Shown here one piece after another: positions 1-64,000 of a stretch of DNA of 64,000 nt. The position numbers were made by a program, and so were the translations under genes. The stretch is from Aneurinibacillus soli. GTDB lineage: Bacteria > Bacillota > Bacilli > Aneurinibacillales > Aneurinibacillaceae. The notes under the pieces are model-generated. The model worked only from the letters and a program-made list of their open reading frames with translations, ran no database searches and was not told where the DNA came from. The stretch covers positions 3,260,001 to 3,324,000 of the forward strand of contig NZ_AP017312.1 in the NCBI RefSeq assembly GCF_002355375.1, read 5' to 3'. Positions within the stretch are counted from its first letter, which is position 1; the number at the start of each line of letters is the position of its first letter.

Positions 1-1510
1 TACCATGCTCACCTGCACGCGCCGCTTCAATGCTTGCGTTTAGTGCAAGCAGATTCGTCTGCTCCGCAACGTTTGCAATAAGCGTCACGATACTGCCAAT
101 TTCATTTGTTTTCTCCTGCAGGCCCTTCATCACATTATACGATTCATTAATATTCGCATCCACTTCTTTCATGCTTGTCACAGCACGCTCTGACGAAACG
201 CGCCCTTCACGGGAAAGAGCGGACATATGATGGAAGGATTCTACCATCGCATGCGCTTCTGTGGAGACGGCATCAATCGCCCCTTTCATCAACCCCATCT
301 CTCCGCTCACTTCGACTACCGAATCAGCAATATCCATCGCACCCGTTGCCATCTCTTGAATCGTAACCGCGACTTCTTCCGCCGCCTGCTTCGTCTCGGC
401 ACTTGCCATTGTCATATTCTCTGAAGAGTTCTCCAGATGCGTGGATGTCTGCTTCATCGTTTCGATAATGCCACTCATGTTTTCAATCATACTGTCAAAA
501 TTCTCACTAAGACGACCGAGTTCATCTTCCCGTTGCAAATTGGAGCGCACAGTCAAATTCCCCTGCGCCAGTTCATTTGTCACATGGCTAAGGCGCTGGA
601 TCGGTCGTACAAAACGAGAAGCAAACAAAATCAAGATGATAACAGTGAACAGCAACACCCCAAGCGCAGTCGCAAATGAGATTTTAGCCAGATAGGAAAG
701 CTGTGATGTCGCTTCACTAGCCGGTGCAGTAATAAACAGCGACCAGTGCGTGCGCGGTATCATCGTATAGTAGCCAAATTTATCAATTCCCTCGTATGTA
801 TACTTGTGCGAGCCCGTCTCCCCTTCCTGCGAGGCTTTGGCCATCTTCATCAGTGCCGGATTCGAGTTCTTTAATATATTTTCTTTTAGAATTTTTTCTC
901 GGTTCGGATGAGCAATTAGCAGTCCACTGCTCTCCATCATAAACGAATAGCCTGTCTGACCAAGCTTCGTGCCAGAAATAATATTCGCCAGGTAATCTGC
1001 TGTAATAACCCCGCCAAGTACCCCCTTACGATTTCCAGTTGCATCCTGAATGGGCACTGCAAACACAACGATTTTCTTCCCTGTCGTTTTGGCGATGACA
1101 ACGTCAGAAATCGCATTTTTCCCTTCCATCGCTTCTTTAAAATACGGACGGTCACTTACATTCGAGCGATTTCCATCTGTTGTTAAAATGTTTCCCTGTG
1201 CATCGCTTACATATAAATAATCGAATTCTCTGTTGATTTTTAACAAGTTGCGTAAATAGGGCATTGCCACTTCTGGCGTACCATTACGTAAGATGTCTGC
1301 CTGTCCAATTGTCGAAAGTATGCTTTCCCGAACAGAAATCCACGTGCTGATTTCTTTACGTAAATCGGTGATTTGAAGCATCGCTTTTTCGTTAAAGTTC
1401 TGTTCAAGAAACTCTGTGGCCTTCACATGATTAATCCAGGCAATGGTGGACAACGATGCAATTAAGATTGGCAACACCATCCACAGCAGCTTGCTTCGTA
1501 ACGATTTCAC
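1..1510 (-). CDS. Methyl-accepting chemotaxis protein, C-terminus outside window
   Basis: A transmembrane chemoreceptor that relays a ligand signal to CheA/CheW. About 503 residues are visible. An N-terminal membrane segment is followed by an extracellular double-Cache-type region, with the typical DRPYFKEAM and GVLGGVI stretches. A second membrane helix leads into a HAMP segment (RFVRPIQRLSHV) and the methylation and signalling helices. The window cuts the gene inside the conserved hairpin tip, just after [16 protein letters not shown]. The start is GTG at 1510, preceded by an AAGGGGAG ribosome site. The ligand cannot be told from the sequence. The neighbouring kinase gene is divergent. Confidence 0.93.
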   Translation of the reverse strand, partial: MKSLRSKLLWMVLPILIASLSTIAWINHVKATEFLEQNFNEKAMLQITDLRKEISTWISVRESILSTIGQADILRNGTPEVAMPYLRNLLKINREFDYLYVSDAQGNILTTDGNRSNVSDRPYFKEAMEGKNAISDVVIAKTTGKKIVVFAVPIQDATGNRKGVLGGVITADYLANIISGTKLGQTGYSFMMESSGLLIAHPNREKILKENILKNSNPALMKMAKASQEGETGSHKYTYEGIDKFGYYTMIPRTHWSLFITAPASEATSQLSYLAKISFATALGVLLFTVIILILFASRFVRPIQRLSHVTNELAQGNLTVRSNLQREDELGRLSENFDSMIENMSGIIETMKQTSTHLENSSENMTMASAETKQAAEEVAVTIQEMATGAMDIADSVVEVSGEMGLMKGAIDAVSTEAHAMVESFHHMSALSREGRVSSERAVTSMKEVDANINESYNVMKGLQEKTNEIGSIVTLIANVAEQTNLLALNASIEAARAGEHG

Positions 1511-1666
1511 AACCTTTTCTCCCCTTCCTGCTGTCACAACTATGTACTCAAATTAAAGTACCATTTCTACTATATAATTTTTCTCCATGTTTCGACAATA
1601 TATGGGAGATAATTTTATGCTTCTTGCTGATTGTGATAGAGTAAAAAGAAAAAGGAATGGGAAAAT

Positions 1667-2695
1667 ATGCTCGAACAAGAATTTTTTCAGCATCTGACCG
1701 ACGGGGTGGTCATTATGGACAAGCAGCGCATCATCCAGGAGATGAACCCGGCTGCTGTCCGGCTAACAGGCTGGCATATCGGGGATCAGGCTCCATACTG
1801 CACGTTCTGCCAAAAACGGGACATCCAGTCCGGAGAACAGCGGTGCCTTTTGATGGGTCATAATCCACCTCCGTACTTCGAATCCGAGATGCCGACGATG
1901 TACGGCGAAACCATTCCCGTGTCATTCAGTACAACGGATCTTTCCGGAGCACCAGATGAAGAAGGCAAGACTGTTTTAATGCTACGGGATTTGTCACAAA
2001 AGAAAAAAGAAGATGAGATTCGCATGGCAAAACTGCTGGCTCGCCAAACTATTGAAGCACAAGAAACAGAACGGAAACGAATCGCACTTGAACTGCATGA
2101 CGGTGTCGGACAGTCATTATTTAGCGTATCCATGGCGCTGCAAGTGCTTGCCAGCCAGACTGAGCCATCTACCGCTTCGTTTATTACTGGGACACTGCCT
2201 GTTCTGCAGGATGCCATGCAGGAAGTAAAGCGGCTGTCCGCTGATCTGCGTCCGCCTGCTCTCGATATGCTCGGGCTCAACGCCGCGCTTACCTCTCTGA
2301 TCCGGCGCATCGAACAGCATTTTCCGCTTACCGTTACGCTACATTCTAATGTAGACTCGGATACCCGCTTCACGCCGCAGCTGGAACTGAATGTATACCG
2401 CATCATTCAGGAAGCCCTGCACAACATCGCCAAACACGCACATAGCCCTGAGGCGGTAGTAGAGGTTGTATATGACTTAGAAGCAAACATGCTCACTGTC
2501 ACGATCACCGATCACGGCACAGGCTTTGACACTGAAATGGTACACCGTAAAGGAGGGCTCGGACTTCGCCATATGACAGAGCGAACTCTCCTGCTTGACG
2601 GCACAATTCGCGTCTTATCTGTGCCTGACGGTGGCACAACCATCCATATTAGCATTCCGTGCGACAATAAGGAGACTTTGTATGCAGACAATTAA
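1667..2695 (+). CDS. PAS-domain sensor histidine kinase, NreB/LiaS class
   Basis: A soluble (no membrane segment) histidine kinase of 342 residues. A PAS domain covers about residues 1-110. A HisKA_3 dimerisation region carries the phospho-acceptor H144 in ELHDGVGQ. A HATPase domain follows, with N253 in the N box and a DHGTGFD G1 box near 288. The PAS domain has cysteines C45-X2-C48-X11-C60. This matches three of the four cluster ligands of the oxygen sensor NreB (C-X2-C-X11-C-X2-C); the fourth position is Met. The gene overlaps the downstream regulator by 14 bases, so the two are co-expressed. A redox or oxygen signal is plausible but unproven. Confidence 0.9.
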   Translation: MLEQEFFQHLTDGVVIMDKQRIIQEMNPAAVRLTGWHIGDQAPYCTFCQKRDIQSGEQRCLLMGHNPPPYFESEMPTMYGETIPVSFSTTDLSGAPDEEGKTVLMLRDLSQKKKEDEIRMAKLLARQTIEAQETERKRIALELHDGVGQSLFSVSMALQVLASQTEPSTASFITGTLPVLQDAMQEVKRLSADLRPPALDMLGLNAALTSLIRRIEQHFPLTVTLHSNVDSDTRFTPQLELNVYRIIQEALHNIAKHAHSPEAVVEVVYDLEANMLTVTITDHGTGFDTEMVHRKGGLGLRHMTERTLLLDGTIRVLSVPDGGTTIHISIPCDNKETLYADN

Positions 2696-3341
2696 CATTT
2701 TACTTATCGAAGATCACGTGATCGTTCGCTCCGGGCTGACACTATTCTTACATAGTCAGCCTTCTATAAAAGTTATCGGGGAAGCCGCTGACGGACAGGA
2801 AGGTCTCAAACTACTTCATGTCATCCGGCCTGATCTTATCATTACAGACCTGTCGATGCCAAAAGGCATGGACGGATTCACAACTCTACAGGAAATCAGG
2901 CGCTCGTTTCCCTCCATTCCTGTACTCATTCTGACCATGTATGATGATGAAATTTATGTAAAACAGGCCATACGACTCGGGGCACACGGTCTCGTTCTCA
3001 AGCAGACCGATACCAATCAATTACTTGCCGCTATTCATGCCATTACGCAGGGCCACAAATATTTTGACACGACGTTCCCTGCTGACCTCATCGCTCGCTT
3101 CCAGCGAGAAGTGACGGAAGAAGACAATAAAAAAACCCTGACCGCACGCGAAGAAGAAATCGTTCGCTTAACAGCCAGGGGCTATACAAATAAGGAAATT
3201 TCTGAGCAGTTATTCATCAGCGTGAAAACTGTCGAAAATCATAAGACAAGTGCCATGAAAAAACTTCAGCTTACGACACGGGCTGATCTCGTTCAGTACG
3301 CCATTGAACACGGTATGCTTCACGTGTACAAACCAACCTGA
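2682..3341 (+). CDS. LuxR/NarL-family response regulator
   Basis: The DNA-binding partner of the kinase just upstream. It has 219 residues. The receiver domain has the acidic pair in IEDH, phospho-acceptor D56 in IITDLSMP, and K107. The C-terminal LuxR-type helix-turn-helix covers about residues 150-205 (LTAREEEIVRL ... SVKTVENHK). I chose the ATG at 2682 because an AAGGAG site lies 7-8 bases upstream and the receiver begins there. A longer reading frame from 2595 exists but lies inside the kinase gene. The regulon is unknown; no nitrate or nitrite genes lie nearby. Confidence 0.92.
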   Translation: MQTINILLIEDHVIVRSGLTLFLHSQPSIKVIGEAADGQEGLKLLHVIRPDLIITDLSMPKGMDGFTTLQEIRRSFPSIPVLILTMYDDEIYVKQAIRLGAHGLVLKQTDTNQLLAAIHAITQGHKYFDTTFPADLIARFQREVTEEDNKKTLTAREEEIVRLTARGYTNKEISEQLFISVKTVENHKTSAMKKLQLTTRADLVQYAIEHGMLHVYKPT

Positions 3342-3344
3342 TAT

Positions 3345-3548
3345 TTACGGTCCAGCATAATGGGACAACTGCGGCAGCATACGATTTTCGGTATTCATCT
3401 GAGACTGACAAAGCGGGCAAACTGGCTGTGCTATGAATGAATAATCCTGACGCATCCAGCCATTACAGGACTCATTTTCACAGCTCCACACAGCTATTTC
3501 AAATAACGGTACTTCTTCCAGCTGCTGACGCGCACGCATGAATGCCAT
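3345..3548 (-). CDS. Small zinc-ribbon-like protein, YdjO family
   Basis: A 67-residue protein resembling the cold-inducible YdjO family. Two cysteine pairs (CENESC and CPLC) are arranged as a zinc ribbon, with a conserved WMR between them. The function is unknown. I chose the ATG at 3548 because a GGGGGA ribosome site lies 6 bases upstream; a TTG start seven codons earlier overlaps that site. The gene converges with the response regulator and ends 3 bases from its stop. Confidence 0.75.
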   Translation of the reverse strand: MAFMRARQQLEEVPLFEIAVWSCENESCNGWMRQDYSFIAQPVCPLCQSQMNTENRMLPQLSHYAGP

Positions 3549-3724
3549 GCAAAATCCCCCTTTTTTCAAGAATATCCATAGTATTCCGGAGCGCGCGCAC
3601 TTTATTCATCTGTCGAAACATCGAATTTACACTTGTTTTGATAACCTTTGTCGATACGGTAGGAAGTTGTCCCGTTATGCCGTATTCTTAACCATAAGCG
3701 ATAACCGATGAGGGGGAACAAGTG

Positions 3725-4408
3725 ATGCAGAGCAATAGCATGTGGATGACATCGAAAGACGTAGCAGAAAAACTCGATGTAAGCGTACGCACTATCCGCA
3801 ACTGGATCGAAAACTTCAGCGCGTATATGGTGCTCCAGAAAAACAGCCAGGGCCACTTTCTCTTAAGTGAGCAGGCGTTCGCACTACTTGTAGAAATCAA
3901 ACGCATGAAAGATTCCGGCGTCCCAACTCTGCGCGAAGTGGAAGAATTGCTTGTGCTTGAAAAAATCGTACCCGAGCACCGATCTGTTGAGTTTACGGAT
4001 CATGCCTTCGAGGAAGGCACGGCTGTTATGTTTCCAGAAGAGGTTGCTTCACTCCCGGATCATGTGTATAGTCGCCTCAATGAAATCGAAGAAACAATCG
4101 CCCGCCAGCTGTCAGACGTCTCACGCGAGATGACAGAAGTGTTCAGTCAATCCGTCTCAGCACTTGCCAGGCCACATACTGAAGAGTCGCATCCTGCCAC
4201 AGCCCCTGATTTGATGCTGACACAATACTATAAAGAAATTCTCCGCAAAATGGACGAAATGGAGAAAAAACAGGAAGACCTCCGCCTTGAAATGCGCAAA
4301 ATGAACTTCGAAATTCAAATGGTCGGAGCCCTTCAAAAACAAGAAGAAAAAAAGAAAAAACGTTTCGGCTGGTCCCTATTCAACTTCTCGAAACCAGCTG
4401 CAAAATAA
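3725..4408 (+). CDS. MerR-like HTH protein with C-terminal coiled coil
   Basis: A protein of about 227 residues. An N-terminal winged-helix segment (residues about 6-70, SKDVAEKLDVSVRTIRNWI) has MerR/RacA character. A variable linker follows, then a coiled coil near residues 155-215, and a very basic Lys-rich tail ending in FNFSKPAAK. This layout resembles RacA and DUF3967-type proteins that bind DNA and bridge to other structures. I do not recognise an exact orthologue. A GAGGGGG site precedes both a GTG at 3722 and this ATG, so the start is uncertain by one codon. Confidence 0.75.
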   Translation: MQSNSMWMTSKDVAEKLDVSVRTIRNWIENFSAYMVLQKNSQGHFLLSEQAFALLVEIKRMKDSGVPTLREVEELLVLEKIVPEHRSVEFTDHAFEEGTAVMFPEEVASLPDHVYSRLNEIEETIARQLSDVSREMTEVFSQSVSALARPHTEESHPATAPDLMLTQYYKEILRKMDEMEKKQEDLRLEMRKMNFEIQMVGALQKQEEKKKKRFGWSLFNFSKPAAK

Positions 4409-4450
4409 AAAAAGGAAGGAATCAGGAAATACTCCTGTTCCTCCTTTTTC
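4409..4450. terminator. Bidirectional terminator
   Basis: An A-rich left arm (AAAAAGGAAGGAATCAGGA) pairs imperfectly with a right arm (TCCTGTTCCTCCTTTTT) around a short loop. It lies between two convergent genes and can serve both. Confidence 0.75.
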
Positions 4451-4469
4451 TTTTGCCATGTATTTGTCG

Positions 4470-5831
4470 TTATTCGTGCGTTTCCGTAGCGTACGCACGT
4501 TTTTCTTCTTCCGTTGACTTCTCTTCCTCTTCAAGCTTACGTAGTGCTAAACGCACAATGCGCAAGTGATCTACTTCACTCACCTTGAATTCGTAACCAT
4601 GACCGTATACAGTCTGCCCAACCTGCGGCGGGAATTCTACCTGGGAAAATACCCATCCGCCAATCGTATCATAGTCATCCGACTCTACGTCAAGACCAAA
4701 GCGGTCATTCACTTCCTCAATCAGCAGGCGCCCATCAACAGAATATGACGTATCAGCTCGCATCTCAATATGTGGCCGCTCTTCATCAAATTCATCCTGA
4801 ATCTCACCGACAATTTCCTCGAGAATGTCTTCAACTGTAACAAGTCCAGCCGTTCCGCCATATTCATCAATCACAATGGCCATCTGTGATTTATTACGCT
4901 GCATCTGCTTAAGCAGGTCGCTAATGTGGATCGATTCCGGCACTCTCTCGACTGGTCGGATAACGGCAGACAGATCATTCTTACGATCGCTCATATACAG
5001 CTTATAGATGTCCTTAATATGAACGAAACCGATAATGTTGTCCTTATCTTCTGCCGCTACCGGATAACGAGTATGCATCTCATCCATCACCATCTGGAAG
5101 TTCTCATCGAATGTGTTATCTTTAAATACACATACCATATCCGGCCGTGGAATCATAATTTCACGCGCATTACGCTCCGCAAATTCGAACACGTTATCCA
5201 CGAGCGTCAGTTCCGTCTGGTCAATCAAACCACTTTGATGGCTTTGCTGCATCAAAATCCTGATTTCTTCCTCCGTATGAGCCGAATCATGATCTTTCGA
5301 CTGCTCAACCCCGATAAGATGCAGGAAGAAAAATGCGGCTTTATTCAGCATCCAGATAAACGGATACATGATCTTATGGAACAGCATAAGAGGTGGTGCT
5401 GTCCACAGTGTCATTGACTCTGCTTTTTGAATTGCCAGTGACTTCGGGGCAAGCTCCCCAAGCACGATATGCAAGAATGTAATGAGCAGGAAAGAACTAG
5501 CGATGGATACTGTATGCATCACTGTATCCGGCATATTCAGCATATGCATCAGTGGTGCAATCAGATTTGCAATCGCCGGTTCCCCGATCCAGCCAAGCGC
5601 AAGCGAGGCAAGCGTAATGCCAAGCTGTGTTGCTGACAAGTATGCGTCAAGATTATCTGTCATTTTTTTCGCCAGACTAGCACGTTTGTTCCCTTCCATC
5701 ACAAGCTGATTCAGCCGTGTGCTCCGCACTTTAACAATGGCAAATTCTGCTGCCACGAAAAAGCCATTTAAAAATACAAGCAGAAAAACGGCAGCAATAT
5801 AAAGTAAGCCAGACAATGGGTCAGTACTCAA
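4470..5831 (-). CDS. CNNM/CorC (HlyC) family membrane protein with CBS domains
   Basis: A 453-residue member of the family often annotated as hemolysin or magnesium/cobalt efflux protein. An N-terminal DUF21 domain has about four membrane helices (residues 1-190). A CBS pair spans about 210-340 (REIMIPRPDMV ... IDEYGGTAGLVTVEDILEEIVGEI). A CorC_HlyC domain lies at about 355-435. Known relatives transport or sense divalent cations. The start must be TTG at 5831: a stop codon precedes it in frame and the first membrane helix follows at once. The best ribosome site is unusually far upstream (see the leader entry). Confidence 0.9.
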   Translation of the reverse strand: MSTDPLSGLLYIAAVFLLVFLNGFFVAAEFAIVKVRSTRLNQLVMEGNKRASLAKKMTDNLDAYLSATQLGITLASLALGWIGEPAIANLIAPLMHMLNMPDTVMHTVSIASSFLLITFLHIVLGELAPKSLAIQKAESMTLWTAPPLMLFHKIMYPFIWMLNKAAFFFLHLIGVEQSKDHDSAHTEEEIRILMQQSHQSGLIDQTELTLVDNVFEFAERNAREIMIPRPDMVCVFKDNTFDENFQMVMDEMHTRYPVAAEDKDNIIGFVHIKDIYKLYMSDRKNDLSAVIRPVERVPESIHISDLLKQMQRNKSQMAIVIDEYGGTAGLVTVEDILEEIVGEIQDEFDEERPHIEMRADTSYSVDGRLLIEEVNDRFGLDVESDDYDTIGGWVFSQVEFPPQVGQTVYGHGYEFKVSEVDHLRIVRLALRKLEEEEKSTEEEKRAYATETHE

Positions 5832-5880
5832 CTAGTTTCTGTCACTCGTAAGAATGACAGATACACCTCCTTTGTAGGTA
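5832..5880 (-). promoter_or_regulatory. Leader with distant Shine-Dalgarno and intervening hairpin
   Basis: GGAGGTG (positions 5870-5864) lies about 32 bases upstream of the TTG start of the CNNM gene. Between them, CTGTCA (5860-5855) and TGACAG (5844-5839) form a perfect 6-base-pair hairpin. Folding would bring the ribosome site to a normal distance from the TTG, so translation may depend on the hairpin. This is inference from sequence only. Confidence 0.4.
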
Positions 5881-5963
5881 AAAAAAATTAAAGAAACTAC
5901 GGTTCCGTAATACATTCTATTATTAGTTATACCACATCTTGCCTGATTTATGAACACCCGTAC

Positions 5964-6650
5964 CTAGTCTTCATCACGATTGCCTGCGAAAAGCCATACG
6001 TATTCGAGCAACTGAAGCACGGACATAAGTGCCGCTGCTACATACGTCAACGCTGCAGCTCCGAGCACTTTGCTCACGCCATCTTTTTCATCTTCAGCCA
6101 CGATTCCTTCCACAAGCATCAGACGCTTCGCGCGCGCGCTTGCATTGAATTCAACGGGCAATGTCACCACCTGGAACAAAACGGCTGCACTGAACAGAAT
6201 AATACCAAGCAAAAGCAGATTCGACATTTTGAAGAAAATTCCACCCATCAACAAAAACGGTGCGATACCCGATGAAAAATTCACAACTGGAAACATCCGA
6301 TGGCGCAGAACGAGCATACTGTATCCTTCTTTGTGCTGAATCGCATGACCTACCTCATGAGACGCAACCGAAACAGATGCAATGGAATCGCCATAGTATA
6401 CGGCTTCTGACAGGCGTACCGTATTGGAGATCGGGTCAAAGTGGTCACTTAAGGTTCCTGGAACCGGCTCAATCGGCACATGATATAGCCCATTATCATC
6501 GAGAATACGGCGCGCTGCTTCCGCTCCTGTTATGCCCGAGCGCACAGGCACCTCGGAAAAGCGATTGAAATTTCCTTTTACTTTAAACTGCGCCCACAAT
6601 GATAACCCGAAAGCAGCCAGAATTAAAATCGTAAACGGCGTAAACAACAC
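5964..6650 (-). CDS. Membrane zinc metallopeptidase, YugP family
   Basis: A 228-residue membrane protein of the neutral zinc peptidase family Zn_peptidase_2. The zinc-binding HEVGHAIQ motif lies near residue 98. One hydrophobic helix precedes the catalytic part and three follow it. The start is GTG at 6650 with a strong GAGGAGGAG site upstream. The family is widespread in Firmicutes and its substrate is unknown to me. The gene stands alone between two other minus-strand transcripts. Confidence 0.88.
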   Translation of the reverse strand: MLFTPFTILILAAFGLSLWAQFKVKGNFNRFSEVPVRSGITGAEAARRILDDNGLYHVPIEPVPGTLSDHFDPISNTVRLSEAVYYGDSIASVSVASHEVGHAIQHKEGYSMLVLRHRMFPVVNFSSGIAPFLLMGGIFFKMSNLLLLGIILFSAAVLFQVVTLPVEFNASARAKRLMLVEGIVAEDEKDGVSKVLGAAALTYVAAALMSVLQLLEYVWLFAGNRDED

Positions 6651-6726
6651 AGATTACTCCTCCTCTAACTTATGATGTTATAGTGTTAATACGCTGAAAT
6701 CGGCTCAACGGTTTCATGTCTAATTA

Positions 6727-7812
6727 TTATTCCTCTTCAAGCATAGCACGGTACGGATTGAACCCTGCTTGCGGATAAGCAGTACCGTACACAGAAGCAA
6801 TGCTCTCTACCCCTGCCCCGTCCCAATCAATATGAAGCAATTCCTCATTCACATAGCCGATAATCGGCAAATGCCCGAGCGAAAGGGGCATTTCTTCCTC
6901 AAGCCTTTGATATTCCGTAATGGACATAAGCATTGTCGCTAGCGGATTCGCATCCAGCTCATCCGTATTGATAATCTGGTATACATCAAGAAGCTGCGGC
7001 GTCATCGTAATACCAAGCAGATGAGTATCCTCACCGGCCCGATTCTGTCCGCTTCCTTCCCCTACCCAGATGTAAAGCTCGGCAGCCCGCGCCTGTGGGC
7101 TCGGATGTCTGCGCATCATCCACAACGCCCGGTATACCGCTCCCATGACCTGCTCTTTAGCAGCTTCTTCTCCAAGACGGCGCAGGAGAGCACTGTAGTC
7201 AAAATAAAACGTAAAGCCCAAATCAAGAAAACGCGCCGGGTCTATGTCACTTCCGTTTACGATGCGGGCCGGAACTTCTTCTTCTGCCTCTGACTGCAGA
7301 TCATTCCGATAAGCCGCTAACAGATGTTCAACTGCTTCATCTTTCTCCTCATCCGGAAACGAAATCGATTCCGAATAAATGTGCATGATCCCTTCTTCCG
7401 TCGGGGCAAGATGATGCACCCAGATGACGTCCTGTTCTATCAGGCGAATCGCCAAATACCGCCCCGTATCTTCTTCAACTGGGAACGAAAAAGGAAACCC
7501 GAGCGGATTATCCGGGTCATCTACCATCCAAAGCACCGCAATCCACGTCTGCTTATGGCGCGTAAAATCAATGTATACCTGCGCTTCAGCCAGATTGCCA
7601 AAGCTGTCAATATCGTCATGCACGATGACAGCTTCCACATCACCTGTACAGGTCAGACGTGGAAAGTACGTCTGACCATCCTCATCGAATTGCTCGTATA
7701 TATCCGCAAACCTCTGTACATCAAGGATATGACCCATCGTTGTCTCATCCGGTGACAGCCGTCCGTCCGGCAGCGCGACTGCCGGCTTCATATCCTGGAG
7801 TTCTTTTCTCAC
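6727..7812 (-). CDS. Conserved-looking hypothetical protein coupled to surE
   Basis: An acidic soluble protein of 361 residues with no signal peptide or membrane helix. I do not recognise a domain. It is rich in Asp/Glu and aromatic residues and has two similar-looking alpha/beta halves (about 1-170 and 190-361). The GTG start overlaps the surE stop codon as GTGA, with GGAGGGG upstream, so the two genes are translationally coupled. A function linked to nucleotide salvage or stress is possible only by association. Confidence 0.75.
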   Translation of the reverse strand: MRKELQDMKPAVALPDGRLSPDETTMGHILDVQRFADIYEQFDEDGQTYFPRLTCTGDVEAVIVHDDIDSFGNLAEAQVYIDFTRHKQTWIAVLWMVDDPDNPLGFPFSFPVEEDTGRYLAIRLIEQDVIWVHHLAPTEEGIMHIYSESISFPDEEKDEAVEHLLAAYRNDLQSEAEEEVPARIVNGSDIDPARFLDLGFTFYFDYSALLRRLGEEAAKEQVMGAVYRALWMMRRHPSPQARAAELYIWVGEGSGQNRAGEDTHLLGITMTPQLLDVYQIINTDELDANPLATMLMSITEYQRLEEEMPLSLGHLPIIGYVNEELLHIDWDGAGVESIASVYGTAYPQAGFNPYRAMLEEE

Positions 7813-8618
7813 TTATTCCCCTCCGTCGGGCTATCTGTACGCCCGTTCTTTTTGATAACACTCCATGTCTCCATCTGCTTGAGGAATGCATGATCGGTTG
7901 AATCAATATGAATAGGAGTTAATGCGATATAGCCGTTGCGCACCATATAATAGTCATTACTCTCCACAATCTTCGTCTTGCCATATTCTCGTTCCAACCA
8001 GTATTCCGGCACGCCAGTCTTCCCTGGTTTCTCATCGATCCGGTCGCGGTAATGATGAATGTCGAGTCCCGTTACAACAGTGCCTTTTACTTGATCAGCA
8101 GGAATGTGTGGAATATTGATGTTAATCATCACATCTGGCGGAATGTCGTGAATTTTGATTTCTTCCCAGATCGGGCGCACCATTTTTTCCACCTCACCAA
8201 AATCATGCTTGTGGAAGTGATTTTCATAGGAGACCGCAATAGCAGGCACTTCGTAGATCACCGCCTCACGCGCCGCACTTACCGTTCCGGAATAGTATAC
8301 GTCCTTCCCAATATTAAGTCCTGCGTTAATACCGGAGATCACAACATCTGGACGCTCTTTGCAGATCACATTGAGTGCCATTTTCACACAGTCAGCCGGT
8401 GTTCCGTTCACAGCCCATGCCTGCACATGATCCATTCCATGGAAATCCACCTTCTGCACAGTCAACCCTTCCCGCACGGTAATACGATGTCCTTCCGCAC
8501 TTCGCTCGCTGTCAGGTGCAACTACAATCACATCCGCCAGTCCTTCGAGCGAGCGAACAAGCTTGTGAATGCCAAGCGCATGAATCCCATCATCATTCGT
8601 TACGACTACTTTGTACAT
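7809..8618 (-). CDS. surE: 5'/3'-nucleotidase SurE
   Basis: The survival protein SurE, a metal-dependent phosphatase that removes phosphate from nucleoside 5'- or 3'-monophosphates. It has 269 residues. The family signature TNDDG is at residues 8-12. PDSERSAEGH, NGTPADCV and SGINAGLNIG follow in the expected order. GGAGG lies 10 bases before the ATG. In many bacteria surE neighbours pcm, but here it is followed by an unknown gene in a four-base overlap. Confidence 0.95.
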   Translation of the reverse strand: MYKVVVTNDDGIHALGIHKLVRSLEGLADVIVVAPDSERSAEGHRITVREGLTVQKVDFHGMDHVQAWAVNGTPADCVKMALNVICKERPDVVISGINAGLNIGKDVYYSGTVSAAREAVIYEVPAIAVSYENHFHKHDFGEVEKMVRPIWEEIKIHDIPPDVMININIPHIPADQVKGTVVTGLDIHHYRDRIDEKPGKTGVPEYWLEREYGKTKIVESNDYYMVRNGYIALTPIHIDSTDHAFLKQMETWSVIKKNGRTDSPTEGNK

Positions 8619-8713
8619 ACATGCCTGTCCTCCACATTTATGGTTTTGTTTCTACTATTTTACTCGTTATCCTGTAAAAAAGCACGTATTCCGCCACTGA
8701 ATGCTGTTGACAC

Positions 8714-9538
8714 CTATCCTTTCTTTTGAATCTTTTCTTTTACCCAGACCACCATGATTCCCAATGAAACCCAGAGTAAACATAGGAAAACAAATCCTCC
8801 CAACAAAGGGATATTAACCGCCGCCATTACAATCAAAGCACCCGTAAACGCCTGCAGCCACGTATCCATCTGGCTATTATTAGGCATCCATTCCGCTATC
8901 CTGATGCTGATTGCTGTAAGACCGATCACGAAAAAAAGCAGGACAAGCAGCAACAACAAGACAACAAAAGGAATTCCAATTACGGTAATCGACAACAAAA
9001 TACTAATCGCACTGACCATAAGGCTAGCAACAAACCCAATCATAAGCAGTTGAATAAGCGAATGGCGTATTTGTGCGACAAACGGATGGAGTCGATGTTT
9101 TACTACATATACCGTGAGCACGGGTAAAAGAATTAACAGTAAACTCAGAACAATTTGTATGAACCAAATTCCAAGCAAAGACCCCCCCGCAATAAATAAG
9201 CTATTTTTCACTGCATTGTCAAATGCAATATTCAATACGTACTCTTGTAATTGCGCCCCGGTTTCTTGACTTATTTTCCCACCGATAACAACTACAATGC
9301 CCCCGACTTGAGCGGATTTCCCTAATGTAAGATCCCCATTAAAAACAATCACCGCATCCCGTACATGTCCGTAAATTTCTGCATTTCCTCCAGTTACAAT
9401 CACATTTTCAACGGTCTGTCCAGCTGGAATGACAGTGTCCTGATGCATAAATAGCCCTTCATTTGCCGCAAAGACAACGGAATGCGTACCTAGCACTATT
9501 GCAATAACAATAGAAAAAACAGAAAGTAATTTTTTCAT
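8714..9538 (-). CDS. Membrane protein with bactofilin-like N-terminal region
   Basis: A 274-residue exported protein. A signal peptide ends near VFAAN at residues 25-26. A beta-rich stretch (about 35-95) has repeated short strands of the polymer-forming or bactofilin type (NVIVTGGNAEIYGHVRDAVIVF). Four or five hydrophobic helices make up the C-terminal half. It is the last gene of the ECF sigma factor operon, starting 3 bases after the anti-sigma gene. It may take part in sensing or responding to envelope stress. I know of no specific function. Confidence 0.8.
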   Translation of the reverse strand: MKKLLSVFSIVIAIVLGTHSVVFAANEGLFMHQDTVIPAGQTVENVIVTGGNAEIYGHVRDAVIVFNGDLTLGKSAQVGGIVVVIGGKISQETGAQLQEYVLNIAFDNAVKNSLFIAGGSLLGIWFIQIVLSLLLILLPVLTVYVVKHRLHPFVAQIRHSLIQLLMIGFVASLMVSAISILLSITVIGIPFVVLLLLLVLLFFVIGLTAISIRIAEWMPNNSQMDTWLQAFTGALIVMAAVNIPLLGGFVFLCLLWVSLGIMVVWVKEKIQKKG

Positions 9539-9541
9539 TCC

Positions 9542-10054
9542 CTACATCACCCCATTTTCTTGCCCCGCTATTCGCATGGAAAGCAATTTGCGCAAGAACC
9601 ATATCGATATCAATAGGAGAAAAACAGCAAATCCGGCAATTCCACTTAAAAAAGAAGGAGTCTGCAAAATAACCAGCGTAATCATTTTCCATACCGCCAT
9701 CACTATGGCTGCGAAAGAGGATAAAAATCCAGATCCAATCGTACCCGCATATAACAAGGCCACCATAAAAAATACGCAGATGAATGTTCCGGCAACAACC
9801 GCAGGTATTGTACTATTTCTTTTAGAAATTGCGGCCGTATTATTTTCGATAAATTCCATTATTTTTTCTGTCATGTATTCAGGTGCACAAACAGACTGAT
9901 ATGTGGAAAAGGTTTGATATTTTATAAAAGATAATTCATCCACTACGCCCTGGCATTTTTCACATGCTTCTAAATGCTGTTCAACTACTGCATGTTCCTC
10001 GATTGATAATTCATGATCCAGATAAGCAGATAGCATATCCTCCATGTGCTCCAT
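9542..10054 (-). CDS. Zinc-finger anti-sigma factor, membrane-anchored
   Basis: A 170-residue anti-sigma factor for the ECF sigma encoded just upstream. The N-terminal ZAS domain has the H-X3-C-X2-C signature (HLEACEKC, about residues 27-34). Two or three hydrophobic segments follow (about 83-105, 113-135 and 140-160). A zf-HC2 protein next to an ECF sigma is a standard pair in which the sigma factor is held inactive until a membrane signal arrives. AGGAGGG precedes the ATG, and the gene starts 16 bases after the sigma stop. Confidence 0.9.
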   Translation of the reverse strand: MEHMEDMLSAYLDHELSIEEHAVVEQHLEACEKCQGVVDELSFIKYQTFSTYQSVCAPEYMTEKIMEFIENNTAAISKRNSTIPAVVAGTFICVFFMVALLYAGTIGSGFLSSFAAIVMAVWKMITLVILQTPSFLSGIAGFAVFLLLISIWFLRKLLSMRIAGQENGVM

Positions 10055-10070
10055 ACTTGTCCCTCCTTTT

Positions 10071-10604
10071 TTATTCAGTCAATTCTTTTCGTAAAGCGAG
10101 CCTAGCAGCATGGATTCGTGACTTCACAGTTCCAACGGGTATTTTTAGTATTTCAGCCATTTCATCATAAGAAAATCCCTGGATATCACGTAAAGTAATA
10201 GCCATGCGGTGCTCAGGGGAAAGCTTTTGCATCGCTTCTTCAATATTCAATTGTACATGCTTTTGTTCTACGGAACTTGGAGCCTGTGTAAAAAAAATTT
10301 GTTTTTCGATATCCTCTTCAATAAACGTATTCTCTCGCTTCTTCTTTCGGATACGGTCATAGCATAATCGCGATACAATTTGAGCTAACCAGGGGACAAA
10401 TGCATAGGCCTGCTCCAGTTTTGCTAACGAAGAGTACACTTTAAGAAAGGCCTCCTGCGAAACATCCTCGGCCTCCATTCGATCATGCAACATCGCATAG
10501 GCCTGACGAAAGACAGCCCCCTTATACCGATTGATTAGCTGTACAAACGCTTCCTGTTCTCCCTGGCTTGCTCTCCCAATCAATCCATAAAGTTCATGAT
10601 CCAA
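10071..10604 (-). CDS. ECF-type RNA polymerase sigma factor
   Basis: A 177-residue extracytoplasmic-function sigma factor. Region 2 (residues about 8-75) contains the -10 recognising helix (DRMEAEDVSQEAFLKVY). Region 4 (about 115-175) has a typical helix-turn-helix (GFSYDEMAEILKIPVGTVKSRIH). The start is TTG with a weak GGTGG site. It heads an operon with its anti-sigma and a membrane protein. A near-identical promoter motif faces both this operon and bcrC, so it probably autoregulates and controls bcrC. Subgroup assignment (SigW/SigX/SigM-like) is uncertain. Confidence 0.93.
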   Translation of the reverse strand: MDHELYGLIGRASQGEQEAFVQLINRYKGAVFRQAYAMLHDRMEAEDVSQEAFLKVYSSLAKLEQAYAFVPWLAQIVSRLCYDRIRKKKRENTFIEEDIEKQIFFTQAPSSVEQKHVQLNIEEAMQKLSPEHRMAITLRDIQGFSYDEMAEILKIPVGTVKSRIHAARLALRKELTE

Positions 10605-10655
10605 CTACTTTCACCACCCAACCATTCGAACATTCCACTTCCTTACTTCCTTCTT

Positions 10656-10671
10656 TTTGACATATGTCAAA
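10656..10671. promoter_or_regulatory. 16-bp perfect palindrome, candidate operator
   Basis: TTTGACATATGTCAAA is a perfect 16-base palindrome. It lies at or just after the predicted transcription start of the sigma operon, where a repressor would block transcription. No matching regulator is encoded nearby. Confidence 0.4.
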
Positions 10672-10677
10672 CAAAGA

Positions 10678-10704
10678 GACTGAGGGGTATGTAAAAAAGT
10701 TCAA
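10678..10704 (-). promoter_or_regulatory. ECF-type promoter of the sigma operon
   Basis: On the minus strand TGAACTTTTTT is followed by an AGTC element, with 17 bases between TGAAC (10703-10699) and AGTC (10681-10678). The divergent bcrC promoter has the same motif and the same spacing. ECF promoters typically have an AAC-containing -35 and a short GT-containing -10, which fits autoregulation. Confidence 0.6.
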
Positions 10705-10724
10705 TAGAAAAATTTTTTTCTTCC

Positions 10725-10750
10725 TGAACTTTTTTCTATACTCGTTAGTC
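10725..10750 (+). promoter_or_regulatory. ECF-type promoter of bcrC
   Basis: TGAACTTTTTT (TGAAC at 10725-10729) lies 17 bases before AGTC (10747-10750), 41 bases upstream of the bcrC ATG. It matches the sigma-operon promoter on the other strand at most positions. Confidence 0.6.
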
Positions 10751-10790
10751 CTTTTATTTATGAACTGAGAAAATACGGAGGCAACCCATC

Positions 10791-11399
10791 ATGACATTAT
10801 TTAATTTGGATTATAATCTTTTTCAACTCATTAATCATCTCGCTGTCGTTTACCCTTCCCTAAACCCTCTCATGCGTTTTTTATCGCAAGAGGGAGAATA
10901 CGTATTTTACGTAGGCATTATTGTTTACTGGTTTACTCGAAAGGAACAAAATCGCTGGATGGTGATGCATTCATTAGTCGCTGCGTGTGTAGCTCTTGGG
11001 ATTAGCGGGTTAATTGGTGACTTCTTGTATCGAGATCGCCCTTTTGTGTCCCATCATGTTAATCAGTTAATTCCGCATGCTATGAACGCTTCCTTTCCAA
11101 GTGATCACGCTACCGGTGCCTTTGTTATCGCTACTTCCATTTGGCTTTTCCGTAAACGTGAAGGATGGGCCTGGCTGTTATTAGCTGCTGGCGTAGCATT
11201 TTCACGTATTTGGGTAGGCGTCCATTACCCGCTAGATGTACTTGCTGGAACGTTACTCGGGTTTTCCACCGCAATATGTATGTATAAATGGCTACCAAAA
11301 TGGAAAGTAACGGCTAACCTGCTGCATCAAGGGCTACTTTTATATGAAAAAATGGAACGCCGCATTTTACCTATAAATCACACCAAAAACCCACAGTAA
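10791..11399 (+). CDS. bcrC: BcrC-type undecaprenyl-diphosphate phosphatase
   Basis: A 202-residue PAP2-superfamily membrane enzyme. It recycles the lipid carrier undecaprenyl pyrophosphate and confers bacitracin resistance. The three catalytic motifs are present in order: YRDRPF, PSDHAT, and RIWVGVHYPLD with the catalytic His. Text such as LIPHAMNASFPSDH closely follows B. subtilis BcrC. CGGAGG precedes the ATG. It is divergent from the ECF sigma operon and carries a matching promoter. B. subtilis bcrC is likewise under ECF sigma control. Confidence 0.92.
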   Translation: MTLFNLDYNLFQLINHLAVVYPSLNPLMRFLSQEGEYVFYVGIIVYWFTRKEQNRWMVMHSLVAACVALGISGLIGDFLYRDRPFVSHHVNQLIPHAMNASFPSDHATGAFVIATSIWLFRKREGWAWLLLAAGVAFSRIWVGVHYPLDVLAGTLLGFSTAICMYKWLPKWKVTANLLHQGLLLYEKMERRILPINHTKNPQ

Positions 11400-11568
11400 G
11401 GGCTTTTACATGTTGCTCTCTTTCATAAATATGCTCGCAAGATGATATATGAAAGTTTTTCCATTTACGTATGGAGTATATCCTATATTCCACGACGGAA
11501 AAATAAAAGTGTGTTACCTCATTAGATCATCATTACGTAAGCATATACACAGTAAGGGAGAAAAACAC

Positions 11569-12357
11569 ATGCAGAAGATTATCATCATCCTTACATTATT
11601 TCTTGCAATAAGCTCGCTAGCATACGCGAAACAAAGTCTTGACTACACAGGAGCACAACGTGTTCCTGTGCTTTTATACCATCATATTTTACGAAAAGAA
11701 GAAAATAAAAAATTTAAATACAACTCAGGCGTAATTACACCTGAGTTATTTGCACAGCAAATAAAACTATTGCACGATAACGGATATAAAACCATAACGC
11801 TACACGAACTTGAGCAATTTATTACTAAAAAAACTACACTACCTAAAAAGAGTGTTGTCATTACGTTTGATGATGGATATTTAAGTAATCTTACATATGC
11901 GTACCCCATTTTGAAAAAATATAACTATACAGCTGCTCTTTTCCTTATTACAGAGAATATACGAAGCCAACCAGAAACATTTAATCCAGACAAACTGAAT
12001 TACATAAGTTGGCCAGAACTCGCTAAATACTCAGACGTATTTCAATACGAAGGTCATACTGACGGGTTCCATCGAACGGTTGGTAGCACAAGCTTTTTAC
12101 TTGCTAAGTCTCCGGAGGATGTACTTATTGATCTTGAGTTGTCTAAAATGCTGTTGCACACTCATTATTTTGCGTATCCTTACGGTCAATATAACAAAAA
12201 TACCATCCAGTTAGTAAAGAAAGCAGGCTATACAATGGCATTTACGACTCGTCCTACTAAAGCAAAACCGGGAACCTCACCGTTTGAGGTTCCTCGGTAT
12301 GGTATTCTTTCCACCACAACCATGCAGCAATTCAAAAATATCATCGGAATTCCCTAG
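11569..12357 (+). CDS. Secreted polysaccharide deacetylase
   Basis: A 262-residue NodB-domain protein that probably removes acetyl groups from an extracellular polysaccharide or peptidoglycan. A signal peptide ends after AYA (residue about 20). The metal-binding TFDDGY motif lies near residue 100 and a GHTDGFH motif near 160. FAYPYG is the third motif. The ATG at 11569 has an AAGGGAG site; an in-frame GTG-rich extension from 11449 would bury the signal peptide. Codon usage is clearly more AT-rich than in the flanking 5 kb. Confidence 0.85.
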   Translation: MQKIIIILTLFLAISSLAYAKQSLDYTGAQRVPVLLYHHILRKEENKKFKYNSGVITPELFAQQIKLLHDNGYKTITLHELEQFITKKTTLPKKSVVITFDDGYLSNLTYAYPILKKYNYTAALFLITENIRSQPETFNPDKLNYISWPELAKYSDVFQYEGHTDGFHRTVGSTSFLLAKSPEDVLIDLELSKMLLHTHYFAYPYGQYNKNTIQLVKKAGYTMAFTTRPTKAKPGTSPFEVPRYGILSTTTMQQFKNIIGIP

Positions 12358-12396
12358 CCCTTACACAAACGCCGTTATTTTAAACAAGAGTACCGG

Positions 12397-13905
12397 TTAG
12401 AAAAAAAGCGTAAGTCGGTTCCGTCTCACAAACCGAAGTCCCATATAACTGGCTAATCCACCATAAAACAAAACCATCTTTTCGATTTCCTGAAACGATA
12501 CAGGTAGCGTATTAAAGAACATCTCATTTATTGTTCCAAGTATCCAGAAGCAGCCAATCCCGATAACAAGAATATGACAGGCTTCCCACAAAGCAGGCAT
12601 AAACAAAAAAATTCTATTATGGCTTTTCTTTATTTGCCCTATATTCCATAGTACCGAAACACATTCTAATGAGAGCATGCTAATAACCGTCCCTTCATAG
12701 CCGAATCCAGGAATAGCTATCAACAAGTATGCCAGAACTACAGAGCAAATACTTCCAAATAGCAAGCCCTTTACGGGTTCCCGCTCTCTTTCCTGCGCCC
12801 ATAAAATGGTAGTCGTTACTTCCCGAAGTCCTGTAAGTAGCGGAATCGCACACAAATAGCGGATGGCATACTCTACTTCTTCTTTCCCGAATAGAAGTAC
12901 TGATACATCATGCGCATAGAAAAAAAGAAAGAGCGTGGAAACCATGCCTAAGCCCCAAGCTAGTTGGAGAGCCAGGCACGATCTTCTAACAAACGCTTTG
13001 TTTTTTTTATTCTTCCAATCTTCTGTTATTTTTGCAGATAGCGTATGCGAAATGGCAGCTGTGATAATAGTCGGGAAATAAACAGCGGTTACCGCCATTC
13101 CTGAAATCTCACCAAAAGCAGCAATCGCTTGATCGGCACTCATTCCCCCATCTTGAAGACGATGTGGAATGATAAGCGCATCCAAAAACTCGGATACAGG
13201 AACGATAAGGCGAGTCGCCAAAATGGCAACCGAGCTGTACAGAAAGATAGGCAGGCTCATCGAGATCGTCTGCCTCAATCTTTCGCCATCAACAACTCGC
13301 AAGGACATACGCAATGGTATTAGTAAAAACAATAAGGCACACACCGCTCCCGTGAAGGCCCCAAAAACTGCCCCACTAACCGCCCATACTTTTCCATGTA
13401 TTGCCCATGTGGTCGCTAATCCAAGCATCGTACATACACGAACTAACTGTTCAAGTACTTCAGAGCTTGCGATAAATCCGTACGATTCAATCCCTTGCAA
13501 ATATCCGCGAACAAGATGAAGCAACGGGACGATAAATAAAGCAGGCGCTATATATTGAATCGGAATAGTAAGATTCTGATCCCCCATAAATAAAGCAATG
13601 GCTGGTGCAAAAGCATAAGAAAGATACCCTGCCCCACCCCCAATCACCGCCAGGCAAACAAGCATCATCATTACGAGATTTTTTCCACGCCGCGTATCTT
13701 TTGCTGTCATCAGAAACAACGCGGTTGGAAATCCAGCCGTAATCATGGTAAGAATCAATCCATAAAAAGAATAGGCCATCTGGTATAGCCCTACCCCTTC
13801 CGCCCCTAGCAACCGAAACAACGGGATACGAACGAGCGCCCCCATTACCTTAACAATAAAAATGGCACTTGTTCGAAGTGCCATTTGTTTTAAAAAAACA
13901 GGCAT
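12397..13905 (-). CDS. SpoVB/MurJ-like polysaccharide flippase
   Basis: A 502-residue integral membrane protein of the MOP exporter superfamily with about 12-14 helices. The start resembles SpoVB/YkvU proteins (GLYQMAYSFYGL, TAGFPTALFLM). Members move lipid-linked sugar precursors across the membrane, for cell wall, spore cortex or polysaccharide synthesis. It converges with the deacetylase and sits in the envelope island. Whether it is the sporulation protein SpoVB or a paralogue cannot be decided here. Confidence 0.85.
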   Translation of the reverse strand: MPVFLKQMALRTSAIFIVKVMGALVRIPLFRLLGAEGVGLYQMAYSFYGLILTMITAGFPTALFLMTAKDTRRGKNLVMMMLVCLAVIGGGAGYLSYAFAPAIALFMGDQNLTIPIQYIAPALFIVPLLHLVRGYLQGIESYGFIASSEVLEQLVRVCTMLGLATTWAIHGKVWAVSGAVFGAFTGAVCALLFLLIPLRMSLRVVDGERLRQTISMSLPIFLYSSVAILATRLIVPVSEFLDALIIPHRLQDGGMSADQAIAAFGEISGMAVTAVYFPTIITAAISHTLSAKITEDWKNKKNKAFVRRSCLALQLAWGLGMVSTLFLFFYAHDVSVLLFGKEEVEYAIRYLCAIPLLTGLREVTTTILWAQEREREPVKGLLFGSICSVVLAYLLIAIPGFGYEGTVISMLSLECVSVLWNIGQIKKSHNRIFLFMPALWEACHILVIGIGCFWILGTINEMFFNTLPVSFQEIEKMVLFYGGLASYMGLRFVRRNRLTLFF

Positions 13906-14000
13906 GGCTTCCCTTCCCTTTCTGAGCTTCCAAGCGCCTTGTCCTGTTTATACTGTATGAATGTACATGCTCTCCTATGACCTGACTTTCTATATTTTGC

Positions 14001-15131
14001 TTAATCCCGTATATGGATCAGTACAAATTTTGTATACTTATCCCAGCCTAAATCCCATGGAACACGGTAGCGATCTCCTGTATGAGAATTCACCAATACA
14101 TACCCATTCTCATCACGGCCCACGACGATCGAAAAATGGTCAATATCGCCGTGCATTTCATAACCAATCAAATCTCCTGGTTGTAAACGTGCCATAGCTC
14201 CTTCACGGTTTCTAATGGTAGGTTTTATTACATCAGCATATGAGCCTCTTGCTATCACTTTCCCATATCCACTGCGAATCAGAAAATTCTTAAAGGAGTC
14301 GGTTCGCACCCACGGAGTGCTTCCTCCCTGCTTGTAGCGATAATACCAGCCACTACGCATGGGGAGCCCTCCCCCTTCCTCTTGATCACCGAGGACCTGG
14401 GAAGCAAAGTTCGTACAATCCCCTCCCTCATGATGATAATCCCGATATTTCGGATTATAACGGTGATCGTTCCCGGCCCCCCATGCTGCTCCTGCATATT
14501 TATTGGCATACTCCACCGCTTTATTTCGGTTATATTTTTTCATTCGTGTGACTGATTCGGATTGATCGACAGCGTTTAGGACAAAAGCTTGGTTATGCGA
14601 CATATCCTTCATCGAATGGGAAGGGATCGTAGCCGGATTCTCTTCAATTGGATCAGAATACCATTCCCTGGCGACATGCCAACCTGCCTGTGTTTTTTCC
14701 AGACGAATGCCATGGCGTGTACCTGTTCCAAATGATTGGGGACGTATACTTTTACCGGGATATATATACGTCAGTTTTAGTGTATGTAGGAGAGATATCG
14801 TAGCCATATTCCCCTGTATTTTAGTACGAGTGATTGTAATACTGCTGTTTGCTTCGACAAATGCTACTCCCCTTTTCTCTGCCCATTTTTGAATATAATT
14901 TGCCCGCCGATTCTCATGCTGTAGTGCATACAAACTGGTTTTTTGTTTCGGATTGTAATATTTTTCGATCATACGGGAGTTATTCTCGATAAGCAATTGT
15001 GTCCGTACTTCAAATAGCTTGTTAAGAAAAGCATGGATTTCTGCCTCCGTATCACTTTCTGTAGCATGAACGGGACGAGGAACCACCAATAAAAATACAC
15101 ATAAGCAGTTGACGATTATCTTTTTCATCAT
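14001..15131 (-). CDS. Secreted amidase-domain protein (Amidase_6)
   Basis: A 376-residue exported protein. A signal peptide ends after VHA (about residue 23). A helical N-terminal region to about residue 190 follows. A C-terminal cysteine amidase-like domain has the catalytic Cys in GGDCTNFASQ and the His in DIDHFSIVVG, then NSHTGDRY. The family is common in spore-formers and resembles CHAP/NlpC hydrolases, so a wall-related role is likely. Two ATG codons lie in tandem at the start. Confidence 0.85.
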   Translation of the reverse strand: MMKKIIVNCLCVFLLVVPRPVHATESDTEAEIHAFLNKLFEVRTQLLIENNSRMIEKYYNPKQKTSLYALQHENRRANYIQKWAEKRGVAFVEANSSITITRTKIQGNMATISLLHTLKLTYIYPGKSIRPQSFGTGTRHGIRLEKTQAGWHVAREWYSDPIEENPATIPSHSMKDMSHNQAFVLNAVDQSESVTRMKKYNRNKAVEYANKYAGAAWGAGNDHRYNPKYRDYHHEGGDCTNFASQVLGDQEEGGGLPMRSGWYYRYKQGGSTPWVRTDSFKNFLIRSGYGKVIARGSYADVIKPTIRNREGAMARLQPGDLIGYEMHGDIDHFSIVVGRDENGYVLVNSHTGDRYRVPWDLGWDKYTKFVLIHIRD

Positions 15132-15380
15132 TCCCTATCACCTTTATTTCCCTTAACATAACGAAGCTGTACTAGTATGTGCATTCATACCACTTCTCAA
15201 TAGTAGAAACTTTAGGAATCCCCTGTTCCATACGGCAAATGTCCGATTATTGCCTAACATTAATAAAAAAATATATTTACCACCACGGGCAAATCCATGT
15301 ATATTGAGTGAAGAATACATTTATTGTCATCCATATCCTTCCGGACGATCAGGGAGGAAGACGGATGGAAAGGAAGAGGA

Positions 15381-15830
15381 ATGGAGCTTTTACGCAAAAT
15401 CGGGCAGGTATTTGAAGCGAATCACATTCCGTATCAGTTAGAAAATCCAGCGGAAGGTCATTATTTATACCGAACGGTTGAAGAAATGCGCGATGCCGGA
15501 ATGACACCGGATAATGTGGTACTTGATCTGTTTTTTGATTTCAAAAATGAGGCTGTGTTCCTCGGTATGATCCGCATCCCACATAAGCTGCGCGGCAAAA
15601 ACATCGGGGCTGATATCGTGCGCTTAATGAAAGAATGCGCCATTGAGAATCATTGGGTCGTAATCCTCGAAAGCGCACCGGAGAATCTTCTTTTCTGGCA
15701 AAAGATGCACTTCTCAAGCTTTATGTACGAAACATATGGCTTCTGGATGATGGGCTATGGGGCAAAAAGCAAATTGATCTTCAAAGTAAAATGGACACAG
15801 ATGAAAAAAAACTTGTATGCCAATGCATAG
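15381..15830 (+). CDS. GNAT-family N-acetyltransferase-like protein
   Basis: A 149-residue protein with a GNAT-like fold. A strand-turn-helix with acetyl-CoA-loop character (RIPHKLRGKNIGADIVRLM) lies near residues 80-98, and HWVVILESAPENLLFWQKMHF corresponds to the late strand and helix. The substrate is unknown. The ATG at 15381 is preceded by AAAGGAAG at short spacing. A TTG at 15324 would add 19 residues but has no ribosome site. Confidence 0.7.
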   Translation: MELLRKIGQVFEANHIPYQLENPAEGHYLYRTVEEMRDAGMTPDNVVLDLFFDFKNEAVFLGMIRIPHKLRGKNIGADIVRLMKECAIENHWVVILESAPENLLFWQKMHFSSFMYETYGFWMMGYGAKSKLIFKVKWTQMKKNLYANA

Positions 15831-15839
15831 CATAAAACC

Positions 15840-15880
15840 AGGCAGCATACCTGAGAAACGGGTAGCTGCCTTTCTTTTTA
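15840..15880 (+). terminator. Rho-independent terminator
   Basis: AGGCAGC pairs with GCTGCCT, extended by a TACC/GGGTA inner stem, followed by a T-rich tract. It ends the GNAT gene and abuts the convergent signal peptidase gene. Confidence 0.85.
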
Positions 15881-16384
15881 GCGGACTTCGTGAGCGCTAG
15901 CAAGCGGATAAAACACATATTCGGCCCGGCCCACTACATGACTGCGCTCAATAAATCCGATCTCCCGGCTGTCCATGCTTCGGTTGCGATTATCCCCCAT
16001 CACAAAATATGAATCCTTTGGTACAACAAGCCGTTCAAATCCTGACAATGTCACTTCCGCTATGTATGGTTCATTCGCCACACTTCCATTCCGATACAGA
16101 ACGCCATTCTTCAATTCCAGTTCATCTCCTGGAATGCCAATGATACGCTTAATATAATCATCTTCTTTGGTAGCGTGTAGCACGATTACATCGCCCCTCT
16201 GTGGGTTCTCTGCATAGTACACCCCTTTATTCACCAGGATGCGTTCATTATTAATGAGAGTTGGCTCCATCGATACGCCTTTCACGACATACGGGGCAAA
16301 TAAGAAGAGACGAACTCCTATAATCCCGCCCACAATAATCAGAAAATACCGACTCCATGTAACAAGTTCCAACTGCTTCTTCAC
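15878..16384 (-). CDS. Type I signal peptidase
   Basis: A membrane-anchored serine protease that cleaves signal peptides of exported proteins. It has 168 residues. One N-terminal membrane helix (about 12-31) precedes the catalytic S38 in GVSMEPTL. The catalytic base K79 lies in YIKRIIGIPGD. GDNRNRSMDSR is the conserved late box. I chose GTG at 16384 because GAGGGGGGCGG lies just upstream and the length fits SipS-type enzymes. A longer in-frame extension to 16462 is possible but lacks a good site. Confidence 0.92.
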   Translation of the reverse strand: MKKQLELVTWSRYFLIIVGGIIGVRLFLFAPYVVKGVSMEPTLINNERILVNKGVYYAENPQRGDVIVLHATKEDDYIKRIIGIPGDELELKNGVLYRNGSVANEPYIAEVTLSGFERLVVPKDSYFVMGDNRNRSMDSREIGFIERSHVVGRAEYVFYPLASAHEVR

Positions 16385-16442
16385 AGCACCGCCCCCCTCT
16401 CTGTTCTTCTTCTGCCTCTCGATACTTACATCTGTACAAACG

Positions 16443-16482
16443 CGGAAAAGCGTATCCCGCAATGGGACACGCTTCCTTCCAC
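16443..16482 (-). terminator. Probable terminator of the aldehyde dehydrogenase gene
   Basis: On the minus strand AAGCGTGTCCC pairs with GGGATACGCTT around a short loop, followed by a short T run. It lies between the aldehyde dehydrogenase and the signal peptidase. Confidence 0.55.
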
Positions 16483-16493
16483 CTATCTGACTA

Positions 16494-17984
16494 TCACTTC
16501 GTATTAATCCACACGCTCTTCACTTCTGTGTACATTTCAAGCGCATAGCTGCCCATCTCCCGACCAATGCCGCTCTGCTTGTAGCCGCCAAACGGGGATG
16601 CTGCATCGAATACGTTGTAGCAATTCACCCATACGGTGCCCGCACGAATACGGTCCGCAAGTTTATGTGCGGTAGACAGGTTCTGTGTCCACACACCTGC
16701 TGCTAGTCCATAATTCGTACGATTCGCACGCTCAATTACATCCTCAATGTCATCAAATGGCATCGCCGCAAGCACCGGGCCAAAGATTTCTTCCTGCGCG
16801 ATTGTCATATCATCTGATACGTCAGAGAATACTGTCGGCGTCACAAAATAGCCATTCGCCAGCTCCTCTGCGCTTTCCACTGCGGTAATGCGCTGTGCAC
16901 CTTCTTTCAGACCAACATCGATATAATCGCTAACACGGCTGAACTGCTCCGCTGATACGAGTGGTCCCATCTGCGTATCCTGGAGAAGGCCGTTACCCAC
17001 TTTAATTTTCTTCGCATGATCTACCATGTCACTTAACACGTTATCGTACACTTTTTTATGCACATACAGACGGGAGCCTGCGCAGCATACTTGCCCCTGG
17101 TTGAAGAAAATACCGCTGAGCGCTCCCGGAATCGCGCGGGACATATCCGCATCTGGCAGGATAATGTTCGGAGATTTACCCCCAAGCTCAAGGGAAATCT
17201 TCTTCAGTGTGCCGGCAGCCTGACGCATGATCAGACGGCCAACATCCGTTGAACCGGTGAACGCAATCTTGTCAACATCGTAATGATCAACAAGCGGCTG
17301 TCCTGCCGTCTCGCCAAATCCAGTCACAATGTTTACTACGCCATCCGGGAAGCCCGCTTCCATAATCAGTTCACCAAGGCGCAGTGCTGACAACGGCGTC
17401 TGTTCTGCCGGCTTCAAGACTACTGTATTACCGCATGCGAGAGCCGCACCCAGCTTCCACGCCGCCATAAGAAGCGGGAAGTTCCACGGGATGATCTGGC
17501 CAACTACGCCAACCGGCTCGCGTTTTGTATAGTTAAAGAAATTCGGAATGGATACCGGAATTGTTTGTCCATAAATTTTTGTTGCCCATCCCGCATAATA
17601 ACGAAAATGGTCAACGGTAAGCGGAACGTCCGCATTCGCCGTTTCACGAATCGGCTTGCCATTATCCAGTGTCTCAAGTTGGGCCAGTTCTTCCGTATTT
17701 TGTTCAATTAGCTCAGCCAGTCGATACAGGAGCTTGCCGCGTGCCGAAGGGGTCATTCGTCCCCATTTGCCATTCAGAGCTGCTCGTGCCGCCTTAACCG
17801 CCTTATCAATATCTTCCGCGTTTCCATCCGCCACCTGACAGAGTACTTCTTTCGTAGCCGGGTTAATGGTCTCGAACGTTTGTCCAGAGGAAGACTCTAC
17901 CCACTGCCCGTTAATGAGCAATTTTTTCGGGCCTTTCAGGAATGATTCTACATTCGGGTTTAAAGATGGCGAAGCGAGTTGCAT
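16494..17984 (-). CDS. NAD-dependent aldehyde dehydrogenase, DhaS-like
   Basis: A 496-residue aldehyde dehydrogenase that oxidises an aldehyde to its acid with NAD(P). The Rossmann motif FTGSTDVG, the general base Glu in LELGGKSPN, and the nucleophile (second Cys of GQVCCAGSR, near residue 300) are all present. The closest familiar proteins are B. subtilis DhaS and broad-range acetaldehyde dehydrogenases. The ATG at 17984 is 9 bases from AAAGGAGG; a TTG two codons earlier is too close. A cre-like site lies in its promoter. Confidence 0.95.
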   Translation of the reverse strand: MQLASPSLNPNVESFLKGPKKLLINGQWVESSSGQTFETINPATKEVLCQVADGNAEDIDKAVKAARAALNGKWGRMTPSARGKLLYRLAELIEQNTEELAQLETLDNGKPIRETANADVPLTVDHFRYYAGWATKIYGQTIPVSIPNFFNYTKREPVGVVGQIIPWNFPLLMAAWKLGAALACGNTVVLKPAEQTPLSALRLGELIMEAGFPDGVVNIVTGFGETAGQPLVDHYDVDKIAFTGSTDVGRLIMRQAAGTLKKISLELGGKSPNIILPDADMSRAIPGALSGIFFNQGQVCCAGSRLYVHKKVYDNVLSDMVDHAKKIKVGNGLLQDTQMGPLVSAEQFSRVSDYIDVGLKEGAQRITAVESAEELANGYFVTPTVFSDVSDDMTIAQEEIFGPVLAAMPFDDIEDVIERANRTNYGLAAGVWTQNLSTAHKLADRIRAGTVWVNCYNVFDAASPFGGYKQSGIGREMGSYALEMYTEVKSVWINTK

Positions 17985-18030
17985 GAACAAATGCCTCCTT
18001 TAGAATTAAAATGGTGACCAACCACTTTTT

Positions 18031-18052
18031 ACTATAACTGAAAACGTTACCA
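18031..18052 (-). promoter_or_regulatory. Promoter -10 with overlapping cre-like site
   Basis: On the minus strand TATAGT (18036-18031) is a likely -10 for the aldehyde dehydrogenase. TGGTAACGTTTTCA (18052-18039) matches the CcpA cre consensus TGWNANCGNTNWCA at all but one fixed position. The overlap with the promoter spacer would suit catabolite repression. Confidence 0.45.
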
Positions 18053-18101
18053 TTTAAAAGTATTTTTTGAATTTATAAAAAACTTTATATTTTCTTGGGT
18101 T

Positions 18102-18118
18102 TTGGCATACGGTTTGCT
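18102..18118 (+). promoter_or_regulatory. Sigma-54-type promoter candidate
   Basis: TTGGCATACGGTTTGCT carries GG (18104-18105) and GC (18116-18117) exactly 10 bases apart, the signature of -24/-12 sigma-L promoters. It points at the DMT transporter, whose start is 42 bases further on. No activator of the NtrC type is seen in the window. Confidence 0.4.
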
Positions 18119-18159
18119 TAACATATAGGCGAAAGCCAAACAAAATGAGGAGAGATAAA

Positions 18160-19086
18160 ATGTCTCACAAGAAACACATGCTGCTGGCGAATCTTGCTCT
18201 GCTCGGCATCGCGATTGCCTGGGGGTATACATTCGTCTTGACGAAAGATTTGCTGGAAGAAATGGGACCGTTATATTTCATCGGCACCCGCTTCCTGCTG
18301 GCAGCGCTTTTGCTGCTTCCGTTTTGCTGGAAGCATCTCAGACGCACGGATCGTGAAGTCTGGAAATCCGGGCTTGCCTGCGGCTTACTACTGTGGGCTT
18401 CCTTCACCCTTCAAGTTGTCGGCATCAATCTGACGACACCAGGTAAAGCAGGGGTTCTCACAGGAACTATGGTGATTTTCGCTCCGCTTTTATATTTTGT
18501 ATGGGCACGAATTCCTGTACAGACAGGACCTTTGCTTGGCAGTCTGTGCGCATTCTCCGGGCTAATTCTTCTCTCATGGGATAGCAATTGGTCTGGCATA
18601 AATCTCGGTGATGGACTCACGCTCTTATGCGCATTTTGCTTTGCTATCCACATGGTTATGGTCGATCGGCTGTATCACAAAAATATTACATTTGATGCAC
18701 TTCTATTCGTCATGATTCAGCTATTCGTAGTTGGCATCATTGACACTGCACTTGCTATAGCTACAGAACCTGTACCTGGCATGTTGTCTCCATACGGCTG
18801 GTTTGCCTATCTATTCGATCTGCTTATCGGTACAGCGCTTGCTTATGTCGTACAGATTAAAGCCCAGAAGTATTCACCACCAACACATGTCAGTCTGATT
18901 TTGGCGTTTGAACCCGTATTCGCTTTCATCTTTTCCTGGCTGTTATGGGGGGAAGCGGCTACATCGGCTGTCGTGGTCGGCATTGTACTCATTCTCGCAG
19001 GCATTTTCGTGACAGAAGGCTGGGAGATGGTGCGTACTCGTATGAAAAACACAGCACTGTATGATGAGGAACGGGCATCTGGATAA
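18160..19086 (+). CDS. EamA/DMT-family membrane transporter
   Basis: A 308-residue exporter-type protein with ten predicted membrane helices in two EamA repeats (about 10-145 and 155-290). Members export amino acids or other small metabolites; the substrate cannot be predicted. The ATG at 18160 follows GAGGAG with normal spacing; another ATG at 18145 lies within that ribosome site. It is divergent from the aldehyde dehydrogenase and may be driven by a sigma-54 promoter. Confidence 0.88.
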   Translation: MSHKKHMLLANLALLGIAIAWGYTFVLTKDLLEEMGPLYFIGTRFLLAALLLLPFCWKHLRRTDREVWKSGLACGLLLWASFTLQVVGINLTTPGKAGVLTGTMVIFAPLLYFVWARIPVQTGPLLGSLCAFSGLILLSWDSNWSGINLGDGLTLLCAFCFAIHMVMVDRLYHKNITFDALLFVMIQLFVVGIIDTALAIATEPVPGMLSPYGWFAYLFDLLIGTALAYVVQIKAQKYSPPTHVSLILAFEPVFAFIFSWLLWGEAATSAVVVGIVLILAGIFVTEGWEMVRTRMKNTALYDEERASG

Positions 19087-19096
19087 ATTTTAAAAA

Positions 19097-19130
19097 AACT
19101 GTCCCTCAGGTTATCGGGGCATTTTTTTTG
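19097..19130 (+). terminator. Rho-independent terminator
   Basis: TGTCCC pairs with GGGGCA (one G-T pair), followed by eight T residues, just after the transporter gene. Confidence 0.75.
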
Positions 19131-19137
19131 GAATCGA

Positions 19138-19250
19138 CAACGTGCGGTGGGAGAGAGTAGGAGAAGGGATGAGTCGTTCTCTCTCCGCTAGGTAAAAAGC
19201 CTACAGACGCTCTCTTGTTCCTCCCTTTTCCCACTCCACGCAACGCTTCG
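19138..19250. repeat. Short decayed relative of the structured repeat family
   Basis: The left end CAACGTGCGGTGGGA is the terminal sequence seen on the full copies (compare the right end of the copy at 19393-19616). The right end TCCCACTCCACGCAACG is its imperfect inverted complement. Purine-rich and pyrimidine-rich arms face each other, but the conserved central core is missing. The rest of the 19133-19688 gap, about 140 bases up to the next copy, shows no gene that I can support. Confidence 0.45.
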
Positions 19251-19392
19251 GTTTACAAAATCGCGCTCGATGTAAATGAAAAGTCATCAAATCATTACTG
19301 TCTTCCTCGAACAAATCGTCTTTTACTTTCAACTACATAGCAAAGCTCAGCATCAAAGCTTTTTGCTTGCTATTTATCTGCCAAACTAAGTC

Positions 19393-19616
19393 GGGAGCGG
19401 AGAAGGGAGTCGCTATGGAACGCCTTTACGCAGAATACTTAGCGGAAGGGGGGAGTCGAACGGACTTTTGCCCACAATGCTTCTGTGAATTTCCCTCTTC
19501 GCTCCTCGTTTGTGGGCGAGTTCGCCTGCCTCCTGGAGCGGACAGCCCTCGCTTCCCCGCAAAGCGTAACAAAGTGACAAAGCGACTTCCTTCTCCGCTC
19601 CCCCACCGCACGTTGG
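19393..19616 (+). repeat. Structured repeat family, copy A
   Basis: The arms GGGAGCGGAGAAGGGAGTCGC (19393-19413) and its complement at 19582-19602 pair with one mismatch. The inner stem GCCCACAA/TTGTGGGC is perfect. The shared core CCTGGAGCGGACAG lies at 19532-19545 and AGCGGAAGG near 19443. The right end CACCGCACGTTGG matches copies B and C. No convincing protein is encoded. Confidence 0.75.
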
Positions 19617-19688
19617 CAGAAGCAAATCAGCAAACAAAAAAGAGGCTAGCCTCACACTGAGACAGCCTCTTCTCTGCTATTTTTGCTA

Positions 19689-20564
19689 TTATTCATGCCA
19701 GAACGACAGAAGCGCTTCCCGTACAAGCTTAGCTCCGAGCGCGGCGGTAATCCCGGCATGATCGTTCGGCGGCGATACTTCTACCAGATCCATGCCAACA
19801 ATGTTCTGACCACGCAGCAAGCGGAGGGCCTGCAGCATCTCCATTGCGGATACGCCACCTGGCTCCTGGGTGCCTGTTCCTGGCGCAAACGCTGGATCCA
19901 CTACGTCAATATCAAGCGTCACATAGATCGGGCGGCCCGTAATTTCCGGCAGAATGCGCGTAAGCGGCTCCAGTACCGTATCCTGTGTCAGATTCGTATG
20001 CGCTGCTGCATACTCGAATTCATCCTGTTCACCGGATCGAATGCCGAATTGATAAATATGAGAAGGAGAAACGAACTTCGTGATGTGCTTAATAACGGTA
20101 GCATGACTCATCGCTTCTCCAAAAAATTCGTTACGCAAATCAGTATGCGCATCGAAATGCAACAGTACAACATCCGGATACTTCTCGGCAACTGCACGAA
20201 CGGACGCATACGTGACAAGATGCTCACCGCCCAGCATAAATGGAATCTGCCCGCGTCTCACAATGTCTCTCGTAGCCTCATAAATAACCTCAAGCGACTT
20301 ATCCACATTGCCAAACGGAAGCACCAGATCTCCAATATCTGCAAATTTGACAGCGGATAAACGACGACCAAGTGCCGGACTGTATTCCTCAAATCCCTGC
20401 GAGGCATGGCGGATTCCCTGCGGACCAAAACGGCTTCCTACTTTGAAGCTAACCGTATAATCCATCGGTGCGCCATATAAGATTACTTGCGCCTGCTTTG
20501 GATTTTGCATCGCTTTAATAAAAGTACCCGGCTGAATATACGAAACTGCATGTGCTGTATTCAT
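19689..20564 (-). CDS. speB: Agmatinase
   Basis: A 291-residue ureohydrolase that splits agmatine to putrescine and urea, using two manganese ions. The metal-binding motifs are complete: GGEHLVT, DAHTDLR with the aspartate pair, and DIDVVDPAFAPGTG. In B. subtilis speB follows speE, but here no spermidine synthase gene lies upstream. The gene ends 70 bases after a structured repeat and is transcribed towards it. Confidence 0.94.
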   Translation of the reverse strand: MNTAHAVSYIQPGTFIKAMQNPKQAQVILYGAPMDYTVSFKVGSRFGPQGIRHASQGFEEYSPALGRRLSAVKFADIGDLVLPFGNVDKSLEVIYEATRDIVRRGQIPFMLGGEHLVTYASVRAVAEKYPDVVLLHFDAHTDLRNEFFGEAMSHATVIKHITKFVSPSHIYQFGIRSGEQDEFEYAAAHTNLTQDTVLEPLTRILPEITGRPIYVTLDIDVVDPAFAPGTGTQEPGGVSAMEMLQALRLLRGQNIVGMDLVEVSPPNDHAGITAALGAKLVREALLSFWHE

Positions 20565-20593
20565 CTATAAAACCCTCCATTTTTTATAAATGT

Positions 20594-20668
20594 TTATATA
20601 ACAAACGGAGAGTGAATAATCAGGACCATCGAAAGCAGTACAGCAATTAGAAATAGCTTATTTTGCAT
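20594..20668 (-). CDS. Candidate 24-residue membrane peptide
   Basis: A short reading frame encodes MQNKLFLIAVLLSMVLIIHS followed by PFVI. It is a basic start plus one hydrophobic helix, the form of known small membrane proteins. A GGGGG stretch lies 6-7 bases before the ATG. It ends 29 bases before speB on the same strand. Coding is unproven, as chance hydrophobic peptides of this size occur. The rest of 20669-20857 shows nothing. Confidence 0.35.
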   Translation of the reverse strand: MQNKLFLIAVLLSMVLIIHSPFVI

Positions 20669-20857
20669 AGGCAGCCCCCATTTCTGCAATGAGTCGGCGA
20701 CAGCAAGTGTAGCACCTCTGTCACTTCTTACTACCTTGCAAACACTGCGCCAATAGTGCACACGGTCAAGAGCATACTTTAGTGCAGAATCTACATGCTA
20801 AAATGAATAGTTATATTCATTACAGAATAAAACTTTCTGTATCAGAACCGGACAGTC

Positions 20858-21703
20858 CTATTCCGTCGGCCGATGTCGCTGCTTCGGATTGCGCATCACC
20901 ATGTACGGTTCGATCTCTCCCTCTACATACATAAACGGGAGCGACGTAATCGGTACATCACCACGCATCGAGAAATCGACCGCGATTTGTGCCAGCATAT
21001 AAGCCCCCTTCGCATCGGCCATATCGGCTATAATGAGAACATCTTGATGCGGCACAGCAACGCCCATTTTGCCGTTTATACGTGAAGCCATATCGGTCAT
21101 CAACTCTGTGTTCAATACCCGACTCGCACTGTAGCTGTCCGAAAACGCATAAAAATAAAACACATGGTCTCCCACCTGATCACGTCTTGGCTCTCCACCA
21201 AGTCGCGTCAAGTTTTCAACTGCATACGTATGCAGCCTCTCTGCCGACATCCCCGCTTCCGTCAACATATCCTCTGTAATAAGCGTGTACCCTGCTTCTA
21301 GTTCAAGCGCGTACAGTACAACCGTCTCTGCCGTATGCTTTCGGTGCACGAATGACTGACTCGCTTTTTCTTTCAGAAACGAAGGGTGACGCAGTACCGG
21401 ATACAGCTTTTCTTCCTGTCCCATAAGGTGCGGCTTACTTCCCGCTTCCCGCACAGCTACAGCTACCCGGTCTGCAAATGCAAAAACAAGTGCCTCCTCC
21501 TCCGTTTCATTCCCCTCCACCTTGGCCAGCAGTGGCGCAAGCTGGATCGCCATATCCTCCCTACCCGGGCTGGCAAGCGCTATTTCTGTATCCACTTTTC
21601 CGACGAGTGCTCGCCAGTCTGACGGGAGCTTTTGTGCAAGCCTCTCGATTACAAGTTGCTGTATCCGCTGTTGGAATATTTGCTGCTCATTTTTCTGTGT
21701 CAT
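20858..21703 (-). CDS. ytpQ: DUF1444 protein, YtpQ family
   Basis: A soluble 281-residue protein matching the YtpQ (UPF0354/DUF1444) family of Bacillales. Its role is unknown. No signal peptide or membrane helix is visible. Family-like stretches are LYPVLRHPSFL near residue 100 and HQDVLIIADMAD near 225. In B. subtilis ytpQ lies near ytpP (thioredoxin-like) and other housekeeping genes, but here it precedes a subtilase and agmatinase. Confidence 0.8.
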   Translation of the reverse strand: MTQKNEQQIFQQRIQQLVIERLAQKLPSDWRALVGKVDTEIALASPGREDMAIQLAPLLAKVEGNETEEEALVFAFADRVAVAVREAGSKPHLMGQEEKLYPVLRHPSFLKEKASQSFVHRKHTAETVVLYALELEAGYTLITEDMLTEAGMSAERLHTYAVENLTRLGGEPRRDQVGDHVFYFYAFSDSYSASRVLNTELMTDMASRINGKMGVAVPHQDVLIIADMADAKGAYMLAQIAVDFSMRGDVPITSLPFMYVEGEIEPYMVMRNPKQRHRPTE

Positions 21704-21741
21704 TTTAATCCGCCTTTGCTGTAGTAATATACGTATCTATC

Positions 21742-22710
21742 TTATCTAATCAAGCGAAGACAGGCCTGCTTGTTCAGGAGTCTTTTTCCTTTACGTCCTT
21801 TTTTCCTTGATTCGGCTAGTTGAAGTGCTACCAGTCCTGAGATGTGTGCGGCGGCCATTGAGGTACCACTTAGTTTTTTATACGTCTTCCTCGGCCATGT
21901 GGATAAAATACTCACGCCAGGTGCTATCACATCAAGCCCGTGTCCACGTGCGCTGAATGCCGCGAGCTCTCCTTGTTTCGTACTCGCTCCTACTGCAATC
22001 ACTTCAGGATAACGCGCCGGAAACTCAATCTCTCCTCCATTATTCCCTGCAGACGCAACCAGGAATATCCCCGCCGCAGATGCCCGCTTAATGGCTGCAT
22101 GCAATGCGGGGCTGTCCCCCACCATACCGAAGCTCATATTAATGATATCCATTTTATTCGTAATCGCCCAGTCAATCCCTTTCACAATTGCTGCAAGCTC
22201 TCCTACTCCATCCGAATCGAATGCTCGCACATCATACAAAGACACTTGCGGTGCTACTCCAACGACACCAATCTGATTATCCAGTGCAGCAATCGTACCG
22301 GCTATATGGGTTCCATGTCCCCCATTTCCCCGACGATCCACAATGTTTCCACCGACAAAATCCGCACTGCCCCTCACACGACCGCGCAGATCAGGATGCG
22401 TACGCACAATTCCTGTATCGATGACCGCCACCTTTACCCCCTTGCCCATTGTTTCTTTCCAAAGCTTTGGAGCACCGATTTTTTTTATCCCCCATGGAAT
22501 AACCTGGTGGCTGTGCACGCGAACACATATATTTTCTTCCACCTGTGCCGTCGCAGGAAGCAAATGGTGACACCGCTCGTACTGCTCAGCCGACACAAAT
22601 AGACAAAGGACGCTATCACAGCGCCCGAATTGTACTGCTTCTCCCTCTTTTCCCAGTCGCTCTGCTGTCTTTTGAAACGCACGCCGCCGTGAAAATGAGA
22701 TCACCTTCAT
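21742..22710 (-). CDS. Subtilisin-family serine protease without signal peptide
   Basis: A 322-residue S8 protease. The catalytic triad is complete: D98 in AVIDTGI, H135 in GHGTHIAGT, and Ser in GTSMAAAHISG near 289. The first 70 residues form a short propeptide-like part. I see no hydrophobic export signal, and the protein begins MKVISFSRRR, so it may act inside the cell like intracellular subtilases or leave by another route. The C-terminal tail is Lys/Arg-rich. Confidence 0.88.
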   Translation of the reverse strand: MKVISFSRRRAFQKTAERLGKEGEAVQFGRCDSVLCLFVSAEQYERCHHLLPATAQVEENICVRVHSHQVIPWGIKKIGAPKLWKETMGKGVKVAVIDTGIVRTHPDLRGRVRGSADFVGGNIVDRRGNGGHGTHIAGTIAALDNQIGVVGVAPQVSLYDVRAFDSDGVGELAAIVKGIDWAITNKMDIINMSFGMVGDSPALHAAIKRASAAGIFLVASAGNNGGEIEFPARYPEVIAVGASTKQGELAAFSARGHGLDVIAPGVSILSTWPRKTYKKLSGTSMAAAHISGLVALQLAESRKKGRKGKRLLNKQACLRLIR

Positions 22711-22772
22711 ATGCTGTACCTCCGCTTTTTACCTTATCGTACGCAGAAGCATGTGAAGACGTATAGGCATTG

Positions 22773-23849
22773 TCATGATTGGGTGAATAGACGGGACTCG
22801 AAGCGAGCCACAAGCATGTTCGCATCTTCCCCAGTCTGCGCTGCCACTTGTGCCAGTACAGCACGAATGAATCTGATGAATTCATCGAGCTCTTCGCTAT
22901 CAAATACGACCTGATCATTCTCCATACGAGATGTAACAACCATTGACGTCACAAACTGAGTCATCGGCACATGCTCATCATTCAGAACATAAAACACATA
23001 CGGATGCTGTTCCACAAGCTTGCTGGCCCACGCATTAACAGCCGCGTTGTTCATCATATCTTCAAGCTCCCCAGAAAAACCGTAAAACGCAAAAACAAGC
23101 GACTCTTTCCGACGCGCAAGGGCGGCTGTGTCTTCCAGCAGCGGGGCAAAAAAAGCGTCGATTTTCCCAATATCCTCGCGCTCCACTTCCTCTCGCGAAA
23201 TCTGCAGCGGGGTAATGTGCGAGACATCATCCGGGCTACGCTCCATGCTCTCTTCCTCTGCTGCTTCGTCCGGCACGGCATCTGACATTTCGGCCAGCCA
23301 TGATTCAAATGAGACAAAGTCATCCTCATGCAGTTCCCAGCCGATCGCTTCGACAAACAGCCGGGCACGTGGACGCGGCTTCATCCCAATCGCTTCGCAC
23401 GTATCGTAAATCATTACCATTCGGCTCTGAACGAATGTCTCCTGCTCCTCGTGGTCTGCCGGAAGTACATACGTGCGATACAGACGAGCTGTTTCTGTAT
23501 CTGCCCAGTCTAGAAGCGCCGTCGCATCATACGTTTCCCGCTCAATGCGGTCGATACAGGCATGAATCCGATCCGAATCCAGATTGTATCCCCCGGCTCG
23601 CAGGCGAATCCATTCCCCACGTTCTCTGGCTTCGATTCGGGCAACCAATTCTTCTACCATGCGGGCTGACTCTTCACACAGCTCCTCTTCTTCAAACTCA
23701 GCCTTTGTAAGCATGAGTTCATACGAACTTTGGGGCTTGCTTTCTATATGTATATCGTCCACAGCTTGCACAACGCTCTCTGCGGAATCGAACGCTTCCT
23801 CCGTGTGCCTGCGCCCCGCAAATACTTTGCGCAAGAATTGTTTCATCAT
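22773..23849 (-). CDS. Large acidic hypothetical protein
   Basis: A 358-residue, strongly acidic soluble protein that I do not recognise. A basic N-terminus (MMKQFLRKVFAGRR) precedes a Glu-rich helical region (about 45-100). The rest alternates helices and strands; residues 285-355 form a compact-looking end. There is no signal peptide. The tandem ATG at 23849 follows AGGAGG; an in-frame extension to 23909 lacks a site. It is divergent from the c-di-AMP-controlled gene. Confidence 0.7.
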   Translation of the reverse strand: MMKQFLRKVFAGRRHTEEAFDSAESVVQAVDDIHIESKPQSSYELMLTKAEFEEEELCEESARMVEELVARIEARERGEWIRLRAGGYNLDSDRIHACIDRIERETYDATALLDWADTETARLYRTYVLPADHEEQETFVQSRMVMIYDTCEAIGMKPRPRARLFVEAIGWELHEDDFVSFESWLAEMSDAVPDEAAEEESMERSPDDVSHITPLQISREEVEREDIGKIDAFFAPLLEDTAALARRKESLVFAFYGFSGELEDMMNNAAVNAWASKLVEQHPYVFYVLNDEHVPMTQFVTSMVVTSRMENDQVVFDSEELDEFIRFIRAVLAQVAAQTGEDANMLVARFESRLFTQS

Positions 23850-23944
23850 GTGAACTCCTCCTGTTGTTTCTCTTTTCTTTTCCTTTTTCATTGTACTGGT
23901 AAAACGCATATGAAAAAAGTGAAAAAAAACACAGAGTCATCTGA

Positions 23945-23973
23945 TTGACAACGAGGGGAACGTGCATTATGAT
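23945..23973 (+). promoter_or_regulatory. Strong sigma-A promoter of the riboswitch RNA
   Basis: TTGACA (23945-23950) and TATGAT (23968-23973) are separated by 17 bases. Transcription should start near 23980, just before the riboswitch. Confidence 0.8.
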
Positions 23974-23987
23974 GATTCAATCGTAAT

Positions 23988-24093
23988 TCAATTGCCGAGT
24001 CCATTACGGAGCGGGGGACCCGAAACTCGGGGTGAATCGCACAGTGCGTAGGGCGTCCTTTCGTCCGAACCCGTCAGCTAACCTCGCAGGCAG
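23988..24093 (+). promoter_or_regulatory. c-di-AMP riboswitch (ydaO/yuaA type)
   Basis: Hallmark sequences of the ydaO leader appear in order: ACGGAGCGGGGGACCC, CGGGGTGAATC, TAGGGCG with a CCTTTCG loop, then CCCGTCAGCTAACCTCG and AGGCA. In this class ligand binding usually switches the gene off. It lies 16 bases before the ATG of a small unknown gene. No separate terminator hairpin is obvious between aptamer and gene, so control may occur at translation. Confidence 0.9.
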
Positions 24094-24109
24094 AATAAGG
24101 AGAGGAATT

Positions 24110-24466
24110 ATGGTTCAATTTTTCAGGAGTGTACTGGCCAAAAAAGATAAGAAGCCAAAAACACACCAGGAATTACAAGCGGATGTGCGTCTTTTGCTCA
24201 ATGGTTTGGCCGGCAAAAAAGCGAATGTTACAGTCGAAACACCGGGCGAGACCAAACAAATTTCCGGCATTCTCAAAAAAGCAGCAGCTGAAATTATGGG
24301 AAGCCAGTATCAGTGCCTTCATTTTTGCCTCGACATCGACACGCACTGCATCGGTACACTAGAACTTAGCTCTATTCATGAGGAAGCCGATCGAATTGTG
24401 ATTCTTTGTGAACCGAATCATAGCCATCCAGGACGCTACAACAAAATCATCACAATTACTAAATAA
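24110..24466 (+). CDS. Unknown 118-residue protein under c-di-AMP riboswitch control
   Basis: A small soluble protein I do not recognise. The N-terminus is basic (KKDKKPK), followed by a mixed alpha/beta region with CLHFCLDIDTHCIG near residue 70. No signal peptide or membrane helix is visible. The ATG at 24110 has AAGGAGAGG at normal spacing; reading further upstream would run into the riboswitch. It is the only gene in the transcript, since a strong terminator follows. Control by c-di-AMP suggests a role in potassium, osmotic or wall homeostasis, by inference only. Confidence 0.78.
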   Translation: MVQFFRSVLAKKDKKPKTHQELQADVRLLLNGLAGKKANVTVETPGETKQISGILKKAAAEIMGSQYQCLHFCLDIDTHCIGTLELSSIHEEADRIVILCEPNHSHPGRYNKIITITK

Positions 24467-24476
24467 CCAATAACCT

Positions 24477-24505
24477 CACCCCCGCGAAGTTTCGCGGGGG
24501 TGTTT
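24477..24505 (+). terminator. Strong rho-independent terminator
   Basis: CACCCCCGCGAA pairs with TTCGCGGGGGTG, followed by TTTATAT. It isolates the riboswitch-controlled gene. Confidence 0.9.
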
Positions 24506-24715
24506 ATATATGTCGTACCAAGTACAAACTAACATAGACCGCCCCAGATTGTAATATAACAGTTCTATTCGGAGCTATTTTTTATTTTCCTGCCATATTC
24601 TCATCACACCAAAAATATGAAAAAGGAAGCACGATGGAGAAAAACAAAGAATTCAGAACATTTCACTGAAAAATCACTCATTAATGATGTAAAACACACT
24701 TGCTCACATTATATC

Positions 24716-24724
24716 TGTTATAAT
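24716..24724 (+). promoter_or_regulatory. Extended -10 promoter of yhfH
   Basis: TGTTATAAT is a perfect TGnTATAAT extended -10, 31 bases before the yhfH start. The -35 region is weak. No other gene is supported in 24506-24754. Confidence 0.6.
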
Positions 24725-24754
24725 ACAATAAAAACATCAAAGGAGGCGTCCAAC

Positions 24755-24892
24755 ATGATTCCAGTATCTGAGTTCTATAACAACCTTCCGAAGAAAACAT
24801 GTGCACGCTGTGGAGCTGAACTGTCCGAGCAGGCTGAGTCCTATATGGCTGAATGCGACAGCAGCGACAAGTGCACTGACTTGACTCACTAA
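24755..24892 (+). CDS. yhfH: YhfH-family small zinc-finger-like protein
   Basis: A 45-residue protein resembling YhfH of Bacillus: MIPVSEFYNNLPKKTCARCG, followed by a second cysteine pair near residues 34-40. The spacing suggests metal binding. The function is unknown. AAAGGAGG lies at ideal distance from the ATG. It has its own promoter and terminator. Confidence 0.75.
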   Translation: MIPVSEFYNNLPKKTCARCGAELSEQAESYMAECDSSDKCTDLTH

Positions 24893-24943
24893 GTGATGAT
24901 GATTTTGTAAACCTTGTTACGTTGAGAACCTTATCCCACACTT

Positions 24944-24981
24944 GAACACCTTTTGCTCTGTGCAGAGGTGTTCCTTTTTTT
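24944..24981 (+). terminator. Terminator of yhfH
   Basis: GAACACCT and AGGTGTTC form a perfect 8-base-pair stem followed by a run of T residues. Confidence 0.85.
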
Positions 24982-24994
24982 GTGATGGAGAGAC

Positions 24995-25023
24995 TTGCCA
25001 CAGCCAAAAAAATTGTATATCAT
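24995..25023 (+). promoter_or_regulatory. Promoter of the trpS T-box transcript
   Basis: TTGCCA (24995-25000) and TATCAT (25018-25023) are 17 bases apart, just upstream of the T-box leader. Confidence 0.65.
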
Positions 25024-25039
25024 AATTTTCAATTCGAGC

Positions 25040-25298
25040 AAAAAGCAATGAGGAAGAATAGTACGCAGGATGCGACGTTGCAGAGAGCCGGGGGCAGGTG
25101 AGAGCCCGGTACGTACCGCCCTGGAGAATGGACTTCTGAGCTCCGTGCTGAAGCGGCATCTGCTGTGAGTAGGCATTGGCGGTTTCCCTCCGTTACCGGG
25201 ATTAAGTGAGCCTTACGCTAAGCTTTAGCTGTGCTGTTTGGCTAACGAGGGTGGCACCACGGTTCTTCGTCCCTTATGGACGAAGGGCCTTTTTTATT
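25040..25298 (+). promoter_or_regulatory. T-box leader specific for tRNA-Trp
   Basis: The conserved T-box sequence GAGGGTGGCACCACGG is at 25247-25262, followed by a terminator (TTCGTCC/GGACGAA with a T run near 25288). Stem I includes GGAAGAATAGTA and AGAGAGCCGGGGG. The specifier loop reads GAATGGACT, giving a TGG (Trp) codon. Uncharged tRNA-Trp would favour the antiterminator and expression of trpS. Confidence 0.92.
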
Positions 25299-25324
25299 TT
25301 ATATACCAAAGGAGCAAACACACG

Positions 25325-26311
25325 ATGACGAAACAAATTTTTTCCGGTGTACAGCCGAGCGGCAATTTTACACTTGGCAACTACATCGGCGCAATGAAAC
25401 GATTCGTTGCCCTGCAGGAAGAAGGAAACTGCATCTATTCCATTGTAGACCTGCATTCGATTACTGTACCGAAAGAACCTAAGGCACTCAGAGAGTATAC
25501 AATGCAGCTCGCGGCCATGTATTTAAGTATCGGGATTAACCCGGAGAAGTCTATCTTGTTCATCCAGTCCCACGTTAAAGAACATGCGGAACTCGGCTGG
25601 CTGATGCAGTGTACTGGATACATCGGGGAACTAGAGCGTATGACCCAGTACAAAGACAAGTCTACAGGTAAAGATGTCGTAACATGCGGGCTACTCACCT
25701 ATCCGGCACTTATGGCAGCAGACATCTTGCTATACGATGCGACTCATGTGCCTGTTGGAGAAGACCAGAAGCAACACCTGGAATTCACACGTGATATGGC
25801 AGAGCGCTTCAATAAAAAATACGGAGAGACATTTGTCGTTCCAGAACCGATGATTCAGGAGTTCGGCGGACGTATCATGTCACTTGATGATCCTTCTAAG
25901 AAAATGAGCAAAAGCAATCCAAATGCAGCAAGCTATGTTGCTCTGCTGGATGAACCTTCTGCTATCGTCAAAAAAATCAAGCGGGCGGTAACTGATTCAG
26001 AGGGCATTGTGCGCTACGACAAAGTAAATAAACCTGCGATCAGCAACTTGCTCACCATTTATTCTGTTTGCAGCAATGAGCCAATCGAGACGATTGAGCA
26101 GCGCTATGAAGGGCGAGGCTACGGCGACTTCAAAAAAGATCTGGCTGAAGTTGTCGTGAATGCGCTAACGCCAATCCAGCAAGAATACACACGCTGGATG
26201 GCAAGCCCCGAGCTTGAAGATATTCTCAAACAGGGAGCGGAACGAGCGACCGCTATCGCATCTGTTACAATGGACCGTGCTCGTCGAAATATGGGACTGG
26301 TCACCTTCTAG
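25325..26311 (+). CDS. trpS: Tryptophanyl-tRNA synthetase
   Basis: A class I synthetase of 328 residues that charges tRNA-Trp. The HIGH-like motif lies in SGNFTLGNYIGA (about 11-22) and KMSKS near residue 195. VPVGEDQKQHLE is the conserved active-site helix. The ATG at 25325 follows an AAAGGAG site; an upstream in-frame extension lies within the T-box. Length matches the bacterial family. Confidence 0.97.
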   Translation: MTKQIFSGVQPSGNFTLGNYIGAMKRFVALQEEGNCIYSIVDLHSITVPKEPKALREYTMQLAAMYLSIGINPEKSILFIQSHVKEHAELGWLMQCTGYIGELERMTQYKDKSTGKDVVTCGLLTYPALMAADILLYDATHVPVGEDQKQHLEFTRDMAERFNKKYGETFVVPEPMIQEFGGRIMSLDDPSKKMSKSNPNAASYVALLDEPSAIVKKIKRAVTDSEGIVRYDKVNKPAISNLLTIYSVCSNEPIETIEQRYEGRGYGDFKKDLAEVVVNALTPIQQEYTRWMASPELEDILKQGAERATAIASVTMDRARRNMGLVTF

Positions 26312-26329
26312 ATCCATCCATAGTACAAA

Positions 26330-26357
26330 AAAGAGAGGCGTAACGCCTCTCTTTTCT
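26330..26357. terminator. Bidirectional terminator
   Basis: GAGAGGCG and CGCCTCTC flank a 3-base loop, with A residues before and T residues after. It serves trpS and the convergent TerB-like gene. Confidence 0.85.
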
Positions 26358-26811
26358 ATGTGCTTCCTTCGATATTTAGCTGTGATTTGCCGATAACGGA
26401 GTCCCAGCGAGACATCCACGCTATCCCTTCCATAATCCACTGTTCGATTTCTTCTATCTTCTCATCCTGAATGCCAAGCTCCCGTCCAATGGTAAAAATC
26501 ATTCGTCGCTCCTCAGCTGTCATTACCTTTTCCATTGCTACCAGTTTAAACATCTTGCGGATCAGCATCATTTTTTCTTCGTCCGTAATATACGGACATA
26601 ACTGGCTGGCCAACTCTTTCGGATTTTTTGGATATTCCAAATCATCGTGAAAAATCTGACGTTCCCGCACAGAAAAAATATCAAGGTTCACCTGGCGAAT
26701 AATTTTTTCCTGCTCTATATCATCCAGATATCCGTCTGCCTGCGCCGCACAAATCAGCAGCCGAATCTCATATAGCTTTGGATGGCTTGCTGCATCTGCC
26801 CATTCATGCAT
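26356..26811 (-). CDS. TerB-like (tellurite-resistance fold) protein
   Basis: A 151-residue all-helical soluble protein. It has the TerB-like pattern of a helical bundle with acidic metal-binding positions (AAQADGYLDDIEQEKI near 24-40 and VAMEKVMTAEERRMIFTIGRELG near 95-117). The cellular role is unknown. I chose the ATG at 26811 with AAAGGAGG upstream; an in-frame extension to 26847 covers that site. Confidence 0.7.
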   Translation of the reverse strand: MHEWADAASHPKLYEIRLLICAAQADGYLDDIEQEKIIRQVNLDIFSVRERQIFHDDLEYPKNPKELASQLCPYITDEEKMMLIRKMFKLVAMEKVMTAEERRMIFTIGRELGIQDEKIEEIEQWIMEGIAWMSRWDSVIGKSQLNIEGST

Positions 26812-26949
26812 AATAAAGCCTCCTTTTTGAAAACGCTTTACTACCATTATATCATCTTTACTACACTATAAATGTTGTGAAAATCGTAACTTTCTAGTTT
26901 ACAAAATCGGAAAAAGGCGGCATCTCCGAACAGATGCCGCCATACAATG

Positions 26950-27096
26950 TTAGTCCCGTATTGCGTGAATGGTTTCCGTCAGCCTTGTGATGCATCCGCT
27001 TAGCTGTTCTAACCGGGACTCTACCCGAACGAGCAAATACAGCGTTACAGCAGCTGGAAAACCTACATTCGAGAGCACGGGAATCCAATCTGTCAC
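26950..27096 (-). CDS. YvrJ-family small membrane protein
   Basis: A 48-residue protein that starts at GTG (27096) after AAGGAGG. It reads VTDWIPVLSNVGFPAAVTLY, then LLVRVESRLEQL and a short helical end. This is the YvrJ family pattern: one hydrophobic helix with a Pro, then a charged amphipathic helix. The function is unknown. It follows DUF2922 and DUF1659 genes in one operon. Confidence 0.75.
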   Translation of the reverse strand: MTDWIPVLSNVGFPAAVTLYLLVRVESRLEQLSGCITRLTETIHAIRD

Positions 27097-27133
27097 TGTA
27101 TTGTCCTCCTTCCCGCTCTTTCGTTATGTTTAG

Positions 27134-27349
27134 CTATGCAAGAGCAATGTCCGCTACCTGGTGATCTACAAGACGTACGCTTTTCTTCCCTACAATCGGG
27201 CCGGTTGATGTATCAAAAATCCCTCGACTTATCACAACATCCATTGCGGCTGCTACAGCTGCCGCATTTATCGGCATGATCGGATCTGCGACCGCTAACG
27301 TAACCGTTCCACCGCCTGCTGTTGTAAATTGAAGCTCCAGTGTTTTCAC
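27134..27349 (-). CDS. DUF2922 small protein
   Basis: A 71-residue soluble protein of the DUF2922 family. It begins with two beta strands (LELQFTTAGGGTVTLAVADP), has a central Ala-rich helix and ends with further strands. It is almost always found with a DUF1659 gene in bacilli, as here. The role is unknown. Confidence 0.8.
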   Translation of the reverse strand: MKTLELQFTTAGGGTVTLAVADPIMPINAAAVAAAMDVVISRGIFDTSTGPIVGKKSVRLVDHQVADIALA

Positions 27350-27365
27350 TTACATTCCTCCCTTC

Positions 27366-27590
27366 TTATACCTGGAATAATTGTGTCTGAACTGCCTGTT
27401 CCACTCCGGCCAGCGGGTGCTCCTGCAGACTTGCCAGCGCAGCTGCTGTCTCATACACAGCCTGTTGGGATGCCGTCTGACTGACTCCGCGGTATACTTT
27501 GCGACGGATTTTTGTCTTACCGTCTGTACCTAATCCGTCTTCTAGCAGAAGGATTACCTGCATTCCTTTTGTCACAGTTGAAACTGCCAT
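27366..27590 (-). CDS. DUF1659 small protein
   Basis: A 74-residue protein of the DUF1659 family. A beta hairpin contains the family-type KIRRKVYRGVS, and a C-terminal helical part follows. It is the first gene of the DUF1659-DUF2922-YvrJ operon, with GGGGGAGGTG upstream. The gaps between the three genes are 16 and 37 bases. No function is known. Confidence 0.8.
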   Translation of the reverse strand: MAVSTVTKGMQVILLLEDGLGTDGKTKIRRKVYRGVSQTASQQAVYETAAALASLQEHPLAGVEQAVQTQLFQV

Positions 27591-27800
27591 ACCTTTTCAC
27601 CTCCCCCGTGCCTGGTCTGTATGTTCAACCAGCTTGTATACTCATTCGGATTTAGAGAGACAAATGGGGACACAAAAAATCATGTTACTTTTAGACGTCA
27701 TAAAATGATTGAATACTACAAAAGAATCATGACCATATGGAAAAATCGAGTATAAAATAGAAGAGGCGTATAACATTTTATGTAAAAGGAGGACAAACCA

Positions 27801-28274
27801 ATGGAGCAAAATCAAAGAGAACACTTTCGTCAGGTCTTCCAAAATCCGCTGTGCGCCGATATGACTATTGTCAAAATCAAAGATAACCAGATTGATGCCA
27901 AGCGTACAAAAACGTGCATCCTTGACATCGGACCAGGTGGACTTCGCTTTTATACGAACCTCAAGCTGCCCGTCAATCCATATATCGTACTTGAATTTCA
28001 AACGCGCATTATGGGTCAGATCTTATCGCTACCTGGCTATGTTGTCCGCAAAATTGATACGGAAGAATTTCATGAATACGGAGTACGTTTTGTGCTTGAT
28101 GAGCAACAGCAAATGGAACTATCATCCCTTCTAAATACCATGACGATTCGTATGCGTCGCAATCCAAATATTCGCTCATGTGCACTATGCGATAGTAAAA
28201 ATCGTGTGGCATGCATGAGAGAAATGGAAGATTCCTTCCTAAATAAATCCGCTTCCGACTCACCTTCCCCATAA
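27801..28274 (+). CDS. PilZ-domain protein, likely c-di-GMP receptor
   Basis: A 157-residue protein whose PilZ domain covers about residues 5-120. The binding signatures are present: RxxxR as REHFR (residues 6-10) and DIGPGGLRF near 44-52. An extra C-terminal tail has two cysteine pairs (CALC and CMRE context) that could bind metal. No diguanylate cyclase gene lies nearby. It probably links c-di-GMP to motility or surface behaviour. Confidence 0.8.
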   Translation: MEQNQREHFRQVFQNPLCADMTIVKIKDNQIDAKRTKTCILDIGPGGLRFYTNLKLPVNPYIVLEFQTRIMGQILSLPGYVVRKIDTEEFHEYGVRFVLDEQQQMELSSLLNTMTIRMRRNPNIRSCALCDSKNRVACMREMEDSFLNKSASDSPSP

Positions 28275-28286
28275 CACGTTTATGAT

Positions 28287-29153
28287 CTATTCACTCAGAA
28301 GCTCTTGCAAACGAGCAATGCGCTTCGGGTCGCGCAATTGGCTTTGGCATGCGGTCGCAAGTGTAAGCCGCCCGAGCATTTGGTAGTTCTCTAGCAACTG
28401 CGGCGCCTGACCGGCAATCGCTTCCGTATGTCGAACAATCGTGCCGATATCCCCACGGGCAATTGGGCCAGTCAGCGCTTCGGCCACTCCTTTCTCCTGT
28501 ATATTCTGGACGGTTCCTTCGATTAAAGGTAGCAGTGCTGAAAGCGCTGTCTTCTCTTCTATCCCGGCTGCTGCCATCAAATGTAGCGCGAAATCTACTA
28601 CTCCAGTCAAGCCATTGGATACAACTGCCGCTGCTGCATGATACAATGGCTTCTGTGTAGCTGTAATAATAAAATATCGGTTTTTAGCTGCCGTAAGCCA
28701 CTCTTCAAGCACCGAAACAGCAGCTACCTCTCCTTCTATGCCAAATACTGTTGTCTCAAGCTTGTCCGCCCCGGAGCACCCATCTGCGAACGACTGAAGC
28801 GGATGCAGCGATGCAGTATGCGCTCCAATCTGCTTCATCGGCAGCAGTACTTCCGACGAAGCAGCGCCACTCATATGGAACACCAGCTTGCCTTCCACAT
28901 CCCCCTCCTCTGCTAATTTTTGAACCACTTCCGGAATTTCGTCATCCGGCACGGTAAGCACAATCCAGTCTGATTCACGAATAAGCGAAGCCACATCCGT
29001 ATAAACTCGTCCCACATCCCCGACAAGCGAAGCCGCGGCCACCGTACTCGCCTGCGTGCGACTATAATATCCAACTTCTTCCGCCCCACGCCGGGTCGCA
29101 TACAATCCAAAAGCAGAGCCAAGCCTCCCTGCTCCCACAATTCCGATTTTCAT
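28287..29153 (-). CDS. Rossmann-like oxidoreductase with DUF2520 domain
   Basis: A 288-residue protein. The N-terminal NAD(P)-binding fold begins with GIVGAGRLGSAFG (residues 4-16). The C-terminal helical DUF2520 domain covers about 130-260 (LHPLQSFAD, YHAAAAVVSNGL). The family resembles ketopantoate reductase and F420-dependent oxidoreductases, but its substrate is not established. It converges with the PilZ gene, 12 bases apart. Confidence 0.82.
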   Translation of the reverse strand: MKIGIVGAGRLGSAFGLYATRRGAEEVGYYSRTQASTVAAASLVGDVGRVYTDVASLIRESDWIVLTVPDDEIPEVVQKLAEEGDVEGKLVFHMSGAASSEVLLPMKQIGAHTASLHPLQSFADGCSGADKLETTVFGIEGEVAAVSVLEEWLTAAKNRYFIITATQKPLYHAAAAVVSNGLTGVVDFALHLMAAAGIEEKTALSALLPLIEGTVQNIQEKGVAEALTGPIARGDIGTIVRHTEAIAGQAPQLLENYQMLGRLTLATACQSQLRDPKRIARLQELLSE

Positions 29154-29242
29154 ACCGTATCCCTCCCGTTTTTCTGAATCCAGTATATCATGTCGTCTTT
29201 TTTAGGACAGTGTGGTGTATACTATAGGGGGCAAAAACAGTT

Positions 29243-29259
29243 TGTAAAGTTTGTGTAAA
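29243..29259. promoter_or_regulatory. Pho-box-like direct repeat
   Basis: TGTAAA occurs at 29243-29248 and 29254-29259 with 5 bases between them. On the minus strand this reads TTTACA-N5-TTTACA, like PhoP boxes of bacilli (11-base period). It lies about 110 bases upstream of the DUF47/Pit phosphate transport operon. Only two repeats are present, so the call is tentative. Confidence 0.35.
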
Positions 29260-29369
29260 TTTTATGAGGTTTGCATTGTATGGCAGTAAATTTTTAATTA
29301 AGATTTCATTGTTCGACAGGATTTGCTAAAATGGAGTTTGTATGAAAAAAATTTTGGAGGTTTTGATGC

Positions 29370-29990
29370 ATGATTTTCTCGGCGAAACGAGATGTATTCC
29401 TGGATATGCTTGCTACAATAGCTGAAAACGTGAAAGAATCCGCTCAATATTTTGTGGACTTTAAAATTCGAAATGAAGCGGACCTGAAAAAATTCGCTAC
29501 GAGAATGAAAGAGTTCGAAACAAAAGGTGATACGTACATCCACGAGATCATTGTGGCTTTGAATAAAACGTTTATTACACCCCTAGAACGAGAGGATATC
29601 CTTGAATTGGCTAATACAATGGATGACATTCTCGACGGCATGGAACAGTGTGCTTCTCGTTTTGAGATGTACAATATCACAGAAGCTGACGAATACATGA
29701 TTACATTTGCCCAAAAGATTCTGGAAAGCACCGAAGAAGTAGCAAAATCGACCAAGCTTCTGAACAAGAAGAAGTTGATGGATATTCGCCCTCATGCCAT
29801 TAAAATTAATGACATCGAATCCCAATGCGATGATCTACTCCGTATCTGTATTAAAGAATTATTTACGAAAGAAAAAGATCCAATCAAAATTATTCAGTAC
29901 AAAGAGCTATACGAAGTGCTAGAAAGCATTTCAGATAGCTGTGAAGATGTGGCTGATACTCTTGAAACGATCATCATGCGAAACGCATAA
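29370..29990 (+). CDS. DUF47 (PhoU-like) partner of Pit transporter
   Basis: A 206-residue all-helical protein of the DUF47/YkaA family, related to PhoU. It has the PhoU-like E-X3-D motifs (KKFATRMKEFETKGD, ELANTMDDILDGME, DISCEDVADTLE-type end). Such proteins associate with and probably control the low-affinity phosphate transporter. The pit gene starts 18 bases downstream. GGAGG lies 10 bases before the ATG. Confidence 0.88.
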   Translation: MIFSAKRDVFLDMLATIAENVKESAQYFVDFKIRNEADLKKFATRMKEFETKGDTYIHEIIVALNKTFITPLEREDILELANTMDDILDGMEQCASRFEMYNITEADEYMITFAQKILESTEEVAKSTKLLNKKKLMDIRPHAIKINDIESQCDDLLRICIKELFTKEKDPIKIIQYKELYEVLESISDSCEDVADTLETIIMRNA

Positions 29991-30008
29991 GGAGATGCTC
30001 TTTATTTT

Positions 30009-31007
30009 ATGGATACAACTTTACTTCTAATTATCTGCATCGTACTTCTTGCGCTTGCGTTTGATTTTATTAACGGATTTCACGATACAGCAAATGCGAT
30101 CGCTACATCTGTATCAACCCGTGCTCTGTCTCCGCGAGTTGCGATTGTTCTTGCAGCAGCAATGAACTTTCTTGGAGCACTTACATTTACCGGAGTCGCC
30201 AAAACGGTCAGTAAGGATATCGTTGACCCGTTCACCCTGCAAAACGGGTCTCTTGTTGTGCTTGCCGCCTTGCTATCGGCCATCACCTGGAACCTTGTTA
30301 CCTGGTATTATGGCATCCCAAGCAGTTCGTCACACGCCCTGATCGGCTCGATTGCAGGGGCAGCCATTGCGTCTGCAGGCATTCATGCTCTCAATTACCA
30401 AGGCTTTATTAAAATTATCGAAGCTCTTTTGATTTCTCCTTTTGTAGCGCTCGCAATCGGTTTTTTAATGATGACACTTTTTGCGGCGATATTTAAAAAC
30501 TTTAGTCTCGGCAAAACGAATCGCGGGTTTCGTTACTTTCAGGTTTTCACAGCGGCGTTGCAATCCTATTCGCATGGTACGAATGATGCACAAAAAGCAA
30601 TGGGGATTATCACACTCGCTTTGATCTCTGGGGGATTTCAGACAACAACAGATATACCAATGTGGGTACGAGTCGGAGCCGCACTGGCAATGGGAATCGG
30701 TACATCGGTCGGCGGATGGAAAATCATTAAAACCGTAGGCGGGAAAATCATGAAGCTGCAGCCTGTGAACGGCGCGGCGGCAGATCTGTCATCTTCCCTA
30801 TTAATTTTTACATTTACGTACCTCCATCTTCCCGTTAGTACAACCCATGTCATTTCCTCTTCTATTATGGGGGTAGGGGCAGCCAAACGGGTCAAAGGCG
30901 TAAAATGGGGAGTTGCACGTCGTATTGTAATCACATGGATTATTACACTGCCAATCTCCGCGCTACTTGCCGCCCTGATTTATAAAATTGCAGATTTACT
31001 CTTTTAA
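30009..31007 (+). CDS. pit: Low-affinity inorganic phosphate transporter Pit
   Basis: A 332-residue membrane transporter of the PiT family with about ten helices. The two inverted signature repeats are visible: FDFINGFHDTANAIATSV near residues 19-36 and QSYSHGTNDAQKAMG near 190. GIPSSSSHALIG and STTHVISSSIMG are the paired loop motifs. It imports metal-phosphate by proton symport and forms an operon with the DUF47 gene. Confidence 0.93.
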   Translation: MDTTLLLIICIVLLALAFDFINGFHDTANAIATSVSTRALSPRVAIVLAAAMNFLGALTFTGVAKTVSKDIVDPFTLQNGSLVVLAALLSAITWNLVTWYYGIPSSSSHALIGSIAGAAIASAGIHALNYQGFIKIIEALLISPFVALAIGFLMMTLFAAIFKNFSLGKTNRGFRYFQVFTAALQSYSHGTNDAQKAMGIITLALISGGFQTTTDIPMWVRVGAALAMGIGTSVGGWKIIKTVGGKIMKLQPVNGAAADLSSSLLIFTFTYLHLPVSTTHVISSSIMGVGAAKRVKGVKWGVARRIVITWIITLPISALLAALIYKIADLLF

Positions 31008-31028
31008 CTTAAATAAAATTCTATAAAG

Positions 31029-31078
31029 AAGAGCTTTCTCAATCGCCAGAATTGACTTTTGAGAAAGCTCTTTTTTGC
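31029..31078. terminator. Terminator after pit
   Basis: AGAGCTTTCTCAA pairs with TTGAGAAAGCTCT over 13 bases around a 16-base loop, followed by TTTTTT. Confidence 0.85.
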
Positions 31079-31081
31079 TGC

Positions 31082-31537
31082 TTACATCCGTCCACTGTAC
31101 AGCTGTACCTTAGCATTACCTAGTCCTTCTACTGCATGTACGACCATGACCGAAAGCTTGGCGTCATTCGCCTTATCCTGAATCTGCTTGACGACAAGGA
31201 ACAGATCCTGGTATAAATACGAAAAATCCACATGCTGTTCTGGATATGCCTGCTTTAGCTTCTGGTCGATGTCTTTGAGCTTCTTTCCAGCTACTAATAA
31301 ATTTTGCACAAGCTGTGTGCTCGTCTGCGGCGTAAGCTTATAAGTCGCCTGATACTCCACAATTTCTTTATATAGTGCAGCCATCGTATCGAGCGTCTCT
31401 TCGCCGTGCATGGCACGAAATGCAGCCACATAGCGGCTATTATCATACTGCTCATATTTTCCGAATCCCAAATACAGTACCGCAACAATCAGCATATAAA
31501 AAAAGACTTGCTTCCCAATTTTTTTCGTCACCGCCAT
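31082..31537 (-). CDS. Single-helix membrane-anchored hypothetical protein
   Basis: A 151-residue protein I do not recognise. A basic N-terminus is followed by one membrane helix (about 10-26), then a largely helical outside domain with Gln-rich helices. A GTG two codons after the ATG is better spaced from the GGGAGG site, so the start is uncertain by six bases. It lies just downstream of a coiled-coil protein gene on the same strand. Confidence 0.65.
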   Translation of the reverse strand: MAVTKKIGKQVFFYMLIVAVLYLGFGKYEQYDNSRYVAAFRAMHGEETLDTMAALYKEIVEYQATYKLTPQTSTQLVQNLLVAGKKLKDIDQKLKQAYPEQHVDFSYLYQDLFLVVKQIQDKANDAKLSVMVVHAVEGLGNAKVQLYSGRM

Positions 31538-31616
31538 CCCTCCCCGTTCCTTTGCTTCCTTACATATGTATTCTTGTCCGGTATTCTTTTATGACTGGAA
31601 TTATGGACAGGCACAA

Positions 31617-31648
31617 TAAAAAAACCCGCCGATTCAAGACGGCGGATT
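31617..31648 (-). terminator. Terminator of the coiled-coil gene
   Basis: On the minus strand CCGCCG and CGGCGG pair around TCTTGAAT, followed by a run of seven T residues. Confidence 0.85.
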
Positions 31649-31650
31649 CC

Positions 31651-32865
31651 TTATGCAAACATCCATTCTTTTTGCCATTGTTTAATCTGCTGATTAAGCG
31701 TGACGCGGTGCGCCGCATGGTGCTGAATCGTATCTTTATGCGCCTCGGTTTCCTGCTCCAGCTGATAACGCCAGCGGCGGATTTCCTGAATTTTAGCATC
31801 ACAATCATGGATCTGCTTAACACGATCCATATAGTAGACAGGCAGAAGCGTAATATCTTTTTTGAGCGCTACCATCTCATCAATGATTTTGACGGATAAT
31901 CGTTTAATTTCACGCTCCGTCTGTGCTTCACTAATGCTTGTATCAATTTTGTGCCAGAGACTACGCAAAAGACCTTCGCCCGCTTCCGTAGAGGCAACTT
32001 GCTCCTGCCTGGCAATCAGTTCATTCATACGCTGCAACATGACACCTGCTTTTCCTTCAAATATACCGTTTATTTTATGAATATCATACGGCAGGCGCTG
32101 GCCAAGCGCTTCACGGATGCTGTCCTTCTCCTCTGCAATCTGGTCCAGCTGCTTTTGCAGCACTTTCATGTTAGAATTCTTTTGCTCTAAAAGCCGCTCT
32201 TCCAGCTCAATCGCATACGCATGCTCCCCATACTTTACGCAGAGATGATCGTAAATACCTTTTTTCTCCTGCCAGTATTGCAAGAAACGGTGCAAGCGCT
32301 CATCTGCCTCGACTTCTTCTATTTTTTCAGCCCAGAGGAACAGGCAGTATAGAAAAAAAGGCAGCAATTTTTCTCGCAGACGCTGATTGGATAATGCAGG
32401 AAGACTCCCCTGCTTCTCCATCAGCTCTTGCACATACAACGCTACAATACGCGGTACGGGCACAAGTTCCTTCGGTATATCAGGATTACGATGACGGATT
32501 TCCTCTATCTTCTCTCCTTCATACACAAGTAGATCAAGAAGCGTCTCGCCTGCGAATTCTTTCTCGGTGCGTGTTACCGTTCCAAGAGCAACCTCTGTAA
32601 TCTCTTTCATGTTATTCGTCAGCTCATTCTGATTACTATAGGAAATGACACGGTTATGGATCATTTCATTAAACCGAATAAGCGTTTTAAACAGGAGTTC
32701 ATTTCTCGGCAAGCCGCTCACTCGTGCTACTTCTTTTTCCAGCGTACTGCTGATTTTTCCGGCAAGCAGCTCAAGCACGCTCGCTTTTTCCAGCAGAGAA
32801 AGCAGCACACGTAATGCTTCATCTGAAAGTGATACAATCGGGTATGCAAGAGCCTGCTTATCCAT
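31651..32865 (-). CDS. Coiled-coil hypothetical protein
   Basis: A 404-residue soluble, almost entirely helical protein with no recognised domain. Residues about 215-290 and 350-400 look like coiled coils, rich in Glu, Gln and Leu heptads. The first 180 residues form a more compact helical part. GGAGGAG precedes the ATG. A structural or scaffold role is possible, but nothing in the context shows it. Confidence 0.7.
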   Translation of the reverse strand: MDKQALAYPIVSLSDEALRVLLSLLEKASVLELLAGKISSTLEKEVARVSGLPRNELLFKTLIRFNEMIHNRVISYSNQNELTNNMKEITEVALGTVTRTEKEFAGETLLDLLVYEGEKIEEIRHRNPDIPKELVPVPRIVALYVQELMEKQGSLPALSNQRLREKLLPFFLYCLFLWAEKIEEVEADERLHRFLQYWQEKKGIYDHLCVKYGEHAYAIELEERLLEQKNSNMKVLQKQLDQIAEEKDSIREALGQRLPYDIHKINGIFEGKAGVMLQRMNELIARQEQVASTEAGEGLLRSLWHKIDTSISEAQTEREIKRLSVKIIDEMVALKKDITLLPVYYMDRVKQIHDCDAKIQEIRRWRYQLEQETEAHKDTIQHHAAHRVTLNQQIKQWQKEWMFA

Positions 32866-33000
32866 ACGTATTCTCCTCCGGTCTGTTCAAGCATTTTTTA
32901 TTTACTTTACCATACAGTTGAGAACATATAAATTTTCATTCACAAATTCGTCACATTCGACAAAATTAGAAGCGGAAATATACAAATCTATCTTCTTGTT

Positions 33001-33144
33001 TTGACAAAATTCACTGTTTGGTTATGGCATAATAAAAAGCAAGTCATCCTATTAGCATGCGGTTGTGATAGGCTAGTAGGTCTCTTACTGTTGTGACCAC
33101 TCCACTGTATTGGCCCTTCCCGTTCACGGAAGGGCGATTTTTTT
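33001..33144 (+). ncRNA. Candidate small RNA upstream of the globin gene
   Basis: The 334-base gap 32866-33199 holds no gene that I can support. TTGACA at 33001-33006 is followed by an imperfect -10 (TATGGC or CATAAT). A strong terminator ends the stretch: GCCCTTCC/GGAAGGGC (33113-33135) plus seven T residues. A transcript of about 110 bases would fit. It could also be a leader attenuator of the globin gene 56 bases further on. No known RNA family is recognised. Confidence 0.4.
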
Positions 33145-33199
33145 GTGTAAATGCGATATAATACATATATTCTTGTTTGTAGCTGGAGGTAATGATCGT

Positions 33200-33607
33200 A
33201 TGATGCAGCAAAGTCCATATGAACTGCTTGGAGGGGAGAAAACCCTTCGCCGTCTGGTAGCCGCTTTTTATGCACGTGTAGCGAAAGATCCACTGCTCAG
33301 CCCAATCTTCCCGAAAGATCTGGCACTTACTGAACAAAAGCAGTTTATGTTTCTGACACAATTTCTTGGTGGAGAAACCTTATATAGCAATGAATACGGC
33401 CACCCGATGCTTAGAGCACGCCATATGCCGTTCCAGGTTACACCGAAGCGAGCCGAACGCTGGCTTTTGCTCATGCAAGAAGCAATGGATGAGATCGGAA
33501 TGGATGGGCATGGGCGGGAGTACATGTATGAACGCCTCACACAGGTAGCTCACCATATGGTAAATGCGGCAGATGATGAAACAACTGAAAATCTTGCCCT
33601 TCTGTAG
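33200..33607 (+). CDS. Group II truncated haemoglobin
   Basis: A 135-residue truncated globin (YjbI/trHbO-like) that binds haem and O2 or handles NO/peroxide. The proximal His is H75 in RARHMPFQVT. LGGETLYSNEYG and the WLLLMQEAMDEIG helix follow the group II pattern. TGGAGGT lies 9 bases before the ATG at 33200. TATAAT near 33161 is a likely -10. In B. subtilis yjbI neighbours yjbH, but no such partner is seen here. Confidence 0.88.
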   Translation: MMQQSPYELLGGEKTLRRLVAAFYARVAKDPLLSPIFPKDLALTEQKQFMFLTQFLGGETLYSNEYGHPMLRARHMPFQVTPKRAERWLLLMQEAMDEIGMDGHGREYMYERLTQVAHHMVNAADDETTENLALL

Positions 33608-33620
33608 GCTTTATTTCCTT

Positions 33621-33655
33621 TTCTCCTCCCAACTATTTTGGGGGGAGCTTTTTTC
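33621..33655 (+). terminator. Terminator of the globin gene
   Basis: CTCCTCCCAA pairs with TTGGGGGGAG (one G-T pair), followed by CTTTTTT. Confidence 0.8.
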
Positions 33656-33660
33656 ATACA

Positions 33661-34107
33661 TTATCCGTACAGAACCAGCCGATTTTGCGGAAGAAACGTC
33701 TCTTCTTGCTGATTTAGCAAAATCGAAAACATTGTGAACCGCCTCGTTGGCATATGCTGTACTTGTCTGATCACATTCCAGAACGTTTCCCACTCGTTGA
33801 CCTGCCCGTACTCTCCCCATATTTCTTCCTCTTCTTCTTCGTCCTGTTCCGGAAGCAAATATACGATAAGAATCGGATGATCTTCCTGTCGTCTCCATGC
33901 CTCCACTTTTTGCTTCAGTTCCTCCTCCGCCCTAGCCCATGCAAAAAAAATCTCCGCCTGCCTGCCGCTCCCCTCCACAAAAAATGAACAGGAAACAACT
34001 CCTGACTCTTCTCTGATCGTACACAGATCCTCTAGCAGACTTTCATCATTCGCAAAATAATCTCCAAATAGAGTGCTAGCTGTTTTCGCGTTCACAAACT
34101 GCTCCAT
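33661..34107 (-). CDS. Acidic hypothetical protein
   Basis: A 148-residue soluble protein I do not recognise. A run of acidic residues (QDEEEEEEI) lies near 104-112. Strands and helices elsewhere suggest a small alpha/beta fold. The ATG at 34107 follows GAGGGGTAGAGG. A possible transcription attenuator lies immediately upstream. Confidence 0.6.
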   Translation of the reverse strand: MEQFVNAKTASTLFGDYFANDESLLEDLCTIREESGVVSCSFFVEGSGRQAEIFFAWARAEEELKQKVEAWRRQEDHPILIVYLLPEQDEEEEEEIWGEYGQVNEWETFWNVIRQVQHMPTRRFTMFSILLNQQEETFLPQNRLVLYG

Positions 34108-34122
34108 GCCTCTACCCCTCTC

Positions 34123-34208
34123 AAAAAAATAAAAACCGGCCGCATAATCCGCACAGCCGGTTGCACTACTCGCTCCAGACAATCTAAGTGCCCACATACA
34201 GATTGTCT
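34123..34208 (-). promoter_or_regulatory. Two hairpins, possible attenuator leader
   Basis: On the minus strand AGACAATC (34208-34201) pairs with GATTGTCT (34184-34177). Next, AACCGGC (34162-34156) pairs with GCCGGTT (34140-34134), followed by a T-rich run. This terminator ends just before the ribosome site of the acidic hypothetical gene. It may regulate that gene, or it may end a short RNA or the 9-codon frame MKDNLYVGT located in the first hairpin. Confidence 0.45.
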
Positions 34209-34337
34209 TTCATCGCCTCTTTTATCGTTTCTATTTTTAGAAATATCATACATTATTTCAATAAAAACCTTTATATGCAACCTCAATATTATCAGACATA
34301 AGTCCTGCATTCAAGACTGTATTTTACAAATTTAGCA

Positions 34338-34367
34338 TAAAAAAAAGCGATGCTCTTACAGCATCGC
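34338..34367 (-). terminator. Terminator overlapping the transglycosylase stop codon
   Basis: On the minus strand GCGATGC and GCATCGC form the stem and the stop codon TAA lies in the loop, followed by a T run. Confidence 0.8.
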
Positions 34368-35102
34368 CGTGATTTTGCGAATATAATTTTGTGTTTCTTT
34401 AAACGGTGGTACCCCCCCATACTTCTTCACATTGCCTGGTCCTGCATTGTATCCGGCCAGCGCAAGCGTCACATTCCCATCATACCGATCAAGCATTTCT
34501 TTTAAGTGACGCGTTCCGCCATCCACATTTTCCGCCACATCATACGGGTTGCGAATGCCAAGTTCGCGCACATTTTCCGGCATAAGCTGCATCAGTCCCA
34601 TCGCTCCGGCATGCGAGCGAACCGTTGGATTAAAATCACTCTCCTGCTTAATCACTGCACGAATGAGCGTCTCTGATACCCCATGTTTTTTGGCAGCAGC
34701 TACGATAGCCTGTTCAATATCAGCTCGACTCGAAGACAACGCTGCTGAGGCTTTCTTATATGCACTGCTAGCATTCGATGTCGCCCGGGTTACAGCAGGT
34801 ACTTCTGTCAGTGCACGTGGTAATGCTTCATATGTATCACTAGCATCCGATGTACCTGCTCCTGTCCCCGACATCGAGCCATAAGAAGCGATAAGTGCAT
34901 TCAACAGTGCTTGGGACTGGTCTGGCTGCTCCGGGTTCATCACGAGTCCTGCCCCCTGGTCTTTAACAGCCGCTGCCAACATATCGGCAAAATCCACCTG
35001 CCCGGCTATCTGCTCTTGCAACCGCTGCGCCATCTGTGGATTTTTGTTCGCCACCTTCACGAGTGTATTATCTAGCAACCATTGTGAAGACCCTACTTCC
35101 AT
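34356..35102 (-). CDS. Lytic transglycosylase (SLT domain)
   Basis: A 248-residue murein-cleaving enzyme. The SLT domain covers about residues 135-245, with the catalytic Glu in [23 protein letters not shown] and [17 protein letters not shown] are the other family motifs. The N-terminal half is a low-complexity Ala/Ser/Thr linker. No classical signal peptide is visible, as in YjbJ/CwlQ-like proteins of bacilli. It has its own terminator. Confidence 0.88.
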
Positions 35103-35231
35103 ATCTGATACTCCTTCCGTTCGAATCTTTTTTTTATTTTACCTTTTTTCCCTGTAAGAAAAAAGAGGAAATTTTACATGCCTATACTCGTGATAGTATA
35201 CTTACTAGTATGGTAAAGGAGGAATTCTACG

Positions 35232-36740
35232 TTGCTACATGAAAAAATAAAAGGGCTTCATTTCGGTAGTTTTTATCTCACCCATTCCAAACCAGAAGAC
35301 GCAGCTCTTATCTATCACGATCAGACGATTACGTACGGAGATCTTCACACAACCGTTGAAAAATATGCTACCTGTCTACATGTATCCGGCATTCGCGCAG
35401 GTGATGTTGTAGCATTGAGCTGCTATAACACACCCGAGTTCATTTACAGCTATCTTGCAATCACCCGCCTTGGAGCAATTGTAGCCCCACTGAATTTGAC
35501 ACTTACAATCGACGAGCTTACATACATTCTACAAGATTCCGGCGCTAAAGCGTTATTTATTCACGAAAAAATTCTCGGCAAATTATCTGCCTCAACCGAA
35601 CAGCTTCAAGCACAATTCAGATTAAAAGAGGTTCTTGTGATCGGTGAGGCATTAACCGCTCGCGTTCATACAGCGACTGCGATTGAGCCTCCAGAAATCA
35701 ATCCAAAGGCAATCGCTACCCTTCTATATACATCAGGTACAACCGGTAAGCCAAAAGGTGCCATGCTCAGTCATGAAAATTTGATTGCTGATACTGTCGC
35801 CTGCACAGATGTTCTCGATCTGACATCGCAGGATGTATTTATGTGTGTTCTGCCGATGTTCCACTCTTTCGGCTTTACCACATCCGTTCTGCTTCCGCTT
35901 TATGCAGGTTCTACCATTGTCATTCATGAAACGTTCCATCCAAAAGAGATCATGCACTCTTTGATTGCGCATCATGTATCAGTATTTTGTGGCGTACCGG
36001 CTATGTTTGTCGTCCTCGCTCAGGCACTAAAAGAAGGCAAAGTCAGCTTCCCTTCTCTGCGGGTCGCTGTTTCCGGGGGTGCAGCGCTGCCAGTTGAAAT
36101 TTTGACTTTGTTTAGTCACCAGTACAATATCCCACTTATGGAAGGATACGGGCTGACAGAAGCATCTCCGGTTGTATGCTTCAACCCGTTGCATGGCGAG
36201 AAAAAGCCGGGCTCTGTTGGTCTTCCCCTTACCGGTGTAGAAGTGCGTATTGCCGATGAACAAGGGGGAAATCTGGAAACAGATCAGACCGGTGAGATTC
36301 TCGTACGTGGGCTAAATGTGATGCAGGGTTACCTGAATATGCCGGAAGCAACAGCAGATACAATCGTGGATGGCTGGCTCCATACAGGGGATATTGGCTT
36401 TATTGACAGTGACGGCTATGTATTTATCGTGGACCGAAAAAAGGACCTGATTATTACGCGTGGCCTCAATGTCTATCCACGTGAAATTGAAGAGGTACTA
36501 TATAAACATCCGGCTGTTCTCGAAGCGGCGGTTATCGGCATGCCCGATCCGGTCAAGGGAGAGATCGTCAAAGCTTTTGTCGTACCGAAGCCCGGAGAAA
36601 CTCTCGACCGCAGGACCGTGCTTGATTTCCTGAAGCCTCAATTGGCCGCATACAAAATGCCTCGCTTCGTGGAGATCATCGATCAACTACCGAAAAATGC
36701 AGCTGGTAAAATCCTAAAAAAAGACCTGCGTAAACAGTAG
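35232..36740 (+). CDS. Long-chain acyl-CoA synthetase (AMP-binding)
   Basis: A 502-residue adenylate-forming enzyme that activates a fatty or other carboxylic acid with CoA. The core motifs are complete: P-loop TSGTTGKPKG near 178, GYGLTEASPV near 300, GWLHTGDIG near 388, and the C-terminal catalytic Lys in KNAAGKILKK. It resembles B. subtilis YhfL/LcfA. The start is TTG at 35232 with AAAGGAGG upstream. The exact substrate is not predictable. Confidence 0.9.
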   Translation: MLHEKIKGLHFGSFYLTHSKPEDAALIYHDQTITYGDLHTTVEKYATCLHVSGIRAGDVVALSCYNTPEFIYSYLAITRLGAIVAPLNLTLTIDELTYILQDSGAKALFIHEKILGKLSASTEQLQAQFRLKEVLVIGEALTARVHTATAIEPPEINPKAIATLLYTSGTTGKPKGAMLSHENLIADTVACTDVLDLTSQDVFMCVLPMFHSFGFTTSVLLPLYAGSTIVIHETFHPKEIMHSLIAHHVSVFCGVPAMFVVLAQALKEGKVSFPSLRVAVSGGAALPVEILTLFSHQYNIPLMEGYGLTEASPVVCFNPLHGEKKPGSVGLPLTGVEVRIADEQGGNLETDQTGEILVRGLNVMQGYLNMPEATADTIVDGWLHTGDIGFIDSDGYVFIVDRKKDLIITRGLNVYPREIEEVLYKHPAVLEAAVIGMPDPVKGEIVKAFVVPKPGETLDRRTVLDFLKPQLAAYKMPRFVEIIDQLPKNAAGKILKKDLRKQ

Positions 36741-36747
36741 ACTCGTC

Positions 36748-37473
36748 TTATCCGATCGCATGAATAATAACAAATAGGAGAATGGCTACAACAAGCACTA
36801 CAAATGGGTTATTTCGCCTGTATACGCCTGGCGTATACAGACTTACCCTCATATAAAAAATCAGCAAACAAGCAAATGCTCCAACGCCTGCTAGAAGATG
36901 GCGGTCCCACTCCTGTATAACCCGGAGCATAATGCCTCCATGAAGCACAACAACGGTGATAGAAAGTAGCATAAAGAATGGAAGTGCCTGTAGGCGTGAA
37001 CGTTGCAAGCGCCCGCTAAACATAAACAGTCCATACGGAACAAGTGTACAGAGAAGCGCAAAATACCCACTTCCGATTCCAAATAAATAGCCAAGAGAAA
37101 CTGAGGAATCGCCGTCTGCACGTACTGTAGGCGGCGATTCCTGTTTCGACTCCCCGTGCGCTGTTTCTTGTTTAGCAGAAGACGATGCCGCAGGAGTCGC
37201 GCCCGCTTCATGACTGCTTGTTGAAGGGGAGACTTCTGTATGTCCCGTCCCTGTAGGGGAAACATGCTTGTCTTCAGAAGCTGAAGCGGGTTGCTCAACC
37301 GCCTCAGCTTTTGGGCTATGCTCTTTCGCTCCGCCCGTTGCCTTCTCGTTGCTCACTGTCTGTTCAGTAGTCTGGTAGTCGGAGGTTGGATTCATAACTA
37401 ACAAAAAAAGTAACAGGCTGAACATCACAATTCCAATTAGCAAGATAAACCAGACAATGTTACGTACCCACAT
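36748..37473 (-). CDS. Membrane protein with low-complexity extracytoplasmic linker
   Basis: A protein of about 241 residues that I do not recognise. One N-terminal helix (about 5-28) is followed by a 100-residue Ser/Glu/Pro/Ala-rich linker, then three or four membrane helices (about 128-238). I chose the ATG at 37473 because AAAGGAG lies 10 bases upstream; an ATG at 37497 is the other possibility. Confidence 0.6.
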   Translation of the reverse strand: MWVRNIVWFILLIGIVMFSLLLFLLVMNPTSDYQTTEQTVSNEKATGGAKEHSPKAEAVEQPASASEDKHVSPTGTGHTEVSPSTSSHEAGATPAASSSAKQETAHGESKQESPPTVRADGDSSVSLGYLFGIGSGYFALLCTLVPYGLFMFSGRLQRSRLQALPFFMLLSITVVVLHGGIMLRVIQEWDRHLLAGVGAFACLLIFYMRVSLYTPGVYRRNNPFVVLVVAILLFVIIHAIG

Positions 37474-37571
37474 CCTTTCGTCAGCTCCTTTTATCATCCG
37501 CACCTTTTCTCTACTTGTATATGAAAAAGATAGACAGCTTATGCCGGATACAAACCCGCATCCTAAGCACA

Positions 37572-37624
37572 ACTACACACAAAAACCGGCTGCATAAAAG
37601 TCGCAGCCGGTTTTTGTGTGTAGT
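37572..37624. terminator. Very long perfect hairpin terminator
   Basis: Arms of 22 bases (37572-37593 and 37603-37624; core AAAAACCGGCTGC/GCAGCCGGTTTTT) pair perfectly around a 9-base loop. It works in both directions and lies after the pterin dehydratase gene. Confidence 0.85.
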
Positions 37625-37628
37625 CATA

Positions 37629-37940
37629 TTATATTGCTTTCGTAGCACTGGATGTAATCTGGTTGATTTTTTGCGCAAGTGCAAAATCTTTACCCGTGAG
37701 ACCACTCCGGTCATGTGTAAACAGCCGGAGTGTAACCTGGTCATACCGGATATCGATATCAGGATGATGGTTTGCGTCTTCTGCAAATCGGCCAATCTGG
37801 TTGACGAATTCAAGCGCTTCCCCAAAATGAGAAAACCGAATGCGGCGGGTAATCGCTCCGCCATCTTCCAATGTCCAGCCAGGGATTTTCGACAGATTCA
37901 ATGCAATTTGCTCCGGGGATAACTTAGCCATTCTCATCAT
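37629..37940 (-). CDS. Pterin-4a-carbinolamine dehydratase
   Basis: A 103-residue enzyme of the DCoH/PhhB family. It dehydrates 4a-hydroxytetrahydropterin during recycling of the pterin cofactor. The family signature is clear: EDANHHPDIDIRYDQV (about 54-69) with the catalytic His pair, then LFTHDRSGLTGKDFALA. An ATG three codons later is better spaced from the GGAAAGG site. No phenylalanine hydroxylase gene is present nearby, so it may serve molybdopterin or another pterin. Confidence 0.9.
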   Translation of the reverse strand: MMRMAKLSPEQIALNLSKIPGWTLEDGGAITRRIRFSHFGEALEFVNQIGRFAEDANHHPDIDIRYDQVTLRLFTHDRSGLTGKDFALAQKINQITSSATKAI

Positions 37941-37977
37941 CCTTTCCTTTTCCTTTTACAACTTTATGCACACCCTG

Positions 37978-38874
37978 TCAGAAGGTTTCCACCGGAAGCT
38001 TTACTGTGAAGCAGGACCCTTCTCCCGGATGACTACATACGGAAATCGTACCACGATGATACTGAACTAAACTTTTCGTAATGGCTAGTCCGAGGCCGAA
38101 GCCTTCGTACTTTTTGTTATAGGAGGAATTAGCCTGCTTGAACGGCTGATACAGTTGTCGGATTTGTTCTTCTGACATCCCGATCCCATTGTCCTCCACC
38201 TCGATGCAGCCTGTGTGGTCGTTCGTATACGTACGAATCAAAATCCGACCGCCATTCGGCGTATATTTGATGGCATTATGCACAAGATTTGCGATAATCT
38301 GTTTAATTTTCCCCCGGTCGGCTTCCATAAGAAGCTCCGGATCGTTATGTGTCACTTCAACGACATGCTGCTTTTTCATAGTATTTGTAGCCAGTTCTTC
38401 AACTGTCTCATCAACCACTTCCGCAAGTGAAAACTGTGTCAGCCTCATTTCAATTCGCCCAGACTCAATACGAGACAGTTCAATTAAATCATTAATAAGA
38501 CTCAATAAATCCTCTGACTTACGGTATACAGTCTCCACAAACTTGCGGTTTACCGACGCATTTTCATCATCGGCCATCCTCTCCAGCAAAAGTTCGGAAT
38601 ACCCCATAATAACCGTAAGGGGGGTTCGAAGCTCATGCGATACATTTGCCAGGAATTCTGTTTTCATGCGGTCAATCTCTGCTAGCTGGTGGTTCTTCTC
38701 TTCTAACATTTTGTTTTGTACCTGCATTTTGAAGACAAGAATCACTAGCAGAATCATCAATATGAGTGTAATGATAAGAGATAGGGCATGCGTGCCAAGG
38801 GAGATGATCCCAATGAAACAGAGAAGTCCTGCTCCAATCACAATGCCCATGTATAATAATATTCTTTTTTTCAT
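37978..38874 (-). CDS. Membrane sensor histidine kinase
   Basis: A 298-residue kinase with two N-terminal membrane helices (about 5-48) and almost no outside loop. A HisKA domain follows with the acceptor His in ANVSHELRTPL near residue 79. The HATPase domain has an N box (LVHNAIKYTPNG), G1 (EDNGIG) and G2 (FGLGLAI). It overlaps the preceding response regulator gene by four bases. It closes the five-gene signalling cluster. Confidence 0.92.
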   Translation of the reverse strand: MKKRILLYMGIVIGAGLLCFIGIISLGTHALSLIITLILMILLVILVFKMQVQNKMLEEKNHQLAEIDRMKTEFLANVSHELRTPLTVIMGYSELLLERMADDENASVNRKFVETVYRKSEDLLSLINDLIELSRIESGRIEMRLTQFSLAEVVDETVEELATNTMKKQHVVEVTHNDPELLMEADRGKIKQIIANLVHNAIKYTPNGGRILIRTYTNDHTGCIEVEDNGIGMSEEQIRQLYQPFKQANSSYNKKYEGFGLGLAITKSLVQYHRGTISVCSHPGEGSCFTVKLPVETF

Positions 38875-39284
38875 AGACCGGTTGGTTCCTTGTAGCCGGG
38901 TGATTGTACTTCTCGTGCAGTACTGTATTGAGCAACCTTCTCTAGGAAATCCCGAATTCGAATCGGTTTCGTAATATAATCAACACATCCCGCCTCGAGT
39001 GCTGACTGGATATCTGATTTCATAGCGAGAGCCGACAGCGCTACAATCGGAATGGAAGCCAGTTCTGGGGTAGACTTAATCGTTCGAGTAACCGCCAGGC
39101 CGTCCATCTCCGGCATATGAATATCCATCAGAATTAAATCTGGCGAGAATGTCTCCAGCATTTCAAGCGCTTGGATACCATTCTCGGCTACATGCAGTTC
39201 GTACGCCTTATTCAAACGCAAAATTTCCACAAATAATTCCCGGTTAGACAGGTTGTCTTCCACGAGCAAAATTTGTCTAACCAT
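38871..39284 (-). CDS. Single-domain response regulator
   Basis: A 137-residue stand-alone receiver like DivK or CheY. The acidic pair is in LLVEDNLSN, the phospho-acceptor Asp in LILMDIHMPEMDG near residue 53, and the conserved Lys in YITKPIR near 103. It has no output domain, so it must act by protein contact or phosphotransfer. It sits between two histidine kinase genes. The ATG at 39284 has AAAGGGGAA upstream. Confidence 0.9.
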   Translation of the reverse strand: MVRQILLVEDNLSNRELFVEILRLNKAYELHVAENGIQALEMLETFSPDLILMDIHMPEMDGLAVTRTIKSTPELASIPIVALSALAMKSDIQSALEAGCVDYITKPIRIRDFLEKVAQYSTAREVQSPGYKEPTGL

Positions 39285-39312
39285 GCGCGTTTCCCCTTTA
39301 TCTCGTATACTT

Positions 39313-41250
39313 TTACCTGTTACCCGATATGTGCAGCAGATCAAAAACTTCATCAAGCGACATCAATATTTGATCAGCTGTACGCATCACCTGCCCGCGC
39401 TCTACAAGACGAATCGGCTGGTCGATGTACGCCAGCAGTTTCCCTTTCCAGTTCGCCCGGACATCTGTCAGCATCTGCATATACAACTCATCTACACGGT
39501 GAGTAGCTACAATGGCGACAGAAAGAAACGGCTGGTATATTGCTTCTTCTATATCTTTTTCTGATTTTACCATAAAATGATCAAACTGTATGGAACTTTC
39601 TTTTAGTATGCGGCAAAAAACTGAAAAATCCTTTGAGAATCCAGGGGGATGTAGCAGCAAAATACGACTCTCCGTTTTCAGAGAATCTTCATCACTAGAT
39701 TTTTGGCTGTCCGGTAAGACAAGCGGGATTACAAACGAAAATGTACTGCCAGCATGCTCCTCACTCTCAACCGTTAGTATCCCCTTGTGCAGCTCGATCA
39801 GTTGACGGGAAAGCGACAGCCCAAGTCCAGCTCCTTCATATTTCCGTTCTAGGCGTCCATCATTTTGATAAAACTGCTCAAAAATTTTTTCAAGCTTGTC
39901 GTTAGCTATGCCAATCCCCTCATCGATTACACGCACCGTAAGTTCATATTCATCATATGCAAGCGCGACCTCTATACGCCGGTCTGGCAAACTAAACTTG
40001 ATTGCATTATTGAGCAAATTCAAAAGTACCTGGCGAATACGTGTTTCATCAGCTATAACCGGACATGAATCATCTGGCATGTGGCTCGCAAGCTCAATCC
40101 GGGCCTGCTGCGCTTTCGGCTTCATCATGACAAGCGCACTATCAATCAAATCTTTCATATCAAAGCAGGACATTTCCAGCTCATACTTTCCAGCTTCGAT
40201 TTTGGTCATATCCAGAATATCATCAATCATCGACAGCAAATGCTCACCAGCATCAATAATATTCCCTGTAAATTCTTTCTGGGTAGGCGCAAGCACCCCG
40301 CCCGCCTCTTCATATAACAACTCTGCGAATCCAATAATACCCGTAAGAGGCGTGCGCAGTTCATGGGACATATTTGCCAGGAATTCAGATTTCATCCTGG
40401 TTGATTCCTGCGCCCGCATCGATTCCTCCTGCAGACGTTCATTCGTTTGCCTGAGTTCCTCTATCAGTCCAGAAATATTAACAGTCATCCGGTTAAATGC
40501 TTCGCTCAATTCTCCAAGCTCATCTCTTGTTTCAGCCTGAACCTGTGCCGAGAAATCCCCCTGCTCCATTTTTCTCACGCCATGAAGCAACGAAAATACC
40601 GGGCGCGTCATCACACGAGACATGTAAAGCGCAAATAAAAATGCGAGCAGCAACGTGCTCGCAATGATCATATAACTGACCGTCACTGATTTCCACGCTT
40701 CCCCAAGCATCGCCTGATTTATCCGGGTAATTTGATCTGCGCGATGCTGAGACATCTGTTCAACTTCTTCCATCAAACGCGCTGCGATCGGCTGCGCCTC
40801 ACCATTCAGCGTGTCAATTGCGTCTTTTGTATTCTGGCGTTCATAGACCGGAATTACTTTATCCCGTAAGATCAATTCCCAGTCCTCACTATGAATAATG
40901 AAAGATTCAATTTCCTTGCGCTCATCCGGTGATGAATTTGCCTTAAGCTGTTGCATAAGGAGCTGTGCCCGGTCACTTGTTTCATAAAAACGGTCACGAA
41001 ACTCCTTATTCCCAGTCGTAACGTACAGCATGACAAAGTTAATCCGCTCCATAATCGTACTTTTCACTTGCAATTGTGTAGCCAATCGTGGAATTGACTG
41101 ATTTAGCATATGATCGTTATCTTTTACAACACGCAGTAGCTGCAAGTTCATGACGTACATCCCAATCGCTGTAAAAACGAGCACGGCCATAAATCCACTT
41201 AAAAACTTCAGGCGAATGGAAAGGTTCTTCCATCTACGAAACCATGTCAT
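39313..41250 (-). CDS. Multidomain sensor histidine kinase
   Basis: A 645-residue kinase. A membrane helix (about 13-33) precedes a helical outside sensor (35-185), a second helix (about 190-210), a HAMP domain, HisKA (ANMSHELRTPL near 318) and HATPase (NLLNNAIKFSLP, DEGIGI, GAGLGLSLS). The last 120 residues form a receiver-like domain without the usual acceptor Asp pattern. It starts 10 bases after the lipoprotein gene, so the lipoprotein may present a ligand to this kinase. Confidence 0.9.
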   Translation of the reverse strand: MTWFRRWKNLSIRLKFLSGFMAVLVFTAIGMYVMNLQLLRVVKDNDHMLNQSIPRLATQLQVKSTIMERINFVMLYVTTGNKEFRDRFYETSDRAQLLMQQLKANSSPDERKEIESFIIHSEDWELILRDKVIPVYERQNTKDAIDTLNGEAQPIAARLMEEVEQMSQHRADQITRINQAMLGEAWKSVTVSYMIIASTLLLAFLFALYMSRVMTRPVFSLLHGVRKMEQGDFSAQVQAETRDELGELSEAFNRMTVNISGLIEELRQTNERLQEESMRAQESTRMKSEFLANMSHELRTPLTGIIGFAELLYEEAGGVLAPTQKEFTGNIIDAGEHLLSMIDDILDMTKIEAGKYELEMSCFDMKDLIDSALVMMKPKAQQARIELASHMPDDSCPVIADETRIRQVLLNLLNNAIKFSLPDRRIEVALAYDEYELTVRVIDEGIGIANDKLEKIFEQFYQNDGRLERKYEGAGLGLSLSRQLIELHKGILTVESEEHAGSTFSFVIPLVLPDSQKSSDEDSLKTESRILLLHPPGFSKDFSVFCRILKESSIQFDHFMVKSEKDIEEAIYQPFLSVAIVATHRVDELYMQMLTDVRANWKGKLLAYIDQPIRLVERGQVMRTADQILMSLDEVFDLLHISGNR

Positions 41251-41260
41251 TTTCTTCCCC

Positions 41261-42265
41261 TTATTTTTCCGGATTGCTAACCGGCTGTCCGGTTTGTTTA
41301 TCGAGCACAAATGCCCCATGCTCGTACTCTTCCAGCTTTTTGTTTATTTTCCTTCGCACCTCATCTGGTACGGTTGGACTGAATGTGCCCAACTGCTGAG
41401 CCCCATCTGCAAAATCGACTTCCACGTCTCCGCTTTTCAACGCGCCGCTCTGATACTGCTCAAATATTCTCACATACAGCGACGATAAATTTTGTACGAC
41501 GCTTGTAATGACTGTATTTTTGGATACAAAATACTGATCTGATATGTAGCCAACCGCCAGCTGACCCGCATGGTGCGCTTCCATAATCACATCAATGTTA
41601 AATCCGTCCCCCATAGGAGCCAGAACATCTGCACCTTCCTTAATCATCTTTCGAGCAATTTCTCCGGCTTTTTTCCCGTCGCTCCAACTTTTCACATCCT
41701 GAACCAGTACTTCATTATTCGGATTTTGCTCTTTGACTGCTGCAATAAATGGCTTAACCTCACGCATGGATTGATAGGCCGGAATCAATCCTACCTTATG
41801 ACTTTTCGTCATCGTGCCTGCAATCATGCCAGAGAAGTATCCCGTTGATTCCGGTGTAAAATTAATTGCGGATACATTCTCTCCCTGAGCCTTTCCATTA
41901 AAAAACACAAATCGGGTCTTTGGATACGAGACAGCTAGTTTATTAAACACTGCCTCAAAGCTTCGGCCATTGCCAAAAATCAAGTCGTACCTCGAATCAG
42001 CCAGCCGCTTCGCTTCCCTCCACTGAACGTCGGGTTGATCAGCGTCTTGAATACATTCGACCTGAGCCTGGTATGTTCGTTCAATTGCTTTCAATCCACG
42101 ATATGCCTGCCCATCCCATCCCTGATCGTAAATCTTTCCGTCGACAAGTAGCCCGACCTTGAGCGGGACTATAGCCTGGCTGACAGATTGATTCATAGCC
42201 GATTGCCCGTGTGGAACACATCCCACAAGTAACAAAAACAGTACCATGATTACTATTTTTTTCAT
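41261..42265 (-). CDS. BMP-family lipoprotein (Med-like)
   Basis: A 334-residue lipoprotein with the lipobox LLLVGC near residues 12-17. The mature part is a periplasmic-binding fold of the basic membrane protein family (VGLLVDGKIYDQGWDGQAY; FFNGKA; GADVLAPMGDGFN). Family members bind nucleosides, and B. subtilis Med affects competence. I chose the ATG at 42265 with AAAGGGATGGG upstream. No ABC transporter partner is present; kinase genes follow instead. Confidence 0.87.
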   Translation of the reverse strand: MKKIVIMVLFLLLVGCVPHGQSAMNQSVSQAIVPLKVGLLVDGKIYDQGWDGQAYRGLKAIERTYQAQVECIQDADQPDVQWREAKRLADSRYDLIFGNGRSFEAVFNKLAVSYPKTRFVFFNGKAQGENVSAINFTPESTGYFSGMIAGTMTKSHKVGLIPAYQSMREVKPFIAAVKEQNPNNEVLVQDVKSWSDGKKAGEIARKMIKEGADVLAPMGDGFNIDVIMEAHHAGQLAVGYISDQYFVSKNTVITSVVQNLSSLYVRIFEQYQSGALKSGDVEVDFADGAQQLGTFSPTVPDEVRRKINKKLEEYEHGAFVLDKQTGQPVSNPEK

Positions 42266-42347
42266 TATAACGCCCATCCCTTTACCTATCACTCTGTTCA
42301 TATTGTAAACATTTCGTTTGCAGGGATAGAAGTGCAAAAATTGCAGA

Positions 42348-42373
42348 AAAAAATCCGGAGACTCCGGATTTTT
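42348..42373 (-). terminator. Terminator between regulator and lipoprotein genes
   Basis: AATCCGGAG pairs with CTCCGGATT around a tiny loop, flanked by A and T runs. It starts right after the regulator stop codon, so the regulator may be transcribed apart from the lipoprotein-kinase operon or read through. Confidence 0.75.
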
Positions 42374-42909
42374 CACTGACTGTTTATATCATACTGCTTA
42401 ATTTTATAATAAAGTGTACGTAGAGAGATTCCAAGCTTCTCCGCTGCAAGCCTGCGATTGCCTTCCACTTCAAGCAACACTTTCTCAATATGGCGCCGTT
42501 CTACTTCTTCAAGCGTCTCGATCGCTTCTGGCTCAGATGTAATAAAATCAAGTGCCCCCTGCACCGTTTCCCGTAGATGCGGAAGCTTGAACGGTTTGCA
42601 TACATAATCAAGCGCCCCAAACTTCATCGCCTGAACAGCCGTCTCGATTGTCGCATATGCTGTAACCATAATGACTTTACAGTCATCATCTATCTCTTTC
42701 ATTGCAGCCAGTACATCAATGCCGCTCATCTCAGGAAGCTGAATATCTAGCAAGACAAGTTCTGGCGAATAGCTCCGGTACAGGGCAAGCGCTTTTTCTC
42801 CCGCGTGTGCAGTTAGAACCTCGATCCGATCTGACTCCAGCGCGGTAGCAATTAAAAAACAAATATCAACATCATCATCGACAATGAGAACTCTCCATTT
42901 GCGCTTCAT
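42373..42909 (-). CDS. Response regulator with Fis-type DNA-binding domain
   Basis: A 178-residue regulator of the PrrA/RegA layout. The receiver covers residues 1-120 (acidic DDD near 11-13, acceptor Asp in LVLLDIQLPEMSG, Lys in VCKPFKLPH). The C-terminal Fis-type helix-turn-helix (NRRLAAEKLGISLRTLYYKI) is like that of NtrC proteins, but the AAA+ domain is absent. It therefore cannot drive sigma-54 by itself. It lies upstream of the lipoprotein and two kinases. Confidence 0.9.
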   Translation of the reverse strand: MKRKWRVLIVDDDVDICFLIATALESDRIEVLTAHAGEKALALYRSYSPELVLLDIQLPEMSGIDVLAAMKEIDDDCKVIMVTAYATIETAVQAMKFGALDYVCKPFKLPHLRETVQGALDFITSEPEAIETLEEVERRHIEKVLLEVEGNRRLAAEKLGISLRTLYYKIKQYDINSQ

Positions 42910-42964
42910 CCAACCCCTCCCCTTTCTCCATCAGTATACCAATCAAAAAGGGGGGCTGTACAGA

Positions 42965-44416
42965 TTATGCGCGCACAGGTTCCACTTTTCCCGTTTTAGC
43001 AAAAATATCACGAGCAATATGAACACCGCAGGCCCCTGCCTGTGCCAGGCCACGTGTAATACCAGCCCCATCTCCACCCGCATACAGACCGGAAATCTCT
43101 GTTTCAAAGTGTTCGTTCAGATGCGGACGTGCAGAATAAAATTTTGCTTCTATACCGTAGAACAATGTATGCTCACTTGCAATTCCTGGCGTCACATGGT
43201 CAAGCGCTTCTATCATTTCGATGAGACTCTTCATCGTATTATACGGAAGCGCAAGACCGAGATCACCCGGCACTGCTTCCTTCAAGGTCGGCTCTATGAA
43301 CCCTTCTTTCAGGCGTTTTTCGGTCGTACGACGGCCGCGCTTAATATCCCCGTAACGCTGTACGATGACGGATCCATTAGACAGGTCATTTGCCCGACGG
43401 CATATCTCTTTCGCATATTCATTCGGTTTATCGAACGGCTCTGTAAAAACATGAGATACAAGTAACGCAAAGTTCGTATTGGGAGAACCGAGCTTCTCGT
43501 CTTTATAGGCATGTCCATTCGCCGCCATTACGCCGCTATGATTTTCGACTACCACGTGCCCGTTTGGATTCGAGCAGAAGCTACGGATGATTTGATCCGT
43601 TGTCGACTTGTAAAGGAATTTCCCTTCATATAGATGACGGTTGATTTCCTCCATTACAACGTTCGTTGTTTCTACACGTACACCAATGTCCACCTGGTTA
43701 TTTAACAGGCGAAGTCCCCGTTTTTTCAGTAGATTACCAAACCATTCTGAACCATCACGCCCTGGAACGACTACTACCTTATCAGCATAGTATACTTCTC
43801 CGGATTTGCATTCAATACCCTTGACCGCTATCCCCGCCTCGTTTTTCTCGACGATAATATCAGCTACTTCTCTCTTAAACTGCATCGTGATCTTTGTCTC
43901 AAGCTCACAATAGATACTCTCCAAAATTTTCAGGTTTTGTTCTGTACCAAGATGGCGAACATTTGCCCGAAGCAACTTCAGTCCTACCCCGGCTGCTGTA
44001 CGCTCAATTCTGCGTACGTCATCTGTAGTCGGATCTGTAATGCTTTCTGTTGCACCGTGTTCAAGATTAATCTCATCTACATACCGAATTAATCCAAGAA
44101 CTTCTGACGGGGATAAATAGTCCGTCATCCAGCCCCCGAATTCTGTTGTAATATTGAATTTCCCATCCGAATACGCCCCGGCTCCGCCGAAGCCATTTGT
44201 AATGGAACAAGCCGGCAGACATCCACTGAATTCTTTGCGTCCAGCTGGTGGCGGACATTTCTTGATTTTTCTCTCAAGAATTGGACAATGGCGTTTGTAA
44301 ATGTCATGTCCTTTATCTATTAACAAAATAGTAAATGCGGGATTTTTGCGTATCAGTTCATAAGCCGTAAAAATACCAGCTGGTCCGGCTCCTACAATAA
44401 TTACGTCATATCTCAT
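42965..44416 (-). CDS. FAD-dependent oxidoreductase, uncharacterised
   Basis: A 483-residue flavoprotein. The dinucleotide-binding motif IVGAGPAGIFTAYEL is at residues 7-21, and a late FAD motif (GLYAGGDGAGITRGLAQAG) lies near 447-465. A cysteine-containing stretch CPPPAGRKEFSGCLPAC lies near 54-70. It belongs to the group of uncharacterised FAD-dependent dehydrogenases (COG2509-like). The substrate is unknown. AGGAGG lies about 10 bases before the ATG. Confidence 0.85.
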   Translation of the reverse strand: MRYDVIIVGAGPAGIFTAYELIRKNPAFTILLIDKGHDIYKRHCPILERKIKKCPPPAGRKEFSGCLPACSITNGFGGAGAYSDGKFNITTEFGGWMTDYLSPSEVLGLIRYVDEINLEHGATESITDPTTDDVRRIERTAAGVGLKLLRANVRHLGTEQNLKILESIYCELETKITMQFKREVADIIVEKNEAGIAVKGIECKSGEVYYADKVVVVPGRDGSEWFGNLLKKRGLRLLNNQVDIGVRVETTNVVMEEINRHLYEGKFLYKSTTDQIIRSFCSNPNGHVVVENHSGVMAANGHAYKDEKLGSPNTNFALLVSHVFTEPFDKPNEYAKEICRRANDLSNGSVIVQRYGDIKRGRRTTEKRLKEGFIEPTLKEAVPGDLGLALPYNTMKSLIEMIEALDHVTPGIASEHTLFYGIEAKFYSARPHLNEHFETEISGLYAGGDGAGITRGLAQAGACGVHIARDIFAKTGKVEPVRA

Positions 44417-44460
44417 GGCGCATGTTCCTCCTAGAGGCTTGCTTTTATAAAACCTCTCTG

Positions 44461-44490
44461 ATTATAACGTGTTATGTATAATAGAATCAA
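44461..44490 (-). promoter_or_regulatory. Promoter of the FAD oxidoreductase gene
   Basis: On the minus strand TTGATT (44490-44485) and TATAAT (44466-44461) are 18 bases apart, about 45 bases before the gene. Confidence 0.55.
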
Positions 44491-44538
44491 CAAAATCCGA
44501 ACGTTATTTTTTATAATAACATCTTCATTCGTGTTTTA

Positions 44539-45168
44539 CTAAACAGAAGCATATTCTTCTACCACAATTCCCGAAACATACAGATCAATCCAACCATCTA
44601 TCATTGATTCTTCTGAAGAAGCATCACACGCCACTACCACATCTCCATATAAAGCCATCGAATAAATATGGACAAACAGTGTACTGTATAAGCTAGTAGC
44701 TACAGCTTGACAGTTCACTTTACTTCGAATCTGATTCGTTTGCTGATAGTAGCGCAAGAATTGTGTCAGTTGTTCGATAATATTTTCCGTAAACATAGCT
44801 GCATATTTTTTACACTCACTCATTTTTTCCGCTTCTGTGACCAGCAGACGAATAATCGGCATTTCTCTTTTGAAAATAGCCAGGAATGCCACAATAAGTG
44901 AACGGGTATCATGCGCAAAGTCATCATTTATTCCTCTGACAACCAGACTGCCTATTTCAGATAACAGCGTATGACGCTGAAACATTTCGGAAAATAATTT
45001 TTCCTTGCTTTCAAAATGGCGGTATACAGTCAAGTCATTAACGCCAGCGAGGCGAGCAATTTCCCGAATGGTAGATGCTTGAAATCCTTTTTGCGAAAAA
45101 ATTTCCACAGCAGAATTCAAGATTTTTTCTCTTGTTCTTTTTACTCTGGGCGAATACTTTTTATCCAT
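44539..45168 (-). CDS. TetR-family transcriptional regulator
   Basis: A 209-residue repressor-type protein. The N-terminal helix-turn-helix covers about residues 10-55 (STIREIARLAGVNDLTVYRHF). The ligand domain is all-helical with a Cys in SECKKYA. The ATG at 45168 follows GAGGGGTATAGAG; a longer frame to 45216 lacks a site. The target is unknown. The downstream FAD oxidoreductase is on the same strand but has its own promoter. Confidence 0.88.
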   Translation of the reverse strand: MDKKYSPRVKRTREKILNSAVEIFSQKGFQASTIREIARLAGVNDLTVYRHFESKEKLFSEMFQRHTLLSEIGSLVVRGINDDFAHDTRSLIVAFLAIFKREMPIIRLLVTEAEKMSECKKYAAMFTENIIEQLTQFLRYYQQTNQIRSKVNCQAVATSLYSTLFVHIYSMALYGDVVVACDASSEESMIDGWIDLYVSGIVVEEYASV

Positions 45169-45316
45169 CTCTATACCCCTCTTCTTAATTACATCTGTAA
45201 GAATAGGCAAAAACACCTACAATACCAGTATCCACCATTTCAGACTAAGAAACAAGTAGTAAATTTGGTTTTCACTTCCACAAATATAAAAAAGAGTTTG
45301 AAGGGTTGGGCGCTAC

Positions 45317-45551
45317 CCAACGTGTAGTGAAGGAGCAGAGAAGAGAGAAGCAAGAGAGCGCCTGTACGCTTGTTCCACAGCGGAAGGAGAACGACGAACA
45401 GGCCTTTGCCCGCAATCCTTCTATGAAGAAGCATCCTTGTCCCCTTTTTGCGGGCACGTTCGCCGGGCTCCTGGAGCGGACAGTCAACACGTCCTGTCAA
45501 GCGTACCCAAGCGAACGGCTTCTCTCTTCTCTACTCCCACCACCCAAGTTG
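45317..45551 (+). repeat. Structured repeat family, copy B
   Basis: The left end CCAACGTGTAGTGAAGGAG is the inverted complement of the copy A and C right ends. The outer arms GGAGCAGAGAAGAGAGAAGC (45332-45351) and its partner at 45518-45537 pair over 20 bases with one mismatch. The inner stem is GCCCGCAA/TTGCGGGC. The shared core CCTGGAGCGGACAG lies at 45470-45483. Positions 45169-45316, before the repeat, hold no gene I can support. Confidence 0.8.
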
Positions 45552-45573
45552 CTCGATTCCACAAAAACCACAC

Positions 45574-45603
45574 AAAAAAGACAGAATACAAATGTATCCT
45601 GTC
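45574..45603 (-). terminator. Terminator of the tRNA operon
   Basis: On the minus strand GACAGGATAC pairs with GTATTCTGTC (one G-T pair) around ATTT, followed by TTTTTT. Confidence 0.85.
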
Positions 45604-45634
45604 TGCTATAGATATATTTACATGCCTGAAACGA

Positions 45635-45708
45635 TCGGGAAGACAGGATTTGAAACTGCGACCTTCTCGTCCCGAACGAGGCGCTCTACCAAGCTGAGCC
45701 ATTTCCCG
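45635..45708 (-). tRNA. tRNA-Pro (CGG), degenerate-looking
   Basis: A tRNA-Pro body with anticodon CGG in the loop TTCGGGA. Acceptor strands CGGGAAA and TTCCCG pair. Three oddities are visible: position 53 is T opposite C61 (normally an invariant G-C pair), the base of the anticodon stem is a C-A mismatch (27-43), and no CCA is encoded while the other three tRNAs have it. It may be decaying, since tRNA-Pro(UGG) can read all Pro codons. Confidence 0.75.
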
Positions 45709-45716
45709 ATACGATA

Positions 45717-45793
45717 TGGTAGCGGCGAAGGGGATCGAACCCCCGACCTTACGGGTATGAACCGTACGCTCTAGCCAGCTGAGCTACACCGCC
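45717..45793 (-). tRNA. tRNA-Met (CAT), elongator type
   Basis: A complete 77-base tRNA with anticodon CAT, encoded CCA and all four arms. The sequence follows the B. subtilis elongator tRNA-Met (GGCGGTGTAGCTCAGCTGG start), not the initiator. Confidence 0.93.
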
Positions 45794-45816
45794 TTAACCT
45801 ATTCAATAAAAATATA

Positions 45817-45908
45817 TGGCGGAGAAGGAGGGATTCGAACCCTCGCACGGTTTAACCCGTCTACTCCCTTAGCAGGGGAGCCCCTTATAGCCACTTGGGT
45901 ACTTCTCC
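45817..45908 (-). tRNA. tRNA-Ser (GCT)
   Basis: A 92-base class II tRNA with a long variable arm. The anticodon loop CTGCTAA sits between CTCCC and GGGAG, giving anticodon GCT for AGC/AGT codons. CCA is encoded. Confidence 0.94.
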
Positions 45909-45917
45909 ATATAAAAA

Positions 45918-46012
45918 TGGCGGACAGAGTGGGATTCGAACCCACGAGACGAGTTATCCCCGCCTACACGATTTCCAATCGTGCTCCTTCGGCCAAACTC
46001 GGACATCTGTCC
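45918..46012 (-). tRNA. tRNA-Ser (GGA)
   Basis: A 95-base class II tRNA. The anticodon loop TTGGAAA sits between CACGA and TCGTG, giving GGA for TCC/TCT codons. A long variable arm and encoded CCA are present. It is the first tRNA of the operon. Confidence 0.94.
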
Positions 46013-46043
46013 ATGATGTATTGTCCTGTTAGCGACAAAAGTT

Positions 46044-46072
46044 AATTTATCATATCCAGAGTAAATATGCAA
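46044..46072 (-). promoter_or_regulatory. Promoter of the tRNA operon
   Basis: On the minus strand TTGCAT (46072-46067) and TAAATT (46049-46044) are 17 bases apart, about 32 bases before the first tRNA. The end of repeat copy C lies 18 bases upstream of the -35. Confidence 0.6.
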
Positions 46073-46089
46073 TATGTTTTTCATCCTTC

Positions 46090-46317
46090 CCAACGTGCAG
46101 TGGAGGAGCGAGATCAGGCGGAGCCTCGTCACTTCGGTACGCTCTCTCTGGAGTTGAGACTGTCCGCTCCAGGTGCCAGGCGAACGGCCCACAAAAGAAA
46201 ACCCTCGATGTATTTCAGAAGAAGCATTGTGGGCAAAATCTGTTCGCCTGCCCCCTTCCGCTGGGTAGCGCGTACAGGCGTTCCGTTGCCCCGCCTGATC
46301 TCGCTCCTAACCAAGTT
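46090..46317 (-). repeat. Structured repeat family, copy C (inverted)
   Basis: This copy is inverted relative to A, B and D. The outer arms AGGAGCGAGATCAGGCGG (46104-46121) and the partner at 46291-46308 are perfectly complementary over 18 bases, yet differ in sequence from the arms of B and D. The inner stem is GCCCACAA/TTGTGGGC. The core CCTGGAGCGGACAG is on the minus strand at 46173-46160. Confidence 0.8.
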
Positions 46318-46395
46318 TGGACAGATAACTATCAAGCGCACATCTTGTATGGCTTCGCCCCACAGATTGTTTTGCTCTTTTTTAAATCGAAACAT

Positions 46396-46612
46396 TGTTG
46401 GGAGTAGAGAAGAGAGAAGTAAGAGAGCGCCTGTACGCTTGTTCCCCAGCGGAAGGAGCCCGGCGAACGGGCTTTTGCCTGCAACCCTTCTATGAAAAAG
46501 CATCGTGGGTCCTCTTTTGCAGGCGAGTTCGCCGGGCTCCTGGAGCGGACAGTCAACACGTCCCTGCCAAGCGTACCGAAGCGAACGGCTTCTCTCTTCT
46601 CTACCCCCACCA
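46396..46612 (+). repeat. Structured repeat family, copy D
   Basis: The outer arms at 46400-46419 (GGGAGTAGAGAAGAGAGAAG) and 46589-46608 pair with one mismatch. GGAGCCCGGCGAAC pairs perfectly with GTTCGCCGGGCTCC, and GCCTGCAA with TTGCAGGC. The core CCTGGAGCGGACAG lies at 46539-46552. Copies C and D are separated by about 80 bases with no gene. Confidence 0.8.
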
Positions 46613-46693
46613 CTACGCCTGGTCGATTTACAAAAGCCAAAATAAAAACAGGAAAGAAGGTTCACGCCCCTCTCTCCTGTTATGCACGTAATA

Positions 46694-47128
46694 TTATCCG
46701 CAGTACTGCTCGTACATGCCCATAAGATCTGCCGCAATCTCTTCAAGCGAACGGTTCTCGATCTGGTGACGCTCAATCATGCCCATGATCTGGCCATCCT
46801 TCAAAAGCGCAAATGACGGTGAAGACGGAGCATATCCTGTGAAAAATTCACGCGCTTTCGCAGTTGCTTCCTTCTCTTGTCCTGCAAACACTGTATACAA
46901 ATGATCCGGCTTTTTCGGGCTGTTCTTTAATGAATATGAAACCGCTGGGCGCGCAAGTCCTGCTGCGCAGCCACAAACAGAATTTACTACAACAAGTGCT
47001 GTACCTTTCATATCATCAAATTTCGCTGCTACCTCATCCGGTGTCAGCAGCTCTTCAAATCCAATTGAAGTCAACTCTGTACGCATAGGTTGCACAACAG
47101 AACGCATATATTCTTCATACGACATCAT
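46694..47128 (-). CDS. brxA: Bacilliredoxin BrxA (YphP family)
   Basis: A 144-residue thioredoxin-fold protein that removes bacillithiol from oxidised proteins. The active-site motif is C52-G-C54 in VVVNSVCGCAAGLARP. The sequence is closer to B. subtilis YphP (BrxA) than to YqiW (BrxB), with the same SYEEYMR start and FAGQEKEATAKAREF. CTAGAGGAGGG precedes the tandem ATG. Confidence 0.93.
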   Translation of the reverse strand: MMSYEEYMRSVVQPMRTELTSIGFEELLTPDEVAAKFDDMKGTALVVVNSVCGCAAGLARPAVSYSLKNSPKKPDHLYTVFAGQEKEATAKAREFFTGYAPSSPSFALLKDGQIMGMIERHQIENRSLEEIAADLMGMYEQYCG

Positions 47129-47320
47129 ATGGAAAGTCCCTCCTCTAGAAAATAAAACATCAGTTTTAAACTTTTTAATAGTAAAAACCAGACTGTTTTT
47201 ATTATAACACTTTCCAGCAAAAAAATTTGTAACTTTTTACGTCTTTTTATCGTCGATGTAGTAGAATAGGCAATGTGTTATAACTACATGCTTTACATAT
47301 ATAGAAAGAAGGTAATGATT

Positions 47321-48142
47321 TTGGAACTCAACCCACGGAGAAACCGGAAGACTACAATTTGGCTAGCGCTTCTCGGATTAGGCTCTATTATCGGACTTAA
47401 TCTTGCCCTTCATGACGGCTCTCCGGCTAAATCTGCAACCGAACAACAGCCAACAGCAACAGCTAATCAGCCCGAACAAAAACCTGAACCCGTAAAACCA
47501 AAGCCGGTTACACCACCTGTTGCTATGCCTGCTCTCGGAACGATGATCTCGAAAATTCCCCAGAAAAAACCAACCGTTTATTTGACGTTTGATGACGGAC
47601 CTGGAAAATACACAAAAGACATGGTAGCCGTGCTCGACAAATATCATGTTAAAGGGACGTTCTTCTGGATCGGTGACAATCTTAATTCAGATGATAAAGT
47701 AGCCTTTGCACAGAAAATGGCTGCAGAAGGACACATAATCGGCACTCATACGATGCATCATCAACAACTTCGTAAAAATTCGAAAGAAGCGCAAATTAAG
47801 CTCATTACCGATTCTACCACGTATGTATCCAGCAAAGTTGGCATACCAATCTATTACTTCCGTCCGCCATATGGGGCCATTGACCAAAACTCTCTACTTG
47901 CATCCAGGGAAGCTAACCAGCGCTTTGTTTACTGGAGCGTAGATAGTTTGGACTGGAAACACCCCAATCAGCCGGACATTATTATGAAGAATATTACATC
48001 AGAGGTACGGCCAGGTGCGATTATTTTAATGCACGAGAAACAAACAACGCTGCATATGCTTCCCGCTATTATTGATATGCTCCAAAAGAAAGGCTATCAG
48101 CTCGAACCATTGCCACAGCCAGCACCTGCTACAAAAGCGTAA
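47321..48142 (+). CDS. Membrane-anchored polysaccharide deacetylase
   Basis: A 273-residue NodB-domain enzyme, probably a peptidoglycan or polysaccharide deacetylase. An N-terminal membrane anchor (about 12-30) is followed by a Pro/Gln/Lys-rich linker to about 70. The catalytic domain has TFDDGPGKYT, the metal-binding HTMHH, and RPPYG. TTG at 47321 is 8 bases from AGAAGG, while the ATG at 47315 is too close, so I prefer the TTG. It differs from the 11.6-kb deacetylase in its long linker. Confidence 0.87.
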   Translation: MELNPRRNRKTTIWLALLGLGSIIGLNLALHDGSPAKSATEQQPTATANQPEQKPEPVKPKPVTPPVAMPALGTMISKIPQKKPTVYLTFDDGPGKYTKDMVAVLDKYHVKGTFFWIGDNLNSDDKVAFAQKMAAEGHIIGTHTMHHQQLRKNSKEAQIKLITDSTTYVSSKVGIPIYYFRPPYGAIDQNSLLASREANQRFVYWSVDSLDWKHPNQPDIIMKNITSEVRPGAIILMHEKQTTLHMLPAIIDMLQKKGYQLEPLPQPAPATKA

Positions 48143-48156
48143 CGCACATACTACAC

Positions 48157-48192
48157 AATCCCGCCACCTACTATCGGATAGCGGGATTTTTT
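48157..48192. terminator. Terminator between convergent genes
   Basis: AATCCCGC pairs with GCGGGATT around a 16-base loop, followed by TTTT. Confidence 0.8.
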
Positions 48193-48197
48193 GTGCG

Positions 48198-49190
48198 TCA
48201 ATTCAGCACATCACGCTGTGTAAATGCCGAATAGGCAATCACAAGTGCAACCGCACTCCATACTCCGAGCACCATCAGTGAAAAAGAAAGGCTCATCCCC
48301 GGGATTGGCGGTAACATGCCAGACAAATAATCCGTAATTTGCAGATTCACCATAAAAAAATATTTCGCCGACTCCCACGTTGACGCCATATTCGTCAAAA
48401 TGGTTCCCGCAATCAACGCGGCTACCATAATGCCCATCCCCGCCGCTGTACTGCGGACAAGAACAGAAACCATAAGCGACAGGCAGGCGACTGCAAGACA
48501 AGCATACCAGGCTAGTCCATATTCCATCAGAATATACAGCCACTGGGGCAACACATGCACATAATCCGTATTAACATTCGACCCCCGAATCTGAAATCCA
48601 GTCAATACCGGATACGTCCAGCCTCCATATCCAAACACCAGGCCAGATATTCCATACGCAATCCCACCTGTCAGCACAACAATGGCAGAGACAAATAGTA
48701 CAAGTGCGATAAGCTTACTCGTGAGGATCTTCCACCTTCGCACTGGCCTGGTCAGCAGCACTTTAATCGTGCCACTCGTATGTTCCCCGGATACAATATC
48801 TGCAGCAACAATTACAATAAGCAACGGGATGAACAGCGATACAGCATTGCTCATGAAATCTCTCGTAAACGTGACCGCATTCGGGGAATTCGGATCAATA
48901 TTGTGGTTCAGGTAATATTGCTGCTGTTCAACGCGAATCCTCATCCACTGCTTCCACTCCTCTGGAACACGAGTACTTGAAAGCCTATTGGTCGTATCAT
49001 TAATTTGTTGGCGCAGTGCGACTTTCCAGTCAGACGTTCCCAGCTGTTTCTGGTTGTTCACCGCCACCCTCAGCTGTGCGTACGTAAAAATCGGAACAAG
49101 CACAAGCAGGATCAACACGACAACCCAGAGACGCTTTTTGCGCAGCATCTTAATCACTTCATTCATGACGAGCATGTACATACTACGCAT
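48198..49190 (-). CDS. ABC-2 type transporter permease
   Basis: A 330-residue membrane subunit with six predicted helices. The first helix (about 20-40) is followed by an outside helical region to about 110, and five helices follow. SGEHTSGTIKVLLTRPVRRW is the typical ABC-2 loop. It overlaps the ATPase gene by 8 bases, so the two form one exporter. The substrate is unknown. Confidence 0.9.
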   Translation of the reverse strand: MRSMYMLVMNEVIKMLRKKRLWVVVLILLVLVPIFTYAQLRVAVNNQKQLGTSDWKVALRQQINDTTNRLSSTRVPEEWKQWMRIRVEQQQYYLNHNIDPNSPNAVTFTRDFMSNAVSLFIPLLIVIVAADIVSGEHTSGTIKVLLTRPVRRWKILTSKLIALVLFVSAIVVLTGGIAYGISGLVFGYGGWTYPVLTGFQIRGSNVNTDYVHVLPQWLYILMEYGLAWYACLAVACLSLMVSVLVRSTAAGMGIMVAALIAGTILTNMASTWESAKYFFMVNLQITDYLSGMLPPIPGMSLSFSLMVLGVWSAVALVIAYSAFTQRDVLN

Positions 49191-50115
49191 CTGCCCCCCC
49201 TCCTGCTTCTGTCATCTCAAGGAACATATCTTCCAGATTAGGCTTCCTCCATTCCACTCCGTATACATCAATGCCACCTGCGATAAGCTTCGCGTTTAGT
49301 TGCGGAATTTGTTCCGGGTCGATATCGACCGCAAATCCCTCATCTTCCGGCTGAATAGGAGCTACCACCACTCCCGGAAATGACAGAATCATCTCACGTG
49401 CACGGTCTGCGGGGCTTGCATACCAGATCATGCGGCGATACGGCTGACGCAGCAAATCATCTACTTCTCCAACGCGAACAACTTCCCCCTGATTGATAAT
49501 CGCCACCCGATCGCACATTAGTTGAATTTCGCTTAACAGATGACTGGAGATAAAAACACTAAGCCCTTCATCTGCTAGCTGCCGGATAAATGTACGCAGC
49601 TCTTTAATTCCCTGCGGATCAAGCCCGTTCGTCGGCTCATCGAGAATGAGAAGCTTCGGGTCTCCAAGCAGCGCCTGGGCAATCCCGAGCCGCTGGCGCA
49701 TGCCAAGCGAATAGCTTTTTACCACATCGTGAATGCGTGCAGTAAGACCGACACGCTCCACTACCTCATCAATTTTTTGTGCCGTTACACCAGGAATCAT
49801 GCGGGCAAAATGTTCGAGATTCTCCATTCCGGTCATATACGTGTACATCTCCGGATTTTCTACAATAGAACCGACACGTGAAAGCGCCTTTGTCGGCTCC
49901 TTCTGAATATCATAGCCGCATACTTTAATCGTGCCAGCGGTCGGACGAATTAATCCGACGAGCATACGGATTGTCGTCGTCTTGCCCGATCCATTGGGAC
50001 CAAGAAATCCGAATACTTCCCCGGACTGAACCGAAAAAGAAACGCCTTTAATAATCTTCGTGCCACGAATTGTTTTTTCAACATGATCAATGACAAGCGT
50101 TGTCACTCGCTCCAT
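49183..50115 (-). CDS. ABC transporter ATP-binding protein
   Basis: A 310-residue ATPase. Walker A is GPNGSGKTTT, the signature motif is YSLGMRQRLG, and Walker B is LLILDEPTNGLDP. An extra C-terminal region of about 80 residues follows, as in BcrA/NatA-type drug or peptide exporters. It pairs with the permease downstream and starts 11 bases after the GDSL esterase gene. Confidence 0.92.
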   Translation of the reverse strand: MERVTTLVIDHVEKTIRGTKIIKGVSFSVQSGEVFGFLGPNGSGKTTTIRMLVGLIRPTAGTIKVCGYDIQKEPTKALSRVGSIVENPEMYTYMTGMENLEHFARMIPGVTAQKIDEVVERVGLTARIHDVVKSYSLGMRQRLGIAQALLGDPKLLILDEPTNGLDPQGIKELRTFIRQLADEGLSVFISSHLLSEIQLMCDRVAIINQGEVVRVGEVDDLLRQPYRRMIWYASPADRAREMILSFPGVVVAPIQPEDEGFAVDIDPEQIPQLNAKLIAGGIDVYGVEWRKPNLEDMFLEMTEAGGGADA

Positions 50116-50126
50116 GCGCTTCCCTC

Positions 50127-50906
50127 CTACTTCAGCACATCTGCCATCCGTTCACCAATCCGCTTGTATCCAGCCTGGTTCGGATGAAAATGGTCGCTTG
50201 ATATGTACTTCATTCCGTCACTGCGAAACAAATCATCTGTCGGCACAAAAATCGCTTGCGGATATTCATACAGCACCTGTGTTACGCCGTTATTCCATTC
50301 CTGTACAACCTTCGCGCTCTCTTTTGCATTCGGCAGGTCTGGAAACGGATTGTACAGCCCCATATACAAAAGCTTCGCCTTTGGATTCAGCTCTGTCACA
50401 ATGGAAACGATCGCTTTGTAATTCGTGAGCGCAGCTGGAATACGTGTGCGAATTACGTCCGGCTTTACTTCGTCCGACTGCGTGTAGAACAGATCATTGC
50501 CGCCAATTGATAGAACAATCATGTCTGCCTGCTGCACCTGGCGCCGAATGTCCGGTTTTGTCCGCAAATCTTTCAGTAAGTTAGCCGCCTTGTACCCGTT
50601 TACTCCATTGTTATATACGTATACTTCCTGTTTTGTATTTTCCGCCAGACGAATGCGTAGGTTACCCGCATACCCAAGCCCTGACTCATCTCCTGTCCCC
50701 CTTGTCAGCGAATCGCCAAGCGCCGTAATTTGCAATTTGTGCGATGTTTTGTGCACTCCACTACTTTCTCCAGTCTGATCCGCTTTCCAGCTTACGGGGG
50801 TCGGATGTATAATATCACGTATGCCAAGCGTTAGGCCCACTGCAAGCATAGCAGTAGCCACAAGAGAGAAGATTCCAAATAAACGCCATACCGTACGTGT
50901 TTTCAT
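50127..50906 (-). CDS. GDSL/SGNH-family lipase or esterase
   Basis: A 259-residue hydrolase. An N-terminal membrane anchor or signal (about 8-28) precedes the SGNH fold. Block I is GDSLTRGTG with the nucleophile Ser, block III is GGNDL, and block V is DHFHPNQAGY with the catalytic Asp-His. The ATG at 50906 has GGAG at 8 bases; a GTG at 50915 overlaps that site. It leads the ABC exporter operon. Confidence 0.88.
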   Translation of the reverse strand: MKTRTVWRLFGIFSLVATAMLAVGLTLGIRDIIHPTPVSWKADQTGESSGVHKTSHKLQITALGDSLTRGTGDESGLGYAGNLRIRLAENTKQEVYVYNNGVNGYKAANLLKDLRTKPDIRRQVQQADMIVLSIGGNDLFYTQSDEVKPDVIRTRIPAALTNYKAIVSIVTELNPKAKLLYMGLYNPFPDLPNAKESAKVVQEWNNGVTQVLYEYPQAIFVPTDDLFRSDGMKYISSDHFHPNQAGYKRIGERMADVLK

Positions 50907-50963
50907 CCCTTTCACTCCGCTCTTTTTTTGTTTTCTATTTCATTATATACCCAAATGAGGAAA

Positions 50964-51002
50964 AATTAAAAAACGTCCAAGCTGGCAGATGGCAGCTGGA
51001 CG
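50964..51002 (-). terminator. Terminator of the NlpC/P60 gene
   Basis: On the minus strand CGTCCAGCTG pairs with CAGCTTGGACG (one bulge), followed by a TTTTTT tract. Confidence 0.8.
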
Positions 51003-51039
51003 CCTTATTTTCTATTATTTTCTTCTATAAAATAAACAC

Positions 51040-51495
51040 TTATAAGCGCTTGGCTCCGACATAGCGTTGACCCCAATAATATCGGTCGTCTACATTACTG
51101 ATCGATACGCCTTTGCTGCTAGATGCATGAACAAACTTGCCATTCCCTATGTATACACCTGTATGTGTAACCGGTGCATAGCTCGCTGTTTTAAAGAAAA
51201 CAACGTCTCCTCTACGGAGCGCAGAACGAGATACAGGCTTTCCTTGTTGATACATGTCATATGCTGTACGCGGCAGCGATACTTCATCTTTAGCAAATAC
51301 GTAGCGGACGAATCCCGAGCAGTCAAATCCACTTGTCGTCGTTCCACCCCAGCAATATGGTACACCAATCAAGCTTTTGGCCGTGCTCACAATATGATCT
51401 GGTGATGCCGCAGATGCTTTGTCTGCTGTACCGACTACCCCTGTTAGCGCTAGCATACCTGTTAATGCGGCAGCCAAGATTTTACTTCGTTTCAT
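51040..51495 (-). CDS. Secreted NlpC/P60 cell-wall endopeptidase
   Basis: A 151-residue exported cysteine peptidase that cuts peptide links in peptidoglycan. A signal peptide ends near ASA (about residue 29). The catalytic Cys is C59 in GFDCSGFVRY, His is H111 in THTGVYIG, and the third residue is H123 in FVHASS. No extra binding domain (LysM or SH3) is present. A c-di-AMP riboswitch precedes it, as often seen for wall hydrolases. Confidence 0.94.
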   Translation of the reverse strand: MKRSKILAAALTGMLALTGVVGTADKASAASPDHIVSTAKSLIGVPYCWGGTTTSGFDCSGFVRYVFAKDEVSLPRTAYDMYQQGKPVSRSALRRGDVVFFKTASYAPVTHTGVYIGNGKFVHASSSKGVSISNVDDRYYWGQRYVGAKRL

Positions 51496-51507
51496 TACAG
51501 TGGTACT

Positions 51508-51640
51508 CCCTTCGTGCTTACGAGGTTAGTTGACGGGTTGAGAGGATAAGGTCTCCCTCCGCAAACGCGGATACACCCCATATGAAGCATTCATGTCCCC
51601 CGCTCTGTGCCTGAAAAAAAGCACAGACTCAGCAAGTAAC
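51508..51640 (-). promoter_or_regulatory. c-di-AMP riboswitch (ydaO/yuaA type)
   Basis: On the minus strand the hallmarks appear in order: AGAGCGGGGGACA, GGGGTGTATCCGC, GCGGAGGGAGACC, then CCCGTCAACTAACCTCG and TAAGC. It lies just upstream of the NlpC/P60 gene. High c-di-AMP would be expected to lower its expression. The remaining 51641-51786 stretch shows only AT-rich promoter-like sequence. Confidence 0.87.
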
Positions 51641-51786
51641 TATTTTTTTATTTTTACACTCCTTAGACAATAACCGACTCTGTTTCCTTGATTTACTTAA
51701 CATAACAACAACGTCCCTTATTCTATCGAAATGAGGTGATAATAGATAGGGAATTAACAAAAACTTCACATTTTAGACACATTTTT

Positions 51787-53535
51787 TTAGTGCTGTGCCT
51801 GAAGCAGGCTTTCTACTTTTTTCAACATGTCAGACTTGAGTGAAGCAAGCAAGGTCCGACTTTCCTCCATGCTTTGTCCCTGTACGCCAAAATAAAATTT
51901 TACTTTTGGCTCGGTGCCAGACGGGCGAACACAACACCATGATCCATCCGCAAGAATGTATTTCAGCACATTGGAAACAGGAAGCAAAATCGATTCGGTA
52001 CGTGCTTCCATAATATAAGAACGGGTTCCAGTTTTATAGTCTTCGCATATGTTCACACTTCGCCCGCCAATCGCATTGGGCGGCGCTTCGCGGAACGCAG
52101 ATAAGAGCCTGTTAATTTTCTCGGCCCCTTCTTTTCCTTTGAGTGTAAGAGAAGCCAGATCTTCAAGATAGTATCCATATTTATGGAAAACCTCTTGTAA
52201 TCCTTCATATACCGTCATACCGCGCGACTTGTAATAAGCGGCGACCTCGGCTATCAATAGACATGCCTGTACCGCGTCTTTGTCCCGTACAAAATCGCCG
52301 ATAAGGTAGCCATAGCTTTCTTCATATCCGAATACAAATGTGAAGGCGCCGCTTTCTTCAGACTCGCGAATTTTCTCTCCGATAAACTTGAAGCCTGTCA
52401 GCGTGTCCATCGCTGTCAATCCATATCGCTCGGCAATCGCACGACCGATCTCCGACGTGACAATCGTCTTAAATACCGCCCCATTCGCAGGAAGCGTACC
52501 TGCTTTCTGCTTTTGCGAAACAATATAGTCAAGCAGCAGTGCCCCGGTCTGATTGCCGGTCAGTACCACATATGTATCCGTGTCGTCTTTTACCGCCACA
52601 CCAACCCGGTCTGCATCCGGGTCCGTACCGAGCAACAGATCAGCATCGAACTTCTCGCCATCACGAATGGCCATCTCAAACGCCGCATGCTCTTCCGGAT
52701 TCGGCGACTGTACAGTCGAAAATTCAGAATCCGGATTCTCCTGTTCACCCACGACTGCGACCTGTGAAAACCCGAACTCGGCCAGTCCACGCCGCACCAG
52801 CTTGTTCGCTGTACCGTGAAGCGGAGTAAATACAATGCGCACTTGATCACCCATCTGACGTATCAACTCCGGATTGAGGCAAAGCGTACGAAGTTCTTCG
52901 ATGTATGCTTCATCCACTTCTTTCCCAATCATCGTCAGAAGCCCTGACCGCTTCAATTCTTCCTCATCAACCACTTCAATAAGCAGTTCATTTTCGACTT
53001 TTCCCACGTATCCGATCACTTCGTCTGCAAGAGCAGGCGGAAGCTGTCCGCCATCCGGTCCATATACTTTGTATCCGTTATATTCCGGTGGATTGTGACT
53101 TGCTGTAATCACAATCCCAGCATATGCTCCCAGATAACGCACGGCAAAAGAAAGCGCCGGTGTCGGACGTAGCTCATCAAATAAATACACACGAATACCA
53201 TGACGACCAAGCGTGCGTGCAGCTTCACGAGCAAATTCATTTGACTTTCGACGCACGTCATACGCAATTGCGACGCCGCGCTTTTTCGCTTCTTCACCCT
53301 GCGCTTCAATCCAGCAAGCCAATCCTTCTGTCGCCTTGCGAACCGTATAGATGTTCATCCGATTCGTTCCCGGCCCGATCTCTCCACGCAGACCGCCTGT
53401 GCCGAATTCCAGATCACGATAAAACCATTCTTCCAGCCTGCGCTCATCATGCATAGCTTCACGAAGTTCGCGTTTGATTTCTTCATCCAGTTGTATGTAA
53501 TCTGCCCAGCGCGTATACGCTTGTTTCCATGTCAT
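51787..53535 (-). CDS. pgcA: Phosphoglucomutase/phosphomannomutase PgcA
   Basis: A 582-residue alpha-D-phosphohexomutase that interconverts glucose-6-phosphate and glucose-1-phosphate for cell-wall sugars. The active-site Ser is in [12 protein letters not shown] near 145, the metal loop is [10 protein letters not shown] near 300, and the phosphate loop is RPSGTEPK near 545. Length matches B. subtilis PgcA. I chose the ATG at 53535 with AAGGAG upstream. It follows pfkA by 32 bases. Confidence 0.95.
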
Positions 53536-53567
53536 CTCTGTCGCTCCTTCCCTCATCTTACTCTAAG

Positions 53568-54533
<966 letters not shown>

Positions 54534-54543
54534 TCATCCTCTC

Positions 54544-55506
54544 TTATTTTGATGATTCACTCGTCTGTATCCATCGAGCCAGACCAATAATTCCGGCATC
54601 ATTACCGAGAAAAGCAGGCACGATGAGCTCCTGTCCACGCACTTCCTTCGAAAAAATAAACCGGTCAAAAAAATGAGTCAGCGGGTCAAACAGCACACGA
54701 CCGGCAGCCGCAACCCCGCCGCCAATGACGATGCGAGCGGGGGCTGTTACGGTATAGGCATTGGCTAGCCCATATCCGAGATAATACGCCATTCTTTCTA
54801 TAATTATCTTTGCTTGCAAGTCCCCTTCTTTTGCCGCCTGCACTACATCGTAAGCGGTTATGCGACCAGATTCCCTCATTACATGCACCAACATCGGCGA
54901 AACACCGGAGCTTGCCGCTTCGGTGCCATACATTCCGAGCGCCGTTGCTGACGCTTCTGTTTCCAGACAACCGACCGCTCCACAGCCGCATACACGTCCT
55001 CCGTCAGGACGCACGCACATGTGCCCGATTTCTCCAGCAAAATTAAGATGGCCGCTCACAATCTTCCCATTCGTAATCGTACCGCCACCCACCCCGGTCC
55101 CGAGTGTTACACAGAGTAAATCCGGAATGTTTTGTCCGGCCCCACGCCACGCTTCACCAAGTGCTGCCGCATTCGCATCATTTAAAATATATACAGGATC
55201 ACCCAGCTTCTGTCTCGCAAGCTCGACAATCGGCTCATCCCTCCAACCAAGATTCACCGCCTGCCTCACTTTGCCTGATTCCATGTCCAGAAACCCGGGG
55301 ATGCCAAGCCCTACTGCTGTAATGGCAGAGATGGCAATTTTACTATTTATGCACAAACGGGTACGCACATCCGCCAGCAGCTGTAAAAACTCATCCGGTC
55401 TGCTATTTACCGGAGTCGGGACACTCACGCGAGCCCGAACAACTCCGTTCGGCTCTACCAGTCCCGCTTTTATATTTGTACCACCTATATCATAACAGAC
55501 AAACAC
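54544..55506 (-). CDS. glcK: Glucokinase, ROK family
   Basis: A 320-residue sugar kinase that makes glucose-6-phosphate. The ATP motif DIGGTNIKAG is at the start. The catalytic Asp is in LNDANAAALGE. The ROK zinc signature is GRVCGCGAVGCLE with the ExGH motif GEIGHM. An ATG two codons upstream abuts the GGGAGG site, so GTG at 55506 with 7-base spacing is the better start. It leads the glcK-pfkA-pgcA operon. Confidence 0.94.
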   Translation of the reverse strand: MFVCYDIGGTNIKAGLVEPNGVVRARVSVPTPVNSRPDEFLQLLADVRTRLCINSKIAISAITAVGLGIPGFLDMESGKVRQAVNLGWRDEPIVELARQKLGDPVYILNDANAAALGEAWRGAGQNIPDLLCVTLGTGVGGGTITNGKIVSGHLNFAGEIGHMCVRPDGGRVCGCGAVGCLETEASATALGMYGTEAASSGVSPMLVHVMRESGRITAYDVVQAAKEGDLQAKIIIERMAYYLGYGLANAYTVTAPARIVIGGGVAAAGRVLFDPLTHFFDRFIFSKEVRGQELIVPAFLGNDAGIIGLARWIQTSESSK

Positions 55507-55574
55507 CCGCATTCCTCCCGTCCATGCTTCTCTCCTTATTATAATAGCTTGTCACAGCCTTTTCACTTTTCCGC

Positions 55575-55605
55575 TTGACTTTTCCTTTCTACGCATGAGT
55601 ATAAT
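55575..55605 (+). promoter_or_regulatory. Promoter of the diiron-oxidase-like gene
   Basis: TTGACT (55575-55580) and TATAAT (55600-55605) are 19 bases apart, about 58 bases before the gene. The spacing is slightly long. Confidence 0.5.
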
Positions 55606-55662
55606 ATAAAAGTTTGTACCAAACGAATTCGGCAGCCATATAATCCAGGAGGTTAAGTATAT

Positions 55663-56379
55663 ATGCAGTTTACAAGTTATGAACAGGTTGAACAAAAAAT
55701 CTGGGATATCGTAGAAGAAGAGATTATTCAGGGAGATTTCATGCAGTCCCTGCTTGCAGGCCAATGGACACCTCTTCAGGTACGCGAGTTCGCCCTGCAG
55801 TACAGCTACTACAGCCGCAATTTCCCACGCGTGCTTGGTGCAGCCGTAGCAGCCGTGGAACCAGAAGACGACTGGTGGGTTCCGCTTGTTGACAACTTAT
55901 GGGACGAAGGTGGACGAGGCAATCCCGCTCATTATCATTCGCTCCTCTATCATACTTTCCTTGAAACCGCTGCTCCAGATGTTCCGACGAACGAAAAATA
56001 CGTTCCCGACTATCCGGTTGCTCCAGCAGCGAAAGAAGCAGTAACTGCATTTCTGATCTTCCTTCGCAATGCCACATCACTTGAAGCAATGGCATCCATT
56101 GGCTTCGGCTCTGAGCTGTTTGCAGGTAAAGTAATGGGCTTGATCGGAGAAGGATTACAGCATCCAAACTACAATACAGATCGCAAGCTCGATGTGACAT
56201 TCTGGACGGTTCATGCTGATGAACACGAACCACGCCACTACCAACTGTGCAAAAATATATTAACACGCTTCACATCGCCACAGGAGCTTGAACATATGTA
56301 TCGGGCCGGTGCATATGTTACACGTTCGGAAGCACGCTTCTATCAAGGATTGTACGAACGTATGCAAAGTCTTCTATAA
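55663..56379 (+). CDS. Haem-oxygenase-like diiron (CADD/PqqC/TenA-fold) protein
   Basis: A 238-residue all-helical protein of the iron-containing redox enzyme family. Metal-ligand-like residues occur where expected: E82 in WDEGG, H90/H92 in NPAHYH, an acidic residue near 141-151, and H184, H188 and H192 in HADEHEPRH. Members of this fold (CADD, UndA, BesC, PqqC) perform oxygen-dependent chemistry. No biosynthetic partner genes are adjacent, so the substrate is unknown. CAGGAGG precedes the ATG. Confidence 0.78.
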   Translation: MQFTSYEQVEQKIWDIVEEEIIQGDFMQSLLAGQWTPLQVREFALQYSYYSRNFPRVLGAAVAAVEPEDDWWVPLVDNLWDEGGRGNPAHYHSLLYHTFLETAAPDVPTNEKYVPDYPVAPAAKEAVTAFLIFLRNATSLEAMASIGFGSELFAGKVMGLIGEGLQHPNYNTDRKLDVTFWTVHADEHEPRHYQLCKNILTRFTSPQELEHMYRAGAYVTRSEARFYQGLYERMQSLL

Positions 56380-56505
56380 ATACATGCCAAAGGATACGCC
56401 AAAATGGGTATCCTTTTTTTATGCATATTTAAGCGTTTACTTTCTTGTATAGTACCGTTATCATACCGAAGAGATAGAATATTTTTATAAATGAAAAGAG
56501 GGAGC

Positions 56506-57444
56506 ATGGTGGAAATTTCAACTGTTGTGTCATCCATCGCCGTCATGGCTGCCATGATTGTGATCGGTGCGCTGCTTACCCGAACCGTTCCGTTTACGGT
56601 CGAGCGAAGACAGCTACTTATGGCTATTATTATTAATGTTGCCATGCCATGTATTATTTTTCATGGCATATTTCAAACAAAAGTGGATCAGGCATTTCTG
56701 ACACTTGTTCTCATTACGTTTGTCTGTTCGATTATTCTGAACAGTCTCGGAGTGGGGCTTGGCTTTCTGGCTGCTCGTGCCGCTCGCATGACACCGGATA
56801 AAGCACGCGAGATTGCACTCCTATCCGGTCTTGGCAATACCGGATTTATTGGCATCCCACTTTGCGCAGCTCTGTTCGGGCCTAAAGGTGCACTCCTGGC
56901 TGCTATTTTTGATGCAGGACTTGATTTTACGATCTGGACGCTGGGTGTTATGATACTTCAGCCTCATGTACGCATCAGCCTGCGATCGCTGCGTGAGCTT
57001 GTGAACATTCCCATGATCGCAATTTTTGTAGGAATGATTATTGCCGTTTTAAATCTTTCACCGCCACCTGTTGTGGCTCATCTAACAGAATCGCTGGCGA
57101 ATCTAGCATCCCCGCTCGCTATGATGTACATCGGAATGCTCATTCCCGCACTCATTAAGAAGAAAACACCAGCTATCGGACACATCAGCATGCCGTTGGT
57201 TCTAAAACTATGTATTTTTCCTATATCCTGTGCGCTGCTGCTTAAAGTTGTATCGTTTCCGGTTGAAGTCGTTCAGACTATTATTGTCCAGACAGCTATG
57301 CCATCTATGACGCTCGCCTCGATTTTATTTGCCCGTTATTCTGCCGATGAAGAGTATGGAGCGACGATGACCGTATTTTCTACATTACTGTCCATTCCCA
57401 CCATTCCTCTTATGACTGCGTTTGGATTTTATTTGCTTCAGTAA
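56506..57444 (+). CDS. AEC-family (auxin efflux carrier) transporter
   Basis: A membrane transporter of about 312 residues with ten predicted helices, of the bile/auxin carrier group. Typical helix-breaking stretches GLGNTGFIGIPLC near 115 and QTAMPSMTLASIL near 265 are visible. Members export or import carboxylates such as malate. Three starts are possible (56491, 56506, GTG 56509); a GAGGGAG site favours the last two. Confidence 0.85.
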   Translation: MVEISTVVSSIAVMAAMIVIGALLTRTVPFTVERRQLLMAIIINVAMPCIIFHGIFQTKVDQAFLTLVLITFVCSIILNSLGVGLGFLAARAARMTPDKAREIALLSGLGNTGFIGIPLCAALFGPKGALLAAIFDAGLDFTIWTLGVMILQPHVRISLRSLRELVNIPMIAIFVGMIIAVLNLSPPPVVAHLTESLANLASPLAMMYIGMLIPALIKKKTPAIGHISMPLVLKLCIFPISCALLLKVVSFPVEVVQTIIVQTAMPSMTLASILFARYSADEEYGATMTVFSTLLSIPTIPLMTAFGFYLLQ

Positions 57445-57462
57445 CTGCATACTCATACAAAA

Positions 57463-57492
57463 TAGCCTCTCTACTGTTTTGGGAGGCTGTTT
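57463..57492 (+). terminator. Weak terminator after the AEC gene
   Basis: AGCCTC pairs with GAGGCT around an 14-base loop, followed by a short T run. Confidence 0.5.
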
Positions 57493-57568
57493 AACGTATA
57501 AATGGACTACATTTTATACATATTCACCATAATTACAATTGTTTTTTGTTTGTAAAAACAATAAAGAC

Positions 57569-57622
57569 TATACTTATTTTAGTATAAAAGTATGACTTTT
57601 CCCATTCAGGTCATGATATAAT
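57569..57622 (+). promoter_or_regulatory. Promoter and inverted repeats upstream of hemAT
   Basis: TGATATAAT (57614-57622) is an extended -10. Upstream, TATACTTATTTTAGTATA (57569-57586) is an inverted repeat with 6-base arms. ATGAC and GTCAT flank the spacer as a second inverted repeat. A regulator may bind here. Confidence 0.45.
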
Positions 57623-57666
57623 CATCAAAGATTCAATTATTTTTTATAGTAAAGGGGATAGCAAGT

Positions 57667-59061
57667 ATGATGGGTTGTCCGTTTAAGGGTTTATTTGGAG
57701 ATGAAAAAGGAGCCATCAGTTTTTTCAAAGGCGGAAAAAAAGAAGAAGAAGGACATACACCAGTACCGTATACATCCGGCACTTCCCTTTCTATTACTCC
57801 GGATGTATCCCGCTCTATTAAAGAACTTAAAGAGAGCACCGAAAGCTCCAAAGTTCACTTTGTAGGCTTGAACGAATCCGACCTGCAGCGTCTCGTTTCT
57901 CTGCGTCCCATTTTCGAGAAAAACGTAGCAGGCATTGTAAATACATTTTATGAAAAACTTTCGCAAGTTCCAGCGCTGATCACCATCATCAGCAACCACA
58001 GCTCTGTCGAGAAGCTTCGGCAGACATTAGAGCGCTATCTACTTGATATGACGTCAGGCGATGTCGGCAAAGATTATATTGTGCGTCGGAAAATTATCGG
58101 CAGTGTACATAACCGCATTAACCTGTTCCCCGAATGGTATATTGGAGCGTACACAATCATTCAAAATGAAGTGCTGAGCGTGCTACTACGTGAGCTTCCC
58201 CCTGCCGAAGCCCAGCAGGCGTTTATTTCATTCCAAAAGCTGTGTTCTTTTGATATGCAGATTGCGATCGCCACGTATATTGATTCCTATACCTCATCCA
58301 TGATGCGCCTCAATGAAATCGAACGCATTCAGCACCGTCTCAATGAATCATCCGAGATGCTTGTGGCAACCGCAGAAGAAACAAGTGCATCCATCGGAGA
58401 AAAAGAAGAACATGTCTCCCAAATGCTTGAAGGTACACGTGATATTCAGAACAGCTCGCTTAAAATGGTAGATGATGTAGAAGGCGGAAAAACCGAGATT
58501 TCAAGTGCACTAAAAGAAATTGATCTTATCGTTGAGATCATGGACGAAACCCGTGTGCGTTCTAAAGAACTCATCGAAAGTTCCAATAAAATCGGAGAAA
58601 TCGTTCAGGTTATTCATGCTATTTCCAATAAAACAAACGTCCTGTCCCTTAATGCAAGCATCGAGGCTGCACGCGCTGGGGAGCACGGGCGTGGGTTTAC
58701 CGTTGTAGCAAAAGAAGTTCGCAATCTCGCCATGCAAACTCAGGCAGCACTTGACCATATTCACGAACAAATCTCCATGGTGCAAAATAACGTAACATCA
58801 TTTGAGAACTCGTTTGAACAAATCGCCCGTCAAACAAGTCGATTCCGTGAGATTAACACAGCTATTATGAACATCATGGATAATTCATCCGTTCAGGTCC
58901 GTTCTAACAGTGAAAAAATCCAGCGTGTCGGCAGCTATATTCTTGATTTCCAGCAAACCTTCAATGAAATTTCGACTGCTTCGGAGCAAGTAGCCAAAAT
59001 GGCGGAAGAACTAAGCATGCTCAGCAATCAGCTTAATGATAAATTCAACATCAATAAATAA
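57667..59061 (+). CDS. hemAT: Globin-coupled aerotaxis transducer HemAT
   Basis: A 464-residue soluble receptor. A globin domain (about 60-215) carries the proximal His H148 in [15 protein letters not shown], where haem binds O2. A methyl-accepting signalling region follows, with the tip [20 protein letters not shown] near 330. It has about 35 more N-terminal residues than B. subtilis HemAT, with a Cys and Gly/Lys-rich stretch. It starts a run of four same-strand genes that ends with a STAS protein, which suggests a signalling link beyond aerotaxis. Confidence 0.93.
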
Positions 59062-59106
59062 GCTCGTCCATGGCAATGAAATACAGGACATAGGTGGGAA
59101 CATTCG

Positions 59107-59415
59107 ATGAATACGAAAAAATTCTCATATGAAAATCGTCACTTCTCTTCCTTACAGGAAATAACCGAAGTGCTGTTGCATGAAGTAAATGAGCAAATCA
59201 TCCGCATTGATATAGGAGTCATCAAAAACACCTCAGAAAACCGTAATTATAGCAAATGGCGCCTGCTTCAACTTCAATTTTACTTTGCTGATACAGTTCC
59301 AGAGGAATACCGATCCACATACAATTCACTCTGGAGTCAACTGTATCGCCTAGAGCACCAGGATACGTTCCGTCATCCGTATCTAAAAATTCTTCTGGAA
59401 CAGTTGCATGCGTAA
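59107..59415 (+). CDS. Unknown 102-residue protein in the partner-switching module
   Basis: A small soluble, mostly helical protein that I do not recognise. The sequence is rich in Tyr, Leu and Arg (WRLLQLQFYF; YNSLWSQLYRLEHQ). It follows hemAT by 45 bases and overlaps the kinase gene by 8 bases, so it is co-translated with the kinase. It may be an adaptor between the globin receptor and the partner switch. GTGGG is the best ribosome site. Confidence 0.65.
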   Translation: MNTKKFSYENRHFSSLQEITEVLLHEVNEQIIRIDIGVIKNTSENRNYSKWRLLQLQFYFADTVPEEYRSTYNSLWSQLYRLEHQDTFRHPYLKILLEQLHA

Positions 59416-59809
59416 CTATGAATTCGCCTGTCTGACCGAACAAAATTTGAAAAGTTATGTGGATCAGATTTTGTTCGATCTGCGTGCTGATCTGGACATA
59501 ACACAAGAAAGTTTGATTCACTACTCACTTTATCTTGCTATCTGGGAGATTCTTTTGAATATCGTCAGCCATAATCAATCCCAGACAGATCACCATGTAC
59601 TCGTCCGCATTAGCTGGACGGAGGACGAGATTATGATTCAAATCGAAGATCCAGACGGGGACTTTGATTGGAAAACGTGCCTGTTGGCTGATCTTCCCAC
59701 ACCAGATCAGTCAACAGGCAGAGGACTGTTCATTGTAAAGACAATCAGTAAGGAATTTTCGTTTGAAGACTGCGGGAAAATCGCTCGTATTCTCTTTGAT
59801 CGTTCGTAA
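59408..59809 (+). CDS. RsbW/SpoIIAB-like serine kinase (anti-sigma-type ATPase)
   Basis: A 133-residue GHKL ATPase of the RsbW type. The N box is E47-I-L-L-N51, the G1 box is IEDPDGDFD, and the G2 box is STGRGLFIVKT. Such proteins phosphorylate a STAS antagonist on Ser and bind a target, often a sigma factor. The STAS gene is 39 bases downstream. No sigma factor gene is adjacent, so the target is unknown. Confidence 0.85.
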   Translation: MRNYEFACLTEQNLKSYVDQILFDLRADLDITQESLIHYSLYLAIWEILLNIVSHNQSQTDHHVLVRISWTEDEIMIQIEDPDGDFDWKTCLLADLPTPDQSTGRGLFIVKTISKEFSFEDCGKIARILFDRS

Positions 59810-59848
59810 GAAGTTACTATACGTAATTTAATAAAAGGAGTCGACCTT

Positions 59849-60148
59849 ATGATTAATTACTCGATTCAAGCTCATGAAGTAACATTTGAGTTCAAAGAAG
59901 ACATCAACTTCGAAACTGTACGCCAGCTTGAAACAAAAGTACGAGAAATTTCCCTTCCAGAAACAGTATCGCATCTTATTATTAATCTGCAGCACGTCAA
60001 ATTTATTGACAGCACAGGTGTTGGATTTTTGATCAGTTGGATTCATCCTCTCACCTCTCGCCATCGTGTAACAGTTATTAATGCGAGCATTCCAGTTAAA
60101 AATATTTTGCAAATCTGCAAACTTGACAGCCTTGTAGAAATCGCATAA
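59849..60148 (+). CDS. STAS anti-sigma antagonist
   Basis: A 99-residue STAS-domain protein. The phosphorylatable Ser is S55 in KFIDSTGVGFL. It should be phosphorylated by the RsbW-like kinase and dephosphorylated by a PP2C phosphatase. The convergent gene 46 bases away encodes exactly such a phosphatase. AAAGGAG precedes the ATG. Confidence 0.9.
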   Translation: MINYSIQAHEVTFEFKEDINFETVRQLETKVREISLPETVSHLIINLQHVKFIDSTGVGFLISWIHPLTSRHRVTVINASIPVKNILQICKLDSLVEIA

Positions 60149-60186
60149 AGAAAAGGCATGCGTTGAATGCATGCCTTTTCTTTATA
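60146..60186. terminator. Bidirectional terminator
   Basis: AAAGAAAAGGCATGC pairs with GCATGCCTTTTCTTT perfectly over 15 bases around a 7-base loop. It separates the STAS gene from the convergent phosphatase gene. Confidence 0.9.
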
Positions 60187-60194
60187 CATATCAA

Positions 60195-61667
60195 TTACGG
60201 AAGTGTAATCGCAACCAGACAAATATCATCCACTACCCGTCCATCACGAAACAAGTTAACCGCTTCCTCAATTACTCTGTCTGTTTCCTGATCGTGAAAC
60301 TCCTGTAAAAAATCAGCAAGCCGGTTGATGTTCTGAAAAGACGATTCCCCTTTTCTCTCAATAAGTCCGTCTGTATATAAAAAGATTCGTACCGGCCCTT
60401 CATACGATAGAATCCCTTTCTTTACTCGCAAATCAGATATCAATCCAACTGGCAATCCCCCTTCACTTAGCATAAAAGGTGCATCGCCAGCGCTACAAAG
60501 CAAACCTGGTGGATGTCCGGCATTCACATATTCAATCGTCCGCTCTTTTGTATTCACAACGATATATAAGCCGGTAAAGTAATACGACTTTATTCGACTC
60601 TGTGCCTGATACAAATTGTTCATATGTCGGTTTAATTCTTGCATCACCCGAACTGGATCAACGAGACGAGTAATCAATCCCTGAAGCAGCGAGCGGATTG
60701 ACATACTAATCAGCGAAGCACTAATGCCATGCCCCACCACATCGAGCAGCATAATTCCGTATCGATTCTTATCAATCTGATACCAGCAATACATGTCACC
60801 TGCCAGCTGCTCAGACGGAATGTACGCCGCCTTTATTTCGATGTTGTCTCGCTGAATAGGGGGGCTGAGCACACTTTGTTGTACGTGCTTGGCCAACTCA
60901 AGTTCTGACTTGAGTTCCTGTTCCGCATGCTTGCGCCGGGTAACATCGATTTGAAGTCCGACAAAATAAATCAGTTCTCCTTCATCATCAAAAATCGGGC
61001 TAATCGTGAGCTCATTCCAAAATATACTCCCATCCCGACGATAATTTAGCACCTCGGTCGTAATCGGCTCTCTTCCCTTAATTGCTCGTCTAATCTTTTC
61101 GACGGCTTCTCCATCTGTTAGTGGCCCCTGAAGAAATCGACAATTATGACCGATCACTTCTTCTATAGAATATCCGGTTAACGTCTCAAACCCTTTATTA
61201 GCAAAAACAACCGGATTATCCGGTAGTCGCGGATCAGAAATGGTAACGCCTGTCATCGTATTGGCAATGGCGCTGACCAGATGATCATTTGTCTCTAATG
61301 CTTGCAGAAGCTTCTCATGCGATTCTCTCCGGCTCGTAATATCATGAAAGTATACACACATTCCTTCATCAAATGGTGTAACATGGACCTCAAACCACTG
61401 CCTCGTCTCCGGCATATATTGCTCGAATTCGACCGGACGCTTTTCATGCACTGCCTTGAAGTACTGCGTCTGAAAGGACGGTGCAATCGTGAGGGGAAAT
61501 TCATTCCACATGTTTTTCCCGTGAAGCTCATCGCGACTCGCATGTAAAATGCGCTCCGCTTCTCTATTTATGTATATAAACCGCCAATTACGATCAACGG
61601 CGAAGAAAGCTTCCGGAATCGAATCCATCATTCTTTCGATTTGCCGGTGCGTCTGTTCACCTTCCAT
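60195..61667 (-). CDS. PAS-LOV-SpoIIE (PP2C) phosphatase, blue-light sensor
   Basis: A 490-residue protein. A PAS domain covers about 8-115. A LOV domain covers about 132-245, with the photoactive Cys C176 in GHNCRFLQG, flavin-binding N208 and N218, and Q239 in YFVGLQ. It closely follows the B. subtilis YtvA LOV pattern. A SpoIIE/RsbU-type PP2C domain follows (about 265-490), with metal-binding Asp residues in GDMYCW, LLDVVGHG and DDICL. It probably dephosphorylates the neighbouring STAS protein in response to blue light. Confidence 0.9.
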   Translation of the reverse strand: MEGEQTHRQIERMMDSIPEAFFAVDRNWRFIYINREAERILHASRDELHGKNMWNEFPLTIAPSFQTQYFKAVHEKRPVEFEQYMPETRQWFEVHVTPFDEGMCVYFHDITSRRESHEKLLQALETNDHLVSAIANTMTGVTISDPRLPDNPVVFANKGFETLTGYSIEEVIGHNCRFLQGPLTDGEAVEKIRRAIKGREPITTEVLNYRRDGSIFWNELTISPIFDDEGELIYFVGLQIDVTRRKHAEQELKSELELAKHVQQSVLSPPIQRDNIEIKAAYIPSEQLAGDMYCWYQIDKNRYGIMLLDVVGHGISASLISMSIRSLLQGLITRLVDPVRVMQELNRHMNNLYQAQSRIKSYYFTGLYIVVNTKERTIEYVNAGHPPGLLCSAGDAPFMLSEGGLPVGLISDLRVKKGILSYEGPVRIFLYTDGLIERKGESSFQNINRLADFLQEFHDQETDRVIEEAVNLFRDGRVVDDICLVAITLP

Positions 61668-61826
61668 CGTTCTCCCCCTGTATTATGTTCTATCCCTTTC
61701 AGTTTATCATAAACCTCGAAATTTTTTATCATTTTGAAAAATTTAATCCCCCTCTCTCCTCTCTGAGCAAACCGCCCGTTTGTGAATATACTGAAGCATC
61801 TACATCAAGAAAGGATGAACCCGTAT

Positions 61827-63023
61827 ATGCATACAGAAAAAAAAGAAAAACAGGCGTTTCGCATACTTGGCCTCTCCGGCATCGGCCTGCTATTTGACTC
61901 AATGGATGTCGGTATTCTCGCTTTTGTTCTTGCCGCCTTAAAAGTACAGTGGGGACTGACGCCGACTGAAATGGGGCTTGTCGGTACCATAAATTTTATC
62001 GGGATGGCACTTGGCGCTGCACTTGCCGGATTATGGGCAGACCGCTATGGCCGCAAGCGTCTGTTTATCATTACATTACTTGTCTATAGCATCGCAACAG
62101 GGCTAAATGCCTTCGCTGCTACACTTGCCATCTTTATGGCCCTTCGCTTCATTGTCGGCTTCGGTCTTGGAGGCGAGCTGCCAGTTGTCACAACCTACGT
62201 ACTTGAAACCGCACCGCAGCAGCATCGTGCCAAATGGGTTGTCTGGCTTCAGAGCTTTTGGGCAGCTGGTGCACTTGTTGCAGCCATTATTTCCTACTTC
62301 ATCATCCCACAATACGGCTGGCGTGTTGGCCTTTTCATCGGAGCACTTCCGGCATTATATGCGCTATACTTGCGTCGTGCCCTTCCGGAAACACCTGCCT
62401 TCACCCGCCAGGCAATCACCCAAACATTTGGCGAAAAAGTACGCCTGCTCTGGTCCGCTCCATACCGCCGCACGACCATTGTGCTATGGACACTCTGGTT
62501 CGCATCTGTCTTCTCGTACTACGGAATGCTGCTCTGGATGCCCTCCATTATGATTATGAAAGGGTTTACCCTTATCAAAAGCTTCGAATATGTACTCCTG
62601 ATGACGCTCGTACAAATCCCCGGCTATTTCGTCGCTGCTTACTGTGTCGACCGCTGGGGGAAAAAGCCGACCCTTGTCACCTTTATGACGCTATCAGCCC
62701 TCTCCTCACTCGCCTTCGGACTGTCACCAAACATTTGGGCGCTGCTTACTTCCGGCATCTGCCTGTCATTCTTCAATCTCGGCGCATGGGGTGCAACGTA
62801 TGCATACACCGCTGAACAATATCCAACACTGTTCCGAGCTACCGGAACCGGCTGGGCGGCAGGATTTGGCCGCATCGGGGGCATTATTGCACCGTACGCA
62901 GTCGGCCTTCTTATTGGAACGCATGTCGGCTTCTCCTGGATTTTCGGACTGTTCTTTTTAATGACAACACTTGCGGTACTTGTCGTAAGCTTCCTTGGTC
63001 GGGAAGGTATAACTGAAAGCTGA
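61827..63023 (+). CDS. MFS transporter, NiaP-like
   Basis: A 398-residue major-facilitator protein with twelve helices. The loop motif GLWADRYGRKR is typical of the sugar/aromatic-acid porter group. FDSMDVGILAFVLAAL at the start and FSYYGMLLWMPSIM in the middle closely follow B. subtilis NiaP (YceI), a niacin transporter. I chose the ATG at 61827, 11 bases from AAAGGA; ATG at 61815 and GTG at 61782 are alternatives. Confidence 0.85.
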   Translation: MHTEKKEKQAFRILGLSGIGLLFDSMDVGILAFVLAALKVQWGLTPTEMGLVGTINFIGMALGAALAGLWADRYGRKRLFIITLLVYSIATGLNAFAATLAIFMALRFIVGFGLGGELPVVTTYVLETAPQQHRAKWVVWLQSFWAAGALVAAIISYFIIPQYGWRVGLFIGALPALYALYLRRALPETPAFTRQAITQTFGEKVRLLWSAPYRRTTIVLWTLWFASVFSYYGMLLWMPSIMIMKGFTLIKSFEYVLLMTLVQIPGYFVAAYCVDRWGKKPTLVTFMTLSALSSLAFGLSPNIWALLTSGICLSFFNLGAWGATYAYTAEQYPTLFRATGTGWAAGFGRIGGIIAPYAVGLLIGTHVGFSWIFGLFFLMTTLAVLVVSFLGREGITES

Positions 63024-63049
63024 TGTACGCTCTATCTGCCAGACAAAAA

Positions 63050-63076
63050 AGAGAGGGATACTAAGTGCCCTCTCTT
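63050..63076. terminator. Bidirectional terminator
   Basis: AGAGAGGG pairs with CCCTCTCT around a 10-base loop, between the transporter and the pseudogene. Confidence 0.8.
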
Positions 63077-63087
63077 CTTCATGCTCA

Positions 63088-63406
63088 TTATTGCGCCGTA
63101 TACCCACCATCAATGACAATCGCCTGACCGGTTACACTTCCGGCTTTATCACTCGCGATAAACATCGCATACTCGGCAATATCTTTCGGTGTCAGCAATT
63201 TGCGCTGTGGTACGAGCGGATAAATCACTTCTTCGAGCACGCTCGTAAGCGGTACATTGCGGGTGCGGGCCAGATCTGTCAGCTGGTTGCGAACAAGCGG
63301 TGTATCCACGTAGCCCGGGCAGAGCGCATTCACGAGCGACCTCAAGCCCGATACCGCTTGCCGCACCGGTAATAAATACTGTTTTGTTCTGTACAAGTGT
63401 ACTCAT
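63088..63406 (-). pseudogene. 3-hydroxybutyrate dehydrogenase remnant (SDR), internally deleted
   Basis: The first 22-26 codons (MSTLVQNKTVFITGAASGIG then LEVARE) are the start of a short-chain dehydrogenase. They run directly, with a frame change, into the C-terminal part (NALCPGYVDTPLVRNQ ... VTGQAIVIDGGYTAQ). The middle of about 150-160 residues, including the catalytic Ser-Tyr-Lys region, is missing. Family length is about 255-260. The gene cannot be functional. It follows scoB on the same strand. Confidence 0.88.
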
Positions 63407-63422
63407 ATGCTGTCGACTCCTA

Positions 63423-64000
63423 TTATTTCACTATCAGCATCTCGGAAACGATAAGTTCCGGCTCCGTGCACGCTTTAATCTCTTCGACTGTAAAGCCTTC
63501 TGCCACTTCGACAAGTTCGAGACCACGCTCTGTTACGTCAATCACTGCACGATCCGTAATAATGCGGTCGACAACCCCTTTACCTGTAAGTGGAAGGGTG
63601 CATGCATTCAAAATCTTTGGCTCACCGTGCTTATTTACATGCTCCATAATCACGATAATGCGCTTCGCGCCGTGTACAAGGTCCATCGCTCCCCCCATAC
63701 CTTTGACCATTTTGCCCGGAATCATCCAGTTCGCCAGATCACCGTTCACAGACACTTCCATCCCCCCAAGGATGGCTAAGTCAATATGACCACCGCGAAT
63801 CATCGCGAACGACTCTGCGCTGCTAAACAGGCTTGCGCCCGGTGTCATCGTAATGGTTTCTTTCCCCGCATTGATGAGCTCCGGGTCCAGCTCCTGCTCT
63901 GTCGGGTACGGTCCGATACCAAGCAGGCCGTTTTCCGATTGAAGCACAACATGTTTATCAGCCGGGATGTAGTTCGCTACCAGCGTTGGAATTCCAATTC
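63423..64000 (-). CDS. scoB: 3-oxoacid CoA-transferase subunit B, start outside window
   Basis: The C-terminal 191 residues of succinyl-CoA:3-ketoacid CoA-transferase subunit B (ScoB/AtoA type). [18 protein letters not shown] is the conserved substrate region near the family active site, and [14 protein letters not shown] and [14 protein letters not shown] follow as expected. It activates acetoacetate for use as a carbon source. The gene runs off the right edge. scoA is expected just upstream, and the downstream dehydrogenase is broken. Confidence 0.92.

Follow-up and report, generated by a model that had tools for sequence, protein, structure and literature searches.

The window analyzed here, a stretch of 64,000 nucleotides from the chromosome of Aneurinibacillus soli, contains four copies of a structured repeat, termed units A to D (Table 1). 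Each carries the exact core CCTGGAGCGGACAG together with AGCGGAAGG and TTTGCCYRCAA, as the first-pass annotation had found, and each is matched by R1, a covariance model built from one unit, within ~15 bases of where that annotation had placed it. No other exact match to the core occurs in the window, and where it matches with three mismatches elsewhere, the other parts of the unit are missing. Also present in the window are bacilliredoxin BrxA/B and several riboswitch or leader elements (two c-di-AMP, one T-box, and one c-di-GMP-II, located at 23983-24107, 25039-25277, 34146-34229, and 51501-51644).

Table 1. Structured repeats and their insertions in the window (G006 is a relative in the same genus)
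Feature	Position	Strand	Remarks
Composite 1	19099..19635	.	Begins with a terminator-like hairpin, followed by the decayed inverted unit, a spacer of 155 bp, and unit A
Decayed partner of unit A	19154..19237	-	29.6 bits, E 2e-7
Unit A, structured repeat	19393..19601	+	199 bits to model R1
Insertion with unit B	45296..45581	.	Missing in G006
Unit B	45331..45538	+	205 bits
Composite 2 (C + spacer + D)	46082..46625	.	544 bp insertion, missing in G006
Unit C, X-type end of composite 2	46105..46308	-	184 bits
Spacer of composite 2	46309..46399	.	91 bp; both units' 5' arms and small hairpin TGTATGGCTTCGCCCCACA
Unit D, Y-type end of composite 2	46400..46608	+	222 bits

The copies had been annotated as separate units, but C and D are two parts of one composite, and A has an inverted partner at a distance of 155 bp. 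This partner has suffered an internal deletion that removed its middle and left the arms and the 5' part. Unit B was inserted into a terminator A-tract downstream of tRNA genes; the right boundary of this insertion is approximate, with AAAAAAGA on either side. Judged by its sequence, the 5' arm of unit B looks like a C-type outer end fused to a D-type unit, as in a deletion product of a composite.

The unit is ~210 nt long. Its long outer helix is followed by a second helix and an internal loop, and then by two more helices and a hairpin. In the internal loop, CAGCGGA faces GGAGCGGACAGU...CUUC, and the unpaired positions there are near-invariant across genera. The stems are wholly different between genera, and single-sequence folds give the same architecture. 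For copy D, the fold has a z score of -8.9 relative to dinucleotide shuffles.

Covariation was assessed with 64 units from the host and other genera aligned to R1. Standard pairing occurs in 94.6% of 1945 pair cells, and 31 of the 33 pairs have double-sided changes. The covariation score is 0.772, compared with 0.198 for shuffled and no more than 0.08 for slid controls, in an alignment that was fitted to the structure and so favors the score. Because G-U and U-G cells outnumber A-C and C-A cells (94 versus 26), the strand under selection is the one shown; the family thus shows the covariation with strand asymmetry by which a structured RNA is recognized. The compensating arms described by the first-pass annotation are real: the window copies' own arms form duplexes of -34.7 to -45.1 kcal/mol, whereas swaps between copies mostly give -14 to -31. 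Units B and D, whose arms had been described as alike, still pair well when swapped (-29.9 and -40.0). Over 59 units, the median is -30.4 for a unit's own arms and -11.5 for swapped arms. Covariation beyond the controls and across genera supports the earlier proposal of selection on the fold, as RNA or as single-stranded DNA.

The host chromosome, a single contig of 4.117 Mb, carries about 150-190 units of this family, the window copies among them. The family had been taken to have four copies, a number that proved far too small: the host genome has 192 matches to the core with at most two mismatches, compared with 10 for a reversed control, and at least 150 full matches to R1. Many of these further copies, for which the first-pass annotation had proposed a search, are intergenic.

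Most units are paired. Eighty regions around copies contain 170 units and 69 '-+' composites, and neighboring pairs less than 700 bp apart are head-to-head ('-+') in 52/54 cases. Each pair combines one unit of subclass X with one of subclass Y: an inverted X-type end is followed by a spacer and a Y-type end, so that the 5' sides face each other. As read from the sequences by eye, X outer arms appear to carry a TGCTTGA motif, and Y arms resemble TTTTTTGAATC...GATTCCAC. Spacer lengths form two clusters, around 154 bp for type I and around 91 bp for type II, to which the C/D pair belongs. Composites are ~540-750 bp long and contain no gene, and no recurring ORF was found in or beside units; the surroundings hold common host genes, repeats of other kinds and, in one case, an IS1595-like insertion within a spacer.

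Several observations on the host chromosome accompany these results. Unit density is highest at 2.0-2.25 and 2.75-3.25 Mb. Units are scarce at 0-478 kb and 3.83-4.12 Mb (~290 kb) of the contig, where one lies at 4066624; if the contig begins near the origin, this scarcity may reflect origin-proximal depletion. A second dispersed repeat, the terminator-like hairpin GAGGCTGTCCC..AAGCCAGAACATGGCGA..GGGACAGCCTC, was seen in the flanks of locus L185 and in the type I composite consensus. It occurs alone or, inverted, at the outer ends of composites, and may either belong to the mobile unit or serve as its preferred target. At locus L180 (5078-5943), an element assigned by eye as IS1595/ISXO2-like lies inside a composite spacer; the corresponding composite in G006 is without it. 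A RAGATH-18 RNA match (L109, 759-825) is located ~700 bp from a unit.

Matches to R1 are found in 10 of the 61 nearest genomes and in 45 of the 399 Bacilli genomes sampled, representing 19 of 145 genera, including Brevibacillus. The Bacillota sample yielded 2/398, namely the host genome and, as the single borderline match outside Bacilli, one at 6.9e-4. Among the matches listed in a motif pattern scan are Aneurinibacillus tyrosinisolvens, several Brevibacillus species, Melghirimyces, and Kroppenstedtia; pattern matches scattered in unrelated phyla are probably due to chance. At the checked loci of other genomes, adjacent opposite-strand pairs are '-+' in 7/7 (one of these being G006), and Brevibacillus-like genomes contain tandem copies. 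A search of plasmid and phage collections gave no match, and a motif pattern scan of viral contigs gave just two hits. At loci L066 and L080, which belong to two different families, units lie immediately 5' of an apparently LonB-like gene. The two proteins are 67.6% identical, and the site may be either an old common one or a hotspot.

The family is mobile in recent time. G006 is syntenic with the host at ~90% identity, and stretches around host copies were compared with the syntenic stretches of this relative. At least 10 loci are common to both genomes, and ~12 host insertions are missing in G006, including all three in the window. Composites are missing at precise sites. The composite 1 site is empty in G006 (...AACTTCAGAAAAAAGAGGCTAGCC), and the A-tracts of a terminator border the insert in the host. 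At the composite 2 site, G006 reads ...CAACATTTTTTT followed without a gap by ATTTACCAAAAAC... Target duplications vary, consisting of the 6 bp CAACGT, an A-tract, ~15 bp, or none. A single unit at L180 is also missing in G006, where the outer arms alone persist. This site resembles the scar of a deletion more than an untouched target, and thus some apparent gains may be losses.

Empty sites are mostly in or beside the T-tracts of intrinsic terminators. A hairpin and T-run pointing into the element is present at 50% of ends, compared with 2% of shuffled sequence. In 56 of 65 composites, such a terminator-like hairpin and T-run points into one end or more. On the basis of simple ORF calls, blocks lie between convergent genes in 43/100 cases, versus 18/160 for unit-free neighbors, and their median distance from gene 3' ends is 90 bp. 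This terminator association, the paired X/Y architecture, and the spread over several Bacilli families were all missed by the first-pass annotation.

Copies at sites shared with G006 bear on selection after insertion. In 17 orthologous units, identity is 0.897 for the core motifs, 0.883 for the rest of the unit, 0.839 for the spacer, and 0.875 for flanking genes. The core motifs have thus diverged at the same pace as other positions, which would be expected if the fold matters for movement; mobility, and not local function, appears to be under selection. However, orthologous copies have 41 compensatory double changes, versus 12 expected by random placement, and 266 broken pairs, versus 352. 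These two deviations may reflect some mild local selection after insertion, or gene conversion among copies.

The compensatory excess is one of the observations that could be explained if the units were cis-acting structured RNAs. Such RNAs would be transcribed within 3' UTRs or by readthrough, would act in termination, mRNA stability, or protein binding, and would have their fold selected site by site. The covarying, strand-specific fold fits this explanation, as do the location ~90 bp behind gene ends and the enrichment between convergent genes. However, the core motifs are conserved no better than the remainder of the unit once inserted, and of the comparable sites that carry units in the host, roughly half or more are empty in the ~90% identical G006. 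Moreover, the units are placed after the genes' terminators, and a transcript across a head-to-head pair reads one unit antisense. We consider a cis-acting RNA unlikely. Of the two main options named in the first-pass annotation, a MITE-like element and a structured RNA, the polymorphic insertions and the lack of preferential conservation of core motifs in shared insertions favor the former.

No mobilizing gene was found beside copies at the loci examined, nor was an autonomous relative sharing the ends found at loci around copies. Long '-...+' gaps were considered as candidate autonomous copies; the 2.6 kb gap at L143 holds, as judged by eye, just TetR-like and MFS-like transporter genes. No tested enzyme family (Y1, RVT_1, TnpB, or IscB) fits all carriers. 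Integron attC sites were also rejected as a model, because the insertion boundaries are outside the fold and not at the internal AAC site.

A REP/BIME-like mode of movement, in which a Y1 (IS200/RAYT) transposase works on hairpins of single-stranded DNA, would account for the predominance of head-to-head dimers, which is shared with REP families (PMC3733652). There are two Y1_Tnp genes in the host and one in G006. However, Y1_Tnp genes are lacking in carriers G035 and G054, no units lie near the Y1 loci examined, and REPs measure 20-40 bp compared with ~210 nt for the units. This mechanism is quite unlikely.

The RNA-like covariation and invariant loops raise the alternative of an element that moves at the RNA level, in the manner of a retroelement or retrozyme. 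A reverse transcriptase would copy the folded RNA back and insert the product behind terminators, and the loops could constitute a ribozyme or a binding site for the enzyme. Group IIC introns insert behind terminators, and the targets of the present family resemble this site preference. Nevertheless, RVT_1 has no match in the host or in G006, the two genomes richest in copies and recent insertions. In addition, the units match no group II intron or ribozyme in Rfam, and two inverted, differing ends are not expected from one transcript. We therefore judge an RNA-level element to be very unlikely.

Still less probable is that the units are remnants of a guide-RNA transposon, such as an ORF-less IscB (HEARO) or TnpB omega-RNA type. 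They do resemble such remnants in being ORF-less, structured, ~200 nt long, and multicopy, and the host genome has 17 TnpB matches. However, IscB is absent above the cut-off in the host and G006, TnpB has no match in carriers G054, G204, and G374, and the units do not match the HEARO or IS605-orfB models of Rfam. A consistent linkage of units to a TnpB or IscB gene was also not seen. Because carriers without Y1 or TnpB may hold old copies only, we regard these two enzymes as disfavored rather than as eliminated.

Searches of the window and 20 loci from other genera with Rfam 15, at gathering and relaxed thresholds, matched no unit, which bears out for this database the earlier statement that no matching family was known. 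Likewise, no description of the family was found in the open-access literature. The closest parallels are with several known systems. REP families (GTAG/CGTC palindromes associated with RAYT) are simple hairpins of 20-40 bp that occur mostly as head-to-head dimers and are reported from other phyla (PMC3733652). Like REPs and BIMEs, the present units have many extragenic copies, mostly 3' of genes, form head-to-head dimers (52/54 here), have co-varying pairs, and resemble what is thought to be non-autonomous mobile DNA (PMC3733652). Unlike them, they are ~210 nt long with several helices and invariant internal loops, their consensus has no visible GTAG/CGTC tag, and no RAYT is linked to them.

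Among repeats of Bacilli, bcr1 is an intergenic element of ~150 bp with conserved secondary structure and traits of mobile elements, as cited in PMC2267715. The present family shares its intergenic location, conserved structure, and mobile traits (PMC2267715). By the description given there, it is set apart by its size and by spanning several Bacilli families, whereas bcr1 is reportedly confined to the B. cereus group (PMC2267715). Stem-loop families such as Bhal-1 and Efa-1 are similarly intergenic, have conserved stem-loop structure, and come from Firmicutes (PMC2267715). The species listed for this survey of 40 genomes belong to none of the carrier genera found here, and its Bacilli families other than bcr1 are mostly shorter than our units (PMC2267715).

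The units are like MITEs in being short, non-coding, dispersed, and multicopy, with inverted ends and polymorphic insertion at precise empty sites. MITEs are moved by a parent enzyme that acts in trans. However, the ends here are large folded domains of two subclasses instead of short terminal inverted repeats, and there is no target duplication of fixed length. HEARO elements and the IscB omega-RNA are comparable as ORF-less multicopy elements with a conserved RNA fold, but their Rfam model is unmatched and IscB is missing from the high-copy genomes. The family thus behaves as a giant head-to-head BIME or as a MITE with structured ends, and fails defining features of both, because the size and tag of REPs, RAYT linkage, and a fixed target duplication are missing. 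It is apparently a family of structured mobile repeats in Bacilli that has so far gone undescribed.

We favor the interpretation, with a probability of roughly 0.63, that the family consists of non-autonomous, MITE/BIME-like mobile elements whose two ends are large folds recognized in trans. A trans-acting enzyme would recognize both of the folded ends, probably in the form of single-stranded DNA during replication or transcription, and would join them to T-tracts behind terminators. Single-stranded DNA is preferred over an RNA route because no reverse transcriptase was found. Selection would maintain the fold only in source copies that can still move, whereas inserted copies would drift and could lose one end by deletion, giving rise to single units. 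The position behind terminators would cause little harm; because many composites have a terminator hairpin at an outer end, termination of the neighboring gene would be preserved. Several facts weigh against this interpretation: no mobilizer was found beside the copies, no tested enzyme family fits all carriers, and the inconsistent target duplications are unlike those of a simple transposase. The compensatory excess in orthologous copies and the apparent deletion scar at L180 also count against it. More tentatively, with the odds somewhat against it, the units may represent a hitherto undescribed class of transposable element, with ends that are large multi-helix folds read as structures and not as sequences, and with an enzyme that targets intrinsic terminators.

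At least one genome thus has more than 100 copies and clear recent insertions, yet no known mobilizer. The invariant loops amid freely co-varying helices provide a specific starting point in the search for a protein or catalytic activity by which the fold is read. The family also offers a clean system in which to address two questions: whether transposition is driven by DNA ends read as structures in cases other than small hairpins and attC sites, and what makes terminators a preferred site for insertion.
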